Source: Marinomonas rhizomae (GTDB lineage: Bacteria; Pseudomonadota; Gammaproteobacteria; Pseudomonadales; Marinomonadaceae). From it: a stretch of DNA of 64,000 nt. The DNA lies in the NCBI RefSeq assembly GCF_024397855.1, contig NZ_CP073343.1, positions 1,612,001 to 1,676,000 on the forward strand, in the 5' to 3' direction. Numbering within the stretch: position 1 is the stretch's first letter; each line of letters starts with the position of its first letter. The notes under the pieces are model-generated. The model did no database searches. It was not told where the DNA came from and saw only the letters and a program-made list of their open reading frames with translations. This document shows, piece after piece, positions 1 through 64,000 of the stretch. Both the position numbers and the translations under genes were made by a program.

Positions 1-2417
1 CGTCCATTGAGTTTTGCATTGATGGTAATAAAGCGCTCACGATCATATCGATCTATTTGCGATGGCCCGCTTTCAAAGGAAAGGGAGGCCACACTGGAAA
101 GAGGGATAAGGCGTCCGTCACGTCCTGGCACACGCAGATTATTCAGTGTCTCTATATCGAGTCGATGGCTGTCAGCCAACTGCACACGAATATAAACTTG
201 TCGAGCATCTAAATTCAGTTTAGCAAGCTGAGAGTTGTAATCACCACTGGTCGCAATGCGGATCGTATCGCCAATGGCGGAAGTTGATACACCAAGTTCT
301 GCAGCACGCTGTAAGTTGGGTCGCACAATGATTTCAGGGCGTTCTAAACTTGCTGTAGATTCAATGTTTGAAATGCCGCTTACACCACGTAATTCTTTTA
401 AAAGACTGTCCGCATTGGCTTTAAGTGCAGCGTTGTCGTCACTGGCAAGAATGAGTGATAATTCTTGTCCTAGCCCACCACCGACAGAAAACCTTGCACC
501 CGGTACATTAATTAAAACGCTACGTAAGGTTTTTTCAATCTCACTTTGTGTCGCTCGCTCACCGCGTTTTTTTAAAATCAATGTCAATTTACTCTTGCGG
601 ATATCACCACTTGAGTCTTCGCCACCGGCAACACCAACGGTTGTAAATACGTGGTCAATGCCAGCAACTTCCATGAGTGCTTTTCTCGCTTCCTCTGACT
701 TTTCCAACGTTTTATTGAAGGCACTGCCTGGCGCGAGTTCAATATTAACACTGGTATAATTTGTGTTGGAGGCGGGCATAAGCCCGGTATTTAACAGTGG
801 CACTAAGGAAATAGAGGCTGCAAAAAGCACAAAAGTAGCGATCAGTGTGGTAAGGCGATGGGCTAAAGTCCACTGCACAATAGACAAGTAAAGCGTCAGC
901 AGTTTGCTTTGTTTTTTGTCTTTTTTATGTACTTTGGGTTTTAGTAAATAGGCGGCCATCATAGGCGTTAATAACCGCGCGACCAACAAGGATGACAACA
1001 CGGCGACCACTGCCGTCCAGCCAAATTGTTTGAAGAACAGTCCTGTTACACCGCTCATCATGGCGGTTGGGGCGAATACCATAACAAGTGTCATGGTGGT
1101 TGCCATAACCGCTAAGGCGATTTCCGTAACAGCGTCTCCCGCTGCTTTCTTGATGTCTTTCCCCATGCTAGCGTGACGTTCGATATTTTCTATTTCAACA
1201 ATGGCATCGTCTACTAGGATGCCAACAATGACTGCAAGCGCCAGTAAAGTTAAGGTATTTAATGAATAGTCGAGAAAGTAAATCGCGGTAAAAGTAGGGA
1301 GGATTGATAAAGGTAATGCGGTAGCAGCGATTAGTGTTGCGCGCCAGTCACGTAAAAACCACCAGACAATTAATATTGCGAGAAAGGCTCCTTCGAAAAG
1401 CATATTGATTGAACCTTTGTATTGCTCCTCCGTTTCAGAAACCTTGTCATAAACCAAAGTGAAGTCAACCGCGTCTTTAGCTTTTAGGTCTTCAAGTTCT
1501 TTCTTAATGCCTGCCGCGATTTTTGTCTCGTCAAAACCATTTGCTCGATAAACTTGAAAGCCCACGACGGCTTTGCCATCTAAAAGCGCTATTTGGCTGC
1601 GCTCTGCAGTTGTGTCCTTTACGTTGGCCACTTGGTCTAGTCGTAATTGACGGCCATCCGCCAATACAATCGAAAAGGCGTTCAATTCTGCCGCTGTTTT
1701 AACAGTTGATATGGTACGAACCGATTGCTCCGTATTTCCAAGCTGCATTCTGCCGCCAGATGATTCCAACTGCGCATTGCGAAGAGCTTGGGACACATCA
1801 CTTGCTGTCGCGCCAAGTCCTGTTAACTTAGTTGGATCCAGTTCGATGTGTATTTCGCGCTGTACACCTCCGACCCGTTCGAAACGTCCTAGTCCTGGAA
1901 CGCTTAGAACCCTTTTACTAATTGTATTGTCGACATACCAAGAGAGTGCCTCTTCATTCATATGTGGCGTACTGATTGCATAGGTAAGTAATGTGTCGGC
2001 ATCTACTGTTTCAGCACTTACGGATGGTTCAAGTAAATCATCGGGTAAGTCAGAACGGATTCTATCCAACGCATTACGAGACTCAATTAATGCGTCAGAA
2101 AGTGATTTCTTTAACATGAATTCAACGCGGATACTGACTACTCCGTCGGAGATAGCTGTTTGTATGTGGCGCAAACTCGATAATGTCGCTAATGCATCCT
2201 CTGCTTTTCTAGCTACCTCAGTTTCAAGCTGGGCTGGTGCCGCGCCTGGCTGTGATAGTGTCACTAAAATAGTGGGTAATTGAACATCAGGTAATTCAGC
2301 GATAGGCAGTTGTTGGAAGCTTTTTATGCCTGCGATAGATAATAAAACAAACAGTAAAATGGTCGGAATAGGGTTACGAATAGACCAAGTAGCGAAATTT
2401 TCAGTCAACTTGCTCAT
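1..2417 (-). CDS. RND-family efflux permease (HAE1/AcrB-like), 3' part outside the window
   Basis: Inner-membrane proton-driven pump of a tripartite drug efflux system. The reverse strand reads open from an ATG at 2417 to the window edge, about 805 residues of a family that is usually 1,020-1,050 long, so the C-terminal fifth is missing. The N-terminus (MSKLTENFATWSIRNPIPT) leads into the first membrane helix and then a large periplasmic porter loop. The motif LALAVIVGILVDDAIVEIEN is the classic TM4 region with the two proton-relay Asp residues. The gene overlaps the stop of the upstream adaptor gene by 4 bp (ATGA), so the two are translationally coupled. The substrate cannot be told from the sequence. 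Confidence 0.93.
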   Translation of the reverse strand, partial: MSKLTENFATWSIRNPIPTILLFVLLSIAGIKSFQQLPIAELPDVQLPTILVTLSQPGAAPAQLETEVARKAEDALATLSSLRHIQTAISDGVVSIRVEFMLKKSLSDALIESRNALDRIRSDLPDDLLEPSVSAETVDADTLLTYAISTPHMNEEALSWYVDNTISKRVLSVPGLGRFERVGGVQREIHIELDPTKLTGLGATASDVSQALRNAQLESSGGRMQLGNTEQSVRTISTVKTAAELNAFSIVLADGRQLRLDQVANVKDTTAERSQIALLDGKAVVGFQVYRANGFDETKIAAGIKKELEDLKAKDAVDFTLVYDKVSETEEQYKGSINMLFEGAFLAILIVWWFLRDWRATLIAATALPLSILPTFTAIYFLDYSLNTLTLLALAVIVGILVDDAIVEIENIERHASMGKDIKKAAGDAVTEIALAVMATTMTLVMVFAPTAMMSGVTGLFFKQFGWTAVVAVLSSLLVARLLTPMMAAYLLKPKVHKKDKKQSKLLTLYLSIVQWTLAHRLTTLIATFVLFAASISLVPLLNTGLMPASNTNYTSVNIELAPGSAFNKTLEKSEEARKALMEVAGIDHVFTTVGVAGGEDSSGDIRKSKLTLILKKRGERATQSEIEKTLRSVLINVPGARFSVGGGLGQELSLILASDDNAALKANADSLLKELRGVSGISNIESTASLERPEIIVRPNLQRAAELGVSTSAIGDTIRIATSGDYNSQLAKLNLDARQVYIRVQLADSHRLDIETLNNLRVPGRDGRLIPLSSVASLSFESGPSQIDRYDRERFITINAKLNG

Positions 2418-3589
2418 AGTGTTTCCTGCTTTTGAGGTATTGCAGAGTCAGTGCTTGATGTGTTTTCACTTACTACTTTTACAATGTCGCCTTCACTAAG
2501 AAAGCCTGCTCCTTGATTTATGATGGTAGCCTCGGCCTTTATGTTACCTGTGACCTCGATAAAATCGCCTTGACGGCGTGCTACTTCGACAGGGCGTTGT
2601 ATTACTTGCTGGGTTGCCGCAACCAGCTCAAACACATAGCTGCGGCCATCACGGATTACCACGCTGGCAGCGGGTACAACAAGTGCTGATGTTTTATTGA
2701 GTTGAAGCGTCCCAGTGGCAAACATGCCAGCACGAGCTTGGTTATTCGGCTCAATGGTCGCATACGCTGTGATCATGCGGTTCTGTGGGTTCATGGTGGG
2801 TGCAATCTGGCGTACGTAAGCTGTCGCCGTACTATTATTAGCAAGATCAAGTGTCACTTTTTGACCTATTGCTAGTTGCGTTGCTTGCATTGCGGTCAGT
2901 TGACCATGCCATTCAATGCGGTTGTCTCGAATGAGGCGGAACAGTTCTTGTCCCACTGAGCCTATAGCGCCAAGCGTCGCGGAGCGCGAGCTAATAACAC
3001 CATCGTCAGGAGCAACGACATTGATATAACTTAATTGCAGCGTATTCGATGCGAGCTGAGCTTTAACCGCCGCTACTGCAGCGGCTGTGGTCTGTTTCTG
3101 GGTCTCGGCTTGTAACAAACTTTGTCTGCTGATGCCGCCTGTTTGGCTAAGGGCAAATGCTCTTTTGTAATCTACATAAGCTTGTGTCACTAAAGCGGAT
3201 GCTTCATCAAGATTCGCTTTTAATAGGGTTCTTTCATTAATAAGGCTAGCGCTATCAAAGCGAGCAATGATTTGTCCCTTTGTTACTGAGTCACCCACAT
3301 CGACCAATACGTCCACTAACCGTAATCCAGTAAGCTGAGCGCCAATGATAGCTTCCTGCCAAGCGACGATGTCTCCCGATGCTTGAAGACTGCTGTGCCA
3401 TTCTAGTGAGCGTATTTTGGACGTCGTCACAGTGAGTGCCGCTTCTGCTTTTATGATGTTGTCAGATGCTTGAACTGGCGACGAAAAATACAGTGCTGCA
3501 ACTAGACTACTGCTTGCCACTAGAGCGATAAGCAGTACGTTTTTGTGTGTTGAAATTTTTGTTGTCCCCCATCGGTTGGTGATACTCAT
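2414..3589 (-). CDS. RND efflux periplasmic adaptor subunit (membrane fusion protein)
   Basis: Adaptor that bridges the inner-membrane RND pump and an outer-membrane channel. The 391-aa product has an N-terminal signal/anchor helix (about residues 17-41), then a biotinyl-lipoyl-like segment (GAQLTGLRLVDVLVDVGDSV, near 83-102), an alpha-helical hairpin rich in Ala and Gln, a second lipoyl half (INVVAPDDGVISSRSATLG) and a beta-barrel domain. This order and length fit the HlyD/AcrA class. It lies first in a two-gene operon with the permease, with a 4-bp overlap. No outer-membrane channel gene is seen here; it may lie left of the window or be shared. A long inverted repeat sits just upstream. Confidence 0.93.
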   Translation of the reverse strand: MSITNRWGTTKISTHKNVLLIALVASSSLVAALYFSSPVQASDNIIKAEAALTVTTSKIRSLEWHSSLQASGDIVAWQEAIIGAQLTGLRLVDVLVDVGDSVTKGQIIARFDSASLINERTLLKANLDEASALVTQAYVDYKRAFALSQTGGISRQSLLQAETQKQTTAAAVAAVKAQLASNTLQLSYINVVAPDDGVISSRSATLGAIGSVGQELFRLIRDNRIEWHGQLTAMQATQLAIGQKVTLDLANNSTATAYVRQIAPTMNPQNRMITAYATIEPNNQARAGMFATGTLQLNKTSALVVPAASVVIRDGRSYVFELVAATQQVIQRPVEVARRQGDFIEVTGNIKAEATIINQGAGFLSEGDIVKVVSENTSSTDSAIPQKQETL

Positions 3590-3612
3590 TACGGTTATTC
3601 CTCTGTGCAGTT

Positions 3613-3668
3613 GTTAGGTAATAGTGGCTAATTAAAGGCTTAGGTTAATTCGTCAACTATTACCCAAC
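3613..3668. promoter_or_regulatory. Inverted repeat upstream of the efflux operon
   Basis: Two 13-bp arms, GTTAGGTAATAGT (3613-3625) and ACTATTACCCAAC (3656-3668), match at 12 of 13 positions around a 30-bp spacer. The repeat lies between the nitroreductase stop and the adaptor start. It could be a paired operator or an RNA hairpin; no T-run follows on either strand, which argues against an intrinsic terminator. Confidence 0.4.
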
Positions 3669-3685
3669 ACTTACAGGTATTTGCT

Positions 3686-4414
3686 TTAGTGTTCGATGGT
3701 GATGGTTTTTAAACTGCGGCGGGATTGTTCTTCCACTCTGGCAGTTTCTGATCGATAACCCAGAGCAATCACGACAGGGATAACAGCACCACGAGGGAGG
3801 TTGAGAAGTTTGCTTAATTTCGCTGAAGAAAAACCTTCCATTGGGCAAGAATCAATACCTTTTGCAGACGCGGAAAGCATTAACGTTTGTGCCGCAAAGG
3901 TTGCGTTTCTGGCAGCCCAATGACGACTACCTAAATGCCCAATTGGCAGTAAAGAAAGGCAAGGGCGCAACATCGATAGAAGTGAAACGATGGGTGTCCA
4001 GATCGGCAAGCCGCCAATCTTTAATATTTTGTCAAACTTGGTTAAATTTTTTCGATGATAGTCTTTTGACTTATCAGGCATGGTTGTAGAGCGGTCAATA
4101 TTGGCAAGCTGCTCAACAATCGTGTCACGTGCAAAGTCTGTATTGGCAACAATGACAATAATTTCAGCAGCGGTTTGGGCGGCTTTTTGACCGTTACAAA
4201 ACTCTGCTATTTTGGCTTTTTTGGCTGAATCTCTGATCCAGTGGAATTGATAGGGCTGAAGGTTAACGCTGGATGGAGCGAATTGTGCTTCGGTTAATAT
4301 CGCGTAGATCTCGTCCTCGGAGATTGCTTTGTCACAAAAGTCTCTAATGGCCCTGCGTTGATGATTTATTGATTGGAAAGTGTCCCAATTTAGTTCGTTA
4401 GTTATGCTATTCAT
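3686..4414 (-). CDS. Nitroreductase family protein
   Basis: FMN-dependent NAD(P)H oxidoreductase of the NfsB/NfnB-like fold that reduces nitro-aromatics or quinones. The 242-aa length is typical. The N-terminal segment NHQRRAIRDFCDKAIS carries the family's R-x-x-R-x-F signature for FMN phosphate binding, followed by LTEAQFAPSSVNLQPYQFHW, the usual flavin-contact loop. The C-terminal GAVIPVVIALGYRSE is the second FMN-binding segment. It is transcribed toward the efflux adaptor, with a 96-bp gap holding an inverted repeat, and is divergent from a TetR regulator. That suggests a small xenobiotic-response locus, but regulation by the TetR protein is inferred only from position. Confidence 0.9.
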   Translation of the reverse strand: MNSITNELNWDTFQSINHQRRAIRDFCDKAISEDEIYAILTEAQFAPSSVNLQPYQFHWIRDSAKKAKIAEFCNGQKAAQTAAEIIVIVANTDFARDTIVEQLANIDRSTTMPDKSKDYHRKNLTKFDKILKIGGLPIWTPIVSLLSMLRPCLSLLPIGHLGSRHWAARNATFAAQTLMLSASAKGIDSCPMEGFSSAKLSKLLNLPRGAVIPVVIALGYRSETARVEEQSRRSLKTITIEH

Positions 4415-4490
4415 TTTGTTTCTCTTTTATGTAAGTTTAGTTTTTTGGTTAATTGAGTATCTGTTTTATTGTTCATTCCCATGAATAAAT

Positions 4491-4504
4491 AGTAAGTTAT
4501 TACT
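4491..4504. promoter_or_regulatory. Palindrome upstream of tetR (candidate operator)
   Basis: AGTAAGTTATTACT is a 14-bp site with 5-bp perfect arms. It sits 34 bp ahead of the tetR start in the divergent tetR/nitroreductase promoter region, where TetR repressors commonly bind to control themselves and the neighbour. The half-site GTAAT also recurs in the 3613-3668 repeat. Confidence 0.4.
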
Positions 4505-4537
4505 TTAATTTTGAAAACTTGCATTCAGGAGCATGTT

Positions 4538-5155
4538 TTGAACAACAAGAAAGAGCCCTCAAAGTCGCGTAAAATGCCTGTACAGAAGCGTTCTAAGGCA
4601 ACAGTGGATGCTATTATTCAAGCATCTACTTACATTTTGATGAAGTCAGGATGGGGCGGTTTTACGACAAACGCTATTGCAGAGCGCGCGGGTGTGAACA
4701 TTAGTTCGTTGTACCAATTCTTTCCCAATAAAGAATCGATCGTTGCAGAATTGCAAAAACGGCATTCTGATGACATGCGTGCAGACTTGTTTGATACCCT
4801 TAGTAATTTGCCAGCTGGGCTTACTTTTAGAGAAGTACTTACGGAGATTATTGGCGTGCTTGTTAAAAAGCACCAAATGGAGCCCGAGGTTCACAAAGTT
4901 CTTAATACAGAGATTCCGTTTACAGTGAGGTCCGTTTTAGATGAAGCAACCGAATTACGTGATCAGCTGTTATTTATCTTAGAACCTCACATGGTGAATG
5001 TGCCAGACCCGAAATTGTCGATTTATATTATTGGTGTATCTATTGATGCGGTGATAAATGAAGTGATATCCAGTCGACCTCATATGCTCGGTGAAGCAGC
5101 CCTAACAACGGAGTTAGTGACTTTATTGGAGCGTTTTTTGGTTCGACCTGTTTAG
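4538..5155 (+). CDS. TetR/AcrR family transcriptional regulator
   Basis: One-component repressor of 205 aa. The N-terminal helix-turn-helix reads IIQASTYILMKSGWGGFTTN followed by AIAERAGVNISSLYQFFPNK, the standard TetR DNA-binding segment. The C-terminal ligand domain is not recognisable beyond family level. Start choice: the frame can open at TTG 4511, but TTG 4538 has AGGAG at 4527-4531 with 6-nt spacing, so that start is preferred. The gene is divergent from the nitroreductase and close to the RND operon, and it likely controls one or both in response to a toxic ligand. Confidence 0.88.
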   Translation: MNNKKEPSKSRKMPVQKRSKATVDAIIQASTYILMKSGWGGFTTNAIAERAGVNISSLYQFFPNKESIVAELQKRHSDDMRADLFDTLSNLPAGLTFREVLTEIIGVLVKKHQMEPEVHKVLNTEIPFTVRSVLDEATELRDQLLFILEPHMVNVPDPKLSIYIIGVSIDAVINEVISSRPHMLGEAALTTELVTLLERFLVRPV

Positions 5156-5222
5156 TTGTAAGCTTGAACTGTAATTGTTTTAGAGAAGGGAGAGGCGGTA
5201 GATTTATTCAAGGAGTGATGGA

Positions 5223-5255
5223 TTGAAGTCAAGGTTCTGATGACCCTGACTTCAA
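5223..5255. terminator. Hairpin between convergent tetR and 2HCT genes
   Basis: TTGAAGTCA (5223-5231) pairs with TGACTTCAA (5247-5255), with extra inner GG/CC pairing. It lies between convergent stops. The flanking T-runs are poor, so the terminator role is tentative. Confidence 0.45.
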
Positions 5256-5266
5256 TGTAATGTACT

Positions 5267-6550
5267 TTACGCGATAGCTTGAACCACTAGAGTCGCAAGA
5301 ATCAGCATGAAGGCGCCGCCAATTCGAGAAGATATCTGTGCGAAAGGCATCAGTTCCATACGCTTACTCGCCGCAAGAACCGCTACGTCGCCTGTACCAC
5401 CCATGTTAGCCATGCAAAGACCACCTGTGATAGCGGCTTCGATAGGGTAGAAGCCCATTAGCCAACCAATCAAACCTGCGCCAATTACCGCACCCAGTAC
5501 TGTGATTAATACCAGTAAGAAGTACATAGGAGACAATGCGTTTAAGATCTGGTTTAAATCAGTATAAGCCACACCGATACCTACTAATAAAGCAGGGGTT
5601 AGGTTTCCTACGACAAACTTATACCAAGAGAAGGCAGCTTGCTCTAATGCTTTTGGCATGATGCCAGATACTTTGATGATCGCAATAGATAGGATCATTA
5701 GTGCATAAGTGTGCATGCTGATGTAATTTGATAGTAGGGTGCCAATGAAATACATACTAACAGCTAGTAATGCACCAACCCCTAAAGTTGTGACATTCAG
5801 CGATGATGTTTTTTGCTCTTCTTCCTCAGTAGTCTTTTGACCACGAATAAGTTGACCGTTACCTGTTAGGCTTGGTGCTATTTGACCCAGTTTGTGAAGT
5901 AAGCCCGCCATAACAATGGCAATGGCGTTACCTATAGCCAGTGCTGGTACCATTTGAGACATCAAGGTTTCAGAGTTCATGCCAGTCTTTCCAGACATGA
6001 TCTCAACCAAAGGAACGGCACCAGCGCCCATGCCACCACCCATAATAGGGAGTGCAATCAACATAACCGAATCGTAAAAATCTTTACTTACTAACATGCC
6101 TACTAGACCCGTTAAGATACACGCAAAGAAAGCGGATCCTAAAATAACAGGAATGTATTTTAAGGCGGCTTTTTTAAGGGTTTGAGTATCCATTCCGAAT
6201 ATAGAGCCAGTCACAAGGCTTGCTACATAAAAAGCTAAGAAGCCACCGCTTTTCATGAAGGTCGTGACATTGCTTTCAGCGCTAGAAGGGAATAGGCCGC
6301 TGTGGAATAAGTAGGCCGAGCCGAAAATAACGACAATGGCACCGCCACCAAAAAACTGATTGATAATCGGTGTTCTATCACCAATGTAGTTAAGGATGAA
6401 GCCAACAATAACCATAATCCCTATGGCTCCTATCATTCCGCCTGGCATCATGCCTGCAAAGGTGGCTAATAAAATAGTGATAGCAGCAATAGCTAATATG
6501 ATTTTACTAGTGCGTTGATCCTGCACCGTCATTACATCATTAGTGATCAT
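5267..6550 (-). CDS. 2-hydroxycarboxylate transporter family symporter (CitS/MaeN-like)
   Basis: Sodium-coupled uptake of citrate, malate or a similar 2-hydroxycarboxylate across the inner membrane. The 427-aa protein is almost wholly hydrophobic helices. It has the two family re-entrant loop motifs: GGGMGAGAVPLVEIMSGKTG in the middle and GGLCMANMGGTGDVAVLAAS near the C-terminus, followed by SSRIGGA, a typical 2HCT substrate-contact segment. Length and motif order match CitS and MaeN. It stands alone between a convergent tetR and the signalling unit. No citrate lyase or malic enzyme gene is adjacent, so the exact substrate is open. Confidence 0.92.
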   Translation of the reverse strand: MITNDVMTVQDQRTSKIILAIAAITILLATFAGMMPGGMIGAIGIMVIVGFILNYIGDRTPIINQFFGGGAIVVIFGSAYLFHSGLFPSSAESNVTTFMKSGGFLAFYVASLVTGSIFGMDTQTLKKAALKYIPVILGSAFFACILTGLVGMLVSKDFYDSVMLIALPIMGGGMGAGAVPLVEIMSGKTGMNSETLMSQMVPALAIGNAIAIVMAGLLHKLGQIAPSLTGNGQLIRGQKTTEEEEQKTSSLNVTTLGVGALLAVSMYFIGTLLSNYISMHTYALMILSIAIIKVSGIMPKALEQAAFSWYKFVVGNLTPALLVGIGVAYTDLNQILNALSPMYFLLVLITVLGAVIGAGLIGWLMGFYPIEAAITGGLCMANMGGTGDVAVLAASKRMELMPFAQISSRIGGAFMLILATLVVQAIA

Positions 6551-6739
6551 TGTAGACTCTCTTTTTTTGCTTGTTTTGATTATGTGGCGCAGTCTACCAA
6601 CCTTCGATCTAAGCGGAAGTTACTTTTCCTTTAATGAAACTAAAAAGCAGTTTTGAAACTTTAGTAAGAGGCGTTTTTGTGGGGTTTTGCACAATATTGG
6701 GTGTGTTCTGTCATGATGCTGCTTGCTGTGGGCCATTAA

Positions 6740-6773
6740 AACGCCGCTGTTAATTTATTAACAAGACGGCGTT
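6740..6773 (-). terminator. Candidate terminator of the signalling operon
   Basis: AACGCCG (6740-6746) pairs with CGGCGTT (6767-6773) and an inner GTTAAT/ATTAAC extends the stem. On the minus strand the stem is followed by TTTTAATG, a weak U-tract, just past the stop of the REC-GGDEF-EAL gene. Confidence 0.55.
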
Positions 6774-6804
6774 ATGTATTGAAACGTATGCAGTAAAAAG
6801 TGGA

Positions 6805-8523
6805 TTAGTGGAGGTTGTTTTTTTCGTTATATGATTCAATCCACTGTGTCATGTTGTCAGCAGGCATGGGTCTAGCTATGAAGTATCCTTGTCCTCGTAG
6901 GCAGCCCATTTCAATAAGAGCTTGTTCGTGTTCCAAAGATTCAACGCCTTCCGCGATCAGGTGGTAGTTAAACGCTTTGCTTAACGCGACAATGCACATG
7001 ACAATAGAGCGATCCTCTTGATTGGATAAAATATTTTGCACAAAGCTCTTATCGATTTTTAGCGTATTCAATGGCAATTGCTTTAAATAGCTGAGCGATG
7101 CATAACCAGTCCCGAAATCATCGAGTGCTATATGAACGCCTAATTCACAGCATGCTCTTACGACCTCTACAGCGTTGTTAATATCTTGAATTGACACGGT
7201 TTCTAAGACTTCAAGTTCCAATAAATTCGGATTGATGTCGGGAATACTTTTTAATAGCTGATTTAAGCGTGGAACGAACCCTTTACTGAGTAAGTGGGCA
7301 GGGGCAATGTTTACGCTAATCACTAGGTCGTTCTTCTGCCATAGTGCGTGTTGGCGTAGTGCCTCTTGAATCACCCATTCACCAATAAGAATTCCCGTAC
7401 TTGGGTGTTCTAATACTTCTGAAAAGTCTCCCGGATGTAGGAAGCCCATAATAGGATGATTCCACCGAATTAGCGCTTCTACGCCGACTAATTGATGATT
7501 TAGCATATCTACTTGAGGTTGATAATAAAGCTCGAACTCACAATTTGTAATGCCTTTTTCCGCAGCTTGTAACATTGTTCTTCGTGCATATTGGCGACGT
7601 TCCTCATCTGGGTCAAAAAACAGAATGTTGTTGCATCCTAAGTTTTTAGCTTGGTACATGGTTTGATCGGCGCGACGAAGAATCGTATCGGCATCTAAGG
7701 CATCATCTGACACCAGAGCCACGCCAATACTCGCCGAAACTTGAACATGGCAGTCAAATTCATCCAGCTCAATTGGCGTATTGATTAGGTCAATAAGGCG
7801 ATTCAGGAAGCCATTGCATTCTTCTCTACAAGATACATCTCGCAGTAATAAAACAAACTCGTCACCACCAATACGAGAAAGCGTATCGCTTTTACGCATT
7901 ATCTGCTTTAGCCGGTTCGCAATAGTCACCAAAACATAATCGCCTGTACCATGGCCGTAATTGTCATTCACGGGTTTAAAATTGTCTAAATCCAGAAAGG
8001 CGACGGCTGCAGCGTCCTGATTGATGATGACTTGTTGTAAATTTTCGAGTAACAAGGGCCTGCTGGCTAAGCCTGTTAAGTTGTCATAATGTGCCATATC
8101 ATGGAGCTTTTTTTCCAACTCTGCTCGATGAATAGAGCTAATGATGGCGCGAATAAGTTGTGGGCTTTGTAACTGGCTTTTTAGTAGGTAATCACTTGCG
8201 CCTAGTCGCATAGCTTCGGCAGCTACTTCTTCGTCTCCTAAGCCTGTTACCATAATCACAGCGCAATGGTTGGCCATCGTGGTTCGGATGTTATTCAGTA
8301 ATGTTAGTCCAGAGCTTAACCCCAATCGATAGTCAACAATGACACAGTCATATTCGTCGCTACGGAGAAAGTCCATGGAGTCTTCTACCGAAGAGGCTTC
8401 CGATATAGTGGTTTCTATATCGGATTTAGATAACATTCTGCGTAAACGTTCGCGATCAACATCATCGTCGTCGACAATTAACAATTTAAGGGCGTGACCT
8501 TCAATGGCTTCTAGTACTTCCAT
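6805..8523 (-). CDS. Response regulator with GGDEF and EAL domains (c-di-GMP turnover)
   Basis: Bifunctional-looking second-messenger enzyme of 572 aa. A receiver domain (LKLLIVDDDDVDRERL, phospho-acceptor Asp in CVIVDYRLG) is followed by a GGDEF cyclase domain with intact GGDEF (SRIGGDEFVLLL) and an RKSD inhibitory I-site five residues before it. An EAL phosphodiesterase domain follows, with EALIRWNHP, VNIAPAHL, LELEVLETV and DDFGTGYASL. All catalytic motifs look intact, so either activity is possible. Start: ATG 8523 has GGAGG four bases upstream; an ATG at 8571 would overlap the preceding gene by 35 bp. It is the output of the kinase/receiver genes upstream. Confidence 0.93.
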   Translation of the reverse strand: MEVLEAIEGHALKLLIVDDDDVDRERLRRMLSKSDIETTISEASSVEDSMDFLRSDEYDCVIVDYRLGLSSGLTLLNNIRTTMANHCAVIMVTGLGDEEVAAEAMRLGASDYLLKSQLQSPQLIRAIISSIHRAELEKKLHDMAHYDNLTGLASRPLLLENLQQVIINQDAAAVAFLDLDNFKPVNDNYGHGTGDYVLVTIANRLKQIMRKSDTLSRIGGDEFVLLLRDVSCREECNGFLNRLIDLINTPIELDEFDCHVQVSASIGVALVSDDALDADTILRRADQTMYQAKNLGCNNILFFDPDEERRQYARRTMLQAAEKGITNCEFELYYQPQVDMLNHQLVGVEALIRWNHPIMGFLHPGDFSEVLEHPSTGILIGEWVIQEALRQHALWQKNDLVISVNIAPAHLLSKGFVPRLNQLLKSIPDINPNLLELEVLETVSIQDINNAVEVVRACCELGVHIALDDFGTGYASLSYLKQLPLNTLKIDKSFVQNILSNQEDRSIVMCIVALSKAFNYHLIAEGVESLEHEQALIEMGCLRGQGYFIARPMPADNMTQWIESYNEKNNLH

Positions 8524-8536
8524 GATACCTCCAGAT

Positions 8537-8962
8537 TTAACGGTTTGGCTCGACAGCATTTCGATAGGCATCCATTAAGGCCGCGAGTTTTGCAAACTGA
8601 GGTCCGACGGCTGATTTGACCATGTAGCCTGCAACATTATTGTCATAAGCTCTTGTGCGATCATTGTCATCATTCGAGGTGGTCAGGATAAAAACAATGG
8701 TATCTTGAAGGGATGGATCCTCACGAACATACTCCAGAAACTCGAAACCATTCATGACGGGCATATTTAAATCTAGCAAAACCACATAGGGCGTGGTTAA
8801 AAATCGACTTGGATGCTCGTTTTTAAGAATTTCAATGGCTACTTTGCCGTGCTCTGCATAGACTAGGTTTATGTTTGGCGATACCTTCTTTAGGCTACGT
8901 GTAATTGATTCTGACGCAACATCGTCGTCTTCAACAACGAGTACGCTTAATTCGTTAATCAT
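8537..8962 (-). CDS. Single-domain response regulator (Rcp1-like)
   Basis: Stand-alone receiver of 141 aa without an output domain. Visible features are the acidic pocket VLVVEDDDVASE, the phospho-acceptor Asp in YVVLLDLNMPVMNG, the switch Thr/Ser in FILTTSND and a conserved Lys in GYMVKS. Such receivers paired with PAS kinases often act as shuttles in a phosphorelay. It overlaps the histidine kinase gene by 8 bp and is followed after 13 bp by the REC-GGDEF-EAL gene, so it may pass phosphate between them or compete for it. Confidence 0.92.
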   Translation of the reverse strand: MINELSVLVVEDDDVASESITRSLKKVSPNINLVYAEHGKVAIEILKNEHPSRFLTTPYVVLLDLNMPVMNGFEFLEYVREDPSLQDTIVFILTTSNDDNDRTRAYDNNVAGYMVKSAVGPQFAKLAALMDAYRNAVEPNR

Positions 8963-10451
8963 GAGTATCCCTCCTTAAGAATCGTGGCCACCATACATGA
9001 AAAGTGACGCCTCGCTGATGTTTATTGGCTTCAACACTGATACGTCCCCCGTGGGTTTCTACTAAACGACGGCTAACGGATAGACCAATTCCTGTTCCAC
9101 TGCGCTCATTCGATGTAACGGTTTGAAATAAGCGAAAAATACGAGAGAACGCGGCTTCTGGAATACCTGGTCCATCATCGCAAATAGTAAAATGACAAAG
9201 GTTGTTTTCAGCGACACAGCCAATGGCAATAGAACCGGTATCTTGATCATGATGTTTTATGGCATTACTAATGAGATTACGCATCACGGTTTCAAGTGGT
9301 GTCCATGTTGAAGTGAAATGTTCTATATTAATGTTACGAGTAATCGTGATGCCGTCAGGCACTTCTAGTAACTCAAAAATATTATCGAATAGGCTATCGA
9401 CGTTAATGTCTTGTGTGATGGATTCGGCTTTCCCAGCGCGGGCGTAAGTCAGCAGATTGTCAATGAGTTGCTCCATGCGTTGAATACGGACATTAATTCT
9501 GTCTAAATTCTTTGTTACATCTGGCAATGTGTCTGTCCCAAGGTCTTCCTTCACCCATTCTAATAAATCTGCAATACCACGTAGAGGAGAGCGTAAATCG
9601 TGAGATGCGACGTAGGTAAATTCTTCTAAATTGGTATTGGTTTCACGCAGCTCCTGTTCCAAGCGTTTGCGCTTGGTAATGTCTAATAAAGAAACCAGCA
9701 CCATTTCATTGTTTTCTTCGTCTTCAAATGGGCTGAGCCCTATTTCAACAGGAAACTCGCGTCCATCTTTATGTAAGGCGGTAAGGTCTCGACCCACGCC
9801 CATCATTCTGGGGGTGGGGCTTTGGTGAAAGCTGTGACGTAAATGATCGTGATGCTTGCGATAACGTTGCGGAAGAAGCATTCCCATCGGCTGATTGATG
9901 AGTTCATCAGAGCTATAACCAAAAGACTGGCAGAGTGCGTTGTTAGTCAAACGAATAATGCCTTTAGCATCAATCACCAAGACGCCGTGGGGGGCATTCT
10001 GAATTGAGCGTTGGAACATGTTACTTGCTCGTTGCCTCGTTGTGAGGTCGATCAAGGTAGCTAAGACAAAAGTTAGTCCTTCTTGCTCTATGGGGTTTAA
10101 GCCAATTTCGATAGGAATGTGTTTACCATTTTTTCTTCGAGCATAAAGAGCTTGGCCTGCCCCCATTTGACGTTTACGAGGTGCACTAAAAAACTGCATC
10201 ATTAGCTTTTTGTGATTTGCTTGAAATTCGGTAGGGAGTAAAAAATCAATACCTTGGCCTAATAGCTCCTCAGGTGAATAACCGAGCACTTCAGAAAGAG
10301 TACCATTGATAAAAAGAATTCTTGCGTCAGTACTCACCACCATAGCCGCCATGGGTAAGCAACTGACTAATTGTTGAAAAAAGGTATTATTAACTAACTT
10401 TTTGTTTTCTAAGTTATTGTTGCTTTCAGCGACTTCACTATGATCCATCAT
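8955..10451 (-). CDS. PAS-PAS sensor histidine kinase
   Basis: Sensor kinase of 498 aa without membrane helices, so probably cytoplasmic. Two PAS domains (about 30-150 and 150-275) each end in a PAC-type segment and contain the repeated phrase SYSPEELLGQG / GYSSDELINQP. The dimerisation helix carries the phospho-acceptor His in ASHDLRSPLRG. The ATPase domain shows the N box NLISNAIKHHD, DDGPGIPEAAF and GTGIGLSVSRRLVETHGG. The frame can open at TTG 10460, but ATG 10451 is more likely, with a weak GGA four bases upstream. It is the first gene of the three-gene unit. The signal is unknown; a soluble PAS pair suggests redox, oxygen or light. Confidence 0.92.
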   Translation of the reverse strand: MMDHSEVAESNNNLENKKLVNNTFFQQLVSCLPMAAMVVSTDARILFINGTLSEVLGYSPEELLGQGIDFLLPTEFQANHKKLMMQFFSAPRKRQMGAGQALYARRKNGKHIPIEIGLNPIEQEGLTFVLATLIDLTTRQRASNMFQRSIQNAPHGVLVIDAKGIIRLTNNALCQSFGYSSDELINQPMGMLLPQRYRKHHDHLRHSFHQSPTPRMMGVGRDLTALHKDGREFPVEIGLSPFEDEENNEMVLVSLLDITKRKRLEQELRETNTNLEEFTYVASHDLRSPLRGIADLLEWVKEDLGTDTLPDVTKNLDRINVRIQRMEQLIDNLLTYARAGKAESITQDINVDSLFDNIFELLEVPDGITITRNINIEHFTSTWTPLETVMRNLISNAIKHHDQDTGSIAIGCVAENNLCHFTICDDGPGIPEAAFSRIFRLFQTVTSNERSGTGIGLSVSRRLVETHGGRISVEANKHQRGVTFHVWWPRFLRRDTHD

Positions 10452-10695
10452 ATATTCCAATAGTAAGAAAGACTCTATTTATAGATAGACTATGAATGTC
10501 AGAACGGCAATTGAACAGGTGATTAGATTTGTTAAAAAAAGTATCTATTACAATATGATGGCGTGAGTGAGTGTTAAGAACAAAAAATAACGATCTAGGT
10601 TGTCTATTTATCAGCCTAGGGGAGATTACATTTTAGTAATTTAGCAGGTCAAGGAAGGAGTCGTGATGAACTCAAGAGGGCTTATTTTTACCCTC

Positions 10696-11472
10696 TTAGC
10701 TACAGGGAAGCTGCACCGGATTGGTGCTAAAAAGGTAGCCATCAAAATTTGGGTCTTTATGTTCAGACAGCAACATTAAGGTATCTTTTACGTTTTCTAA
10801 ATGACGCCACATCGCCATACGTGCTATATCCGGTTTCTTTTGTTGAATAGCAAGTAGAATGTTTTCATGATCGACTAACCATTGTTTGCGATAAGCTTGA
10901 TCTTTGATGTGGGAATGAAGTTGTTTCCACATTGGGCTGTTTTCACGTCGTTCCCATAGGTTTTCAACTAGATCGACGAGTACGCTGTTTTGTGTCGCTT
11001 CAGCAATGGCTAAATGAAACAGTTTGTCGGCAGCATGATCTTGATCTGTTGAATCAATGTTTTGTTTTTCTAGCTCCAAGGCATCGCGCATTTTGATAAT
11101 GTCTTTTTTAGTCGCTTGGGTAGCGGCAAATTCTGCTACGTGGCTTTCAAGCAGTTGTCTTGCTTGCATCATTTCAAAAGGGCCAACATCATCTTTGTCT
11201 AGAGATTCTTCAAATTTATCTGATGACTTAATGCTGGTTGGCTGCTTTAAAAGATAAATACCACTGCCCTTACGGACTTCAACGATCTCCATTAGTTCAA
11301 GCATAATTAATGCTTCACGAAGTAGTGTCCTGCTGACACCTAATTGCTCGGCAATGTCGCGCTCTGGAGGTAAGCGATCTCCAACCTTATATTCGCCTTG
11401 TCTAAGTTCCTCGTATAACTTAAGTCCCACCTCTTGGTATAGGCGCTTTGGTTTTACAAGAGTATTTATCAT
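10696..11472 (-). CDS. GntR/FadR-type regulator of the hexuronate locus
   Basis: Repressor of 258 aa. The N-terminal winged helix reads LYEELRQGEYKVGDRLPPER followed by DIAEQLGVSRTLLREALIML, and the C-terminal FCD ligand domain contains the spaced acidic and His residues that bind a metal-carboxylate ligand (QARQLLESHV, DKLFHLAIA). This arrangement matches the UxuR/ExuR group. It sits downstream of the TRAP binding protein and beside the uxu genes, so it most likely senses a hexuronate or pathway intermediate and binds the two TTGGTnnACCAA-like sites at 12699-12732. Assignment to UxuR rather than another FCD regulator rests on context. Confidence 0.88.
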   Translation of the reverse strand: MINTLVKPKRLYQEVGLKLYEELRQGEYKVGDRLPPERDIAEQLGVSRTLLREALIMLELMEIVEVRKGSGIYLLKQPTSIKSSDKFEESLDKDDVGPFEMMQARQLLESHVAEFAATQATKKDIIKMRDALELEKQNIDSTDQDHAADKLFHLAIAEATQNSVLVDLVENLWERRENSPMWKQLHSHIKDQAYRKQWLVDHENILLAIQQKKPDIARMAMWRHLENVKDTLMLLSEHKDPNFDGYLFSTNPVQLPCS

Positions 11473-11547
11473 AGCTTTCTACTTTATTGAGCCAATTCGA
11501 TGAAAAGAATAGAGATAGATGTGTTACAAGAAAATGTTCAAATAATG

Positions 11548-11607
11548 AGCGACTCTTATTCCAGCTACAGTGGCATTAACTACTGTAGCAATAATATAAG
11601 AGTCGCT
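11548..11607 (-). terminator. Large two-tier hairpin between the TRAP binding protein and gntR genes
   Basis: Outer arms AGCGACTCTTAT (11548-11559) and ATAAGAGTCGCT (11596-11607) are perfect 12-bp complements. Inner arms GCTACAGT (11564-11571) and ACTGTAGC (11582-11589) add an 8-bp stem. No strong T-run follows on the minus strand. It may attenuate read-through into gntR or stabilise the abundant binding-protein mRNA, as seen for many binding-protein genes. Confidence 0.6.
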
Positions 11608-11616
11608 TGATTTTGC

Positions 11617-12609
11617 TTATTTGTCGAGTGCTTTTATAGCTTTTACGTAAGGAGCAATAACAGGGTTTTGCTCGGCTTCCTTAAACATTGGAGCAACTGC
11701 TTTAATGAAGGGGTCTTTATCAACATCAATGATCTCTACACCCATTTTAGTTGCTTTTTTCAACTCTTCATCCGTGTATTCGCCCCAAATCTTTTTCATA
11801 TAAGCGGTGGCATCTTTACCAGCGGCTAATACTGCTGCTTTGTTTTTATCAGACAGTTTTTCCCATGTTTTAGTGCTAATAACTAGCACATCAGGAATCA
11901 TCGCGTGACCATCACGAGTGTAGTATTTAGCCACTTCACCATGACGATAAGTGGTAACAGCGCCAATGTTGTTTTCTGCACCATCAACAACGCGTTGTTG
12001 AAGAGCTGTATACAATTCACCGAATGGAAGTGGTGTAGGAGATGCACCCATCAGCTCCATCATTTTTATTGCGCTTGGGCTTGGTTGAACACGAATCTTC
12101 ATGCCTTTCAAATCGGCAGGAGAGTGTACAGGCTTGGACGTATAAAAGTTACGAGATCCTGCATCAAAATAAGCAACACCAACAAAGCCGTATTTTGCAG
12201 AAGAGCGTAAAATTTTCTGACCAACGTCTTCGCTTTCTAATGCGCGATAGAAGTGCTCACGGTCTCTAAAAATATAAGGAATATTGAATGCGCCATAAGC
12301 TGGATCGAATGATTCAAGCTCACTAGCGTTTGATTTCGCCATGTCGAGCGCGCCACTTTGTAATAATTCTAAAGATTCGCGCTGAGTGCCTAATTGTCCA
12401 TTTGGGTAGACGCGTACTTTTAAATCCCCATCGGACTTTTCTTTTACTTCATCAGCAAAGAATTTTAGTGCTTTATGAACAGGGGATTTTGTATCGCCAT
12501 TATGACTAAGCTTAATTGTTTCAGCGAAGGTCATGGATGAAGTGCCCATTAATCCGCCTAGCAAAAGTGCAGAAGCTAAATTTAGCTTAGTTTTTTTGAA
12601 GTTTAACAT
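11617..12609 (-). CDS. TRAP transporter substrate-binding protein (DctP family), probable hexuronate binder
   Basis: Periplasmic receptor that captures a carboxylate sugar and hands it to the TRAP permease. The 330-aa product starts with a clear signal peptide (MLNFKKTKLNLASALLLGG, cleavage after MTFA). Family motifs include KIRVQPSPSAIKMMELMGAS with the carboxylate-binding Arg, and GELYTALQQRVVDGAENN. Start: ATG 12609 with GGAG nine bases upstream and a good signal peptide; a longer frame would add an unlikely 26-residue extension. It is divergent from its two permease genes, an uncommon split, with shared operators between. A uronate substrate is inferred from the uxu genes. Confidence 0.92.
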   Translation of the reverse strand: MLNFKKTKLNLASALLLGGLMGTSSMTFAETIKLSHNGDTKSPVHKALKFFADEVKEKSDGDLKVRVYPNGQLGTQRESLELLQSGALDMAKSNASELESFDPAYGAFNIPYIFRDREHFYRALESEDVGQKILRSSAKYGFVGVAYFDAGSRNFYTSKPVHSPADLKGMKIRVQPSPSAIKMMELMGASPTPLPFGELYTALQQRVVDGAENNIGAVTTYRHGEVAKYYTRDGHAMIPDVLVISTKTWEKLSDKNKAAVLAAGKDATAYMKKIWGEYTDEELKKATKMGVEIIDVDKDPFIKAVAPMFKEAEQNPVIAPYVKAIKALDK

Positions 12610-12698
12610 TTTGTAAATCTCCGTTTTGGTATTTTTATAATGCTTTAGATTATCAAAGTGTGTGTGTGCGAATTGGCATAATTGCATGTGGGTTGTTT

Positions 12699-12732
12699 TT
12701 GGTCAACCAATTGAGTTCATTTAGTTGACCAA
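12699..12732. promoter_or_regulatory. Paired GntR-type operators in the divergent TRAP promoter
   Basis: TTGGTCAACCAA (12699-12710) is a TTGGTnnACCAA palindrome; TTAGTTGACCAA (12721-12732) differs at one arm position. Their centres are 22 bp apart, two helical turns, so two dimers could bind on one DNA face. The pattern is like known FadR/UxuR operators (TTGGTnnACCAA core). Location between the binding-protein gene and the permease operon fits control of both transcripts. Confidence 0.68.
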
Positions 12733-12807
12733 AATCTATGTTTGGTTCAATATGTCGTCGATTGGTGGAAGCTATTGTGGGCTTTTTATCCCTTCTGGAG
12801 GTGGAAA

Positions 12808-13278
12808 ATGACGAAATTTATTCAAGTGGTAGACCGCATTCTATCGACTATTTGCGTGGCCCTGATGGTGACTCTAGTGGCTTGTGTGGTTTGGCAGGTT
12901 TTTTCTCGTTATGTTTTGAATGCGCCCAGTACGTCAACAGATGAAATGGCTCGATTTCTATTTATTTGGGTGGGTTTGTTAGGCGCAGCATTTACTTTAG
13001 GAAAGAAAAAACATTTGGCGATGGACTTTATGCTGCTGGCATTAGAGGGCCGAAAAAAGGTCATGCTGCAAATGGCAATTACCTTAATCGGTTTGTTTTT
13101 TGCCGTTGTAATTATGGTGTTTGGCGGTGGTTCTCTGGTGCTGAAAACACTCAGTAATGGGCAGCTTTCTCCTGTGTTAGGTTTGGAAATGGGCTGGGTC
13201 TATGCGGCAATACCGATCAGTGGTGCCTGCATGATTCTTTATCTATTACGAGATCTTTTTGCTCCAACACAAAATTAA
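12808..13278 (+). CDS. TRAP transporter small permease (DctQ family)
   Basis: Small membrane subunit of the TRAP transporter, 156 aa with four predicted helices. The motif ARFLFIWVGLLGAAFTLGKK followed by HLAMDF is characteristic of DctQ. Start: ATG 12808 has GGAGG with 6-nt spacing; a longer frame from 12742 would overlap the operator region and lacks a ribosome site. It opens the plus-strand operon and is followed after 81 bp by the large permease. Confidence 0.92.
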   Translation: MTKFIQVVDRILSTICVALMVTLVACVVWQVFSRYVLNAPSTSTDEMARFLFIWVGLLGAAFTLGKKKHLAMDFMLLALEGRKKVMLQMAITLIGLFFAVVIMVFGGGSLVLKTLSNGQLSPVLGLEMGWVYAAIPISGACMILYLLRDLFAPTQN

Positions 13279-13359
13279 AAATCTCTACATGCTAGACGGT
13301 AGCGTTTGTTCGTTACCTTATTTAGTGGTTTAAAATTCTAATAATAAGGATAAAAAAAC

Positions 13360-14658
13360 GTGGAATGGTTAATTGCACTCGTTTTATTCGGTAGTTTTTT
13401 CACTATGTTGGTACTTGGTGTACCAATATCCTTTTCCATCGCGATTGCCTCGTTATTGTCTATTATGGTGTCGCTGCCTTTTGATGCTTCACTTTCTGTT
13501 GTTTCACAAAAGCTTGCCTCAGGGATGGACAGTTTCACCTTATTGGCCATTCCGTTCTTTATTCTAGCTGGCAATATAATGAACCGAGGTGGCTTGGCAT
13601 TAAGGTTGATTGAATTTTCTAAATTGTTAGCTGGGCGTTTACCGGGTTCTTTGGGACATGTAAATGTGATTGCAAATATGCTTTTTGGATCGATTTCTGG
13701 TTCAGCGGTGGCGGCGGCCGCAGCCGTTGGCGGCACCATGGCCCCATTACAGAAAAAGAGTGGTTACGATCCTGTTTTTTCAACAGCCGTCAATATTACC
13801 TCCAGTCCTGCAGGTCTATTAATTCCACCTAGTAATGCCTTGATTGTTTACTCCCTTATTTCGGGCGGCACGTCTATTAGTGCACTGTTTCTTGGGGGTT
13901 ATCTACCAGGGTTGTTGATGGGCGCTTGCGTCATGTTAGCTGTTGCTGTGGTGGCTAAAAAGAAAAACTACCCAGTATCCGAAAAAGTTTCTTTAGGCGA
14001 AGCTGGCATTGTCACCTTAAGAGCCTTGCCTAGTTTGGGGTTGATTGTGGTCATCATGGGGGGGATTATTGGTGGTGTCTTTACGGCCACGGAAGCCTCT
14101 GCGATCGCGGTTGTGTATTCTTTGCTACTAGCGCTAATTTATCGTGAAGTAACCATTAAGGATATGCCGAGCATTATTCTGGGTTCCATCATGACGGCTT
14201 CTATGATCATGCTATTGATTGGGGCATCTATGGCGATGGCTTGGGCGATGGCCAATGGAGACATTCCTTACGCCGTGAGTGATGCATTACTGGCCCTGTC
14301 TGATAATCCAATTATCATTTTGTTGATTATTAACTTAATTTTGCTTGTTGTCGGTATTTTCATGGATATGACACCAGCCTTGTTAATTTTCACGCCTATT
14401 TTCTTACCTATTGCGCAAGAGCTAGGAATCGATCCAGTTCACTTCGGCATCATCATTACGTTTAACTTATGTATTGGTATTTGTACTCCGCCTGTTGGCA
14501 GTGCCTTGTTTGTTGGCTGCTCTGTAAGTGGTGTGAAAATCGACCAAGTGATTAAGCCATTATTACCTATTTTTGCTTTGCTTCTAGTAGCGCTAATGGC
14601 GGTGACTTTTATTCCAGAAATTACTCTGTTTTTACCTTCTCTTTTGCTTGGGTACTAG
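13360..14658 (+). CDS. TRAP transporter large permease (DctM family)
   Basis: Large membrane subunit that uses a sodium gradient to import the substrate. The 432-aa protein has about 12 hydrophobic segments. Typical DctM motifs are PFFILAGNIMNRGGLALRLI, GSISGSAVAAAAAVGGTMAP and TFNLCIGICTPPVGSALFVG. Translation starts at GTG 13360 with AAGGA nine bases upstream, giving the standard MEWLIALVLFGSF start. With the small permease and the divergent binding protein it makes a complete TRAP system. Substrate is inferred from the downstream uronate enzymes. Confidence 0.94.
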   Translation: MEWLIALVLFGSFFTMLVLGVPISFSIAIASLLSIMVSLPFDASLSVVSQKLASGMDSFTLLAIPFFILAGNIMNRGGLALRLIEFSKLLAGRLPGSLGHVNVIANMLFGSISGSAVAAAAAVGGTMAPLQKKSGYDPVFSTAVNITSSPAGLLIPPSNALIVYSLISGGTSISALFLGGYLPGLLMGACVMLAVAVVAKKKNYPVSEKVSLGEAGIVTLRALPSLGLIVVIMGGIIGGVFTATEASAIAVVYSLLLALIYREVTIKDMPSIILGSIMTASMIMLLIGASMAMAWAMANGDIPYAVSDALLALSDNPIIILLIINLILLVVGIFMDMTPALLIFTPIFLPIAQELGIDPVHFGIIITFNLCIGICTPPVGSALFVGCSVSGVKIDQVIKPLLPIFALLLVALMAVTFIPEITLFLPSLLLGY

Positions 14659-14702
14659 TTTAGAAGCTTGCAAATTTTAACGATATTTGGAGATATATAT
14701 TT

Positions 14703-17090
14703 ATGAAGCCGATTAATAATTGGAAGCTTCTAGGTGTTGAAGGCAACCGTGTAGATGTTCAGTGTGACGATCGCCACGTATTACATTTTTTTGTTTTAGA
14801 ATCCAACGTGATTCGTGTCTTACTGAAAAAGAACGACACATTACAGCTTGAAAATAGCTGGTGTGTTTCCCCTAATGACAGTGAAACTGGCTGGGAAGGG
14901 CGCGACCGTATGAGTACGGAAGGCTTTACTTGTCCAGAATTTAACGTGTCAGAGCAGGATGATCAGCTAAGTATTGCTTCTGCATCACTTCGAGTGACTC
15001 TGTCGAAACCATTGAAACTCACATGGGAATACGTCGACGCGTCCGGTGAATGGCAGTATCTTGCGGCAGACCGTCAAAGCGGCGCCTATATGTTGGGCGT
15101 ACAAAGCAACGACATTCATCATTATATGGCGCGAGACCTGTCGGAAAAATACTACGGATTGGGCGAGAAAACCGGTGACCTGAATCGTCACGGTTCTCGC
15201 TACCAAATGCGTAATATCGATGCCATGGGTTACGATGCGAAAAACACCGATCCATTGTACAAGCATATTCCTTTTTACATCACGAAAACCGAGCAAGCGA
15301 GCTTCGGTATTTTCTACGATAACTTGTCAACCAGTTGGTTTGATTTAGGTAATGAGCTTGATAACTACCACGGTTATTACCGTAGTTACCACGCAGACGA
15401 AGGTGATCTAGATTTCTACTTCATGTACGGTGAAAAAGTCGTTGATGTAACCAAAACCTATGTGAACCTAACAGGCCGTACTATTTTTGGTCCTAAGTGG
15501 AGCCTTGGTTACAGCGGTTCCACCATGCTTTATACGGATGCGGAAAACGCTCAAGAGCAATTAGGCGACTTTATTAAGCATTGTGACAATCACAGTATGC
15601 CTTGTGATTCTTTCCAGCTTTCGTCTGGCTATACCTCGATTGGCAATAAGCGCTACGTCTTTAACTGGAACACCAGTAAGGTGCCAAACCCACTTAAATT
15701 GAGTGAAGACTTTCATCAAGCGGGTCTTAAACTAGCAGCCAACATCAAGCCTTGTTTACTGCAAGATCATCCACGTTTTGATGAAGTGGCGTCAGAGAAT
15801 TTATTCATTCAAGATTCTGAATTCGATTCACCTGAATCTTCCCAGTTTTGGGATGACTCCGGCTCGCACCTAGATTTCACTAACCCAAAAACCATCCAAT
15901 GGTGGAAAACGAATGTCACCGAGCAATTGCTTGAAAAGGGCATTGATTCCACTTGGAATGATAACAACGAATACGAAGTGTGGGACAGCAACGCTCGTTG
16001 TGTTGGCTTTGGCAAACAAACGCCAATCAAGCTGATTCGTCCATTGCAGCCATTGCTTATGATGCGTGCGTCTTTTGAAGCACAAACGGAATTTGCACCG
16101 ACCTTGCGTCCGTATTTGATCTCTCGTTCTGGTTGCCCAGGCATGCAGCGCTATGTGCAAACATGGAGCGGTGATAATCGCACTAACTGGCAAACCTTGC
16201 GTTACAACACACGCATGGGTGTTGGTATGAACCTTTCTGGCTTGTACAACATGGGTCATGACGTTGGTGGATTCTCTGGTGATCGTCCAGATCCAGAATT
16301 GTTCGTACGTTGGGTGCAAAACGGTGTCATGCATCCTCGTTTCACTATTCACTCTTGGAACGATGATAAAACGGTTAACGAACCTTGGATGTACCCAGAA
16401 GTAACGCCGATTATTCGAGAAGCTATGACGCTTCGTTACCGTTTGATGCCTTATTTGTATGACCTGCTTTGGCAGGCACATAAACATCACGAGCCTATGC
16501 TACGTGCAACCTTCTTAGACCACGAAGACGATGCTCGTACTTATGAAGAAAGCGATGACTTCATGCTAGGTAAAGATCTATTGGTTGCGTCTGTCGTAGA
16601 GCAAGGACAGCGAACTCGTCCTGTATATTTGCCTGATAATGGCGAAGGTTGGTACGACTTTCACCGCAAAACTTGGTACGCGGGTGGACAAAACATCACT
16701 TTGTCAGCGGCACTAGAAGAGATTCCTCTGCTTGCTCGTGCTGGTAGTGTGATTCCTACTAGTCGTCGTATTGCTCATGTGGATGCAGAAAAAGACACAC
16801 AACGACAGTTCCTGGTTTTTCCATTCAAAGGAGCAGGACAACGTGATTTATCCGTGTTTGATGACGACGGACTATCAACGGGTTATTTAGACGGCAAATA
16901 CTTACAGCTGAATATGACGTTGAAATCCGATCTTGAACGTATCGACCTAACAGTATCCCGTGAAGGTGAATGGCAACCGGCTTACAACGAAGTACGTTTT
17001 GCCTTGCCAGAAAATGAGCTGCGTCCTTTCTATGTCAACGGCAAGCGAGTCGATGCGTCTCAAGCTGTTGCCCTAAGCGAAATGGCCTAA
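14703..17090 (+). CDS. Glycoside hydrolase family 31 (alpha-glycosidase)
   Basis: Retaining alpha-glycosidase of 795 aa. Predicted catalytic residues are the nucleophile Asp420 in [13 protein letters not shown] and the acid/base Asp491 in [14 protein letters not shown], followed by the conserved [17 protein letters not shown]. An N-terminal beta-sandwich and a C-terminal beta domain flank the (beta/alpha)8 barrel. There is no signal peptide, so it acts in the cytoplasm after uptake. It sits between the TRAP permease and uxaC with short gaps (44 and 14 bp), so the imported ligand may be an alpha-linked disaccharide that contains a uronic acid. Alternatives are alpha-glucosidase or alpha-xylosidase activity; the exact linkage cannot be read from the sequence. 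Confidence 0.92.
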
Positions 17091-17104
17091 GCCGAGGAAA
17101 TGAC

Positions 17105-18511
17105 ATGAAAAACTTTATGACAGAAGATTTTTTGCTGACCACAGAAACCGCTAAGCGCCTTTACCACGAGTATGCGGCCGAGCAACCAATCTACGACTAC
17201 CATTGCCATTTGAGCCCTCAAGAAATCGCCGAAAATCGACGTTTTAGTGACCTTGGTGAAATCTGGCTAGAAGGCGATCATTACAAGTGGCGAGCGATGC
17301 GTGCCGCAGGCATTGAAGAACGCTTAATTACTGGTGACGCTAGCTTTAAAGAGAAATACCAAGCTTGGTCGAAAACCGTACCTCAGTGTATTGGCAACCC
17401 AATTTATCACTGGACGCACTTAGAATTGCGTCGTCCTTTTGGTGTCACTGATGTGTTGTTTTCACCGAAAACGGCCGATGCTATTTGGGACCAATGCAAT
17501 GACATGCTGCAGCAACCTGAGTTTTCAGCGCGCGGCATCATGCAGCAAATGAACGTGAAAATGGTCGGCACTACAGATGATCCTGCGGACAACCTAGAGC
17601 ATCATAAATTCATTGCCAATGACAGTAGTTTTGATATTGCGGTCACACCAAGCTGGCGTCCTGATCGTGCCTTTAAAGTCGATCATGTTGGCTTCAAAGA
17701 TTATCTAAACAAGCTAGGCAAAGCGGCAGACATCAACATTGCACGCTTTAGTGATTTGATTGATGCCTTAGCGCAACGTCTTGAAGTATTTGATGCTCAT
17801 GGCTGCCGCAGTGCTGATCACGGGATTGAAATCATGCGCTTCGCCAACGAGCCAAGCGAAGTAGAGCTGGATGCCATTCTGTCCAAACGCATTAATGAAC
17901 AGCCGTTAACCGAGCTTGAAATCGCGCAATTCTCCAGCGCTGTGCAAGTTTGGCTAGGCAAGCAATACGCGAAAAGAGGTTGGGTCATGCAGCTGCACAT
18001 TGGTGCCCGCCGCAATAACTCATCTCGAATGTTTAAGCTGATTGGCGGCGATTCTGGTTTTGATTCCATGGACGATGGTGCGTTTGCCGAGCCATTGTCG
18101 GGGTTCTTAGATGCGTTAGACCAAACTGATGAACTGCCTAAAACCATTTTGTATTGCTTAAATCCAATTCATAACGAAATGTTAGCGACGATGGCGGGCA
18201 ATTTCCAAGGTGGCGGCGTAGCTGGTAAGGTGCAATTCGGCTCAGGCTGGTGGTTTAACGACCAACTAGATGGTATGCAGCGTCAACTTACGAGTGTGGC
18301 GCAAATGGGCTTGCTTAGCCAGTTTGTCGGCATGCTGACCGACTCCCGTAGCTTCTTGTCTTATACTCGACATGAATATTTCCGTCGCCTATTGTGCGAG
18401 ATGATTGGTGGATGGGTTGAGCGCGGTGAAGCGCCAGCTGACATGGTGTTATTGGGTAAAATGGTGGAAGATATTTGTTCAGAAAATGCTAAAAAATACT
18501 TCGGCTTCTAA
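17105..18511 (+). CDS. uxaC: Uronate isomerase
   Basis: Converts D-glucuronate to D-fructuronate (and D-galacturonate to D-tagaturonate) in the cytoplasm. The 468-aa length is right for the family, a branch of the amidohydrolase superfamily. The N-terminal [19 protein letters not shown] carries the metal-binding HxH pair, and [16 protein letters not shown] is a diagnostic internal segment. Further residues in [15 protein letters not shown] and the C-terminal [19 protein letters not shown] complete the pattern. It follows GH31 by 14 bp and precedes uxuB by 16 bp, so this is one operon. Confidence 0.96.
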
Positions 18512-18527
18512 ATAGACAAGGAATCAT

Positions 18528-20021
18528 ATGATTACCATAAAAACAACAAAGACCTTATACGCACCTGACAAGGTGGATGTTGGCATTATTCACATCGGCT
18601 TGGGCGCCTTTCATCGTGCACATCAAGCGGTTTATATAGAGAAAAACCTTAATCGACATCAAGGTGGCGATTGGGGGATTTGTGCGGTAAATATTCGCTC
18701 GAATAGCCAATTGGTCGATGAGCTGAAAGACAATGGTTGCCGCTATCATATTGCCGAATACCAAGACAGCCAGAACGTCGAGTTGCGCGAGATCAACGCG
18801 ATTCGTGATGCACTATTTGCTGGTACTGATAAAGAGCCGTTGTTTGCCAAGCTCGTTTCGCCAAAAACCAAGATCGTGACCTTAACTGTCACTGAAAAAG
18901 GCTATTACTTGGCACCAGCGGATAAAACACTGCGCCAAGATGATCCAAGTATTCAGCACGATATACAGAACCCAACCGCGCCAAAAACCGCACCGGGAAT
19001 CTTGGTTGAAGCCTTGTACCGCCGAAAAGAATCTGGTTTAGAACCATTCACTATCTTGTCATGTGACAACATGCCAGAGAATGGTCGTTTAACTCGCCAA
19101 GTGGTTTGTGATCTAGCCGCTCTGCGTTCGGCTGAACTGGCGCAATGGATTCAAGATAATGTGGCTTTTCCTAGCTCTATGGTCGACAGAATCGTACCAG
19201 CCATGTCGGATGATTCTCGTGAACGTTTACAGAAAGAGCTGCAATGCGACGATCAAAATGCCGTGATGTGTGAAGCCTTTAGCCAATGGGTAGTAGAAGA
19301 CAACTTCCCACAAGGTCGTCCAGATTGGGAAAACGATGGTGTACAAATGGTGGAAGACGTTCATCCATTTGAAACCATGAAACTTCGTTTATTAAACGGC
19401 AGTCATTCTTTGTTGGCGTATGTTGGCTTAGCCGCTAAGCATAAAACCGTGGCACAAGCCGTTGCGGATGAAAAATTCGCTAACTTGATTCGTCACTATA
19501 TGAGCTGTGAAGCTTCGCCAACGTTGGACTTGCCTGAAGAAGTGCAAGTGCAAACCTACATTGAAAGTCTGGTGAGCCGCTTTGCTAATGACAGTCTGCA
19601 GCATCAGTTGTCACAAATTGCGATGGATGGCTCACAGAAAATTCCTCAGCGCTGGTTAAATGGCGCGGAAGAACGTTTAGCGAAAGGGGCGAAACAGGAC
19701 GACCTTAATGCGACAGCGTTAGGTGTAGCGGCATGGCTATTTTATGTTCGCGGTGCTGATCTAGAAGGTAATCAGCACAAGGTTGATGACCCAATGGCGC
19801 AAACACTAAGCGAACTCCATGCTCGTTGTTCTGACCCAGAAAGCTTGGTTAGCGAAGCCCTAAAACTCAACGATATTTTTTCAACAGAAATCAGCCAAAG
19901 CGAGATTTTTTCTAATGCTGTGCTGAGCGCATATCAAACAATTATTTCAAGCGGTGTTGCGGAATGTTTGTCATTCAATAGCAGACTATTAAATAACAAC
20001 ACAGCGAATTTCGGAGGATAG
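18528..20021 (+). CDS. uxuB: Fructuronate reductase (mannitol dehydrogenase family)
   Basis: NADH-dependent reduction of D-fructuronate to D-mannonate. The 497-aa protein has the polyol-dehydrogenase N-terminal Rossmann segment ([20 protein letters not shown]), [14 protein letters not shown] and the C-terminal family motif [19 protein letters not shown] with its catalytic Lys/Asn/His set. The position between uxaC and uxuA favours fructuronate reductase over mannitol or tagaturonate oxidoreductases of the same family. Its last codons (TTC GGA GGA TAG) supply the ribosome-binding site for uxuA, which starts one base later. Confidence 0.93.
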
Positions 20022-20022
20022 A

Positions 20023-21198
20023 ATGGAACATACTTGGCGTTGGTTTGGACCAAATGATGAAACGACGTTGACGGACATTCGTCAAACAGGCGCGACGGGG
20101 GTTGTGACCGCGTTGCATGAAATCCCTAATGGCGACGTTTGGCCAGTAGAAGTGATTAAAGCACGTAAAGCCATGATCGAATCGCATTCACTGCGCTGGT
20201 CTGTGGTTGAAAGTGTGCCAGTGCACGAAGACATCAAAAAGCGTACTGGTAATTATCAAGAGTACATTCAAAACTACAAGCAAACCCTTCTGAACTTAGC
20301 GGAATGTGGTATCGATACGGTGTGCTACAACTTCATGCCAGTATTGGATTGGACGCGTACGGATTTGGATTATGAACTTCCAGATGGTTCTCGTGCATTG
20401 CGTTTTGATCAAACGGCGTTTGCTGCATTTGAACTCTATATTCTAGAGCGCAAAGGTGCAGAATCTGACTACAGTGATGAAGAAAAAGCGCAAGCGAAAG
20501 TTTTCATGGAAAACTTAAAAGAAGACGATAAAAACCGCTTGGTAGCGAACATCATTGCCGGTCTTCCTGGCTCAGAAGAGAGCTACACGATTGAGCAGTT
20601 CCGTTCTAAATTAGACGAATACGCTGGCATCGACAAAGACACACTTCGTGAACACCTGAAGTTGTTCTTAGAAGAAATTGTACCAGCAGCAGAGCAGGGC
20701 GGTTTGCGACTAGCGATTCACCCAGATGATCCACCACGTCCAATTCTTGGTTTACCACGCGTTGTCTCTGTCAAAGACGACATCGAATGGTTGCTTGGTG
20801 CAGTGCCAAGTCCTGTGAACGGTATTACTCTTTGTACTGGTTCTTACGGTGTGCGTGCAGACAACGACTTGGTCGACATGGTGCAACGTTTTGGTTCCAA
20901 TATCTTCTTCACACATTTAAGATCCACCAAACGTGAAGAAGTGGCAGGCAGCTTTCATGAAGCGTCCCACCTTGGTGGTGATGTAGACATGGTTGGCGTA
21001 GTTCGCGCATTGCTTGTTGAAGAGAAAAAGCGTAACGACAACAACGCACCGAGCCTGATCCCAATGCGACCAGACCACGGTCATCAAATCCTGAATGACC
21101 TAGATAAAAACTCGAAACCGGGTTACTCGAAACTAGGCCGAATGAAAGGCTTGGCGGAAGTTCGTGGTTTAGAGTTGGGCCTTAAAAGTACGTTGTAA
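20023..21198 (+). CDS. uxuA: Mannonate dehydratase
   Basis: Dehydrates D-mannonate to 2-keto-3-deoxygluconate. The 391-aa length and the N-terminal [20 protein letters not shown] are typical of the UxuA TIM-barrel family; metal-site segments include [32 protein letters not shown] and [12 protein letters not shown]. It is the last gene of the operon, coupled to uxuB by a 1-bp gap, and followed by a strong terminator. The next steps (KDG kinase, KDPG aldolase) are not encoded in this window. Confidence 0.96.
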
Positions 21199-21224
21199 GC
21201 TAGCAAATTACCAAACTTAAATGC

Positions 21225-21268
21225 AAAAATGCCTTCTGTACCGACATGGGACAGAAGGCATTTTTTTC
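21225..21268 (+). terminator. Intrinsic terminator of the uronate operon
   Basis: ATGCCTTCTGT (21229-21239) and ACAGAAGGCAT (21251-21261) form an 11-bp perfect stem followed by a T-run to 21267. It closes the long plus-strand operon after uxuA. Confidence 0.92.
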
Positions 21269-21387
21269 TGGTGAAAAATGAAAAAGAACTTTAGTATCAA
21301 TAGATAAGCGTTTATGTCGTAGACCTTTTACTGAGAGTAGTTACACCATTTAACAGTGTGTTATTGGTAAATTGGAGCTGAAAAAAT

Positions 21388-21735
21388 ATGGCTATCAGTG
21401 AATTTGAGATAAAACGTACCGAATCTGAGCTAGAGAAGTATCTTGCTAAGCATCGTCCTCCTGCCCACATTAGACATCAATTAGATATTGGATACCGTAT
21501 ATCTGGACAAAGCGTAGAGTTATTTGAAATTCGACCGCATTGGAAGATAGCGGATTTAAAAATTGAAACGCCGGTTGCTAAAGCTACGTTTGTAAAAACG
21601 AAAGGTTATTGGAAGGTGTTTTGGATGCGCCAAGATCTGAAATGGCACAGATACGATGTAAACCACGAAGTCAGTAGAATAGAGGTTTTTTTGCAAATGG
21701 TAAGCGAGGATGAACACGCTTGCTTCTTCGGGTGA
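21388..21735 (+). CDS. DUF3024 family protein
   Basis: Uncharacterised 115-aa cytoplasmic protein. The pattern IRPHWKIADLKIETPVAKAT, WKVFWMRQDLKWHRYD and the C-terminal DEHACFFG is characteristic of the DUF3024 family, whose members are short and widespread in gammaproteobacteria. No catalytic motif is evident. It stands alone between the uxuA terminator and a WYL regulator. Confidence 0.8.
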   Translation: MAISEFEIKRTESELEKYLAKHRPPAHIRHQLDIGYRISGQSVELFEIRPHWKIADLKIETPVAKATFVKTKGYWKVFWMRQDLKWHRYDVNHEVSRIEVFLQMVSEDEHACFFG

Positions 21736-21879
21736 AAATGTCTAATCACGTATCAACACAGGTTAGTAATATCACCGATTATCTAGCGGGTTTCAGCATT
21801 GCTTATACGTTTATTGACAGAGTTTGAAACTGGCTAGTCCCTCTTGATAGACATTGTGCCGGTTGGAAAGGGGAGTAAT

Positions 21880-22569
21880 GTGCGAAAATCAGACAGGCTG
21901 TTTCAGTTAACGAATATTCTGCGTAAGCATCAACCAATTACAGCGAAGCAGTTAGCCGAAAAGTTGATGGTGTCAGAAAGAACTATCTATCGCTATGTGG
22001 ATGATTTGTCTTTATCTGGAATACCCGTTTATGGCGAGCCTGGTGTTGGGTATCGTTTGCTAGAGGGGTTCGAGCTACCCCCCTTACAATTGACGCCGAG
22101 TGAACTGGAGGCGTTGATTGCTGGCGTGAGTTTCACGGCGTCTTTGACTGGAAAGAAATTTGCAGCTTCAGCACATTCTTTATTGTCAAAAATTGAGGCA
22201 GCATTGCCTAAAAAATCAAAGATGATTTCTAGTGAAGATCGAGTGATTAGGATGCCTTTAAGGCACAGAGAATCTGAAGTCTATAAGGTATGGGGGGATA
22301 TTCATTCAGCGATAGAATCAGGGTGCTGGCTGAATATTGGTTATAACTCACTTTCAGAAATCGCGACATCGAGAGTTGTATTTCCTTTAGGGTTATTTTA
22401 CTGGGGGGGGCGATGGACATTAGGCGGTTGGTGCCAGCTGCGTGGTGACTACAGAGATTTTAGATTGGACCGCATAACTAAATTAAATCATTGTGAACAT
22501 GCGAGTGCTTTGCCAGAAGATGTTTCTTTGTCTGCATACATTGAATTTAAAAGTGCGAAAATTGACTGA
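21880..22569 (+). CDS. YafY-type transcriptional regulator (HTH-11 plus WYL domain)
   Basis: Repressor of 229 aa. The N-terminal winged helix (RKSDRLFQLTNILRKHQPIT, AKQLAEKLMVSERTIYRYVD) is followed by a WYL ligand domain (PLGLFYWGGRWTLGGWC). Start: GTG 21880 gives the canonical MRKSDRLFQL beginning and has GGGGAG four bases upstream; TTG 21844 has no such site. It is followed after 61 bp by a small ABM-like protein in the same direction. This pairing parallels the second WYL regulator at 37148-37894, which is divergent from a GyrI-like gene. Confidence 0.9.
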   Translation: MRKSDRLFQLTNILRKHQPITAKQLAEKLMVSERTIYRYVDDLSLSGIPVYGEPGVGYRLLEGFELPPLQLTPSELEALIAGVSFTASLTGKKFAASAHSLLSKIEAALPKKSKMISSEDRVIRMPLRHRESEVYKVWGDIHSAIESGCWLNIGYNSLSEIATSRVVFPLGLFYWGGRWTLGGWCQLRGDYRDFRLDRITKLNHCEHASALPEDVSLSAYIEFKSAKID

Positions 22570-22630
22570 CACAATGCTGTCAGTAGTGAAGCCTTAGAGT
22601 GGGTGCTTAACCCATAACTGAGGCACTGAC

Positions 22631-22951
22631 ATGATAAATAATAACAACATTGATAATATTGGCGGTATGGAGTTTGCGACCTTTAGGCTTAAAGAAGGCG
22701 TAACAGAAACCAGATTAGTAGAGCTATCACATCAAGTAGAAGCCGAATTTCTTAGTCAGCAAGAGGAGCTCATTCTTCATTTTTTGGTACGTGGAGCCGA
22801 TGGCATCTATGCCGATGTGGCAATTGCCAGTTCGCAAGAAAAAGCGGAGGAGTATTGCCAGCAGTGGCTGAGCAACAAAGTGGCGCTACAATATTTAGAA
22901 CATCTTGATAAAGAATCAGTCAATATGACCTTTTGGACAAGGGTTAATTAG
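22631..22951 (+). CDS. Small protein of the ABM/dimeric alpha-beta barrel type
   Basis: 106-aa protein. The order FATFRLKEGVTETRLVELSH, EEFxxQxELILHFLVR-like segment and a final NMTFWTRVN resembles dimeric alpha-beta barrel proteins such as antibiotic biosynthesis monooxygenases. No cofactor site is needed in that fold and none is seen. It is probably co-transcribed with the WYL regulator upstream. Function is unknown. Confidence 0.65.
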   Translation: MINNNNIDNIGGMEFATFRLKEGVTETRLVELSHQVEAEFLSQQEELILHFLVRGADGIYADVAIASSQEKAEEYCQQWLSNKVALQYLEHLDKESVNMTFWTRVN

Positions 22952-23041
22952 TTATTTTGGCGCAGATGAAAATAGAAGTTAAGAGGCTGTAACAGATAGT
23001 CCTAAAATAGAGTTTACAGCGTTAATCAAAATAATGGATTA

Positions 23042-23084
23042 AAAAGACCAAGTGATGAAAAATCTCACTTGGTCTTTTTGTTTT
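23042..23084. terminator. Bidirectional intrinsic terminator
   Basis: AAAAGACCAAGTGA (23042-23055) and TCACTTGGTCTTTT (23064-23077) form a 14-bp stem with a T-run on the plus side and a shorter one on the minus side. It serves the ABM-like gene and, more weakly, the convergent lipoprotein gene. Confidence 0.85.
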
Positions 23085-23139
23085 ACCCAAGTATTCACGA
23101 GTTAATGAATGGCAAGTAACCAGAATGGCTATCTGTACG

Positions 23140-23736
23140 CTAGTTTATTTTATGGAAAGGACGGTTATAGTCGAGTCTGGTTGGTCTCTGTAACGTATCT
23201 TGATCGTCGGCTCCAGTGTAGAGAGTGTCGTTCTTGATATAAACGATACTGTGTTCTTCAGGGTAGAAGTGGGCGCCATCATATCGCATAGTGCGACTAT
23301 CGAATTCGGTGACGATTGTGCCATCACTCAGGATAACGCCGTTCCCCAATGTAAATTTGCTAAGTGATGTAGGGTTCGGGGCCCCTGGTAAGGGGCTAGT
23401 GCAGCCAGCATCAATGTAGTTTTTGATATCTGTGGTGAATTCACTACGACTGAAGGATACGATCACGATATCATAGTGCGCTTCACCTTCTACATGCCCG
23501 CATGGTTTTCTCCAAGAGCCTTCAAGGTCACTGGTCGTCACGGTGGCGTTATATACTTTTTCGGTGTCGTCAGCATTGTTTTCTGTATCGGTACCTTCGC
23601 TCTCGGTATCCTCGATTTCTGTAACAGGGTTTTTATCGCTGCCTTTGAAATAATTTCCAATTTTAGTATAGCTTTCATTACCTACGCAGCCAGCCATTAG
23701 TGCCGAAACTAGGCTTAACAATACAAGCTTTTCCAT
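23140..23736 (-). CDS. Hypothetical lipoprotein
   Basis: 198-aa protein with a signal peptide and lipobox (SLVSALMAGC, lipidated Cys about residue 17), so it is membrane-anchored. An acidic low-complexity linker follows (about residues 38-60, many Asp, Glu and Thr), then a folded beta-rich part beginning LEGSWRKPCGHVEG. The domain is not recognised; the WRKPC start and later spaced Tyr residues suggest a small lipocalin-like or similar beta fold, which is only a guess. It is alone, upstream of nothing in the same direction. Confidence 0.7.
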   Translation of the reverse strand: MEKLVLLSLVSALMAGCVGNESYTKIGNYFKGSDKNPVTEIEDTESEGTDTENNADDTEKVYNATVTTSDLEGSWRKPCGHVEGEAHYDIVIVSFSRSEFTTDIKNYIDAGCTSPLPGAPNPTSLSKFTLGNGVILSDGTIVTEFDSRTMRYDGAHFYPEEHSIVYIKNDTLYTGADDQDTLQRPTRLDYNRPFHKIN

Positions 23737-23833
23737 AGCGTTTTTTTCCTTACGATCTTGTTAGTTCTAAATGGGATTAAAATAGTCTCGCATAAGGCGA
23801 GCAGTAGTAACAAGCATTACAGCGGCTCGCTTT

Positions 23834-24898
23834 TTAATCAAATTTTACTTTGTCTGTTTTTAGCAAAGCGGCACTACTGGAGTTCACCAACTTGTCGTTC
23901 TTTCTTTCGATAAAGAAAACGTCTAAGTTTTCCTCTTTGGCGATTTTTGCACCTTCAACTGGACCAAGGCACAACATGGTGGTTGCCCATGCATCGCTTA
24001 TTCTAGGATCAGTACCGAATACCGACGCCGAAACAAGGTCATGAGTGATTGGCTTGCCTGTGCTTGGGTTGATTATGTGCGAATACTCCACGCCATTATC
24101 GTCGAAGTGACGGTTATAAGTGCCTGACGTATCAAGCGTGACGCCTTCTTCGTTTTTCACTGTGATGACTTTATAGACTTTTGGTGCGCCGTCAGCAGAA
24201 GGAATAGGGCTTTGGATTGCGACTCGCCATTTGTCGCCATTTGGCTTGTGTCCTTTGATTTTCATATCGCCACCAAATTGCACCATGTAATTATCGTAGC
24301 CTTTGGATTCTAATTCATGACTTAACTTGCCAATGGTGTAGCCTTCGCCCATAGAAGAAAAATCAAGCTGCAAAAAAGGGCGAGTTTTGCGTACGCGCAT
24401 ATTTTCTTCGTCGACTTCTATCTTTTCTATCCCAAGTTCAGATTTTAGGGCGGTTAATTCCTCTGGTGTTGGTACGTGAAGTTTGTCGGTTTTAAAGCCC
24501 CATAAATCGAACAAAGGCCCTATAGTTGGATCGTAACAACCTTCTGATTTGGCGTGTATGTCTTGGGCGATTTGAACAAGCTCTACAAAATCCTGAGAGA
24601 CGGGTTGCCAAGCCACAGAAGGGCTGCGGTTAAATTTGGAAATAAAAGAATCTGGACGATAGGTAGAAAGCTCTTTGTCTATTTGAGCAAGGGTATCGTT
24701 AAATGCGGTTTGAACCTCTGTGACAGGAACGGCGTCTTCAGACCAAAAACTGATTTGGTAAGTTGTGCCTTGGGCATAACCTTCAACCGTTTCCAGTTTT
24801 GGTGGCTCACTGCAACCCACTAAAAACGTTGTCATTAGAATAGTACTAAAGCCTGCAACCTTGGTTACGTTAAAACCAGATTTTATCGAAGTAGACAT
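23834..24898 (-). CDS. apbE: FAD:protein FMN transferase (ApbE), lipoprotein
   Basis: Attaches FMN covalently to Thr/Ser of target flavoproteins such as Na+-NQR or Rnf subunits, on the periplasmic side. The 354-aa protein has a lipobox (TTFLVGCSEPP) at about residues 23-33. Family motifs are LDFSSMGEGYTIGKLSHELE, QFGGDMKIKGHKP and DTSGTYNRHF with SHIINPSTGKPITHD, which contribute the FAD and Mg sites. No NqrC or RnfG gene is adjacent, so its targets lie elsewhere. Confidence 0.95.
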   Translation of the reverse strand: MSTSIKSGFNVTKVAGFSTILMTTFLVGCSEPPKLETVEGYAQGTTYQISFWSEDAVPVTEVQTAFNDTLAQIDKELSTYRPDSFISKFNRSPSVAWQPVSQDFVELVQIAQDIHAKSEGCYDPTIGPLFDLWGFKTDKLHVPTPEELTALKSELGIEKIEVDEENMRVRKTRPFLQLDFSSMGEGYTIGKLSHELESKGYDNYMVQFGGDMKIKGHKPNGDKWRVAIQSPIPSADGAPKVYKVITVKNEEGVTLDTSGTYNRHFDDNGVEYSHIINPSTGKPITHDLVSASVFGTDPRISDAWATTMLCLGPVEGAKIAKEENLDVFFIERKNDKLVNSSSAALLKTDKVKFD

Positions 24899-25013
24899 GT
24901 GATTTAAGCCTTATGAAAAGTAAATTCAGTAAGTTTACCAGTGGATTATGATCAACTCTATTAACCAGCTTATCATCCACACTTATGTGCATTTTGTTGT
25001 TCTACTTTTGTTT

Positions 25014-26000
25014 TCAAAGCTCTGGAAGAAGGCCATTTCTAACCGCACCGGGGGAGATGCCTGTCATTCGTTTGAAGGCCCTACTAAAAGATGCTGTTGA
25101 GCTATAGCCAAGGCGATCTGCGATTTCGTCAAGATTCAGGTTGTCTTGGCTGATCCATTGGCTTGCGAGTCGCATGCGCAGATTGCCTAGGTATTGCTGT
25201 GGTGTGGAGTGGGTTAATTCGGTAAAGCGCTCAGCAAAGACAGACCGTGAAACGCCCATTTCGGAAGCCATATCTGCTACCGACCATTGTCGACCTGGGT
25301 CATGGTGTAGGGCGGATAAAACCTGTGCCAATTTGGGGTCGCGCATGGCTTCAACCCAGCCACACACATCGCATCCAACTTCTACCCAACGACGTAAAAT
25401 CGCAGCGGCCACGACATCGGCAAGCCTTGTTAAAATGACGCTATATCCAGGTCGTTTGGCCTTTAGTTCTTTGGTCATGACATCTAGAATAGCCGGGATT
25501 TGAGGGTCGTAATCGGGCACGGTTTCAATATGCATGACTTCGGGCTTCAAATGGGCTAGTGGATGAAGCCAGCCTAAGTTGAACTCCATCGCACAACTGA
25601 AAATATAGTTGTCTTTTGATCTACAGATTTCGGTATCACAAGCACGGATTTCAGAGGAGGCATCACACAGTGATACTTTTTCAAAGGCATCGATACTGAC
25701 TAATGGCACGCCGTCTTCGCTATAAATATCGTGCGCTCCAGCACAAGGCAGCAATACAGCATCACCACAGGCAAGTTTGTGTACTGCACCACTCTTGGTT
25801 CGAAGTAATACTGAACCTTGGCCAATAAAATGAAAGTACGCCAATTTTGTATCGGCTCCTTCACCATATTTCAGGCCAAATGGCGCTGAAATTTCGACAC
25901 GCCGATATTCAAGGCCTTTAAGACGAACACCGGACAGAAGCTCGTTCACCATGTCGTGTCGGCTTTCATTGAATTGGCTAGTGGGTAAAGAAGGTTGCAT
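25014..26000 (-). CDS. AraC family regulator with cupin_6 domain
   Basis: Transcription factor of 328 aa with an N-terminal cupin sensor (YFHFIGQGSVLLRTKSGAVH, GDAVLLPCAGAHDIYSED) and a C-terminal double HTH (WSVADMASEMGVSRSVFAER and LDEIADRLGYSSTASFSRAF). Start: ATG 26000 has GGAG four bases upstream. The open frame runs on to 26549, but that part is antisense to the MFS gene and is not protein-like. It is divergent from the MFS exporter with a 127-bp intergenic region, so it probably activates that gene. Confidence 0.9.
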   Translation of the reverse strand: MQPSLPTSQFNESRHDMVNELLSGVRLKGLEYRRVEISAPFGLKYGEGADTKLAYFHFIGQGSVLLRTKSGAVHKLACGDAVLLPCAGAHDIYSEDGVPLVSIDAFEKVSLCDASSEIRACDTEICRSKDNYIFSCAMEFNLGWLHPLAHLKPEVMHIETVPDYDPQIPAILDVMTKELKAKRPGYSVILTRLADVVAAAILRRWVEVGCDVCGWVEAMRDPKLAQVLSALHHDPGRQWSVADMASEMGVSRSVFAERFTELTHSTPQQYLGNLRMRLASQWISQDNLNLDEIADRLGYSSTASFSRAFKRMTGISPGAVRNGLLPEL

Positions 26001-26127
26001 AATGCTCCGGACGAAATGGTATGAATTTAAGATATATTGGTATATATCGTCTGGCCTGTCCATATTATTCTTCTTTGCATATTGTTCGATAGGCAATGTA
26101 CAAACATTTATATCTAGAGGATTTTCA

Positions 26128-27333
26128 ATGACGAATACCGTAAATGAACCATCCATGCAGACAAAAGAAACACCTGCCTGGTGGGCTGTGATAGCCATGA
26201 CGTTAGGGGTTTTTGGGTTGGTCACGGCAGAGTTTTTGCCTGCTAGCCTTCTTACTCCGATGGCGTCAGACCTTTCCATTACCGAAGGCATGGCTGGCCA
26301 AGCGGTTTCGGCTACTGCTATTTTGGCGGTTGTTGCCAGCCTTTTAACGGCTACCGTGACCCGCAGAATAGATCGTCGATACGTATTGCTGGGCTTCTCT
26401 GTGTTATTAATTATCTCAAGCGCTTTGGTTGCGCTTGCTCCGAACTTCTTCTTGCTGCTGGCTGGTCGGGTATTACTTGGTATCGCGCTTGGTGGTTTCT
26501 GGACTATGGCGGCCGCTGTTGTCATGCGCTTGGTTCCCGATAAAGACATTCCTCGTGCGCTGGCTATTATGTTTAGTGGGGTGTCGGCGGCGACGATTTT
26601 TGCGGCACCGCTTGGCAGTTACCTCGGTGGTACTATTGGCTGGCGTAATGTCTTTTGGCTTGTTGCTTTACTAGGTGTTCTGGTTCTTTTCGTCCAGCTT
26701 GCGACCTTACCGAAAATGCCTCCACGTGGGCGAGCGACATTGGGTACATTGATAGCAGTGATGAATCGACCTCGAATGAAGTTTGGCCTAATAATGTTGG
26801 TGCTGATTTTTACGGGACATTTCGCTTTATTCACATACGTACGACCCTTCCTTGAAAACGTAACAGGTGTGGCTACGGCGGGTATTTCTGGCATTTTGTT
26901 GGGCTTTGGCGTGGCGAACTTCATTGGGACTCACCTAGCCGGTGCGTTAATTGCGCGATCTCTGCGTCTTACTTTAACCCTTGCACCATTGATCATTGGC
27001 TTAGCTGGAATAGGGATGGTTAGCATTCAGGGCGCTATCGCTCCAACCGCTGTATTGGTAGCGATTTGGGGGATGGCGTTTGGTGGCGTGCCTGTTGGTT
27101 GGTCAACTTGGATTACACGTAGTGTGCCGGACGAAGCCGAAAGCGGTGGTGGGCTTTTAGTTGCGGCTATTCAGGTTGGGATTGCAACCGGTGCTGCCGC
27201 GGGCGGATTAGTGTTTGATACAAGTGGTGCGTTGGGTGTCTTTAGTATCGCTGCTTTGATACTTCTGGCGGCTTCCTTGTTTGTCTCAATCGGCTTGAGA
27301 ACTAAGCCCTCGCCAGTCGCAAAAAACATTTGA
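26128..27333 (+). CDS. MFS transporter (DHA1-type exporter)
   Basis: Twelve-helix proton-coupled exporter of 401 aa. The N-terminal WWAVIAMTLGVFGLVTAEFL with ASLLTPMASDLSITEGMAG is typical of the AraJ/YdhP/NepI-like DHA1 group, and loop 2-3 has the motif-A-like RRIDRRYVL. The central PLGSYLGGTIGWRNVFWLVA matches the TM5 antiporter motif. Start: ATG 26128 has AGAGG seven bases upstream. It is divergent from an AraC regulator. Purine nucleoside, sugar or drug export are all possible. Confidence 0.92.
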   Translation: MTNTVNEPSMQTKETPAWWAVIAMTLGVFGLVTAEFLPASLLTPMASDLSITEGMAGQAVSATAILAVVASLLTATVTRRIDRRYVLLGFSVLLIISSALVALAPNFFLLLAGRVLLGIALGGFWTMAAAVVMRLVPDKDIPRALAIMFSGVSAATIFAAPLGSYLGGTIGWRNVFWLVALLGVLVLFVQLATLPKMPPRGRATLGTLIAVMNRPRMKFGLIMLVLIFTGHFALFTYVRPFLENVTGVATAGISGILLGFGVANFIGTHLAGALIARSLRLTLTLAPLIIGLAGIGMVSIQGAIAPTAVLVAIWGMAFGGVPVGWSTWITRSVPDEAESGGGLLVAAIQVGIATGAAAGGLVFDTSGALGVFSIAALILLAASLFVSIGLRTKPSPVAKNI

Positions 27334-27375
27334 TTTAAACATCGTCTATCTATAAAAATCATTAGGCTAATGATT

Positions 27376-27417
27376 AAAGCACCCTGATTATATTGTTAAT
27401 AGTCAGGGTGCTTTTTT
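27376..27417. terminator. Intrinsic terminator between MFS and lysE-like genes
   Basis: AAAGCACCCTGA (27376-27387) and TCAGGGTGCTTT (27403-27414) form a 12-bp stem followed by six T. The AT-rich left flank makes it usable from both converging genes. Confidence 0.88.
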
Positions 27418-27419
27418 AT

Positions 27420-28109
27420 TCATTGGGTATTAGTGTTTAAAGGTAAGTCTATTAATAGCCGCAATCCGAGTGATGCCATTAGTAAACCTGTCACCCGTTC
27501 GATCCATATCTTAAAAATCATTACTTTTTGTTGGATGCTTGCTGACGTGAGTAAGCATGCGACCAGTGCAAACCAGAGAAAATGCGCTAAAGCGATATAA
27601 GCGCCATAGCCAAGCTCCATCAATAAAGAGGTATCAGCAGAAATAACTTGGCTAAACAAGGATACGATGAACAACATGGTTTTTGGGTTGAGTGCGTTAC
27701 AGGCAAAACCAGACCAAAATGCAGAGTTGTGTCTAGTTACTTTGTTTTGAAGTGAGACTTTATTTTTTGATAGTTCTGATGTCTTTCTAGATTGTGAGTC
27801 AAAAACGATTGCTTTTATATCGGGCCATAGGGCAGAAATGCCTAGCCAAATAAGGTACATGGCGCCAAGGTAACGCAGCGTATTTATAACCCATATATTG
27901 TTGGCAAAGACCACACCCAGCCCTAAGAGCGTATAAGCCAAATGTACGCTAATAGCGGCACTTATTCCGAACGCGCATAAAATTCCCTCTTGTCGTCCTT
28001 TTAGTAATGAGGTTTTTGACACCATGGCAAAATCTGGCCCTGGGCTTATGACGGCCAATAGGGTGATGACAGCAACAGAATACAACTCAAATTGATCGAT
28101 GTTTAACAT
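27420..28109 (-). CDS. LysE family amino-acid exporter
   Basis: Inner-membrane exporter of amino acids or derivatives, 229 aa with about six helices. The N-terminal signature is SPGPDFAMVSKTSLLKGRQE followed by GILCAFGISAAISVH, and the central NALNPKTMLFIVSLFSQV is the second conserved LysE/RhtB motif. The region between helices 3 and 4 is somewhat long and charged. It is divergent from a LysR regulator with 72 bp between, which likely controls it. Confidence 0.93.
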   Translation of the reverse strand: MLNIDQFELYSVAVITLLAVISPGPDFAMVSKTSLLKGRQEGILCAFGISAAISVHLAYTLLGLGVVFANNIWVINTLRYLGAMYLIWLGISALWPDIKAIVFDSQSRKTSELSKNKVSLQNKVTRHNSAFWSGFACNALNPKTMLFIVSLFSQVISADTSLLMELGYGAYIALAHFLWFALVACLLTSASIQQKVMIFKIWIERVTGLLMASLGLRLLIDLPLNTNTQ

Positions 28110-28181
28110 GGTATGGTGCTCTTATCTGTGAAAAATAAGAGTATGATTTGGTCTAGGATTAAATAAAATCGATAATTACTG

Positions 28182-29081
28182 GTGAATATTGTGAGTAATA
28201 ATCACGCAAAAAGGCGACTGCCTCCTTTGGGGGCTTTGACAGCGTTCGAAGCGGCAGCAAGACATCAAAGCTTCTCTCGCGCGGCACAGGAACTTCATTT
28301 AACCCACGGAGCAATTAGTCGAGCGGTAGCGCAAATAGAAGAGCGCATAGGCGTTGAGTTATTTGTGCGTCGTAATCGTCGGGTTTATCTCACCACCGCA
28401 GGGCAGCGATTGTTAAAAACAACGTCGGAAAGCCTAGATGCACTCAGTCATACCGTGGAAGAAATTCATCGGCATAATAGTGCGTCGCCATTCTTGACCG
28501 TATCTTGTGAGCCCAGTCTGGCAATGCGCTGGCTAATGCCACGACTAGGTGCGTTTAGAGAGCTGTGTCCTGGCCTAAATATCGACTTAAGGATGGCGGG
28601 TGGTTCGATTGATTTGCTGTCGGAGAATTGTGATATCGCTATTCGCCGCATGGATTTCAAAGTTAAGGCTGATTATCAAGTTACAAGGCTCTGTTCTGAA
28701 TTGGCAGGCCCTGTTTGTTCTAAAGCCTATTGGGAAAGTGTGCAGCAAGACTTAAATAAAGCCAGCTGGTTACATAGTCGGACTCGGCCAAATGCTTGGG
28801 ATGAATGGAAAAGTGCTTATGGTATGGAGAAAATGATTCCAAACAATGAGCAACACTTTGATCATTTCTTTTACACCTTACAGGCGGCGCAAGATCAACT
28901 CGGCATCGCTATCGGCTCTGCGCCTTTGGTTTCTGATGATCTAAAAATACAGCGTCTTATTGCGCCATTAGGCATGCAGCCGACAGGGTGTGATTACGCT
29001 TTATTAACCCTTGACGAACTAAACTCAGATCCCAGAATCGCGGCATTTTCTAATTGGTTGCTAGAGCAAGTTACTCGCTAG
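28182..29081 (+). CDS. LysR family regulator (GcvA-like)
   Basis: 299-aa LTTR. The N-terminal winged helix reads LGALTAFEAAARHQSFSRAA followed by QELHLTHGAISRAVAQIEER, typical of the GcvA subgroup; the C-terminal substrate-binding domain is of ordinary length. It starts at GTG (28182), with another GTG at 28191 as an alternative; no strong ribosome site separates them. It is divergent from the LysE-type exporter, its probable target, with the inducer likely the exported amino acid. Confidence 0.92.
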   Translation: MNIVSNNHAKRRLPPLGALTAFEAAARHQSFSRAAQELHLTHGAISRAVAQIEERIGVELFVRRNRRVYLTTAGQRLLKTTSESLDALSHTVEEIHRHNSASPFLTVSCEPSLAMRWLMPRLGAFRELCPGLNIDLRMAGGSIDLLSENCDIAIRRMDFKVKADYQVTRLCSELAGPVCSKAYWESVQQDLNKASWLHSRTRPNAWDEWKSAYGMEKMIPNNEQHFDHFFYTLQAAQDQLGIAIGSAPLVSDDLKIQRLIAPLGMQPTGCDYALLTLDELNSDPRIAAFSNWLLEQVTR

Positions 29082-29154
29082 AGCGAATCTAAGCCTTGAT
29101 GTATATTTTATCGACAGAGTATCGATGACTGTCGTTTTATAAGGAGTATTCTGC

Positions 29155-29577
29155 GTGCACAAGATTTTTGTATTTGGAACATTGAAAGAAGGCTTTCCTA
29201 ACTTCAAAACAAATAAAGGCGTTCGTTATCGAGGCGATTTTGAAACCAAACAGGGTTATCCGTTATACCTAGTTGGTGAGCGATTTTCGCCTTGGCTAAT
29301 ATTGCAAGCAGGCAAAGGGAGCCCGGTGAAAGGGCAAGTGTTTGATGTGTCAGACGACATCTTGGCGCAAATGGATACACTGGAAAGAATCACGGCGACA
29401 GACGGTTATCGTAAAGTGAGTATCTCTGTGGTTTGTCTTGAATCAGGTGATGAAATAAACGTCTTAGTCTATGGCAAGCCGCCAGAAATGTTAAATGGCG
29501 CGAAAGTTATGCAAGAGCTAGCCGGAGAATATTTGCTTGAACATGCGGCTCTGTATCGTAGCCGCATGTCGGATTGA
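29155..29577 (+). CDS. Gamma-glutamylcyclotransferase family protein (AIG2/GGACT-like)
   Basis: 140-aa enzyme that would release 5-oxoproline from gamma-glutamyl amines or peptides. The start IFVFGTLKEGFPNFKTNKGV is the family's substrate-binding loop (FGTLK), and the catalytic Glu is in MDTLERIT. GTG 29155 is preceded by AAGGAG with 8-nt spacing. The gene is alone before the sox region. Confidence 0.9.
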   Translation: MHKIFVFGTLKEGFPNFKTNKGVRYRGDFETKQGYPLYLVGERFSPWLILQAGKGSPVKGQVFDVSDDILAQMDTLERITATDGYRKVSISVVCLESGDEINVLVYGKPPEMLNGAKVMQELAGEYLLEHAALYRSRMSD

Positions 29578-29910
29578 AGCGGTTATAAGACTTTTTGGGT
29601 AAAGTGGTCTATACATAAAGCGTGCTCTAATCTACATGGCGCACGTATTTGGGCTGTAATATTGAGACCAAAAAGACGGTGTTTTGGTATGCAGTTCGAT
29701 CAAAAAAACGGCCGTGTTTGTAGGCTTATCTAAAGCCGCCAGCGCCCCTGTCGTAAATTGTCATTCGGTGGACGCTTCCAAGCATTAGGCTGGAAATCTT
29801 TATCTCTATTATCACGTTGAATGCGCCTCAGTTGGCTGAGGCGCTGCAATATTTTTTTAACCACACCACGATAATCGTTGAAGCGATTATTTATGTAAGG
29901 AGCTGATCTG
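29578..29910 (+). promoter_or_regulatory. Leader/promoter region of the sox operon with terminator-like hairpin
   Basis: This 333-bp gap holds three hairpins. ACCAAAA (29668-29674) pairs with TTTTGGT (29682-29688). GCGCCTCAG (29823-29831), loop TTGG, CTGAGGCGC (29836-29844) is a perfect 9-bp GC-rich stem followed by a T-run at 29852-29858, an intrinsic terminator by form. ATAATCG/CGATTAT (29871-29877 and 29884-29890) lies just ahead of the soxB ribosome site AAGGAG. The second hairpin may end transcription from GGCT or act as a leader attenuator for soxB. No known riboswitch pattern was recognised. Confidence 0.6.
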
Positions 29911-31164
29911 ATGCAGCATTATTCAGGCTTTGGGTTGTTAAAGCACAGTTTTAGCCATCACGAAAATTGGCAGCGGGTGTGGCGTAATCCAACCCCTAAA
30001 AAGAAATACGATGTGATCATCGTAGGTGGCGGCGGACACGGTTTAGCAACAGCTTACTATTTAGCAAAGCAGTTTGGTGTTACGAATGTAGCAGTCATTG
30101 AGAAAGGCTTTCTAGGTGGCGGTAATACGGCACGTAATACGACGATCGTTCGATCTAACTATCTATGGGACGAGTCTGCGCATTTGTATGAGCATGCGAT
30201 GAAATTATGGGAAGGTCTATCTCAAGATCTTAACTACAATGTCATGTTCTCTCAACGCGGCTGTTTAAACCTAGGTCACACATTACAAGATATGCGTGAC
30301 ATTGAGCGTCGTGTAAATGCTAACCGTTTAAACGGTATTGATGGCGAAGTACTGGATGCGAAGCAAGTGAACGAAATCGTTCCAATTCTAGATTGCTCTG
30401 GTAATGCTCGTTACCCTGTTATGGGTGCTTCTTGGCAGCCGCGTGCGGGTGTTGCTCGTCACGATGCTGTAGCTTGGGGTTTTGCTCGTGGTGCGGACAT
30501 GCACGGTGTTGATCTAATTCAACAAACTGAAGTCGTTGATTTTATCATTGAAGACGGCACAGTAACTGGCGTAAAAACGGATCGTTACGGCGATATTATG
30601 GCAGATAAAGTAGGTTGTGTTGTCGCAGGACATTCAGGCTATATGGCTGCAAAAGCAGGTTTTGCATTACCGCTTGAGTCACATCCTCTACAGGCATTAG
30701 TATCTGAACCGATCAAGCCAATCTTAGATACAGTAGTAATGTCTAACCATGTACATGGTTACGCATCACAGTCTGATAAAGGTGATTTGGTAATCGGTGC
30801 AGGCATCGACAGCTATGTTGGCTATGGTCAGCGTGGTTCTTACCCAACTATTGAGCATACTATACAGGCGATTGTGGAAATGTTCCCGATCTTCAGCCGT
30901 GTACGTATGAACCGTCAATGGGGTGGTATCGTTGATACATGTCCTGATGCATGTCCTATTATCTCTAAAACACCAGTGAAGAATTTATTTTTCAACTGTG
31001 GTTGGGGTACGGGTGGCTTTAAAGCAACACCTGGTTCTGGTCACGTATTTGCTGCTTCTTTGGCAAAAGGTGAAATGCATGAGATGGCGGCGCCATTCTC
31101 AATGTTCCGATTCCACAACGGCGCGCTTATCGATGAGCACGGCGCAGCTGGTGTAGCACACTAA
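29911..31164 (+). CDS. soxB: Sarcosine oxidase beta subunit
   Basis: Catalytic flavin subunit of heterotetrameric sarcosine oxidase, which oxidises sarcosine to glycine and passes the one-carbon unit to tetrahydrofolate. The 417-aa length is standard. The FAD-binding Rossmann motif is [18 protein letters not shown], and [15 protein letters not shown] contains His184 at the position of the covalent FMN attachment in known enzymes. The C-terminal [16 protein letters not shown] completes the DAO fold. AAGGAG precedes the start by 8 bases. First gene of the soxBDAG operon; 15 bp precede soxD. Confidence 0.97.
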
Positions 31165-31179
31165 CGGGAGATTCAGTTC

Positions 31180-31464
31180 ATGTTTTATATTTATTGCCCT
31201 TACTGTGGTGAACACCGCGAAGAAGAAGAGTTCCATAACCAAGGCCAAGCTCATATTGAGCGCCCAGCAGATCCTGATTCTTGCTCGGATGAAGAGTGGG
31301 GGAACTACATGTTCTTCCGTAAGAATCCTCGTGGTTTACATCATGAAATTTGGGTTCACGCGGCAGGCTGTCGTAAGTTCTTCAACGTTACTCGACACAC
31401 AGTAACGTATGAAATTAAAGAAGTTTACAAAATGGGTGAGCAACCTAAAGTAGTTGCAGAGTAA
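31180..31464 (+). CDS. soxD: Sarcosine oxidase delta subunit
   Basis: Small 94-aa zinc subunit of heterotetrameric sarcosine oxidase. It starts MFYIYCPYCGEHREEEEFHN with the CxxC zinc ligands (Cys6, Cys9), followed by the typical RPADPDSCSDEEWGNYMFFR and a late Cys in AAGCRKFFNV. It is fully expected between soxB and soxA; 11 bp separate it from soxA. Confidence 0.96.
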   Translation: MFYIYCPYCGEHREEEEFHNQGQAHIERPADPDSCSDEEWGNYMFFRKNPRGLHHEIWVHAAGCRKFFNVTRHTVTYEIKEVYKMGEQPKVVAE

Positions 31465-31475
31465 GGGAGCGGATC

Positions 31476-34400
31476 ATGTCTCAGAAAAATCGTCTACAAA
31501 ACGGTGGCCGTATTGACCGTTCTCAGCCACTTACTTTTACCTATAATGGTAAGAAATTCGAAGGTTTCGCCGGTGATACTCTGGCGTCAGCTTTGTTAGC
31601 TAACGGTGTTGATATTATTGGCCGTAGTTTTAAATACAGCCGTCCTCGCGGTATCGTTGCAGCAGGCGCAGAAGAGCCAAATGCCATCATGCAGCTTGGT
31701 GCAACTGAAGCGACACAAGTTCCAAACGTAAGAGCGACACAGCAAGAGTTGTTCTCTGGTCTTGTATCAGGATCAACAAATGGCTGGCCAAGTGTTGATA
31801 ACGATGTGATGGGCTTAGTTGGTAAATTTGGCGGCAAAATGATGCCTCCAGGTTTTTACTACAAAACCTTTATGTACCCTCAATCAATGTGGGAAACATA
31901 TGAAAAAGTTATCCGTAAAGCCGCGGGTCTAGGTCGTTCACCTAATGAATACGATCCAGATATTTATGATAAAGTGAATCAACATGCTGATGTGGTTGTC
32001 GTTGGTGCCGGACCTTCAGGTCTGATCGCTGCATTGACTGCTGCGCGTGGTGGTGCTCGTGTCATTATCGCTGATGAGCAAAATGAATTCGGTGGAAGCC
32101 TTTTAAGTAGCAAAGAAAGCATTGACGGCAAGGCTGCACATGCTTGGATTGCTGATGTTGTTAAAGAGCTTGAAGCGAACGACAATGTCATGGTGCTTCC
32201 TCGCTCTACTGTTAATGGTTACCACGATCATAACTTCCTAACGATTCATGAACGTTTGACGGATCATATTGCTGATCGTGCACCAAATGGCCAAGTACGT
32301 CAGCGTTACCATCGTGTACGTACTAAATGGGTTATTCTGGCAACAGGAGCGCATGAACGTCCTCTAGTATTTGGTAATAATGATGTTCCTGGTTGTATGG
32401 TAGCGAATGCTATCTCTACCTACATTAATCGCTACGGTGTTGTGCCAGGTAAAGAACTTGTTCTAATGACAACCAATGACAACGCTTATCATACTGCTAT
32501 CGATTGGCATGATGCTGGACGTAAAGTGCAAGCCATTGTTGATACTCGTCAAAACCCAGAAGGTGAGCTAGTTAAAGCAGCGCGTGATCGCGGCATTACA
32601 GTGATCGCTGGCTCTGCGGTTATTGATGTTCATGGCGGCAAGCGCGTTAACGGTGTTTCTGTTGCATCCATCAACGAAGACGGTTCTAAAATCACAGGTT
32701 CTGTTAAGAAACTGAGTGCGGATACTGTTGCTTCTTCTGGTGGTTGGAGTCCAGTTATTCACCTATCGTGTCATACTGGTTCTAAACCTGTCTGGAACGA
32801 AGATGTGCTTGGCTTCCTACCTGGTAAAACGGTACAGAAGCAACTTACTGCAGGTGCGATCAACGGTACTTTTAATACTGCTGGTGCTTTTGAAGAAGGT
32901 AAGAAGGCAGGTCTTGAGGCATTGTCTAATCTAGATCTTAACGCGGTTGAAGTGGCTATTCCGGCTACAACGGACGTGAAAGAATCTAAAGCAATGGCGT
33001 TGTTCCATGTGCCTCATACAAAACCAACGTCTCAAGCGCCTAAGCAATTCGTTGACTATCAAAACGACGTAACGGCTGCGGGTATTGAGCTTGCTTGTCG
33101 TGAAGGTTTTGAGTCGATTGAGCACGTTAAACGTTATACCGCAATGGGCTTTGGTACTGACCAAGGTAAATTGGGTAACATCAACGGTATGGCGGTTGCT
33201 GCGAAAATCCTGAATAAGTCTATTCCTGAAACGGGTACGACTATTTTCCGTCCAAACTATACACCAATTACTTTTGGTGCCATTGCTGGTCGTGATTGTG
33301 GTGCGTTGTTCGACCCAGAACGCTACAGTGCAATGCATAAATGGCATCTAGAGCACGGTGCGAAGTTTGAGGATGTGGGCCAGTGGAAACGTCCTTGGTA
33401 CTTCCCTAAAGCGGGCGAGTCAATGCAGCAGTCACTTGACCGTGAGTGTTTAGCAACTCGTGAGTCTATTGGTATTCTTGATGCGTCTACACTTGGTAAA
33501 ATTGACATCCAAGGTAAAGATGCCCGTGAATTCTTAGGTCGTATTTACTCTAATGCTTGGGCAAAATTGCCTGTCGGCAAGTGTCGTTATGGCTTGATGC
33601 TGAAAGAAGACGGCATGGTATTCGACGACGGTGTAACATCTTGCCTAGCAGAAAATCATTTCTTGATGACAACAACATCAGGTGGTGCGGCGACAGTGCT
33701 TAATTGGCTTGAGTTGTACCATCAAACAGAATGGCCTGAATTAGAAGTTTACTTCACTTCTGTTACTGACCATTGGGCAACCATGACTATCTCTGGTCCA
33801 AACAGCCGTAAGCTGCTTGAAGAATTGATCGACAGCGATGTTGATGTTTCTAAAGATAGCTTCAAGTTCATGGATTGGAAACCAATGACGGTTGCTGGTG
33901 TTCCAGCACGTGTGTTCCGTATCTCGTTCACTGGTGAGTTGTCTTTCGAGATCAACGTACAAGCCAACTACGGTATGCATGTATGGAAGAAGCTATTTGA
34001 ACATGGTGAAAAGTACAATCTAACACCATACGGCACTGAAACAATGCACATTCTACGTGCTGAAAAAGGCTTTATTATCGCGGGTCAGGATACAGATGGT
34101 TCTGTACATCCATATGATCTAGGTATGGGCTGGGCTGTTTCTATGAATAAACCGTTTAGCTTTATCGGAAAGCGCGGTATGCAGCGTGAAGACTGTGTAC
34201 GTGTAGAACGTAAGCAAATGGTTGGCATTAAAACAATCGATCCAAACGTAGTATTACCAGAAGGTGCTCAGGGTGTTTTTGACCCAACTGCGCCAATCCC
34301 AATGCCAATGGTTGGTCACGTATCATCCAGCTACTGGAGTGCGTGCTTAGGTCGATCTGTTGCTCTAGGCTTTGTGAAAGGTGGTTTAGATAAGATGGGT

Positions 34401-34499
34401 GAGAAAGTGTATTACCCACTTGCTGATGGCCGTATAGTTGAAGCTGAAATTTGCAGCCCAATTTTCCTAGATCCAAAAGGGGAACGTCAAAATGTCTGA
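31476..34499 (+). CDS. soxA: Sarcosine oxidase alpha subunit
   Basis: Large 1,007-aa subunit. The N-terminus has a 2Fe-2S-ferredoxin-like fold without cluster Cys (FTYNGKKFEGFAGDTLASAL), then an NAD-binding Rossmann domain (VVVGAGPSGLIAALTAARGG) and a C-terminal aminomethyltransferase-like folate domain (from about residue 620; SGPNSRKLLEELID, RISFTGELSFEINV). The folate domain captures formaldehyde as 5,10-methylene-tetrahydrofolate. The gene overlaps soxG by 8 bp. Confidence 0.97.
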   Translation: MSQKNRLQNGGRIDRSQPLTFTYNGKKFEGFAGDTLASALLANGVDIIGRSFKYSRPRGIVAAGAEEPNAIMQLGATEATQVPNVRATQQELFSGLVSGSTNGWPSVDNDVMGLVGKFGGKMMPPGFYYKTFMYPQSMWETYEKVIRKAAGLGRSPNEYDPDIYDKVNQHADVVVVGAGPSGLIAALTAARGGARVIIADEQNEFGGSLLSSKESIDGKAAHAWIADVVKELEANDNVMVLPRSTVNGYHDHNFLTIHERLTDHIADRAPNGQVRQRYHRVRTKWVILATGAHERPLVFGNNDVPGCMVANAISTYINRYGVVPGKELVLMTTNDNAYHTAIDWHDAGRKVQAIVDTRQNPEGELVKAARDRGITVIAGSAVIDVHGGKRVNGVSVASINEDGSKITGSVKKLSADTVASSGGWSPVIHLSCHTGSKPVWNEDVLGFLPGKTVQKQLTAGAINGTFNTAGAFEEGKKAGLEALSNLDLNAVEVAIPATTDVKESKAMALFHVPHTKPTSQAPKQFVDYQNDVTAAGIELACREGFESIEHVKRYTAMGFGTDQGKLGNINGMAVAAKILNKSIPETGTTIFRPNYTPITFGAIAGRDCGALFDPERYSAMHKWHLEHGAKFEDVGQWKRPWYFPKAGESMQQSLDRECLATRESIGILDASTLGKIDIQGKDAREFLGRIYSNAWAKLPVGKCRYGLMLKEDGMVFDDGVTSCLAENHFLMTTTSGGAATVLNWLELYHQTEWPELEVYFTSVTDHWATMTISGPNSRKLLEELIDSDVDVSKDSFKFMDWKPMTVAGVPARVFRISFTGELSFEINVQANYGMHVWKKLFEHGEKYNLTPYGTETMHILRAEKGFIIAGQDTDGSVHPYDLGMGWAVSMNKPFSFIGKRGMQREDCVRVERKQMVGIKTIDPNVVLPEGAQGVFDPTAPIPMPMVGHVSSSYWSACLGRSVALGFVKGGLDKMGEKVYYPLADGRIVEAEICSPIFLDPKGERQNV

Positions 34500-35145
34500 A
34501 GTAAATAACGAAGCGGTAACGGTATCAGTAATGAATCAGTTACCTGATGCTTCAATTCAAGGCGAGTCACCACTATTTCACGCCGACTTAGCAAGTGTTG
34601 CTAAAAAGGGGCCAAAAACGGGTGGTGTTACGTTCAAAGAAGAAGCCTTGATGGGGCAGATTACGCTACGCTTAAATGCTGAAAATGCGGATCAATTAAG
34701 CGCAGCAGAAAAAGCTTTGGGTGTGGCACTACCAACTCAACCGCTAACGTCTGTCGTTGAAGGTGATGTGTCTGTTCGTTGGATTTCACCTGATGAGTGG
34801 TTGGTTGTTGTACCTGGTCTAAAGGCGTTTGAAGTAGAAACCGCTCTGCATGCAGAACTCAGCGGCCACTACCAAGTAGTCAATATTAGCGGTGGCTGGA
34901 CAATCTATAAGCTATCTGGCGAGAATGTTGTCGATGTGTTGAAAAAATCAACTATTGTAGACGTGCATCCTAGTAAGTTCCCTGTCGGTAAAGTTGTCAC
35001 AACAACGTTTGCTAAGAGTGGCGCTATTATTCGCCGTAGTGGTGAAAGTGAATTCGAATTAGTGGTTCGTCGTAGTTTTGCTGATTACTTGTGGTTATGG
35101 ATTCAAGATGCGAGTCGAGAATACGGCCTAGTTGTTAAAGCGTAA
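34492..35145 (+). CDS. soxG: Sarcosine oxidase gamma subunit
   Basis: 217-aa gamma subunit with a short GcvT-like fold (SVRWISPDEWLVVVPG, VVNISGGWTIYKLSGENVVD and RRSGESEFELVVRRSFADYL). It closes the soxBDAG unit; its start overlaps soxA by 8 bp. The gap to purU (99 bp) carries a 10-bp hairpin. Confidence 0.95.
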   Translation: MSEVNNEAVTVSVMNQLPDASIQGESPLFHADLASVAKKGPKTGGVTFKEEALMGQITLRLNAENADQLSAAEKALGVALPTQPLTSVVEGDVSVRWISPDEWLVVVPGLKAFEVETALHAELSGHYQVVNISGGWTIYKLSGENVVDVLKKSTIVDVHPSKFPVGKVVTTTFAKSGAIIRRSGESEFELVVRRSFADYLWLWIQDASREYGLVVKA

Positions 35146-35179
35146 CTTTTTTCATCCACTTGTTTTATTTCAATACTTC

Positions 35180-35204
35180 GGTTGGCCACTCTTTGTGGCC
35201 AACC
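35180..35204 (+). terminator. Hairpin between soxG and purU
   Basis: GGTTGGCCAC (35180-35189) and GTGGCCAACC (35195-35204) form a perfect 10-bp stem with a 5-nt loop. The following tract TTGTTTG is a weak U-run, so it may only partly terminate and lower purU relative to the sox genes. Confidence 0.65.
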
Positions 35205-35244
35205 TTGTTTGAAGTAAAAGCTTAAGACAATAAGAGACTATTTT

Positions 35245-36111
35245 ATGAAATCAAAAACCGCTCCTTGGATTTTTACCGCAAACTGCCCAAGTATAATCGG
35301 AACCGTTGATGTTGTTACTCGATACATGGCGGAAGCTGGTAACTATGTAGATGAAATTCATTCCTTTGATGACAGAGAATCTGGTCGATTTTTTATCCGT
35401 ATTGAATTTTTGCCGCAACATGCTGATTTCAGTGAAGACGTATTTAAAGCAGATTTTGCAGAGCGTGCTGCTGAATTTTCGATGGAATGGTCTTTAACCG
35501 CACCAAACCACAAGCCAAAAGTGGCGATCATGGTGTCCAAGTACGATCATTGTTTGAATGATTTATTGTATCGCTTTCGTACTGGACAACTAAATATCGA
35601 CGTTACTGTGATTATCTCCAATCATCCTGATTTAGAAGATTTGGCGAAATGGCACGGTATTCCATATTACCATTTGCCAATTACCGCAGAGACGAAGCTA
35701 GAACAAGAAGCGCAAGTTCGTGACTTAATCGAACAATATGATACCGAATTAGTGGTTTTAGCTCGTTACATGCAAGTGCTTTCCCCAAGCATGTGTGAAT
35801 ACTTAGATGGCCGTGCAATCAATATTCATCACTCCTTATTGCCAGGCTTTAAAGGTGCTCGTCCTTATCACCAAGCATGGGAGAAAGGCGTGAAAATGGT
35901 CGGTGCGACGGCGCATTATGTGAACAATGACCTCGATGAAGGTCCGATTATCTCTCAAGGTATTCAAGTTGTTAACCATGCTCACTACGCGGAAGATCTC
36001 ATTGCCAAAGGCCAAGATATCGAACGTGTTACCTTGTTTAACGCTGTGAAATGCCACGTTGAAAAACGTGTTTTCTTGAATGGTAAGCGCACTGTTGTGT
36101 TTGGTGGCTAG
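35245..36111 (+). CDS. purU: Formyltetrahydrofolate deformylase
   Basis: Hydrolyses 10-formyl-THF to formate and THF, balancing the folate pool loaded by sarcosine oxidation. The 288-aa protein has an N-terminal ACT domain (about 1-80; CPSIIGTVDVVTRYMAEAGN) and a C-terminal formyltransferase fold with INIHHSLLPGFKGARPYHQA and GATAHYVNNDLDEGPIISQ, including the catalytic His and Asp. The pairing soxBDAG-purU is common in proteobacteria that use glycine betaine or sarcosine. Confidence 0.95.
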   Translation: MKSKTAPWIFTANCPSIIGTVDVVTRYMAEAGNYVDEIHSFDDRESGRFFIRIEFLPQHADFSEDVFKADFAERAAEFSMEWSLTAPNHKPKVAIMVSKYDHCLNDLLYRFRTGQLNIDVTVIISNHPDLEDLAKWHGIPYYHLPITAETKLEQEAQVRDLIEQYDTELVVLARYMQVLSPSMCEYLDGRAINIHHSLLPGFKGARPYHQAWEKGVKMVGATAHYVNNDLDEGPIISQGIQVVNHAHYAEDLIAKGQDIERVTLFNAVKCHVEKRVFLNGKRTVVFGG

Positions 36112-36141
36112 TTAAGCTGTTATACACATAAGAAAACAGAC

Positions 36142-36180
36142 AATGGGGAGATCATAGATGGTCTCCCCATTTTTATTTTT
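36142..36180 (+). terminator. Intrinsic terminator after purU
   Basis: AATGGGGAGA (36142-36151) pairs with TCTCCCCATT (36162-36171), followed by TTTTATTTTT. Confidence 0.9.
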
Positions 36181-36272
36181 AAGTAACGGCCCATCAAAAA
36201 AACTGGTCTATTTTCCTATCCGCTGCGTATCATTTTAATTGAGTTCAATTTAATAGACACAAGAGGTCAATT

Positions 36273-37151
36273 TTGAGGGTAGCAAAAGTGTGTGTGGCAC
36301 TGAGTTCTTTATTACTCGTTGCCTGTACTAAGGTTGGGTTAGGCGTTGCCAATTTACCTAATGCATTCAGTGATACCGAAACGACAAAAGATATTGCTTA
36401 TGGCGCTGAGCCTTGGCAAAAATTAGATGTTTATGTCCCGCCTCATTCTTCGGGTCAATCTCTTCCTGTTGTTGTCTTCTTCTATGGTGGCAGCTGGAAG
36501 GATGGTTCAAAAGACATGTATCCCTTTGTCGGCGAAGCCTTTGCAAAACAGGGTTATATCACGGTCATTGCCGATTACAGCAAATATCCACAGGTGAAAT
36601 TTCCGACCTTTGTTGAGGATGGTGCCAAAGCGGTTGCTTGGACCTATCGTCATATCGCCGAATATCAGGGCGACCCTAAACGCTTGTTTGTAGCGGGACA
36701 TTCCGCTGGCGCGCATATTGGTGCCATGGTGACGGCGGATAAGCAATATTTGCAAGCCGAAGGCTTAACGTCGTCCATTATTAATGCCTTTGCGGGCTTA
36801 TCTGGCCCCTATGATTTTGTGCCTTACGAAGACGACTATAAGGACATGTTTGGCCCACCTGCAAACTACCCAAACATGCAAGTAACCACGTTTATTGATG
36901 GCAAAGAGCCGCCAATGTTACTGCTTTGGGGTGCTGACGATACTATCGTAGGCAAAAGCAATATGGATAAGTTAATCGCAAAAATTCATGCTGAGCAGGG
37001 CAGCGTGGAAAGTAAAATCTACCAAGGTGTTGGCCATGCCGATATGGTCTCTAGTCTTGTGTGGTTTTTGAAAAGCAAAGCACCAATTTTAGATGACGTG
37101 ACGGATTTCTTTCAGCGCCACGGTGCTAATGCGGAAAAAGTACAAGATTAA
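36273..37151 (+). CDS. Alpha/beta hydrolase (BD-FAE/kynurenine formamidase-like esterase), lipoprotein
   Basis: Esterase-like enzyme of 292 aa. A short signal with lipobox (SSLLLVACTKV) predicts membrane anchoring. The oxyanion segment VVFFYGGSWKDGSKDMYPFV and nucleophile elbow FVAGHSAGAHIGAM (GHSAG) are clear; LLLWGADDTIVGKSN and VGHADMV supply the Asp and His. It starts at TTG 36273 with AGAGG upstream. Its stop overlaps the convergent WYL regulator's stop by 4 bp. The natural substrate is unknown. Confidence 0.88.
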   Translation: MRVAKVCVALSSLLLVACTKVGLGVANLPNAFSDTETTKDIAYGAEPWQKLDVYVPPHSSGQSLPVVVFFYGGSWKDGSKDMYPFVGEAFAKQGYITVIADYSKYPQVKFPTFVEDGAKAVAWTYRHIAEYQGDPKRLFVAGHSAGAHIGAMVTADKQYLQAEGLTSSIINAFAGLSGPYDFVPYEDDYKDMFGPPANYPNMQVTTFIDGKEPPMLLLWGADDTIVGKSNMDKLIAKIHAEQGSVESKIYQGVGHADMVSSLVWFLKSKAPILDDVTDFFQRHGANAEKVQD

Positions 37152-37894
37152 AGTGTACTGACATTTTGCTTGGTCAGGATAGCGTTGAAATCCTTTAACG
37201 GTCTTAGCGTAAACTCTTGTGGCAAAATGTCTGCTTTCTTTATGCGATCATAGCGAAAAATACGTACGTCGTTACGAAGGTGATCCCATGCCAACAGATA
37301 CCATACGGGAAACCCAAGGTACAAATAATGGGCTTCAATCTCGCGCTGCGTTTCTTGGTCATGAAAGTCTTGATAAACAATAGACAGGCGTTGATTAAAT
37401 AGAAAGGCTGTATGCAGGGTTTCAATGGTCGCGTTTGTTTCATGCTTTTTCATACTGAAAGACTGTAAAACGTCTGGTGATGCTTGTTCGCCAATGTGAA
37501 TTCTCTGGCGTAGCTGGTGGATTTTTTCTTTTTGCTTAGACGAAAAAGAAGCCATCAGCTTATGACGAACGATATTAATATTCCCCATAAACAAGGTCGG
37601 TCCCATGCTTTCTGCAATGGCAAGGCTGATTAGTAAATCGATCATTTCTTGGTTTTCTAGCGATAGTCGCCCAACGCCCCAATTACGGTGAAGCTTGATA
37701 CCACCGCCACGACCCTTGTCCGCTTCAATTGGCAATCCTCGTTCCCGTAAAATTCCAATGTCACGAAATAAGGTACGCTCGCTAATATTCAGTTCTGCCG
37801 CGATGATTTTGGTCGTGAGGGCGTCTTCTGATTTTAGAATGGCGGTTAATTGCTCTAATCTATCTAGGCGATCTTTGGCGTTGGCTCTATTCAT
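37148..37894 (-). CDS. YafY-type WYL regulator
   Basis: 248-aa regulator with an N-terminal HTH (LEQLTAILKSEDALTTKIIA, AELNISERTLFRDIGILRER) and a WYL domain (HYLYLGFPVWYLLAWDHLRN). It is divergent from the GyrI-like gene; a TGACA-N5-TGTCA palindrome lies in the 79-bp gap. A paralogous WYL regulator lies at 21880-22569. Its stop overlaps the esterase stop. Confidence 0.9.
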   Translation of the reverse strand: MNRANAKDRLDRLEQLTAILKSEDALTTKIIAAELNISERTLFRDIGILRERGLPIEADKGRGGGIKLHRNWGVGRLSLENQEMIDLLISLAIAESMGPTLFMGNINIVRHKLMASFSSKQKEKIHQLRQRIHIGEQASPDVLQSFSMKKHETNATIETLHTAFLFNQRLSIVYQDFHDQETQREIEAHYLYLGFPVWYLLAWDHLRNDVRIFRYDRIKKADILPQEFTLRPLKDFNAILTKQNVSTL

Positions 37895-37904
37895 GATTTT
37901 AATG

Positions 37905-37919
37905 TGACATAAAGTGTCA
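37905..37919. promoter_or_regulatory. Palindromic operator candidate for the WYL regulator
   Basis: TGACATAAAGTGTCA has 5-bp perfect arms and sits between the divergent WYL regulator and GyrI-like genes, 10 bp from the regulator start. A further half-site, ATATGTC, follows at once. WYL/YafY regulators commonly bind such short palindromes at their own promoter. Confidence 0.55.
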
Positions 37920-37973
37920 TATATGTCGATATAGTGAATCTATTCTAAACAAGTCGATTTTATGGAGATTAAA

Positions 37974-38426
37974 ATGAAGCAAATAACATTGGATGAAAAA
38001 CGCATAGCGGGTTTAAGCGTACGAACCAATAATGTTAGCGAAATGCAACCAGAAACCGCAAAGATAGGCGCCTTACATCAAACCTTTGCACAGCAAGCCA
38101 CAGTGAATTACGAAAAGGGCGCTTGTTTATATGGCGTATATTATCAGTATGAGTCTGACTACACAGGTGACTTCAACGTCTTAGTCGGCGCGGAACCGGA
38201 TCATGTTTCATCAATGGCAGAGTTAGAACATGTTGACCTTCCTGCCGGCGAGTATCTGGTTTTTTCTGGCGAAGGGGAAATGCCGCAAGTGGTGATTGAT
38301 GTGTGGGGAGAAATTTGGCGTTATTTTAGCAGTTCCGATTGTGTACATTACCGCGCTTACACGGCAGATTTTGAATCTTATACCAGTGAAAAAAGCGTCG
38401 ACGTGTATATTGCTGTTAAGCCTTAA
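37974..38426 (+). CDS. GyrI-like/AraC effector-binding domain protein
   Basis: Stand-alone ligand-binding domain of the Rob/BmrR/GyrI (SHS2) type, 150 aa. The order ITLDEKRIAGLSVRTNNVSE, LYGVYYQYESDYTGDFNVLV and LPAGEYLVFSGEGEMPQVV is typical. Start: ATG 37974 has GGAG with 6-nt spacing; ATG 37962 has none. It is divergent from a WYL regulator, its probable controller, and may bind small amphipathic drugs or modulate a partner. Confidence 0.85.
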   Translation: MKQITLDEKRIAGLSVRTNNVSEMQPETAKIGALHQTFAQQATVNYEKGACLYGVYYQYESDYTGDFNVLVGAEPDHVSSMAELEHVDLPAGEYLVFSGEGEMPQVVIDVWGEIWRYFSSSDCVHYRAYTADFESYTSEKSVDVYIAVKP

Positions 38427-38565
38427 AAAATAGAGAAGCAGGTGGAATTAAATTAGATAAAAAACGCATACAAAAATTACTTAAATCCACATTACTTTTT
38501 TATAGCAAAGCGATAACCTCAATTTAAATGGTTTATAAATTTATTCGATATAAAAAGGGCTTAAT

Positions 38566-38994
38566 GTGGATTTAGTTCGACTTATTTATACTAGCACCAT
38601 TACCGAGCAATTTGAGGTGGAAGACATTGCCCGCATTCTTAAGTCTGCACGGATCAATAACAAAGCGCTCAATGTGACAGGCTTGTTGTCTTTTAACAGG
38701 CAGTTCTTTCTTCAATGTTTAGAAGGGACACGCCAAGACGTGAATCAGATTTATCATAAAATCGCGACGGATTCCCGCCATAAGAAGCCTGAAATAATCG
38801 GTTATCAAGAAATTTCACACAGGGAGTTCGATAGCTGGAATATGGGCTATCTACAAAATACAGAAAGCCTTCGTGAGCTATTTTACCAGCATACAAAAAG
38901 TATCAACTTCGACCCATATAACATGAATGGTGAGCGTGCTTTGTCTCTATTGCTGGATATCAGAGATGAGATAAAACGGGCTGAAGCGCAGTGA
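38566..38994 (+). CDS. BLUF-domain blue-light photoreceptor
   Basis: 142-aa protein whose first 95 residues are a BLUF domain, which binds FAD and responds to blue light through a Tyr-Gln hydrogen-bond switch. Visible are the key Tyr8 (VRLIYTS), the Asn and Gly-Leu-Leu of NVTGLLSFNRQFFLQCLEG with the switch Gln, and the C-terminal SWNMGY with Trp and Met. No output domain follows, only a short charged tail, so it must act through a partner protein. GTG start (38566); an ATG two bases earlier is closed by a stop. Confidence 0.93.
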   Translation: MDLVRLIYTSTITEQFEVEDIARILKSARINNKALNVTGLLSFNRQFFLQCLEGTRQDVNQIYHKIATDSRHKKPEIIGYQEISHREFDSWNMGYLQNTESLRELFYQHTKSINFDPYNMNGERALSLLLDIRDEIKRAEAQ

Positions 38995-39153
38995 AACGCT
39001 AAGAAAAAACTCTCTATAATGCTTATGTAGCTATTGTCTTGCATAAGCAATTCTTATGAACATGATTCCTAATTCTTTTGCTGGAGTGTTTTTTACTCGT
39101 CGTTAAGTTTAGTATACTGGCCTCTTTTCCCGACACGATGTGAAGTAGCCGCA

Positions 39154-40908
39154 ATGACAGCAAGCAGTATGACGGACACCAATTCCAGCTTAGATTTGGC
39201 CACTGAGTTAAAGGCCATTGTAGGAAATCAATATACTTTAACGGACGAAGACAAGACCAAACCTTACAGCCAAGGTTTTCGCCTTGGTGGTGGTAAGGCG
39301 TATGCGGTTGTTCGTCCTGGTAGCTTGGTTGAAATCTGGAAATGTCTGCAAGCCTGCGTAAAAGCGGACGTTATCGTTATTATGCAAGCGGCTAATACTG
39401 GCTTAACGGGTGGTTCAACACCTAATGGCGCGGACTATGATCGTCCTATCGTGATCATCAGCACCATGCGTATTGACGACATTCAGTTGCTTGACCAAGG
39501 TAAACAGATTGTTGGTTTTGCGGGGAGTACCTTATTTGGTTTAGAGGACACCCTAAAACCATACGGTCGTGAGCCTCATTCGGTTATTGGTTCTTCTTGT
39601 ATTGGTGCCTCTATCGTAGGTGGTGTTTGTAACAACTCTGGTGGTGCCTTGGTGCAACGTGGCCCTGCGTACACAGAAATGTCCTTGTTTGCCCAAGTTA
39701 CACAAGATGGCGAACTGCAATTGGTGAACAATTTAGGCATTGAGTTGGGAACGGATCCAGAAGAAATTCTGACCAACCTGCAAAACAAAACCTACCAAGA
39801 AAAAGACGTACAGTTCCCCGAAAAACGCGGTTCTGACAACGAATACCACGAGCGTATTCGTGACGTAGACGCAGACACCCCATCACGTTTCAATAACGAT
39901 CCTCGTCGCTTGTACGAAGCATCTGGTTGTGCGGGTAAATTGGCGGTCTTTGCCGTGCGTATTGATACCTTCCCGATTCCAGAAAAGTACCAAGTTTTCT
40001 ACATTGGCACTAATGATCCCGCGGTAATGGAGCAGATGCGCCGCGATATGTTGTCTACCTTTAAAAACCTGCCAGTGTCTGGTGAATACATGCACAGCAG
40101 CAGCTATGACATCAGTAAAAAATACGGCAAAGACAGCTACTTGGTAATCGATAAGCTTGGTACAAAATACATCCCGAAAATGTTTGCCCTGAAGCGCACG
40201 GTCGATCGTTGGGCTGGCAAACTGAAATTCATGCCGTCTAAATTCTCTGACATCATGATGCAATATGCGAGTCAGCTTTTCCCGAATCATCTACCGAAAC
40301 GTATGGAAGATTTTCGTGAAAAATACGAGCATCACTGGATAGTGGAAACCAGCAACGACGGCGTAGCGGAAGCGCAAGCTTACCTAGATAAATTCTTCAA
40401 AGACAACGAAGGCGATTTCTTTGCTTGTACCAAACGTGAAGCTGACCAAGCCATCTTGCATCGCTTTGTGACTGGTGGAGCATTGACTCGTCTTCACATT
40501 ATGAATAAGAAAAAACTGGGTTCTATCATGACCATCGACGTGGCGTTCCCACGTAATGAGCGCGATTGGTTTGAAGAGTTACCACAAGACATCGAAGAAA
40601 AAGTCGCGGTGAAAATGTACTACGGGCACTTCTTCTGTCACGTCATGCATCAAAACTACATCATGAAAAAAGGCGTCGACGCCAAAGCGGTGAAGAAGCA
40701 AATTCTATCCAGCTACGACGCTCGCGGTGCAGAATACCCAGCTGAGCATAACGTTGGTCATGAATACGTGGCGAAACCTGCATTGCGAGATTTTTACCAA
40801 AAATCTGATCCAACCAACAGCTTCAATTCTGGCATCGGCGGCACCAGTAAATTGAAAAACTGGCAAGAACTGAGCGACGAACACACAGGCTGTGGTTGCC
40901 ATAAATAA
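39154..40908 (+). CDS. dld: Quinone-dependent D-lactate dehydrogenase
   Basis: Membrane-associated flavoenzyme that oxidises D-lactate to pyruvate and feeds electrons to quinone. The 584-aa protein has a PCMH-type FAD domain (IMQAANTGLTGGSTPNGADY, SSCIGASIVGGVCNNSGGAL) and the Dld-specific C-terminal membrane-binding region (MNKKKLGSIMTIDVAFPRNE, HNVGHEYVAKPALRDFYQKS), ending in a Cys-rich GCGCHK. Length fits E. coli Dld. It stands alone with its own terminator. Confidence 0.95.
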   Translation: MTASSMTDTNSSLDLATELKAIVGNQYTLTDEDKTKPYSQGFRLGGGKAYAVVRPGSLVEIWKCLQACVKADVIVIMQAANTGLTGGSTPNGADYDRPIVIISTMRIDDIQLLDQGKQIVGFAGSTLFGLEDTLKPYGREPHSVIGSSCIGASIVGGVCNNSGGALVQRGPAYTEMSLFAQVTQDGELQLVNNLGIELGTDPEEILTNLQNKTYQEKDVQFPEKRGSDNEYHERIRDVDADTPSRFNNDPRRLYEASGCAGKLAVFAVRIDTFPIPEKYQVFYIGTNDPAVMEQMRRDMLSTFKNLPVSGEYMHSSSYDISKKYGKDSYLVIDKLGTKYIPKMFALKRTVDRWAGKLKFMPSKFSDIMMQYASQLFPNHLPKRMEDFREKYEHHWIVETSNDGVAEAQAYLDKFFKDNEGDFFACTKREADQAILHRFVTGGALTRLHIMNKKKLGSIMTIDVAFPRNERDWFEELPQDIEEKVAVKMYYGHFFCHVMHQNYIMKKGVDAKAVKKQILSSYDARGAEYPAEHNVGHEYVAKPALRDFYQKSDPTNSFNSGIGGTSKLKNWQELSDEHTGCGCHK

Positions 40909-40938
40909 GCTTTCTTAGAGCTTAATCGCAAAACTTAA

Positions 40939-40978
40939 AAAGCCGAGACGTTTCTTTTAAAGATATCTCGGCTTTATT
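40939..40978 (+). terminator. Terminator after dld
   Basis: AAAGCCGAGA (40939-40948) pairs with TCTCGGCTTT (40966-40975) with a short T-run. It lies between dld and the convergent antitoxin gene and may work for both. Confidence 0.75.
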
Positions 40979-40984
40979 GCTTCT

Positions 40985-41299
40985 TTACTTAACCATTGAG
41001 AATTGAGAGATTTCTATATCTTGTCCGTCAGGGAACTTTGCGTGTATTTCTAGCTTACCTCCCAATGCTTCAATATATTGATTCAATGTACTGATAAGGG
41101 CATCGGGACGATTTTCAATTTGAGAGATGTTTGGCTGAGCGATATTCATAAGACCTGCTAAATCTGCCTGATTTATGCCTCTTTTTTTTCTAACTTCTGC
41201 AAGAGACATCTCTGTAATGATGGCAACAGCTTTAGCTCTAGCTGCGGCTTGAACCTCTGGTTTAATTTTCTTCCGTAATTCGTTGATCGACTTAGCCAT
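40985..41299 (-). CDS. HigA-type antitoxin (XRE family)
   Basis: 104-aa DNA-binding antitoxin. The HTH reads MSLAEVRKKRGINQADLAGL followed by MNIAQPNISQIENRPDALIS. It lies 11 bp downstream of a HigB/Gp49-like toxin gene, the toxin-first order of higBA systems. It would neutralise the toxin by binding and repress the operon from the palindromes at 41712-41745. Confidence 0.88.
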   Translation of the reverse strand: MAKSINELRKKIKPEVQAAARAKAVAIITEMSLAEVRKKRGINQADLAGLMNIAQPNISQIENRPDALISTLNQYIEALGGKLEIHAKFPDGQDIEISQFSMVK

Positions 41300-41310
41300 A
41301 ACTAAACCTC

Positions 41311-41679
41311 CTATCTTGTGTTTTCTGAATCACTATTTTTCAAGTAATTTAAGAATTCTTTTTCAGCTAACGGAATATATCTATCATAAAAGGTCTTATC
41401 TTTTTTCCCATCTTTGCGGCCACCACATAACAATATGGCTTTTCTTGTTGGGTCAAAGGCATAAAAGACACGATAAGGTTTTCCTGCATGCTGAACTCTC
41501 AATTCTTTAAGATTCTTTACCTTATTTGTTCCTTTTATAGAGTCTGCATAGGGTCGTGCTAATTGAGGACCTTTAATCTCTAATACATCAACCATTGATA
41601 GCACGTCTTCTTGCTCTTTGTCCGTCAAGCCAAGAAACCATTGTTCGTATTCGTCGGTTATTAATATCTCCCAAATCAT
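41311..41679 (-). CDS. HigB/Gp49-like toxin (RelE/ParE superfamily)
   Basis: 122-aa toxin that in this family cleaves mRNA at the ribosome. Features: WEILITDEYEQWFLGLTDKE at the start, then LARPYADSIKGTNKVKNLKE and ELRVQHAGKPYRVFYAFDPT with the basic and aromatic residues of the active groove, and LCGGRKDGKKDKTFYDRYIP. Start: ATG 41679 has AAGGA with 6-nt spacing; a TTG at 41685 is less likely. It forms an operon with the HigA-type gene downstream. Confidence 0.88.
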   Translation of the reverse strand: MIWEILITDEYEQWFLGLTDKEQEDVLSMVDVLEIKGPQLARPYADSIKGTNKVKNLKELRVQHAGKPYRVFYAFDPTRKAILLCGGRKDGKKDKTFYDRYIPLAEKEFLNYLKNSDSENTR

Positions 41680-41711
41680 AAGCAATCCTTGCTGTCTTTA
41701 TGATCAAAAAA

Positions 41712-41745
41712 ATACGCTTTAACGTATATACTGTCAAGAGTATAT
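41712..41745. promoter_or_regulatory. Palindromes at the higBA promoter
   Basis: ATACG-N6-CGTAT (41712-41727) and, adjoining it, ATATACT-N6-AGTATAT (41726-41745) lie 33-66 bp ahead of the toxin start. Tandem palindromes of this kind are usual operators for XRE antitoxins. Confidence 0.55.
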
Positions 41746-41888
41746 TTTAAAAGCCTGAACTTGTTAGATTCGCTTATGAAGAGGGTTATGAGATAGTTTT
41801 TTGTCTATTCCCATTTATACCAATGTAATAAGATGACTAAAATGGATACCGTTCTGGTTAGCCAACACCACATAGGATGAAAACGACC

Positions 41889-43385
41889 ATGTCCAACTAC
41901 GACAAGTTAACGTCACACTACCAAACACTCAGCCATTTTAACCACGCTCAAGCCATGCTTGGCTGGGATGCTGCGGCGAACATGCCATCTGGCGGTAGCG
42001 AAGCGCGTTCCAATGCCATGGCGGAATTATCGGTTCACATTCATCGTTTATCGACACAACCTCAGCTTGAAGAATGGTTCGCTAACGCCGAGCAAGAATC
42101 CTTCAATACGGAACAAATAGCCACAGAACAAAGAGCCAGCCTTCGTGAAATGAAACGCCAATGGCAACAAGCGACCATGGTTCCAGAGGACTTAGTACAA
42201 GCCCAATCTATCGCGGGTTCCAAATGCGAACATGCGTGGCGCTCGCAACGCCAAGAAAACGATTGGACAGGCTTCGAAAAAAACTGGAAAGACGTTGTGG
42301 CCTTGTCTCGTGAAGAAGCACAAATTCGTGGCGAAGCACTTGGTCTTACACCTTATGATGCAATGCTCGATAAATACGAACCGGGCACCACAACCGCATC
42401 TCTTGATACCTTATTTACCGATGTGAAAACGTGGTTACCAGAACTGATTGAAAAGGTTTTGGAAAAGCAGAAATCTGAATCCATCCTATTGCCATCAGGT
42501 ACTTTCTCTACCGCCACGCAAAAAGCCCTTGGCTTAGAAGTGATGAAGCTGCTGCAATTCGACTTTGATCGTGGTCGACTTGACCAGAGTGTGCATCCAT
42601 TTTGTGGCGGTGTACCAAGCGATGTACGCATTACCACACGCTACGATGAAAAAGACTTTGTACAAGCCTTAATGGGCATCGTACACGAAACAGGGCACGC
42701 GCGTTATGAACAAGGTTTACCCAAAGCCTTTGCTGGATTACCAGTTGGCGAAGCTCGCTCCATGGGCATTCATGAATCTCAGTCGCTCTTCTTTGAAATG
42801 CAAATAGGGCGCAGCAAGCCGTTTATCTCCCACTTATCACGACTCTCTGCCGAAGCCTTCAACGCACACAGCGACCCAGTCTTTGCCGAAGACAACCTCT
42901 ACAAAATCTACACTCAAGTGGAAAAAGGCTTTATTCGTGTGGACGCCGATGAGCTAACCTACCCAGCGCACGTCATCTTGCGTTACGAAATCGAACGCGA
43001 CCTGATCAACGGCGTAATAGAACACACAGACGTACCGGCATTGTGGGATGAGAAAATGAAAGCCGCCCTTGGTATCTCCACCAAAGACAACTACAAAAAC
43101 GGCTGCATGCAAGACATCCACTGGACAGACGGCGCCTTCGGCTATTTCCCAAGCTACACACTCGGTGCCATGTACGCCGCCCAATACAAAGCCACCATGA
43201 TACAAAATGTCGACTTCGACGCTGCTATTCAAAGTGGCGACCTAAACCCAATCTTCCAATGGCTAAGCGACAACATCTGGTCACAAGCCTCGCTCCACAC
43301 CACAGATGAACTCGTCAAACGCGCCACAGGCGAAACCCTAAACGCCGCACATTTTAGAAAACACCTAGAAGGGCGGTATTTGTAG
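41889..43385 (+). CDS. M32 family metallocarboxypeptidase (carboxypeptidase Taq)
   Basis: Cytoplasmic zinc carboxypeptidase of 498 aa. The active-site motif HETGH is in IVHETGHARYEQGLPKAFAG; the downstream ESQSLFFEMQIGRSKPF supplies the third ligand region; and DGAFGYFPSYTLGAMYAAQY is a conserved C-terminal segment. ATG 41877 is an alternative start; 41889 has AGGA about 11 bases upstream and gives the usual MSNYDKLTSHY beginning. Its last 255 bases recur, diverged, at 45271-45531, on the other side of an AraC-SDR module. Confidence 0.94.
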   Translation: MSNYDKLTSHYQTLSHFNHAQAMLGWDAAANMPSGGSEARSNAMAELSVHIHRLSTQPQLEEWFANAEQESFNTEQIATEQRASLREMKRQWQQATMVPEDLVQAQSIAGSKCEHAWRSQRQENDWTGFEKNWKDVVALSREEAQIRGEALGLTPYDAMLDKYEPGTTTASLDTLFTDVKTWLPELIEKVLEKQKSESILLPSGTFSTATQKALGLEVMKLLQFDFDRGRLDQSVHPFCGGVPSDVRITTRYDEKDFVQALMGIVHETGHARYEQGLPKAFAGLPVGEARSMGIHESQSLFFEMQIGRSKPFISHLSRLSAEAFNAHSDPVFAEDNLYKIYTQVEKGFIRVDADELTYPAHVILRYEIERDLINGVIEHTDVPALWDEKMKAALGISTKDNYKNGCMQDIHWTDGAFGYFPSYTLGAMYAAQYKATMIQNVDFDAAIQSGDLNPIFQWLSDNIWSQASLHTTDELVKRATGETLNAAHFRKHLEGRYL

Positions 43386-43396
43386 CTTAATTAGGG

Positions 43397-44314
43397 TTAA
43401 AGAGGGAGATTTGTCATTTTAGCTTTCCCCGTTGGCGACTGGCCAAAAACTTTTTTAAAGGCATAACCAAATGCACTTTCGGATGCGTACCCTAATGATT
43501 CTGCAACAGTTGCTACTCTTTCTCCTGCAATAAGTTTTTTACGAGCAACTTGCATGCGCCACCTAATTAAATATTGAAGTGGTGGAATACCAACACTGGT
43601 TTTAAAGTGTTCTGAAAATGCTGACCGTGACATTCCTACTTCTTGAGCAAGACTTTCGACCGTCCATTTACGATCTATTTGGTTATGCATTAAGTGTAAT
43701 GTAGCGGCTATTTTAGAATCTCCCAACGCACCAAGCCAACCAACTTGATTGTCTCTATGCGAATTATGTGATGAATAAGCCCTCAGAAATTGTATAAGCA
43801 ATATTTCGGCTAAATATTGACGCATTAAATCAAAACCAAACTCCGACGTTTGTAGTTCTTGGTCAAGAGTTTCGATTGATCTTTTTAAGGTCAGTGCCGT
43901 TGTCTGGCTTGTGGGGATTAAGAAAAAGTGAGGTAAAGCGTCAATCAAGAGATCTGCATTCGCTTTATCTAGTTCGAAACTAGCAGCAAGCAATACAGTA
44001 TCAGAACCGTTGTAATGCCCAACATTGGTATGTTGCCAATCAAATACACTGGCTGACTCCAGCGGAGGAAGTATAGGGTCGCTTGCAAGTGTGTAGGATG
44101 GAGAATGGCACAGTAAAAAAGTATCACCAACCGACATCCAGACAGGCGCTTTATCGGCCTGAATCATCCAGCAGCCCCCAGATAAAACCGTGACCAATTT
44201 TATAATGTCTCTTTGAGGCAGCCGAAAAGACCAATCCCCACCGGCTTCAAGTCGAGTGCAGCGAGTGGATTTCAAATCTACGACTGCAAAAATGTCTGTC
44301 AGTATATCGAGCAT
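43397..44314 (-). CDS. AraC family regulator with cupin_6 domain (module copy 1)
   Basis: 305-aa regulator with an N-terminal cupin part (LDILTDIFAVVDLKSTRCTR, VWMSVGDTFLLCHSPSYTLA) and a C-terminal double HTH (WTVESLAQEVGMSRSAFSEH and VATVAESLGYASESAFGYAF). It is divergent from an SDR gene with direct repeats CTATATAGT between them. The same regulator-SDR pair recurs at 54219-55964, where the regulator is broken. It converges on the carboxypeptidase gene with only 11 bp between the stops. Confidence 0.92.
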   Translation of the reverse strand: MLDILTDIFAVVDLKSTRCTRLEAGGDWSFRLPQRDIIKLVTVLSGGCWMIQADKAPVWMSVGDTFLLCHSPSYTLASDPILPPLESASVFDWQHTNVGHYNGSDTVLLAASFELDKANADLLIDALPHFFLIPTSQTTALTLKRSIETLDQELQTSEFGFDLMRQYLAEILLIQFLRAYSSHNSHRDNQVGWLGALGDSKIAATLHLMHNQIDRKWTVESLAQEVGMSRSAFSEHFKTSVGIPPLQYLIRWRMQVARKKLIAGERVATVAESLGYASESAFGYAFKKVFGQSPTGKAKMTNLPL

Positions 44315-44351
44315 AATTTGGATGATTTAGATGAATAAATGGATTTATAAA

Positions 44352-44382
44352 CTATATAGTATTTTCTATCTGTCTATATAGT
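44352..44382. promoter_or_regulatory. Direct repeats between araC-type and SDR genes (copy 1)
   Basis: CTATATAGT occurs at 44352-44360 and 44374-44382, exactly 22 bp apart, i.e. two helical turns in the same orientation. AraC-family activators bind such direct repeats. The second copy of the module has only degenerate versions of these sites. Confidence 0.6.
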
Positions 44383-44418
44383 CAATCACTTCCGTAAAAT
44401 ATGTTGAGAGGCTATCTA

Positions 44419-45153
44419 ATGAGCATTGAAAATAAAGTTGTAGTTATTACTGGGGCAAGCAGTGGTATCGGTAGAGCAACCGCCATTATGCTGGCGAAAC
44501 AAGGTGCTAAGTTGGTATTAGGAGCAAGAAGAGAAGCGCCTCTTAAGGAACTGGTTAATGAAATTTCCGCTTACTCTTCAGATGTGACTTATGTGTTAAC
44601 CGATGTGAGGAATAGAAAGGATATGCAGTGCTTGGTTAATTTGGCCTGTTCGAGGTTTGGTCGGCTTGATGTGTTAATTGCTAACGCAGGTATTGGTCCA
44701 ATATCTCCGATAGATGAATTGCGAGTTGAGGATTGGGAAGCGATGATAGATATCAATCTTAAAGGCTACCTTTATGGAATAGCGGCCGCCTTACCTATTT
44801 TTAGAAAACAAGAAACAGGTCATTTTGTCAGTATTATTTCTACATCAGGGCTTAGGGTTGTGGCTGGCCAAGCAGTGTATGCTGGAACAAAAAATGCTGT
44901 TCGAACGATTAATGAAGCGTTGCGCATAGAGGCAGGTGCAAACTTGAGAGTGACTGGTGTTTCACCTGGGTTCGTGAAAACACAGTTTACGGATTCAATG
45001 ACAGATCCAGTCATGAAAGAGAAAGTCAAAGCTGCTATGGATATAATGGGTATATCGCCTGATGCTATTGCTAGAGCAATTATCTTTGCTATCGATCAAC
45101 CAGATGATGTTGATGTGGGTGATATTGTTGTTCGTCCAACAGCGCAAGCTTAG
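44419..45153 (+). CDS. SDR family oxidoreductase (module copy 1)
   Basis: Classical short-chain dehydrogenase of 244 aa. Motifs are the cofactor loop TGASSGIGRA, NAG in VLIANAGIG, the catalytic Ser in ISTSG and the Tyr-x-x-x-Lys in YAGTKN. An acidic or hydrophobic residue after strand 2 is not seen; GARREAPLKE (Arg pair) favours NADP(H). Start: ATG 44419 has GAGAGG seven bases upstream. The substrate is unknown. It is paired with a divergent AraC regulator, and a 241-aa paralogue occurs at 55239-55964. Confidence 0.94.
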   Translation: MSIENKVVVITGASSGIGRATAIMLAKQGAKLVLGARREAPLKELVNEISAYSSDVTYVLTDVRNRKDMQCLVNLACSRFGRLDVLIANAGIGPISPIDELRVEDWEAMIDINLKGYLYGIAAALPIFRKQETGHFVSIISTSGLRVVAGQAVYAGTKNAVRTINEALRIEAGANLRVTGVSPGFVKTQFTDSMTDPVMKEKVKAAMDIMGISPDAIARAIIFAIDQPDDVDVGDIVVRPTAQA

Positions 45154-45270
45154 AAGTTAATAAGCATTTGACCTAGACTCTTTGGGGTTTACTAAATATT
45201 AGTAGGCTAGATATAGGTTACAAATACCGAGTGTCATTGCGTTAATCCTGTAAGTTACTTTTAGCACGAG

Positions 45271-45531
45271 AGAGATGGTGCTTTCGGCTATTTTCCAAGC
45301 TACATATTAGGTGCTATGTACGCCGCCCAATAAAAAGCCACCATGACACTAAACGTCGACTTCGACGCCGCTATTCAAAGTGGCGACCTAAGCCCAATCT
45401 TCCAATGGCTAAGCGACAACATCTGGTCACAAGCCTCACTTCATACCACGGATGAATTAGTGAAGAGGGCGACAGGTGAAACACTGAATGCCGCGCATTT
45501 TAGAAAACACCTAGAAGGGCGGTACTTGTGG
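45271..45531 (+). pseudogene. Fragment of a carboxypeptidase Taq 3' end
   Basis: About 255 bases match the 3' end of the carboxypeptidase gene (43125-43385), in the same orientation. Differences in the outer parts are mostly synonymous (for example DGAFGYFPSY is retained with different codons), while the central stretch is nearly identical. The fragment has a TAC-to-TAA stop and the original stop TAG is read as TGG. So this is a remnant of another allele of the gene, not a recent exact duplicate. It lies directly before hairpin repeat 1. Confidence 0.9.
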
Positions 45532-45534
45532 ATA

Positions 45535-45577
45535 TTAGGGTCAGATGAAAAATAGCTTTATTTTCATCTGACCCTAA
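45535..45577. repeat. Hairpin repeat, copy 1
   Basis: TTAGGGTCAGATGAAAA at the left pairs with TTTTCATCTGACCCTAA at the right, a 17-bp near-perfect palindrome with a short loop. The same sequence, with identical bases up to six positions upstream (GGATAT context), occurs at 47433-47482. The form resembles REP/MITE-like palindromes moved by Y1 (RAYT) transposases, but no such transposase is in the window. Confidence 0.85.
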
Positions 45578-45862
45578 ATTCACTAAATTCAGTGCTCCAG
45601 AATTTTTTAGATAGTCATCAGTCATTTTTACATCCTTAGCGCTATGGTACAGGCCTCAATACGCGGGAAAATACAAAGCAGATCAACGTGAGTGGCCTTA
45701 TTTAAGTCATCCTTAATAAGCGCAAACATTCGGAGCAATTTTCCGCTGCGCTTCAAATTGCCTGGTATTCCAGGTGTTAAAGCGCTATATCAGTAATACC
45801 TTAAAGACCGCTTTTGGCCGATAGCTGCAATTCATGGCTTTGTGATTGAGCCTCAAGGCTGT
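45578..45862. other. Non-coding stretch left of the XRE-GST cassette
   Basis: No gene is supported. It contains one imperfect structured element, GCGCTT...CCTGGtattCCAGG...AAGCGC near 45747-45785, and short open fragments without recognised similarity. It may be remains of earlier insertions. Confidence 0.4.
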
Positions 45863-46660
45863 TCATTCAGCTGCTACTTGCTCATCGTAAAAGGCTATGC
45901 GAAGCCCGGGCCTGTCTTCGGAGAAGAGGATATTAAGGCGATAGCTTCGCCACCTGCCCTGTGTATCGCGAAGCGTGATGTCCATGTCCCCGACCCGGAG
46001 GACTTCGGAATCATCCCACCATTCCATAGCTTCTGGAATAGTTTGGAGAACCTCGTTGAGGACAGACTCTAGAATCGAGCTCTTACCGCCTGTCAGATAG
46101 TCATGGCGTGCCTTGAGCAGGACAAGCCTCGCGGCGAACTGCCAATCTTGAATCTTCTGCCGGTAGTGGTCAGAAAAGAAGACGATGCGGAGCATATTCG
46201 GTCGCGGCAATGCGAAGTCTTCAAACAGGATACTGGCCGCCTCGTTATAGGCCAGAACATCCCAAGAGCTGTTCATTATGTAGGCAACTTGATCGAGAGC
46301 ATTGATCATCCTTACGAGTGACTGTGGAAGCTCGGCACTTTCAGTTCCATCCGCAAATGTCTCACGGCCAGCCAGTGCAAAAAGGTGCTCCCTTTCGGCT
46401 CGGTCGAGCCGCAGTCCTCGAGCCAATCGATGGAGGAAATCATCCGATACCGCTATGTCCCGCCCCTGCTCGAACCAGGTGTACCACGTCAAGCCGACAC
46501 CAGCCAACGCAGAGACTTCCTCACGACGGAGGCCTCTGGTTCGACGGCGGCGCCCCTGCGGCAAGCCCAGCGATTCTGGAGAAGTGCGCTCGCGACATTG
46601 GCGGATGAAGTCCGACAGCGCCTGTCTGGCCGGCACGCGGGTTAAACGATCAGACTCCAC
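45863..46660 (-). CDS. XRE family regulator with MmyB-like ligand domain
   Basis: 265-aa regulator: N-terminal HTH (RRRTRGLRREEVSALAGVGL, TWYTWFEQGRDIAVSDDFLH) followed by an MmyB-type PAS-like domain (VAYIMNSSWDVLAYNEAASI and the Asn/Trp-rich stretch). The coding sequence is plainly GC-richer than its neighbours (many CGG, GCC and CTG codons), a sign of transfer. It is divergent from the GST gene, and the pair is flanked by hairpin repeats 1 and 2. It probably regulates the GST. Confidence 0.9.
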   Translation of the reverse strand: MESDRLTRVPARQALSDFIRQCRERTSPESLGLPQGRRRRTRGLRREEVSALAGVGLTWYTWFEQGRDIAVSDDFLHRLARGLRLDRAEREHLFALAGRETFADGTESAELPQSLVRMINALDQVAYIMNSSWDVLAYNEAASILFEDFALPRPNMLRIVFFSDHYRQKIQDWQFAARLVLLKARHDYLTGGKSSILESVLNEVLQTIPEAMEWWDDSEVLRVGDMDITLRDTQGRWRSYRLNILFSEDRPGLRIAFYDEQVAAE

Positions 46661-46791
46661 TTTTCACCTCGCAAACCATCACTTTAGTAATAGTATAAAA
46701 GCCCCATTGTAACATAATAAATTGTGCGTAACATCTGGAGCATGACTAGTGAACAAAATACCAAAATACCAAAATAGAAAGGTTGAATGCC

Positions 46792-47403
46792 ATGTTACTC
46801 TACCAGTTTCAAAAAGGGACGAACCCGCGACGCGTTATCATCTACCTGAACGAAAAAGGAATCGACATTCCGCGATACGAACTTGATTACACAGGAGGAG
46901 AGCACAGGTCGCACGAATACCTCGAAATCAATCCCAGCGGACGAGCCCCGACACTCGTTACAGATGAGGGGGTGCCGATCACAGACTCGGCCGCCATTGT
47001 CGAGTATCTGGAGGAGTTGTATCCCGACACGCCAATGATGGGGACGGATGCCATTTCTCGAGCGAAAATACGATCGCTTGAGCGCTTGGGTACTGATCTA
47101 GTGGTCCGCTCTCAGCTTTGGCTGTGGAACGTTACCCCATCCTTTCCTGCCAAGGAGCTATCGCCATCACTGGACGTTGCTACCAAGCTCTTTGGGTACG
47201 TCACCGAAATACTAGATGTTCTGGAGGCGACGATCGGAGATAACGAGTTCCTAGCAGGAGATAAGCCTACGATCGCGGATTGCACTGTATTTTCAATTTT
47301 TCAAACATGCCGGGAAAAGTTCGACCAACCCTTCGGCTCCGCTCATCCGCGCCTTGACGTCTGGTACAAGAAGTTTCGCCAACGGCCGAGCGCAGAATAC
47401 TAA
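46792..47403 (+). CDS. Glutathione S-transferase family protein
   Basis: 203-aa GST. The N-terminal thioredoxin-like domain (LLYQFQKGTNPRRVIIYLNE, LEINPSGRAPTLVTDEGVPI with the cis-Pro, TDSAAIVEYLEELYP) and the C-terminal helical domain with GDKPTIADCTVFSIF (the N-capping Asp) are clear. A Ser/Cys at the usual position for the catalytic residue is not obvious. Start: ATG 46792 after AAAGG. GC-rich like its divergent XRE neighbour; its stop codon overlaps a 10-bp tandem repeat. Confidence 0.93.
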   Translation: MLLYQFQKGTNPRRVIIYLNEKGIDIPRYELDYTGGEHRSHEYLEINPSGRAPTLVTDEGVPITDSAAIVEYLEELYPDTPMMGTDAISRAKIRSLERLGTDLVVRSQLWLWNVTPSFPAKELSPSLDVATKLFGYVTEILDVLEATIGDNEFLAGDKPTIADCTVFSIFQTCREKFDQPFGSAHPRLDVWYKKFRQRPSAEY

Positions 47404-47430
47404 GAGAGGATAAGAGAGGATAAGAGAGGA
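47401..47430. repeat. Three tandem copies of TAAGAGAGGA
   Basis: Three perfect 10-bp repeats begin at the GST stop codon (TAA) and end two bases before hairpin repeat 2. They mark the junction between the cassette and the repeat and may record slippage during insertion. Confidence 0.9.
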
Positions 47431-47432
47431 TA

Positions 47433-47482
47433 TTAGGGTCAGATGAAAAATTAAGATATTTGGTATTTTTATCTGCCCCTAA
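47433..47482. repeat. Hairpin repeat, copy 2
   Basis: TTAGGGTCAGATGAAAAAT at the left pairs imperfectly with ATTTTTATCTGCCCCTAA at the right (longer loop than copy 1). With copy 1 it brackets the GC-rich XRE-GST pair in direct orientation. Confidence 0.8.
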
Positions 47483-47632
47483 ATTTGATAATCAAGTCCA
47501 GAATAAAATTAAACCAAAGAAACACACTACCGCCAAACAACGCTGCAAAAAATACTGAGTAAGAATAGAACCATTTTTTCGTTATACTCTGATTTCTTTC
47601 CGGAAGTTAAGCGCTAAGTATAAGGAGGTTTT

Positions 47633-48238
47633 ATGTATCTTGAATCCGAAGAGCAGCTTAGAGAACTCTATGGTTATCCAAAAGGGCGCGCTAAAGATAA
47701 GCAATTAACTTCCTTAGAGCGTCACTCCAGTAACTTTCTCGCGCATTCTCCGTTTGTGACAATTTCTACCTACGCTAGATCCGGTTCTGTTGATTGTTCT
47801 CCTCGTGGAGGAAATCCGGGTTTCGTGAAAATCATCAATGACAACTGCATTATTTTGCCCGATGGGAAAGGGAACAATCGGCTTGATAGCCTTGTTAATA
47901 TCATTGAAACGGGTCAAATCGGGTGTTTGTTTTTGATTCCTGGTGTTGATGAAACGCTTCGAATTAACGGGCTTGCTCGTATTTCAACCTCGCCAGAATA
48001 TTTAAGCTTGTTTTCTGACGACAGAAACCCACCCAAAACCTGTATTGAGATCACCATCAAAGAAGTGTTTTTGCATTGCGCTAAAGCGTTAATGCGTTCT
48101 GAACTTTGGTCTTTAAAGACGCAAATAGATAGGGTGGATTTTCCTACTATGGGGACGATGATTAATGATCAGCTATCCATAAAGGATGATCCCGAAGCAC
48201 AAGAAGATATGATTGCTCGATACAAACGAGATTTATGA
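47633..48238 (+). CDS. Pyridoxamine 5'-phosphate oxidase family protein (MSMEG_1061-like)
   Basis: 201-aa FMN-binding split-barrel protein. NFLAHSPFVTISTYARSGSV, DCSPRGGNPGFVKIINDNCI and DGKGNNRLDSLVNIIETGQI show the flavin phosphate and ring contacts; LFLIPGVDETLRINGLARIS is diagnostic for this subgroup. AAGGAGG precedes the start. The substrate is unknown; true pyridoxamine-phosphate oxidase activity is unlikely. Stand-alone accessory gene in the plastic region. Confidence 0.88.
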   Translation: MYLESEEQLRELYGYPKGRAKDKQLTSLERHSSNFLAHSPFVTISTYARSGSVDCSPRGGNPGFVKIINDNCIILPDGKGNNRLDSLVNIIETGQIGCLFLIPGVDETLRINGLARISTSPEYLSLFSDDRNPPKTCIEITIKEVFLHCAKALMRSELWSLKTQIDRVDFPTMGTMINDQLSIKDDPEAQEDMIARYKRDL

Positions 48239-48364
48239 TTTTTCAGTGTGGCGAGAATTACTGCCTAAAATACACATCAGCCACTGCTAAGAATTATTAT
48301 CTTCTATATCCTTCCTGAGCTAAAATAGCGGCCTAATTCATACTTCAATACAAGAGATTTATAA

Positions 48365-48517
48365 ATGACCGCATTTGATACCAAAGTGGAAGAGTTGATC
48401 GCTAAGCATCCCCATTTAACCAAGGATGAAGCCATCAAAATTGTTACTGAGAAAAATAATCGTAAGAAACAGAAGCGAAATGAAAGATCAAATAAAGGCA
48501 GTATGAACAAGGGCTAG
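48365..48517 (+). CDS. Small basic hypothetical protein
   Basis: 50-aa ORF beginning MTAFDTKVEELIAKHPHLTK with a short helical part and a Lys/Arg/Asn-rich tail (KNNRKKQKRNERSNKG). It may bind nucleic acid, but no family was recognised. Coding support is moderate: normal codon use, the ATG follows AAGAGA with about 8-nt spacing, and it sits between two other small accessory genes. Confidence 0.6.
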   Translation: MTAFDTKVEELIAKHPHLTKDEAIKIVTEKNNRKKQKRNERSNKGSMNKG

Positions 48518-48538
48518 AAATACGCTCGGGTTTGATGG

Positions 48539-48582
48539 TTAGGATCAGATGAAGAATAGGGTGGTTTTTCATCTAAATCCAA
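48539..48582. repeat. Hairpin repeat, copy 3 (degenerate)
   Basis: TTAGGATCAGATGAA at the left and TTCATCTAAATCCAA at the right match copies 1 and 2 with several changes. It lies between the small basic protein and the DUF1801 gene. Confidence 0.6.
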
Positions 48583-48628
48583 AGCAGCCAGTAAGGTCGA
48601 TGCTAATAATGCTAACTAAGGGAATCTA

Positions 48629-49033
48629 ATGAACAAGGCTGTCCAAATCCGCTTCGATGAATATCCAGAAAATGCTCGTATTCGCCTTGAAGAATTGCGA
48701 AGCCTTGTTTTTCGAATTGCTGCTGAGCTGGAGTTGGGCGATGTTCAAGAGTCTCTCAAATGGGGAGAGCCAAGTTATAGCGTCAAAATCGGCAGCCCGC
48801 TGAGAATGGACTGGAAGTCAAACTCACCGGACCATTATTATTTGTTCTTTCATTGCCAAACTAAGTTGGTTGATACCTTTAGAGAGTTGTATGGTGACGT
48901 GCTTGAGTTTCAAGGCAATAGAGCCATAGTGTTATCGTTATTTTCGCCTCTACCAGAAGCCACTATTAAGCACTGTTTAGAGCTGGCTTTAACCTATCAC
49001 CAACGTAAACATTTGCCACTTCTCGGGGCGTGA
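48629..49033 (+). CDS. DUF1801 domain protein
   Basis: 134-aa protein of the YdhG/DUF1801 fold: YPENARIRLEELRSLVFRIA, VQESLKWGEPSYSV (the typical KWGxPxY), DHYYLFFHCQTKLVDTFREL. Members resemble phosphoryl- or metal-independent chaperone-like small domains of unknown role. Stand-alone accessory gene. Confidence 0.82.
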   Translation: MNKAVQIRFDEYPENARIRLEELRSLVFRIAAELELGDVQESLKWGEPSYSVKIGSPLRMDWKSNSPDHYYLFFHCQTKLVDTFRELYGDVLEFQGNRAIVLSLFSPLPEATIKHCLELALTYHQRKHLPLLGA

Positions 49034-49069
49034 AAGCTTCACATAACAAGTGACTTCTTATCTCACTTA

Positions 49070-49112
49070 CAGCCATTTTCCACATATTAGACGCTATGTT
49101 TAATGCGCTTTT
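49070..49112 (+). pseudogene. Possible short remnant of carboxypeptidase Taq
   Basis: Roughly 40 bases (AGCCATTTTCC...ACATATTAG.CGCTATGTTT) resemble the segment of the Taq fragment at 45286-45325, with a 5-base gap and scattered changes. If real, it is a third trace of the same gene end. Confidence 0.35.
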
Positions 49113-49193
49113 TCAAAAACTATAACCATTTTCATCTGCCTCAAAAGTTTTTATGCGTATACTAGCGGCTCATTTACCGGTTTAGGATCATAT

Positions 49194-49928
49194 ATGTCAC
49201 TTCTGTTTGAAGAGCTGGACAGCCAAGAATCACCATTGGGTGAGATTTCCCTTCGTAAACGCCGCATTCCAGCCTTGGGCGATCGTGATATTTATGAAGT
49301 AAAACTCGGCGATGAGTTTTTGATGTCGAGTATGTTTGTCGCAGCGGAAGAGGCTTTGTCTACACTGGGCTTGGCGAAGGTGCAAGGCGAGCAGCTTAAC
49401 GTCGTCGTGGGTGGTTTGGGTCTGGGTTATACTGCGGTTGCAGCATTGGCAGATGAGCGTATTGCCGAGCTATTGGTGGTGGATGCGTTAGAGACGGTGA
49501 TTCATTGGCATCAACAAGAAATGGTGCCATTGGGGAAAGTGTTAAACGCTGACGCTCGTAATCGTTATGTATTAGGCAGCTTTTTTGACTTGGCTACAGC
49601 GCCTGATACCGGTTTTGATCCGCAGCATGCGGGTAAGAAGTTTGATGCGATTTTGTTAGACATTGACCATTCGCCAACCGAATATCTGAACCCTTCTAAT
49701 GCTGGGTTTTATAGCACGGCGAACTTGTCTTTAATGGCGCAGCAGTTAGTTGATGGAGGCGTCTTTGCGATGTGGTCACAGAATCCACCGGAAGACGATT
49801 TTATCGCTTTATTGGCGACTGTGTTTGAAACAGTGGAATCTCACTTAGTGAAGTTTGAAAACCCTTTTCAGGGTGGCTTCGCTACCAACTCTGTTTACGT
49901 GTGCGAACGTCCGATTCGAAAAGCCTAA
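49194..49928 (+). CDS. Spermidine synthase-like class I methyltransferase fold protein
   Basis: 244-aa SAM-type Rossmann protein. VVVGGLGLGYTAVAAL is the glycine loop, LLVVDALETVIHWHQQEM follows strand 2 and AILLDIDHSP the acceptor-side motif (DIDH). The arrangement resembles the polyamine synthase group, but the usual catalytic Asp pair is not clearly placed, so substrate assignment is uncertain. It has its own strong terminator. Confidence 0.78.
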   Translation: MSLLFEELDSQESPLGEISLRKRRIPALGDRDIYEVKLGDEFLMSSMFVAAEEALSTLGLAKVQGEQLNVVVGGLGLGYTAVAALADERIAELLVVDALETVIHWHQQEMVPLGKVLNADARNRYVLGSFFDLATAPDTGFDPQHAGKKFDAILLDIDHSPTEYLNPSNAGFYSTANLSLMAQQLVDGGVFAMWSQNPPEDDFIALLATVFETVESHLVKFENPFQGGFATNSVYVCERPIRKA

Positions 49929-49962
49929 TGGTTTTCAGTTGACTCTAAGGTTTTAGCAGATA

Positions 49963-50003
49963 AAAAAGGCCGATGTTATGAAAATAACATCGGCCTTTTT
50001 CAT
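49963..50003 (+). terminator. Intrinsic terminator after the spermidine synthase-like gene
   Basis: AAAAAGGCCGATGTTAT (49963-49979) pairs with ATAACATCGGCCTTTTT (49984-50000), a 17-bp perfect stem with a GAAA tetraloop and T-runs on both sides. Confidence 0.93.
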
Positions 50004-50012
50004 AATGAAACT

Positions 50013-50393
50013 TTAGTATTCTAACGCCATTTCAGCCATTTCAGCCATTTTCATGGTGTTTTCAAATGATGCGCAGCCAGCGATAAATAAGCCGTTATGA
50101 CAGAACATGGCGTCGTCTAACCCAGTGACGTCTTGTAGTTCTTTGTCGGACAATCCGGCCCCATGGCGCAGGAAGTTTTTTGCGGTCTTCAAAGGAACTA
50201 AGCTCAACAGGGACGGTTTGTATGCGCCATTGCCCTGTTTGCGAAGGGTAAACCATAAACAATGCATCTTGTGATAGTCTAAGTACGGTGGTTTTCCACG
50301 GTGTGTATTGTTTTAATAAAAATTGGCTTTGATCTTTCTGTCTAAGCCAAGTTTGCGCATTTTTTCTGCGGTCAATAGTCAGTTAGGCGATAG
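50013..50393 (-). pseudogene. MYG1-family 3' fragment A (frameshifted)
   Basis: About 300 bases match the 3' part of the intact MYG1 gene (56132-56424) closely, with an extra C at the GGCCCCATGG site that shifts the frame and an inserted extra CAGCCATTT unit. Farther from the 3' end the reading continues as an allele different from the intact gene (KNAQTWLRQKDQSQFLLKQY leading into TPWKTTVLRLSQDALFMVYP). So it is a remnant of another allele, not a copy of the local gene. Confidence 0.88.
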
Positions 50394-50675
50394 CTGAGTC
50401 CAACCTTCTAATGGTTCAGCGATAATATTTAGAAACGAACTATGCTCAAAACATGTTGTGAGTTGTCTGCTGTGATTTATAAGGGAGTTAGAGTGTTGGC
50501 TCGACTTGATCGTATGTTCCTTAGTACAATATTTTCCCATTAGTCAGTGTGAAGTCTTTTTGAAATTAATTAAATTTCAGAAAGTTGAGAAGTGCTTACC
50601 TCATAGTCTTCTCTATACCGAATTGATGATTTTAATCGAATTAACCTACAGGCTTAGTTAATAAAAGGAATTTCA

Positions 50676-52187
50676 ATGAGTAACAAAGTAATAAAGATAC
50701 TTATATCTTGTATAACCTACCTGATATTTACATTTGATGTGTATGCAGAGCCTCTACTGTCACCTTATCCCAATGCAGAACTTCAGAAATCAGTTACTTT
50801 AGCGGGTGAAGAGACTCGCCTTTTAACAAAGTTTGATCCTACTGCAGAAAAGTCGCAACAATTTGAGTATAAAAAATTCATTGGAGATACAGCTCATTAC
50901 TCTTATACGATAAAAAATGTTGCTTCGTTAAAAGTAACAAAAAATTATGAAAGTGCGTTAAGTGATGCCGGTTTTAAGGTGATTTATACATGCTCTTTAA
51001 GTGATTGCTATTCAGGAGATTCATATGATGGAAGTCGATTAATAGCTAAGAAATCGAGTTATTTTGAAGCAAGCAATCAGTTCCGACAACCGCACTATAT
51101 TTTCGCTACAAAAGGAAGTGAACAGCTTGAAGCCGCAATTTCATTATTTGTCGGACAATATAAAAATAGCTCAAGAATTTTACTAACTACAGTGGATATC
51201 AAAGACATTGAAACAGGACTAGTCACTGCTGACTTTGATGCATTTAAAAAAAACAACGATATCAAAGTAACAAAACCTCCACGAAAAGATAAAGGGGGGT
51301 CGTCAGATCATCCGTTGATTAGTCGCTATCCTGGCAGTTATATTGAAGATTACAAGCAGGTTGATTATGAAGAATTTAGCATTCCTGTTGGTATTGTTGA
51401 TACAAAAACGAAGACGATTCCAACGCTTGACGTTACCGGGGATTTAACCCAAATTACTTATGTAGTAAATAGGGTGTCGACGCTAAAAATTTATAATAAT
51501 TATCTAAGTGCTTTAGTAAAAGAAGGATTTGAAACAGTATTCTCTTGTCAAAGGGATTCATGCAGTAATAATACTCGCAATAACAGAATCAGAGAGGATA
51601 TTCAGAAATTAGGTGATAAACTGGCAGTACAACAAGCTTATAATTACTGGCGTCAGCCTCGATACCAAGTTATGAAAAGTACTGTTGAAGGGCAGACTAC
51701 TTATGTAGCTTTTTTTATAGGAAACTATCAAGGTGACTCTCGTATTCAGCTTGTCGTAATGCGTACAGAGCCATTATTAACTGGATTGATAGAGACAAAT
51801 AGCGATAAAGTGTTAGAGCAATTGGAGCAAAAAGGTAAAGCCTCAATCTATGGTGTGCTATTTGACTATGATAAAGCGGTCATAAAACCTGAATCTAAGC
51901 AATCGCTGGATGTTATTGCGCAAGTTCTGGAGAAAAATAAGGCATTGAGTTTGTACGTGGTTGGCCACACAGATGATAAAGGTTCAGCTGAGTATAATTT
52001 AGACCTATCTAAACGCCGAGCCGATGCAGTTGTTAAAGCGTTAATTGCTGATTATGGCATCTCTAAAACAAGGTTAATAGCTCAAGGAGTTGGTCCTTAT
52101 TCTCCTGCAGCAACTAACAAAAACGAATTAGGCCGAGAGCTGAATCGACGAGTTGAGTTAGTTGAAATATTATCTGATTCTAAATGA
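50676..52187 (+). CDS. OmpA-family lipid/peptidoglycan-associated protein with two DUF4892-like repeats
   Basis: 503-aa exported protein with a signal peptide (about 1-24, ending VYAEP). Two similar N-terminal segments follow, each with a PYPNAEL / RYPGSYI start, a Cys pair (YTCSLSDC / FSCQRDSC), a FRQPHY / WRQPRY phrase and a YKNSSRILL / YQGDSRIQL end; they look like tandem DUF4892-like domains. The C-terminus is a standard OmpA peptidoglycan-binding domain: IYGVLFDYDKAVIKPESKQS, VVGHTDDKGSAEYNLDLSKR and RELNRRVELVEI. It would sit in the periplasm or outer membrane. A terminator follows. Confidence 0.88.
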   Translation: MSNKVIKILISCITYLIFTFDVYAEPLLSPYPNAELQKSVTLAGEETRLLTKFDPTAEKSQQFEYKKFIGDTAHYSYTIKNVASLKVTKNYESALSDAGFKVIYTCSLSDCYSGDSYDGSRLIAKKSSYFEASNQFRQPHYIFATKGSEQLEAAISLFVGQYKNSSRILLTTVDIKDIETGLVTADFDAFKKNNDIKVTKPPRKDKGGSSDHPLISRYPGSYIEDYKQVDYEEFSIPVGIVDTKTKTIPTLDVTGDLTQITYVVNRVSTLKIYNNYLSALVKEGFETVFSCQRDSCSNNTRNNRIREDIQKLGDKLAVQQAYNYWRQPRYQVMKSTVEGQTTYVAFFIGNYQGDSRIQLVVMRTEPLLTGLIETNSDKVLEQLEQKGKASIYGVLFDYDKAVIKPESKQSLDVIAQVLEKNKALSLYVVGHTDDKGSAEYNLDLSKRRADAVVKALIADYGISKTRLIAQGVGPYSPAATNKNELGRELNRRVELVEILSDSK

Positions 52188-52197
52188 TCATATATAT

Positions 52198-52238
52198 ACA
52201 TCCATATTAGCTAAATTACGCTAATATGGATGTTTTAT
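52198..52238 (+). terminator. Terminator after the OmpA-family gene
   Basis: CATCCATATTAGC (52199-52211) pairs with GCTAATATGGATG (52220-52232), followed by TTTTATT. Confidence 0.88.
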
Positions 52239-52345
52239 TGATTTGATTAATGACTATTGCGATTAAAAGAGAATCAGAAAGTAGCATACAATCATTTCTT
52301 CAGGAGGGCGCTAAAGTATCGTATCAGAAGTGAATAGTTTAAATA

Positions 52346-53842
52346 GTCGCCCCTGAAAAACTCTCAACCTATTGAATCTAATGTGTTTTTATAAGGTAGT
52401 TAATACCTAAATCTTACGATAAATACGCCTTTAGACCTAAAAAGTTGCAGAATGGGTGAGTTTTATGAAACCTCGTCAGACAAAGATCGTCCCGCAAAAA
52501 GATTTGTTCCAACCTCAGCTCGTAGACATCATTAACCCCAATCATCCTTTAGTTTGACTGGCTAAGATCATTGATTGGAACCTGTTGGATAACGAATTGG
52601 GGGCACACTTCTCAACGGTTGGTGCAGCCGCGTTGCCAACACGTCTTATGGCGGGATTGCTGTATTTGCAGCACTTGCATAATTTGTCTGATGAGCTGGT
52701 GCTAGAGCAATGGCTTGAATCGCCTTATTATCAATATTTTTGCGGCGAAACCTTTTTCCAGCACGACTTCCCGTGCCATCCAACCAGTCTTGTTAAATGG
52801 CGAAAACGGTTAGGAGAAGAAGGCTGTGAATGGCTGCTTACCCAGACGATACAAGCAGGATTGAAACTAAAAGTCATCAAACCAGCGAGCCTAAAACGAG
52901 TCGTGGTAGACACCACGGTACAAGAAAAAAACATCACCTTCCCAACCGATGCCAAGCTCTACAACAAGGCTCGACAGCAGCTCACTCAGGTAGCCAAAGA
53001 ACAAAACATCACGTTAAGACAAACCTACGACAAAGCCTGTCATGAGCTAATGCCAAAAATTGGACGCTATGGGCATGCCAAACAATATAAGCGGATGAGA
53101 AAAGCGATTAAGCAAGTCAAAGGCTTTTTAGGGAGAGTGTTGCGAGATATTGATAGACAAGTAAAACGACAGGGGTTAACACTCACCCAAAAACAGGAAG
53201 ACACACTTAACCAAGCCTATCGATTACTAAAACAAACTCACCAGAGCAAAAACAAACTGTATAGCTTGCATGAACCTAATGTGGACTGCATATCCAAAGG
53301 CAAAGCGCATAAACGCTACGAATTTGGCGTGAAAGCAAGCATAACCGTGACAGCAAAAGAGTCCTTCATCGTGGGTGCAAGAAGCTATCCTGGTAATCCG
53401 TATGATGGACATACGTTGAAAGATCAACTTCAGCAAGTTGAAACCCTGACAGGAAAAAAACCGGAAACCTGTTTTGTTGACCGAGGATATAAAGGGTCGG
53501 GCGTGGAAGATATTAAAGTCTTGGTTGCAGGTCAAAAACGTGGTGTACCCAAGAAAGAGAAGCCATGGATGGGAAGACGAAACAGCGTAGAGCCCATCAT
53601 AGGGCATCTCAAATCGGATGGAAAACTCAGACGATGCTTTTTAAAAGGTGTACTAGGCGATGCGATCAACGTGATCTTAAGTGCCTGTGGCCAGAACTTA
53701 CGTAAGCTACTGAAGTGGCTTTATTGCGCCCCATATTTTGGAGCCTTTTTAAGGCGATTATGGCTGAAAATAACTTTTATACTGGAAAGACCCAAAAATA
53801 GCATGGCGTTTCTTGCTTGAAACGCCATTATTCAGGGGCGAC
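52346..53842. mobile_element. IS5-like insertion sequence
   Basis: The element is about 1,497 bp. Terminal inverted repeats start GTCGCCCCTGAA at the left (52346) and end TTCAGGGGCGAC at the right (53842). TAAATA flanks both ends (52340-52345 and 53843-53848), a candidate 6-bp target duplication. It contains one transposase gene with a DDE triad and an early nonsense codon. The transposase resembles the IS5 family, IS1478-type; the family call is from memory of motifs, not from a search. Confidence 0.85.
52465..53820 (+). pseudogene. IS5-family-like transposase with in-frame TGA
   Basis: From ATG 52465 the frame reads 30 residues (KPRQTKIVPQKDLFQPQLVD, then IINPNHPLV) and meets TGA at 52555-52557, where a family member would have Arg or Lys (CGA to TGA, one change). 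The frame then continues open to 53820. DDE residues are visible: Asp in VVVDTTVQEKNI, Asp in FVDRGYKG and Glu in RRNSVEPIIGHLK. Unless restart or read-through occurs, this copy is inactive. A restart at TTG 52585 would give 411 aa but without the N-terminus. Confidence 0.85.
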
Positions 53843-53937
53843 TAAATAACTTATATTGAAAGGCTAAGGTTCATAAACCTGATACTTAGAATTCATCTAG
53901 TTTAAAAATACTGATGTCATGAAAAATACATTGGTCT

Positions 53938-54072
53938 TTTTTATATCAAATCTCTAATAATCTAACGCCATCTCTGCTATTTTTTTTGTGTTTTCAAAAG
54001 AGGCGCAGCCTGTGATATACAATCCATTTTGACTGAACATGGCATCGTCCAAACCGGTGTCGTCTTTCAGTT
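53938..54072 (-). pseudogene. MYG1-family 3' fragment B
   Basis: About 130 bases match the last part of the intact MYG1 gene at moderate identity (stop codon, DYALE-like end, FENTKK, AQCGLY), plus the 20 bases beyond its stop (TTTTTATRTCAAATCTCTAA), which are shared with the intact copy's flank. It lies to the left of the second AraC-SDR module, with the intact gene to the right, both in the same orientation. Confidence 0.85.
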
Positions 54073-54218
54073 TTCACAGGAGCCTAGTCGACAGGCGCGT
54101 TTTGTGTGCACTTTGTAATAATTAGCTCATATGGAATGAGTGGAGCGTGCTGCCTTTAATGCAGCGGTAATTATCGTTTCATCGTGTTTGGGAGCAGCGT
54201 TGTTCCCTTTCTTTTGTC

Positions 54219-55134
54219 TCAATGATGGGGATCTGCCATTTTTATTTTTCCTGTTGGTGACTGGTTAAATACCTTTTTAAAAGCATAACCAAATGCGCTT
54301 TCGGATGCGTAACCTACTGATTCTGCAACCTCTGCAACTCTCTTTCCCGCAATAAGTTTTTTACGAGCAATTTGCATACGCCACCTACGTAAATATTGAA
54401 GTTGTGGGATTCCAACACATGTTTTAAAGTGTGCTGAAAATGCTGACCGAGACATGCCTATTGCTTGAACAAGACTGTCTACTGTACATTTATGGTCTAT
54501 TTGGTTGTGCATTAAATGCAATGCCGCCGCTATCTTTGAATCCCCTAATGCTCCCAGCCAATTAACGGGGTTATCATTTTGTCTATTAAGCAATGAATAA
54601 GCCCTCAGAAATTGTATAAGCAATATTTCAGCCAAATGTTGGCGGATTAAATCAAAACCAAACTCAGGTGTTTGCAGTTCTTGATCAAGAGTCTCAATCG
54701 TATTTTTCAAGTTTTGTGCGGTAGGGTTACTCGTGGCAACGAGAAAAAAATCGGGTAAAGCATCAATTAAGAGACTCGCATTCTCAATATCCAGTTCGAA
54801 GTCGGCGGCAAGCAATACTGTCTCACAGCCATTGTAATGTCCAATATTGTTATGCTTCCAATCAAACACACTTGCCGACTCCAGCGGAGTAAGTTTTCGG
54901 TCACTTGTAAGTGTTTAGGATGGAGAGTGGCAAAGTAAAAAAGTGTCGCCAGCCGACATCCAAACCGGTGATTCATCAACCTGAACCATCCAACAGCCCC
55001 CAGATAAAACAGTTACTAATTTTATAATGTCTCTTTGGGGAGCCGGAAAGACCAGTCACCAAAGGCTTCAAGTCGAGTACAACGAGTGGACTTCAAATCC
55101 ACAACTGAAAAATGTCTGTCAGTATATCAAGCAT
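54219..55134 (-). pseudogene. AraC family regulator, decayed (module copy 2)
   Basis: Matches the copy-1 regulator at 43397-44314 throughout. It has a lost base after TTTTT near the start (MLDILTDIF then frameshift), another lost base near the GGAGCC/GGCAGCC site, and a nonsense TAA where copy 1 has the Tyr of HSPSYTLA. The C-terminal 216 codons, including the double HTH (CTVDSLVQAIGMSRSAFSAH, VAEVAESVGYASESAFGYAF), remain open and could still yield a fragment from an internal start. Confidence 0.9.
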
Positions 55135-55238
55135 GGTTTGGACGATTTAGAAGAATAAATGGATTTATACGTTATATGGTATTTCTTGTTTACCAATATA
55201 GTCAATGACTTCCATAAAGCATATCTAGGAGCTATTTG

Positions 55239-55964
55239 ATGAGCATTGCAAATAAAGTCGTTGTTATTACTGGAGCGAGCAGTGGTATTGGTAGGGCAAC
55301 CGCAATTATGTTGGCAAAGCAAGGTGCAAAGTTGGTGTTGAGAGCAAGAAGAGAAGAGCCCCTTAAAGCACTGGTTAGTGAAATTTCTGCTTATTTTCCA
55401 GAAGTGACTTACATGGTGACCGACGTGAGTAAGAAAGAGGATATGGAGAGTTTGGTTAATTTGGCCTGTTCGACGTTTGGCCGACTGGATGTGTTAATTG
55501 CTAATGCAGGGGGGCCAATTTCTTCGATGGATAAACTGCTGGTCGAAGATTGGGAGGCGATGATAGACATAAACCTTAAAGGTTATCTTTATGGTGTTGC
55601 GGCGGCCTTGCCAGTTTTTAGAAAACAAGAAACCGGGCATTTTGTCAGTGTCATTTCTACAGCGGGGCTGCGGATTGTTGCTGGTCAAGGGGTGTATGCA
55701 GGGACAAAAAATACGGTTAGAACCATTAACGAAGCATTGCGCATAGAAGCGGGAGCAAACTTGAGAGTAACTGGTGTTTCCCCTGGTTTTGTAAAAACAC
55801 AGTTTGCGGATTCCATGACAGATCATGCTACGCAAGAAAAAGTCAAAGCCGCTATGGATACGATGGGAATGTCGCCTGATGCTATTGCGAGAGCGACTGC
55901 CATTGATCAACCAGACGATGTTGACGTGGGTGATATTGTTGTTCGTCCAACAGCACAAGCTTAG
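55239..55964 (+). CDS. SDR family oxidoreductase (module copy 2)
   Basis: 241-aa classical SDR, intact. TGASSGIGRA, NAG, the catalytic Ser (ISTAG) and YAGTK are kept. Compared with copy 1 it lacks one codon after NAG and two near the C-terminus (IARATAIDQP against IARAIIFAIDQP); the rest is highly similar. Start: ATG 55239 with AGGAGC upstream. The divergent regulator is broken and the intergenic repeats are degenerate, so expression is probably altered. Confidence 0.93.
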   Translation: MSIANKVVVITGASSGIGRATAIMLAKQGAKLVLRARREEPLKALVSEISAYFPEVTYMVTDVSKKEDMESLVNLACSTFGRLDVLIANAGGPISSMDKLLVEDWEAMIDINLKGYLYGVAAALPVFRKQETGHFVSVISTAGLRIVAGQGVYAGTKNTVRTINEALRIEAGANLRVTGVSPGFVKTQFADSMTDHATQEKVKAAMDTMGMSPDAIARATAIDQPDDVDVGDIVVRPTAQA

Positions 55965-56078
55965 AGGTTGATAAGCATTTGGCCTAGGTTCTGTAGGATT
56001 GACTAAAAATAGATTGTTTTTTTATCAGCCCCAATTTTCACAAGATAACAAACGACCGAAATGAAAACCATATTGAAG

Positions 56079-56120
56079 TGACCCCCAATAGTTGGACAAC
56101 CAATATCGGGGGGGCTTTTT
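56079..56120 (+). terminator. Hairpin after SDR copy 2, overlapping an IS3-like end sequence
   Basis: TGACCCCCAATAGTTGGACA (56079-56098) resembles the terminal repeat of IS3/IS150-type elements. Its CCCCCAATA pairs with TATCGGGGG and a T-run follows (56116-56120), so the piece now can end transcription from the SDR gene. No IS3 transposase remains. Confidence 0.55.
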
Positions 56121-56131
56121 ATGTCAAATCT

Positions 56132-57007
56132 CTAATATTCTAACGCCATTTTAGCCATTTTCATGGTGTTTTCAAATGACGCGCAGCCAGCGATAAATAA
56201 GCCGTTATGACAGAACATGGCGTCGTCTAACCCAGTGACGTCTTGTAGTTCTTTGTCGGACAATCCGGCCCATGGCGCAGGAAGTTTTTTGCGGTCTTCA
56301 AAGGAACCAAGCTCAACAGGGACGGTTTGTATGCGCCATTGCCCTGTTTGCGATGGGTAAACCATGAAAAGAGCGTCTTGCGATAATCTAAGTACGGTGG
56401 TTTTCCAAGGTGTGTATTTTTCTAACACGATGACTCTTGGGTCTTCGGCTTTTTCAATGGCGTTGGCGACGATGGTTTTTGCGTTTACGCCACCGCTAGC
56501 TGCTGCTATAAAGCGAGTCAAGATGCGTGATGCAAAGGTAACGGCTTCATCAAAACAGGCGTCGAAATCGCCTTCTTCTTGCCAAGTCGGGTTAAACATG
56601 GAAATGGTTTGACTGAGGCTAATACCTGTTTGCACGCCTTCTACGTGTCCACAATCGATGGCGTCGATGGTGGAGACAAGATTTTTATCTAATGAATTCG
56701 TAACTTCTTTGTCACCTGCGCATATTTCTAGACCGTACTTTTGCCAAATTAAACCAAAAGATGAGAATGGAATACCGTTTTCTCGTGCGCCTGCACCGCC
56801 TTTTTGGTGGTGGTCAAAACGGCCTTGTTCTGCGTCGTAAATACCACCTACGTCAAGCACTATGTCGGCTTCGGCCATGACGTCTAGGTTACGTGTGCGT
56901 ATTATTTTTGCAGACGGAAAAAGGTGTTTAAGCGCCGCTACGGCAAATACGTCGTCTGCGTGAAAGTTGCCATTGTGCGTCGCGATTACTTGAACTTGTT
57001 CGGTCAT
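56132..57007 (-). CDS. MYG1-family metal-dependent hydrolase
   Basis: 291-aa DHH-type protein. VIATHNGNFHADDVFAVAAL and DVGGIYDAEQGRFDHHQKGG contain the metal ligands; TIDAIDCGHVEG and the C-terminal GLSDKELQDVTGLDDAMFCH with HNGLFIAGCASFENTMKMAK are typical of this family (UPF0160/MYG1, 3'-5' RNA exonucleases in eukaryotes). The intact copy; fragments A and B of other alleles lie to the left. Confidence 0.93.
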   Translation of the reverse strand: MTEQVQVIATHNGNFHADDVFAVAALKHLFPSAKIIRTRNLDVMAEADIVLDVGGIYDAEQGRFDHHQKGGAGARENGIPFSSFGLIWQKYGLEICAGDKEVTNSLDKNLVSTIDAIDCGHVEGVQTGISLSQTISMFNPTWQEEGDFDACFDEAVTFASRILTRFIAAASGGVNAKTIVANAIEKAEDPRVIVLEKYTPWKTTVLRLSQDALFMVYPSQTGQWRIQTVPVELGSFEDRKKLPAPWAGLSDKELQDVTGLDDAMFCHNGLFIAGCASFENTMKMAKMALEY

Positions 57008-57421
57008 TCTACAGTCTCTTTTATGGATATCATGTCACTTAACAGCACACAGGTACTAAAGGTCGGGATTTTACTGGTTTTTGGTAGAGGGTAACACCGT
57101 TGATTGTAACAGCATCGAAGACAGGCTTGGGGAAAACCTTAATAACCGTTTGAAACACTGAATTTGTAGGGAAAGGGAAAAGAGAGTCTAGGTGTTGTTT
57201 TGGTTGTTGTGTATGTATTGTTTAGCAATATAAATAGGACTATGATCCCTACAAACCTTACTGTATCGGCCTTTCCGTTATGTTTGAGGTAACTGATTTA
57301 GGCCTTCTAATGTAATTTTTAGCGGCCAGATTTTGTTAACGGGCTTAAACATGGAAGCCCCTGACCGTTCTAGGTATTGTCAAATATCATTGGTTAAGTA
57401 TTACACGTAGAAGAGATTTTT
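57008..57421. other. Gene-free interval between MYG1-family and mscS genes
   Basis: 414 bp separate divergent genes. No ORF with a ribosome site, terminator or repeat of note was seen; it should hold both promoters. Confidence 0.5.
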
Positions 57422-58273
57422 ATGGAAGAGTTATTCGCTCAATTTTGGCAAAATCATTCCAGTACTATTATTACGCTGGGTTATCGAATTGTATTGGCCA
57501 TTGTTATATTTATCGCCAGTTCAGTTATTGCAAAAGCAGTTCGCAAGGCAATACTAAATACAAACTCTAAGCTGCATAAGCTGGATGCCACTCTGACGCC
57601 GATATTTTCAACCGTTGTCAGTTATGCGGTTTATGTGATTGGTGGTGTGTTTATTTTAGATATCTTTGGGGTTAATACTGCCAGTCTTATTGCTTTGGTT
57701 GGTGCGGCTGGTTTGGCTATCGGTTTAGCTCTGAAGGATACATTAAGCAATATTGCTGCCGGGATTATGTTGCTTATATTACGACCTTTCAAAGCTGGCG
57801 ATTTTATTGAATTCGGCTCGACACAAGGCGTGGTGAAAGAAATTAATTTATTCACCTGCGTTTTTGAAACCGTTGATGGTTTATACATTGCTTCTCCAAA
57901 TAGTGTCTTGTGGGGGAACAATATTAAGAACTTCACGCGCAATGGTAAGAGACGAATGGATATTGTTGTCGGTATATCTTATTCGGATTCGATTGATGTC
58001 GGTTTGTCTGTGTTGCAAAAAATTATCGAAACTGAGTCGCGACTCTTGGCGGAGCCTGTTCCTCAGACAATGGTGGTTTCCATGTTGGACAGCTCGGTGA
58101 ATATTCAGCTTAGAGCTTGGGCAAATAATGATGATTATTGGCCGACGTACTGGGATTTAAACAAGCGAGTAAAAGAGTCGATAGAAGCCGCTGGCTTGAC
58201 GATTCCGTTCCCTCAGCGAACCTTGCATGTGGTTAGTGAGCAGGGCGCTCGTGCGTTGAAAGAGACCAAGTGA
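57422..58273 (+). CDS. Small-conductance mechanosensitive channel (MscS family)
   Basis: 283-aa channel that opens under membrane tension to release osmolytes. Three N-terminal helices are followed by the pore helix TM3 with GAAGLAIGLALKDTLSNIAA and GIMLLILRPFKAGDFIEFGS, the MscS signature, then a beta domain and a C-terminal alpha-beta vestibule. Length fits the short E. coli MscS class. A hairpin follows. Confidence 0.95.
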   Translation: MEELFAQFWQNHSSTIITLGYRIVLAIVIFIASSVIAKAVRKAILNTNSKLHKLDATLTPIFSTVVSYAVYVIGGVFILDIFGVNTASLIALVGAAGLAIGLALKDTLSNIAAGIMLLILRPFKAGDFIEFGSTQGVVKEINLFTCVFETVDGLYIASPNSVLWGNNIKNFTRNGKRRMDIVVGISYSDSIDVGLSVLQKIIETESRLLAEPVPQTMVVSMLDSSVNIQLRAWANNDDYWPTYWDLNKRVKESIEAAGLTIPFPQRTLHVVSEQGARALKETK

Positions 58274-58307
58274 TCGTGATTTCATAAGGGTTGTAGTTTG
58301 TAATGTT

Positions 58308-58339
58308 AGCTACCCAAAAAAAGTGTTTTTTGGGTAGCT
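58308..58339. terminator. Hairpin between convergent mscS and DGC genes
   Basis: AGCTACCCAAAAAA (58308-58321) pairs with TTTTTTGGGTAGCT (58326-58339), a 14-bp perfect palindrome with AT-rich core. It can act as a bidirectional terminator. Confidence 0.75.
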
Positions 58340-58354
58340 ATGTTTTGTGTTGGC

Positions 58355-61246
58355 TTATTGCCAAATCTCCACTCGATTGCGGCCTTTGTCTTTGGCGCGA
58401 TATAGCGCCTGGTCTGCCAGTCGAAGCAAGTCTGAATAGTTTTCTACCTGATGTGAAAATGCTACGCCCATGCTGACTGTCATTGTGAGATCAGCCGCTA
58501 TACCACTATAGTCGTAGGTTTCAATACACTGACGTAGATTTTCACAATAAGCTGCCACATCGTCGTAGCTCATGCCTTTGACCATCAGCGTAAATTCTTC
58601 ACCGCCCCAACGAGCAGCGTGTACTTTTTGATCATCAGCAAGACGCTTTAGTTGCTCGGCGAGTGCTTTTATCGCTTTGTCTCCGATCAAGTGAGAGTAA
58701 TGGTCATTTATTCTTTTGAAGTGATCGATGTCCATAATAATCAAGGCAAGTGTGATATCTTTTGACTTTGCTCGAATGAATTTCTCGCTCAGCCATTGAT
58801 CAAAAGCTCGACGATTCGGTAATCCTGTTAATTGGTCTTCATTGGCCTGGCGTTGAAAGTCTTCTGATTGTTGGCGCAAAGCATAAGTTTGTTTCTCAAC
58901 CAGCGCTTTTAGTTTTAGCTCGCTTTGTTGTAGTCGGTGTAAGCGCCATTTTATGCCACTAGCCAACAGTATTAAAACCAAAATTACTAAGCCTATTTGT
59001 ACTTCTAAACGCTGCCAAAAATGAGGTGAAATGGTGAATTCATATACCTCATCTGCATTATTCCAATCACTGTAAGGGTAACGCGCACTGACAAAAAACT
59101 GGTATTTACCTGGTGCTAAATTGGTGTATTCGGCAATCGTGTTCTTGCCTCTAGAAGCCCATTTTTCTTCAAAACCAGCTAACTTTGTTCGATATTCAAT
59201 GCGGGACGACAGAATATATCCTAAGCCTGCATAGTTAAATGACACCCGATTTGTGCCCGCAGGTAAGATGTTTTCTTGATTGGCCGTTAGCTCGACGCCA
59301 TCAGCTGTTATGGATTCTATGGCGATGGGTAAACGAGTGGTATTTTTTTGCGATACACTTGAGCTATCTATCATGGCAACGCCCTTAGCTGTGGCAAACC
59401 ATAGTTTGCCATTTTCCATCGCCACAGCCGCAGGGTTAGATCCTCCATTTGCTTGTGCGCTGGCTAGCCCATCGCTTTCAGAGAAATGCTCAAAAGATAT
59501 CTCTTTTTGTCTTCCTTCAGCGACGGCATGTGCTGCATAGTAATCGATTCTCCAAATGCCGCGATTACTAGTAAGCCAGAGACCGTTTGTACCGTCGTAA
59601 ATGACTTGGAATAATTTATCGATAGGCAACCCCGAGCGTCGTCCTACCAAACCTAGTTGTTCATTTTGTTGGTTATAACGTATTAATCCGCGATCTGTGG
59701 CAATCCAGACGTAGCCTTTTTCCACCCAGAAGCCAAACGCATATTCAGCGTCCTCGAGAGTATGAATTGGCACACTTTTAAAGCCATTTTTGGTCAATTT
59801 AGCCACACCAACGCCCGTTCCAACCCAGATCTGGCCACGGTCATCTTCCGCCAATGCCATAATATAATTGTCAGGCAAGCCATTATATCGAGTAAGTACT
59901 TGTTGTTGTCCGGAAGCGTCTTGTTTAATCAGTCCATTGGTAGTGCCGATCCATAGATTCCCCTGAGAGTCTTCTAAAATAGATCTGACTTCATCACTGG
60001 GTAAGCCATTTTTATGATCCAACTGAGGTAATAGCCCGTGGTCTTTCCAAAGCATGAGACCATTGAGATAGGTGCCAACCCAAATTCCGCCGTCGCGGCG
60101 CTTGGCAAAACTAAGAACTGAAATAGGGTTGCTGTTATTAGGTAAGGCATTCCGGGCTATATTATTACTGATAATACTCAGTCCTTCACTTGAACCCACC
60201 AAAACGGACTTATCATCAATGTCGATAACGCTACGGACATAATCGCCTATGAGTCTATGTTTCTTGGTCCAAGTGCTAAAAGGCGCTTTACGTAAACGCA
60301 TCAAGCCGTTATTAGTACCAATCCAAATGCTGCCTTCAAAATCCTGCAAGATTGATAGGACACGATTATTTGGTAAGCCAGATCGCGTATTGAGCCTTTC
60401 TAAATGATTATTCGTTAGTCTGATTAAGCCGTTTTTTATCGTACCTAACCAGAGGTTGTTTTCATCGTCTTCCACTAAAGTAGTAATAGCTTCTCCAGCT
60501 AGACTTGGGTGCAATAGCGTGGCGCTTTTATCGCTAATGAAGTAGGCACCTCTTTCTGTGGCCACTAATAGTTGACCATTATGTGTTTCCAGCATGGAAT
60601 AAACGTGTAGGGTTGGTAAATTATATTGCGCTAACACTTCTAATTTACTTTGCCCATTTACCTGAAATAAACCTTTGTTTGTGGCTGCCCAAATTCGGCC
60701 TTTACTGTCTTCCAATAATTTATTAGCACTAATGTTTTGTAATATCCAAGCTTCCTCGCTCACAGCATTTTCAGTACTCGGCTTGGCTCGATGAAATACT
60801 CCCAAGCCTTCAACGGCTACCCAAAGGTCACCTGAGCGGTCTTTTATTAAATGGTTGATCATACTCGGAGCGGCAAAATGTGGCTGCCAAGTATTGTCTT
60901 TTCGATAGGTAATTCCGCCTTTGACGCCAGCAACCCACAAGCCATTATTGGTATCAGAAACCAAGGCACGAGTTCCGGAATCAAGAATACCTTTTTCTTT
61001 TGAGCGTTCATAAAAACGAAAATCACGGCCGTTATAGCGTGCAACGCCTTCCCAAGTTGCAAACCATAAATAACCGTCGGATGTTTGCGCTATGGCATTG
61101 ATACTATTGTGCGGAAGTCCTTCGTGGGTTGACCAAACATCTTTGAAATAATCAGAAAGTGGAATAGAAGAGTTAGCATGAGCTAAATGAACCGCGCAGA
61201 TCATCAGAATTCCCATTATCACTTTTGACGAATGGATAAGCGTCAT
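58355..61246 (-). CDS. Beta-propeller sensor diguanylate cyclase (Reg_prop, Y_Y_Y, GGDEF)
   Basis: 963-aa membrane sensor. After an N-terminal signal helix come about 14 Reg_prop repeats, recognised by the repeated phrase LWIGT-x-GL / IWVGT, that fold into two periplasmic beta-propellers. A Y_Y_Y domain (YRTKLAGFEEKW), one membrane helix (VQIGLVILVLILLASGIKWR), a short coiled coil and a GGDEF domain with RWGGEEF follow. No RxxD inhibitory site precedes GGEEF, so product inhibition may be absent. Start: ATG 61246 with GAGGG nearby; an earlier ATG would add 29 unlikely residues. Ligand unknown. Confidence 0.93.
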   Translation of the reverse strand: MTLIHSSKVIMGILMICAVHLAHANSSIPLSDYFKDVWSTHEGLPHNSINAIAQTSDGYLWFATWEGVARYNGRDFRFYERSKEKGILDSGTRALVSDTNNGLWVAGVKGGITYRKDNTWQPHFAAPSMINHLIKDRSGDLWVAVEGLGVFHRAKPSTENAVSEEAWILQNISANKLLEDSKGRIWAATNKGLFQVNGQSKLEVLAQYNLPTLHVYSMLETHNGQLLVATERGAYFISDKSATLLHPSLAGEAITTLVEDDENNLWLGTIKNGLIRLTNNHLERLNTRSGLPNNRVLSILQDFEGSIWIGTNNGLMRLRKAPFSTWTKKHRLIGDYVRSVIDIDDKSVLVGSSEGLSIISNNIARNALPNNSNPISVLSFAKRRDGGIWVGTYLNGLMLWKDHGLLPQLDHKNGLPSDEVRSILEDSQGNLWIGTTNGLIKQDASGQQQVLTRYNGLPDNYIMALAEDDRGQIWVGTGVGVAKLTKNGFKSVPIHTLEDAEYAFGFWVEKGYVWIATDRGLIRYNQQNEQLGLVGRRSGLPIDKLFQVIYDGTNGLWLTSNRGIWRIDYYAAHAVAEGRQKEISFEHFSESDGLASAQANGGSNPAAVAMENGKLWFATAKGVAMIDSSSVSQKNTTRLPIAIESITADGVELTANQENILPAGTNRVSFNYAGLGYILSSRIEYRTKLAGFEEKWASRGKNTIAEYTNLAPGKYQFFVSARYPYSDWNNADEVYEFTISPHFWQRLEVQIGLVILVLILLASGIKWRLHRLQQSELKLKALVEKQTYALRQQSEDFQRQANEDQLTGLPNRRAFDQWLSEKFIRAKSKDITLALIIMDIDHFKRINDHYSHLIGDKAIKALAEQLKRLADDQKVHAARWGGEEFTLMVKGMSYDDVAAYCENLRQCIETYDYSGIAADLTMTVSMGVAFSHQVENYSDLLRLADQALYRAKDKGRNRVEIWQ

Positions 61247-61604
61247 TTTTCCCTCATACTTATAAAAATTAGTAACATCAAGTTTGCTTGTGCCCATTAT
61301 TGAAATATATTTTTTAATAGGGGGCGCATTCATAGTTTTACTTTGCTAGTTTTACTATGAAATGAATGTTCATAATGGGTAATAACAAACTTTAGTAAAT
61401 TGGCTGGATACTATCATAAAGCGTTTTACTGAAATGTTTCCAAATGTTACTGAGAGACGATAATGCCTTAAAACTAAGGGGTTAAGTCTAATTATCGACT
61501 GTGTTTTGTGTTGTTTTTGGTATTTTAGAGGGAGCTATAAATTCTGCTTATGGGTAGTGCTTGCAATAAAGGGAAAATATTGTAGTTATCTTTTAATAAA
61601 TAAC

Positions 61605-61640
61605 AGTAAAGACGAGTTTTAATGATCACCCATCTTTACT
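61605..61640 (-). terminator. Hairpin after the M48 gene
   Basis: AGTAAAGA (61605-61612) pairs with TCTTTACT (61633-61640). On the minus strand GTTATTTATT follows, a weak U-tract just past the peptidase stop. The rest of 61247-61604 shows no gene. Confidence 0.5.
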
Positions 61641-61655
61641 ATTCGGATTAAAGAA

Positions 61656-62462
61656 TTAGTAACATTTAGCGCCTTTGTTTTGTTGAATCAAGGATTCATA
61701 AATTGGCATATTTTGAGGTAAATTAGCTTGTAAGTTTTTAATGCGGTTAGCATTTGAGGGATGGGTAGATAGCAACTCAGGCGTTTTGCTTTCTCCGCCA
61801 GCACTCATATTGCGCCACAACTGAACGCTTTCGCGAGGGTCAAAGCCTGCTTTTGCCATGTATTCTAAACCAAGCAAATCGGCCTCAGACTCATGGGATC
61901 GGCTAAAAGGCAAAATAATACCGATTTGTGCTCCAAGACCCAGTGCTTGGAATATCGCGATTTTTTCTGGTGACTCTTCACCGCTTAATTGGTAACCCAG
62001 CGCTAAGGCTTGGCTGGTCGCTAACTGAGTTGAGACTCGTTCATTGCCGTGCCTTGCGATTACATGGGCTAACTCATGACCAACCACCGCGGCCAACTGA
62101 GATTGATTTTCTGCCACTTTTAATAAACCAGTATAAACGCCTACTTTGTAACCTGGCAGAGCAAACGCATTGACCTGATCATCGTTAAACAACACCACTT
62201 CCCAGTCTTGCTTGCGGTATTTATCTGGTAACACTGCAATCAATGAGTCCGCCACACATTGTACTTGCTCACGCAACTTTGCATCTGATGATGCTGGTGT
62301 TTCTTTCTTCATTTCCGTAAAAGACTGAACACCCATTTCATTCATCTGGCTATCAGGCAACACCGCAAACTGTTTACGGCCCGTCGGTGAAGAGCTACAA
62401 CCCACCATTACAACCAACGTCGCCGCCAGAACTGCTTTAAAAGAAACCTTCATAAACACCAT
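61656..62462 (-). CDS. M48 family metallopeptidase, lipoprotein
   Basis: 268-aa zinc peptidase of the LoiP/BepA-like group for outer-membrane protein quality control. The signal ends in a lipobox (VVMVGCSSSP). The active site is VVGHELAHVIARHGNERVS (HExxH), and the third ligand Glu is in SHESEADLLGLEYMAKAGFD. Start: ATG 62462, upstream of a second Met; a more distal ATG at 62513 would place a charged stretch before the signal. Free-standing. Confidence 0.9.
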   Translation of the reverse strand: MVFMKVSFKAVLAATLVVMVGCSSSPTGRKQFAVLPDSQMNEMGVQSFTEMKKETPASSDAKLREQVQCVADSLIAVLPDKYRKQDWEVVLFNDDQVNAFALPGYKVGVYTGLLKVAENQSQLAAVVGHELAHVIARHGNERVSTQLATSQALALGYQLSGEESPEKIAIFQALGLGAQIGIILPFSRSHESEADLLGLEYMAKAGFDPRESVQLWRNMSAGGESKTPELLSTHPSNANRIKNLQANLPQNMPIYESLIQQNKGAKCY

Positions 62463-62602
62463 GATAAAACCGCCTTTAAAAAAACTGCCTAGACTGTTGA
62501 GCTTGACCGCCATTATAGAGAAGGGCTTTCACAAGAAGCAAATGGGGGCTTTTCCAAACCTAGTCATTGTAAGAACGAGATTTAAATGATAAAAATATTC
62601 CC

Positions 62603-62674
62603 ATGAATCCTTTATTAAGTTTTTTTCAATACAGCGCCTCTACCACCACGACCGCAAGGTTGTTTGGAGGGTAG
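62603..62674 (+). CDS. Thr-rich leader peptide of the ThrRS paralogue
   Basis: 23-codon ORF (ATG 62603, stop TAG 62672-62674) whose middle reads STTTTA: codons ACC ACC ACG ACC at 62642-62653. No good ribosome-binding site is visible upstream; -35/-10-like hexamers TTGTAA (62567-62572) and TAAAAA (62590-62595) with 17-bp spacing would put transcription start almost at the ATG, so a leaderless start is possible. The ORF spans the first half of the alternative hairpin system below. Confidence 0.75.
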   Translation: MNPLLSFFQYSASTTTTARLFGG

Positions 62675-62724
62675 CTGCTATTTGATAAAAAAGCCCTCTG
62701 AGCGAATCGCCAGAGGGCTTTTTT
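62640..62724 (+). promoter_or_regulatory. Threonine attenuator: mutually exclusive hairpins and terminator
   Basis: Hairpin 1:2 uses CTACC-a-CCA-CGACC (62640-62653) against GGTTG-tt-TGG-ag-GGTAG (62658-62674) with a GCAA loop, so the Thr codons form its 5' arm. GGAGGG (62666-62671) can instead pair with CCCTCT (62694-62699) as antiterminator. The terminator is AAAAAAGCCCTCTG (62687-62700) against CAGAGGGCTTTTTT (62711-62724). A ribosome stalled on the Thr codons would free region 2 to capture the terminator's left arm; a ribosome at the stop codon would cover region 2 and let the terminator form. Confidence 0.8.
62687..62724 (+). terminator. Leader terminator ahead of the ThrRS paralogue
   Basis: 14-bp perfect stem ending in TTTTTT, with inner GCG/CGC pairing in the loop. 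It lies 62 bp before the ThrRS start, so it must be bypassed for expression. Confidence 0.9.
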
Positions 62725-62786
62725 ATGTCTATACCTTGTTGTTCGCTCAGAGTATTTCACTAAAAATCTTTCGTTAGGAGAAAGGT

Positions 62787-63974
62787 ATGAAAACTCATCG
62801 CGAACTTGCGGAACAACTCGATTTATTCCATTCAGAGCAACAAGCCCCAGGAATGCTATTTTGGCATCCCAATGGCTGGCATTTGTTTCAAAATATACAA
62901 GAGCACATGCGACGCTGTTATCGTCAATATGGCTTTAAAGAAGTGCGTACACCTCAGTTAATGAAAAAAGAGCTATGGCACATATCTGGTCATATGGATA
63001 TGTACGCTCAAGATATGTTCTTTGGTAGCGAGCAAAATGGCGAGCAAGAATACGCTTTAAAACCTATGTCTTGTCCTGCTCATATATTGATGTATAAACG
63101 CGGCGTACACAGCTATCGAGACTTACCACTGAAGCTATTTGAATTTGGTCTAGTGCATCGTAACGAATCATCCGGTTCATTAAATGGTTGTCTAAGGCTT
63201 CGTCAGTTTACTCAAGATGATGCTCATGTTTTTTGTGCTTGGTCACAGGTGAAGCAGGAAGTTGGCCAGTTTCTTCAACGGGCAAAACAAATTTATAACG
63301 ACTACGGCTATCAGGCGCTAGAAGTCAAAATTTCTACTCAACCAGAGAAAGCATTAGGTGACGATGCATCGTGGCGACGTGCGGAAGACATACTTAAAGA
63401 AGCCTGTCAGGCAGAAAATGTTCCCTTCGACATTCAAGTTGGAGAGGGCGCGTTTTACGGGCCAAAAATTGAGCTGGCATTACAAGATGCCGTGGGACGA
63501 ATTTGGCAATGTGGAACAATACAACTGGACTTCAACTTACCAGATCGTTTCGAATTAGAGTTCGACAATGAACAGGGCAAAGCGGAGCAACCTATTATTC
63601 TACATCAAGCTGTTTATGGCTCGATTGAACGCTGGATTGGTATATTGCTCGAAGTCTCACAAGGTGTACTACCTGAATGGATTCACCCGCAACCCGTGGC
63701 ATTAGTTTCAGTTAACGATTCTGTTTTAGATTACGCCAATCAGCTAAGAGCAGAGCTAGAGCAACAAGGCATCAATGTCTCATGTGAATTTGGTGATCAC
63801 TCGGTTGGGCGTAAAATTAAACGCAGTTTCGAACTGAAAATCCCCAACATTATCATAATAGGAGAGCAAGAAGCCCAAGCGGGAAAACTCACAATCCGCA
63901 GAGGCAAACACATTGAAATGATCAACAAGGAAGAACTGATTTCCTTCCTTAAAGCCAAACAAAATTTAAGATAA
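62787..63974 (+). CDS. Threonyl-tRNA synthetase paralogue without TGS and editing domains
   Basis: 395-aa class II synthetase of ThrRS type; a full ThrRS has about 640 aa. The protein starts at the catalytic core (MLFWHPNGWHLFQNIQEHMR, motif 1), with motif 2 VHRNESSGSLNGCLRLRQFT and motif 3 GSIERWIGILLE. The three zinc ligands that recognise Thr are kept: Cys96 (KPMSCPAH), His147 (QDDAHVFC) and His273 (ILHQAVYG), with the same spacings (51 and 126 residues) as E. coli Cys334/His385/His511. The anticodon-binding domain follows (about 295-390). The N-terminal TGS and SAD/editing domains are absent, so mischarged Ser-tRNA could not be cleared in cis. AGGAG precedes the ATG. Expression is probably set by the leader attenuator. 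Confidence 0.93.
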   Translation: MKTHRELAEQLDLFHSEQQAPGMLFWHPNGWHLFQNIQEHMRRCYRQYGFKEVRTPQLMKKELWHISGHMDMYAQDMFFGSEQNGEQEYALKPMSCPAHILMYKRGVHSYRDLPLKLFEFGLVHRNESSGSLNGCLRLRQFTQDDAHVFCAWSQVKQEVGQFLQRAKQIYNDYGYQALEVKISTQPEKALGDDASWRRAEDILKEACQAENVPFDIQVGEGAFYGPKIELALQDAVGRIWQCGTIQLDFNLPDRFELEFDNEQGKAEQPIILHQAVYGSIERWIGILLEVSQGVLPEWIHPQPVALVSVNDSVLDYANQLRAELEQQGINVSCEFGDHSVGRKIKRSFELKIPNIIIIGEQEAQAGKLTIRRGKHIEMINKEELISFLKAKQNLR

Positions 63975-63986
63975 AAGGAGCAAATT

Positions 63987-64000
63987 ATGACCAGCGAAAC
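63987..64000 (+). CDS. Start of a following gene (partial)
   Basis: ATG at 63987 is preceded by AAGGAG with 6-nt spacing, 12 bp after the ThrRS stop. Only MTSE is visible, so no identity can be given. The tight spacing means it is probably in the same transcript and also under the attenuator. Confidence 0.6.

Follow-up and report, generated by a model that had tools for sequence, protein, structure and literature searches.

How is a second, short threonyl-tRNA synthetase (ThrRS) controlled in a bacterium that already encodes a full-length one, and what does the run of threonine codons ahead of its gene contribute to this control? This question is raised by a locus of Marinomonas rhizomae located at the end of the window, the 64,000-nt stretch analyzed here (NZ_CP073343.1, C1:1612001-1676000), which is part of a 4.37-Mb chromosome. 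An earlier note, made from the letters of this DNA, had proposed a leader-peptide attenuator in front of a ThrRS paralogue. Sequence comparison and folding lead us to the same reading: with a probability of about 0.87, a ribosome-mediated transcription attenuator controls this spare, catalytic-core-only ThrRS. Three features go beyond the first reading, namely a promoter-like site close to the leader ATG, a conserved strand located beyond the terminator (62741-62752) and a partition of the Thr codons between leader and gene.

The gene controlled (62787-63974, + strand) encodes a protein of 395 aa, whose assignment as a ThrRS paralogue was borne out by its match to the NCBIfam ThrRS profile TIGR00418 (444.3 bits for a curated cut-off of 383.65) and by the presence elsewhere in the genome of a separate main ThrRS of 645 aa, 41% identical to it. 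Profile matches comprise only a class II core and an anticodon-binding domain (PF00587 and PF03129), a domain search found neither the TGS nor the editing domains of bacterial ThrRS in the paralogue, and the protein aligns to residues 242-629 only of the E. coli ThrRS. The zinc ligands (E. coli C334, H385 and H511) and the active-site Tyr462-Gly463, as these residues are named in passages of PMC11252418, are kept in this alignment. Threonine itself is the most depleted residue of the short ThrRS clade (ratio 0.63), with 5-15 Thr in 69 short proteins among the matches listed, whereas 47 full-length ThrRSs have 14-19 in their last 395 residues. No Thr leader was seen by eye in the 350 bases upstream of the main ThrRS gene.

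The leader of the paralogue contains the 23-codon ORF with four consecutive Thr codons described in the earlier note. It lies on the + strand at 62603-62674 (MNPLLSFFQYSASTTTTARLFGG, followed by the stop codon), its regulatory Thr codons (ACC ACC ACG ACC) occupying 62642-62653. Folding and pairing analyses delineate five strands in the corresponding RNA, all read from the + strand. Strand 1 (62628-62653) overlaps the Thr codons and would form hairpin 1:2 with strand 2 (62660-62672), which codes for LFGG and is also the antiterminator partner of strand 3. Strand 3 (62693-62707) is common to the antiterminator, to the terminator formed with strand 4 and to a pairing with strand 5; strand 4 and the U tract of the intrinsic terminator cover 62708-62724, and strand 5 (62741-62752), complementary to 62696-62707, is found only in read-through RNA. 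The antiterminator 2:3 is a helix of 13 pairs joining 62660-62672 with 62693-62705, within which the GGAGGG at 62666-62671, already supposed to pair with the left arm of the terminator, is correctly placed. The terminator consists of 62693-62700/62711-62718 together with a GCG/CGC inside this stem, a single bulged A and a run of six T (62719-62724); it had been announced as a stem of 14 bp with six T, of which the terminator and the six T stand, the stem being longer once the flanking A-U pairs are counted. The RNA 62600-62730 has a minimum free energy of -50.1 kcal/mol vs -27.9 +/- 3.4 for 200 shuffles (z -6.6). Further downstream, a small CTTTC/GAAAG hairpin (62768-62784) carries the Shine-Dalgarno of ThrRS in the loop; it was recognized by eye (by folding for L001 and L016) in 10 of the 11 Marinomonas leaders, being absent from L021 and present as variants in L014 and L016. 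An ORF starting with TTG (62664-62777), which would couple to ThrRS, was rejected, a TGA closing it in L013 (by eye).

Leader DNA was compared in 20 loci, 11 from Marinomonas, eight from Vibrionaceae and one, with a broken gene, from an Enterobacteriaceae-like genome. The Vibrionaceae label was inferred from protein identity and from main ThrRSs 87-90% identical to that of a Vibrio plasmid record, and the Enterobacteriaceae-like label from a Xenorhabdus match, the L033 protein being 96% identical to a Xenorhabdus protein over 151 residues. Proteins 100% identical were found for L019 (Marinomonas sp. CT5), L021 (M. fungiae), L025 (Photobacterium atrarenae) and L030 (Vibrio sonorensis). According to the earlier note, homologous leaders devoid of the Thr run or of the alternative pairing would speak against an attenuator. 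In the alignment across relatives that it called for, the Thr run precedes the same ThrRS gene in all 20 loci, with four to six Thr codons per leader, and the terminator and antiterminator are kept in 19. The exception is L016 (1368-1512, Marinomonas), which has lost the terminator hairpin and retained the Thr ORF, the T run and strand 5, and is perhaps a natural always-on variant. In the 20 loci, the leader ORF ends with RLFGG, RLLGG, RxLRG or KVFGG before the stop, 70-115 bases upstream of the ThrRS ATG. A pattern running from strand 2 to the terminator, drawn up from these same leaders, was found once each in nine of 47 Marinomonas genomes, always directly upstream of this ThrRS; it is absent from all 37 Marinomonas genomes without the short ThrRS gene, and a reversed control pattern had no occurrence in the 47 genomes. 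The two other gene-bearing Marinomonas genomes are G009, where the hairpin is lost, and G025, which lies outside the 47-genome draw. We regard this conservation, as it appears from sequence comparison, as the decisive evidence for the reality of the leader.

The short ThrRS has a patchy distribution, as it was retrieved (E limit 1e-130) in 11 of 48 Marinomonas and eight of 329 Vibrionaceae genomes, and in one of 392 genomes of an even draw of the Enterobacteriaceae-like family searched with the Xenorhabdus protein. Even draws of the order (244 genomes) and of the class (370 genomes), in which patchy genes can be missed at the same E limit, gave the genome of the window as sole match, as did an even draw of another family (246 genomes), which carries no weight as absence. 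Six named relatives of the ThrRS were found, all from Marinomonas and the closest 99% identical. At least 69 short relatives (P0001-P0069) are present among the best 120 of 7991 protein matches, and the sources among the matches listed include Marinomonas, Photobacterium, Xenorhabdus, Vibrio, Gynuella, Hahella, Pleionea, Scytonema and others; the leader comparison covered the upstream DNA of the 20 loci from Marinomonas, Vibrionaceae and the Enterobacteriaceae-like genome, the more distant short ThrRSs being those of Hahella, Gynuella, Pleionea and other genera. In two loci, L026 and L033, an intact leader precedes a broken ThrRS copy whose match contains a single in-frame stop, and L033 has a tRNA-Sec gene at 2907-2997 (- strand), a possible site of island insertion. 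The neighbours of the unit are partly shared, with downstream genes common to G000, L005, L007 and L010 and upstream neighbours at other distances; L008 shares no neighbour gene of at least 90 aa in a comparison of window positions 56001-64000 with L011 and of L005-L010.

The pairings were evaluated on an alignment of 19 leaders, L016 being left out. Standard pairs fill 99.5% of the cells of the terminator 3:4, 95.5% of those of the antiterminator 2:3 and 91.2% of those of 3:5, for at most 56.0%, 65.1% and 51.8%, respectively, in slid controls; together with the universal Thr run, the first two values uphold the leader-peptide attenuator initially proposed. Pairs with a two-sided change amount to two in 3:4, one in 2:3 and one in 3:5, numbers that 278, 222 and 217 of 500 shuffles also reached, and the measures based on pair counts and pair types were often matched by shuffles for 2:3 and 3:5. 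The number of cells with a two-sided change was reached by none of the 500 shuffles for 3:4 and by one for each of the two other helices. Covariation is thin, the two-sided changes of 2:3 and 3:5 going back to a single event confined to one clade: three Vibrio leaders carry a C-to-U substitution in strand 3, and both strand 2 and strand 5 show the matching G-to-A. Such a double compensation would show the pattern expected of a strand with three working partners.

A predicted promoter, composed of TTGTAA, a 17-nt spacer and TAAAAA with a TG extension (62567-62595, + strand), ends 7 nt before the leader ATG. We defined its geometry as TTG-N17-TA with at least six of the 12 consensus bases and a -10 hexamer that stops 6-8 nt short of the leader ATG, the leader start being taken at a later in-frame ATG in five loci (L016, L021, L027, L031 and L032). 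This geometry is present in 18 of the 20 leaders (not in L030 and L031) vs nine of the 2333 ATGs of the window, a contrast that is somewhat flattering because the geometry was derived from the same leaders and later ATGs were chosen in five of them. An automated scan of the window reported neither promoter nor terminator, the promoter scoring 8/12 for a scan threshold of 9. Since the promoter-like site ends 6-8 nt before the ATG and none of the 20 leaders has a Shine-Dalgarno-like motif before it, transcription probably begins on the leader ATG or at most a few bases from it, and the leader ORF is probably leaderless. Leaderless leader peptides are known from Streptomyces (described in PMC8079986) and from trpL of Sinorhizobium (in PMC7298713).

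Local folding gave energies of -12 to -20 kcal/mol for 2:3 and of -12 to -20 kcal/mol for the terminators, a balance which, in these models, is that expected of an attenuator. In RNA extending through strand 3 and without ribosome, hairpin 1:2 has a probability of at least 0.63 in 14 of 19 leaders, and it is weaker (0.07-0.55) in L021 (0.31), L025, L026, L027 (0.07) and L033; in the window leader (L001), the probability is 0.84 for 1:2 and 0.00 for 2:3 at this stage. When a stalled ribosome is placed on a Thr codon at least 24 nt before the stop, the probability of 2:3 rises to 0.92-1.00 in 19 of 19 leaders. Folding with the Thr codons masked, a check suggested in the earlier note, thus agrees with its proposal, the stalled ribosome favouring 2:3 as long as strand 3 is the last part transcribed. 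Once the RNA reaches the end of strand 4, 3:4 has a probability of 0.94-1.00 in 19 of 19 leaders without ribosome, and 2:3 is preferred with a central stall and without the U tract in 14 of 19 (not in L015, L021, L030, L031 and L032). With RNA that comprises strand 4 and the complete U tract, 3:4 is favoured at equilibrium despite the stalled ribosome in 17 of 19 leaders, and for this reason the predicted switch must be kinetic, relying on the order of synthesis.

The attenuator would then operate as follows. RNA polymerase would start at or a few nt from the leader AUG and a ribosome would load on the leaderless end. When charged tRNA-Thr is ample, this ribosome would pass the ACC codons and reach the UAG where strand 2 ends, leaving 3:4 to form and transcription to terminate. 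When charged tRNA-Thr is scarce, it would stall on the Thr run and mask strand 1, 2:3 would form first and the polymerase would read through, the shortage that matters most being presumably that of the GGU isoacceptor, which reads ACC. Read-through would induce extra ThrRS from an mRNA nearly without ACC, charging would rise and the loop would be closed. The physiological trigger could be a failure of ThrRS, a shortage of Thr or zinc, or a ThrRS inhibitor.

The codon usage of leader and gene is strongly contrasted. ACC, the one Thr codon that the UGU isoacceptor is not known to read, represents 79 of the 106 Thr codons of the 20 leaders vs six of the 160 Thr codons of the 18 intact ThrRS genes, totals that leave out the broken copies L026 and L033. 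The 11 Marinomonas ThrRS genes have no ACC among 81 Thr codons, against 213/759 (28%) in the long ORFs of the window, and the seven intact Vibrionaceae genes have 6/79, against 104/328 (32%) in flanking ORFs, these six ACC belonging to L025 (2/10) and L030 (4/13). The five divergent Marinomonas genes alone give 0/39 (binomial P 2.6e-6, shared ancestry being ignored). At invariant Thr positions the codon shifts among ACA, ACU and ACG, and seldom to ACC. No other C-ending codon is near zero; several two-codon boxes are below background, the lowest being TGC (0.24 vs 0.42). ACC is also scarce in the main ThrRS gene (2/23). According to the selective-charging theory (PMC1183508), which notes eight ACC in the E. 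coli thr leader, the codon chosen in leaders is the one that responds most strongly to starvation, and the split of ACC between sensor and enzyme gene offers a natural test of this theory.

Two alternative readings would give the conserved leader another function. Regulation could be mainly exerted by ThrRS binding to its own leader, the Thr ORF being incidental, as for E. coli thrS, which is autoregulated by ThrRS at the level of translation. A large conserved structure does precede the ThrRS gene, but control of the E. coli type is translational and needs no terminator ahead of the gene; moreover leader length and N-terminal peptide vary among the loci, whereas the Thr run, 2:3, 3:4 and the promoter geometry stay constant. 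Despite the precedent of E. coli ThrRS autoregulation, mentioned in PMC2965389, we hold this explanation to be very improbable. The leader could also be chiefly the source of a trans-acting RNA or peptide, with attenuation of ThrRS as a secondary effect, since the association of a probably leaderless short ORF with a terminator resembles rnTrpL/peTrpL of Sinorhizobium (as presented in PMC7298713). This is hardly credible for a peptide whose first half is not conserved, the conservation of the second half being accounted for by RNA pairing, the more so as the strand 2-terminator pattern is never found apart from this ThrRS gene in the 47 Marinomonas genomes.

Two other readings bear on the function of the paralogue and on what the attenuator senses. 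Like ObaO, it could be a ThrRS that confers resistance to an antibiotic, self-made or not, and the attenuator would then sense the inhibition of ThrRS by a drug; its patchy spread would fit, and a parallel exists in Streptomyces, where Vecchione and Sello reportedly described in 2010 an auxiliary antibiotic-resistant TrpRS under ribosome-mediated attenuation. Yet the substitutions G463S and L489M of ObaO, named in PMC11252418, are absent, Gly and Leu being kept (the equivalent of Leu489 was located by counting from Tyr462 in the alignment), no biosynthesis cluster was seen by eye in the downstream 16 kb, and this possibility appears unlikely. The paralogue could alternatively replace the main enzyme under low zinc, as T2 of Anabaena, with attenuation instead of Zur as the sensor: in this cyanobacterium, low zinc disables the ThrRS T1 and induces T2 (PMC4787780). 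The 69 short relatives listed end with a cyanobacterial ThrRS that has no editing domain (P0069, 47%), and a copy of about 407 aa (L023, 48%) on the Acaryochloris marina plasmid pREC2, typed as conjugative, has genes for a metal-binding protein and a Fur-family regulator nearby, a context that would suit a ThrRS for low zinc carried by a mobile element. The zinc ligands are kept here, although they are in Anabaena T2 too, and T2 retains a degenerate editing domain that is absent here (both points on T2 as given in PMC4787780), so that a replacement function is conceivable but rather doubtful. A sensor made of a Thr leader would register low zinc, a lack of Thr, a damaged main enzyme and an inhibitor, and ribosome-mediated attenuation of a spare ThrRS is the reading that we retain for what follows.

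Within this attenuator, the function of strand 5 is less apparent. A TTCGCTCAGAG-like sequence, complementary to the left arm of the terminator, is recognizable with few changes past the terminator in 20 of 20 loci. Because it is made later, strand 5 cannot affect the first decision of the terminator; it may exchange with strand 2 after read-through or act on translation, two roles to which the predicted folds lend little support. The probability of 3:5 is at most 0.19 in the free fold of the 19 leaders, and with strand 4 blocked 3:5 is common only in L015 (0.84) and L020 (0.80), remaining at most 0.24 elsewhere. Two candidate functions were rejected. For a hairpin between strand 5 and the first codons of ThrRS, the pairing outranks synonymous recodings (0.05 or lower) in six of 20 loci, and it ranks at 0.57-0.88 in four. 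As for a switch of the ribosome-binding site, blocking strand 4 shifts its predicted accessibility by at most 0.07 in 16 of 19 leaders, the exceptions being L028 (0.39 to 0.89), L021 (0.54 to 0.29) and L014 (0.84 to 0.72).

A six-codon ORF encoding MTSETR before its stop begins at 63987 on the + strand, continues past the end of the window (63987-64000; C1:1675987-1676007) and abuts the terminator hairpin of the ThrRS gene. A short ORF directly follows ThrRS in the 11 Marinomonas loci, encoding MTSETR in eight of them, MTCETR in L013, MTTETR in L016 and MEEDTTS in L021, each closed by a stop; inspection of the Vibrionaceae loci by eye did not show it in this form. The mini-ORF has two ACC Thr codons (three in L016) and its UAG overlaps the first base of the terminator hairpin of the gene. 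From its sequence, it could be a second Thr-codon sensor. Its pairing with strand 5 was considered and dropped, with six complementary bases only and no matching change in L014 and L016 (by eye). As a tentative possibility, to which we would not give even odds, the whole could form a five-strand cassette, in which strand 3 has three conserved partners and strand 5 serves as a latch or translation gate of the read-through RNA. It would combine two Thr dialects, the ACC of the leader sensing the GGU isoacceptor and the ACU, ACA and ACG of the gene staying translatable while this isoacceptor is uncharged, with the Marinomonas mini-ORF as maybe a further sensor.

Several known systems share part of these characteristics. 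Alternative pairings and a terminator are present in the leader of the thr operon, as here. This leader (thrL, RF00506) also has a Thr-codon ORF rich in ACC (PMC1183508), but the present one precedes a ThrRS paralogue and not biosynthesis genes, lacks a Shine-Dalgarno and possesses the extra strand 5. The RF00506 model scored 30.4 bits (E 0.0005) at 62615-62727, below the gathering score of 55 and with 27.1 on the opposite strand; it matched the leader strand in four of eight loci (25.2-33.9 bits). No Rfam family reached its gathering score in the window and no T-box was found among the 21 matches at E <=10. The E. coli pheST operon encodes the main synthetase of the cell for its amino acid, not a spare paralogue. 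Like the present gene, it is subject to leader-peptide attenuation, with Phe instead of Thr (PMC4082710, PMC1262725). A further precedent is the thrL-thrS of Streptomyces lividans, where a leaderless Thr leader peptide precedes a ThrRS gene; in its description in PMC8079986, that peptide has two Thr only, termination is reported as unclear and the gene is given simply as thrS. In Streptomyces, leader-peptide attenuation is also mentioned for leuS and, as a candidate, for trpS2 in PMC1262725; the auxiliary TrpRS is similar to our case by the ribosome-mediated attenuation of an auxiliary synthetase, and differs by its amino acid (Trp), its drug-resistant enzyme and its occurrence in Actinobacteria. 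Paralogues of hisS located behind a cognate leader peptide were likewise predicted from sequence in Firmicutes, for His (PMC2965389). The idea of an attenuator is less unprecedented because the S. lividans Thr leader-thrS and other synthetase leader peptides are already known; in the open-access literature, most subscription papers being outside the search, we found no description of this leader or of the short gammaproteobacterial ThrRS.

Although the switch belongs to a known type, relatives from three bacterial families have retained it, and some of its features are unusual. The probable leaderless leader and the strand lying past the terminator raise new questions on the working of attenuators in Gammaproteobacteria. 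The locus represents a compact cassette of patchy distribution, which apparently couples a synthetase paralogue to the degree of charging of its own tRNA.
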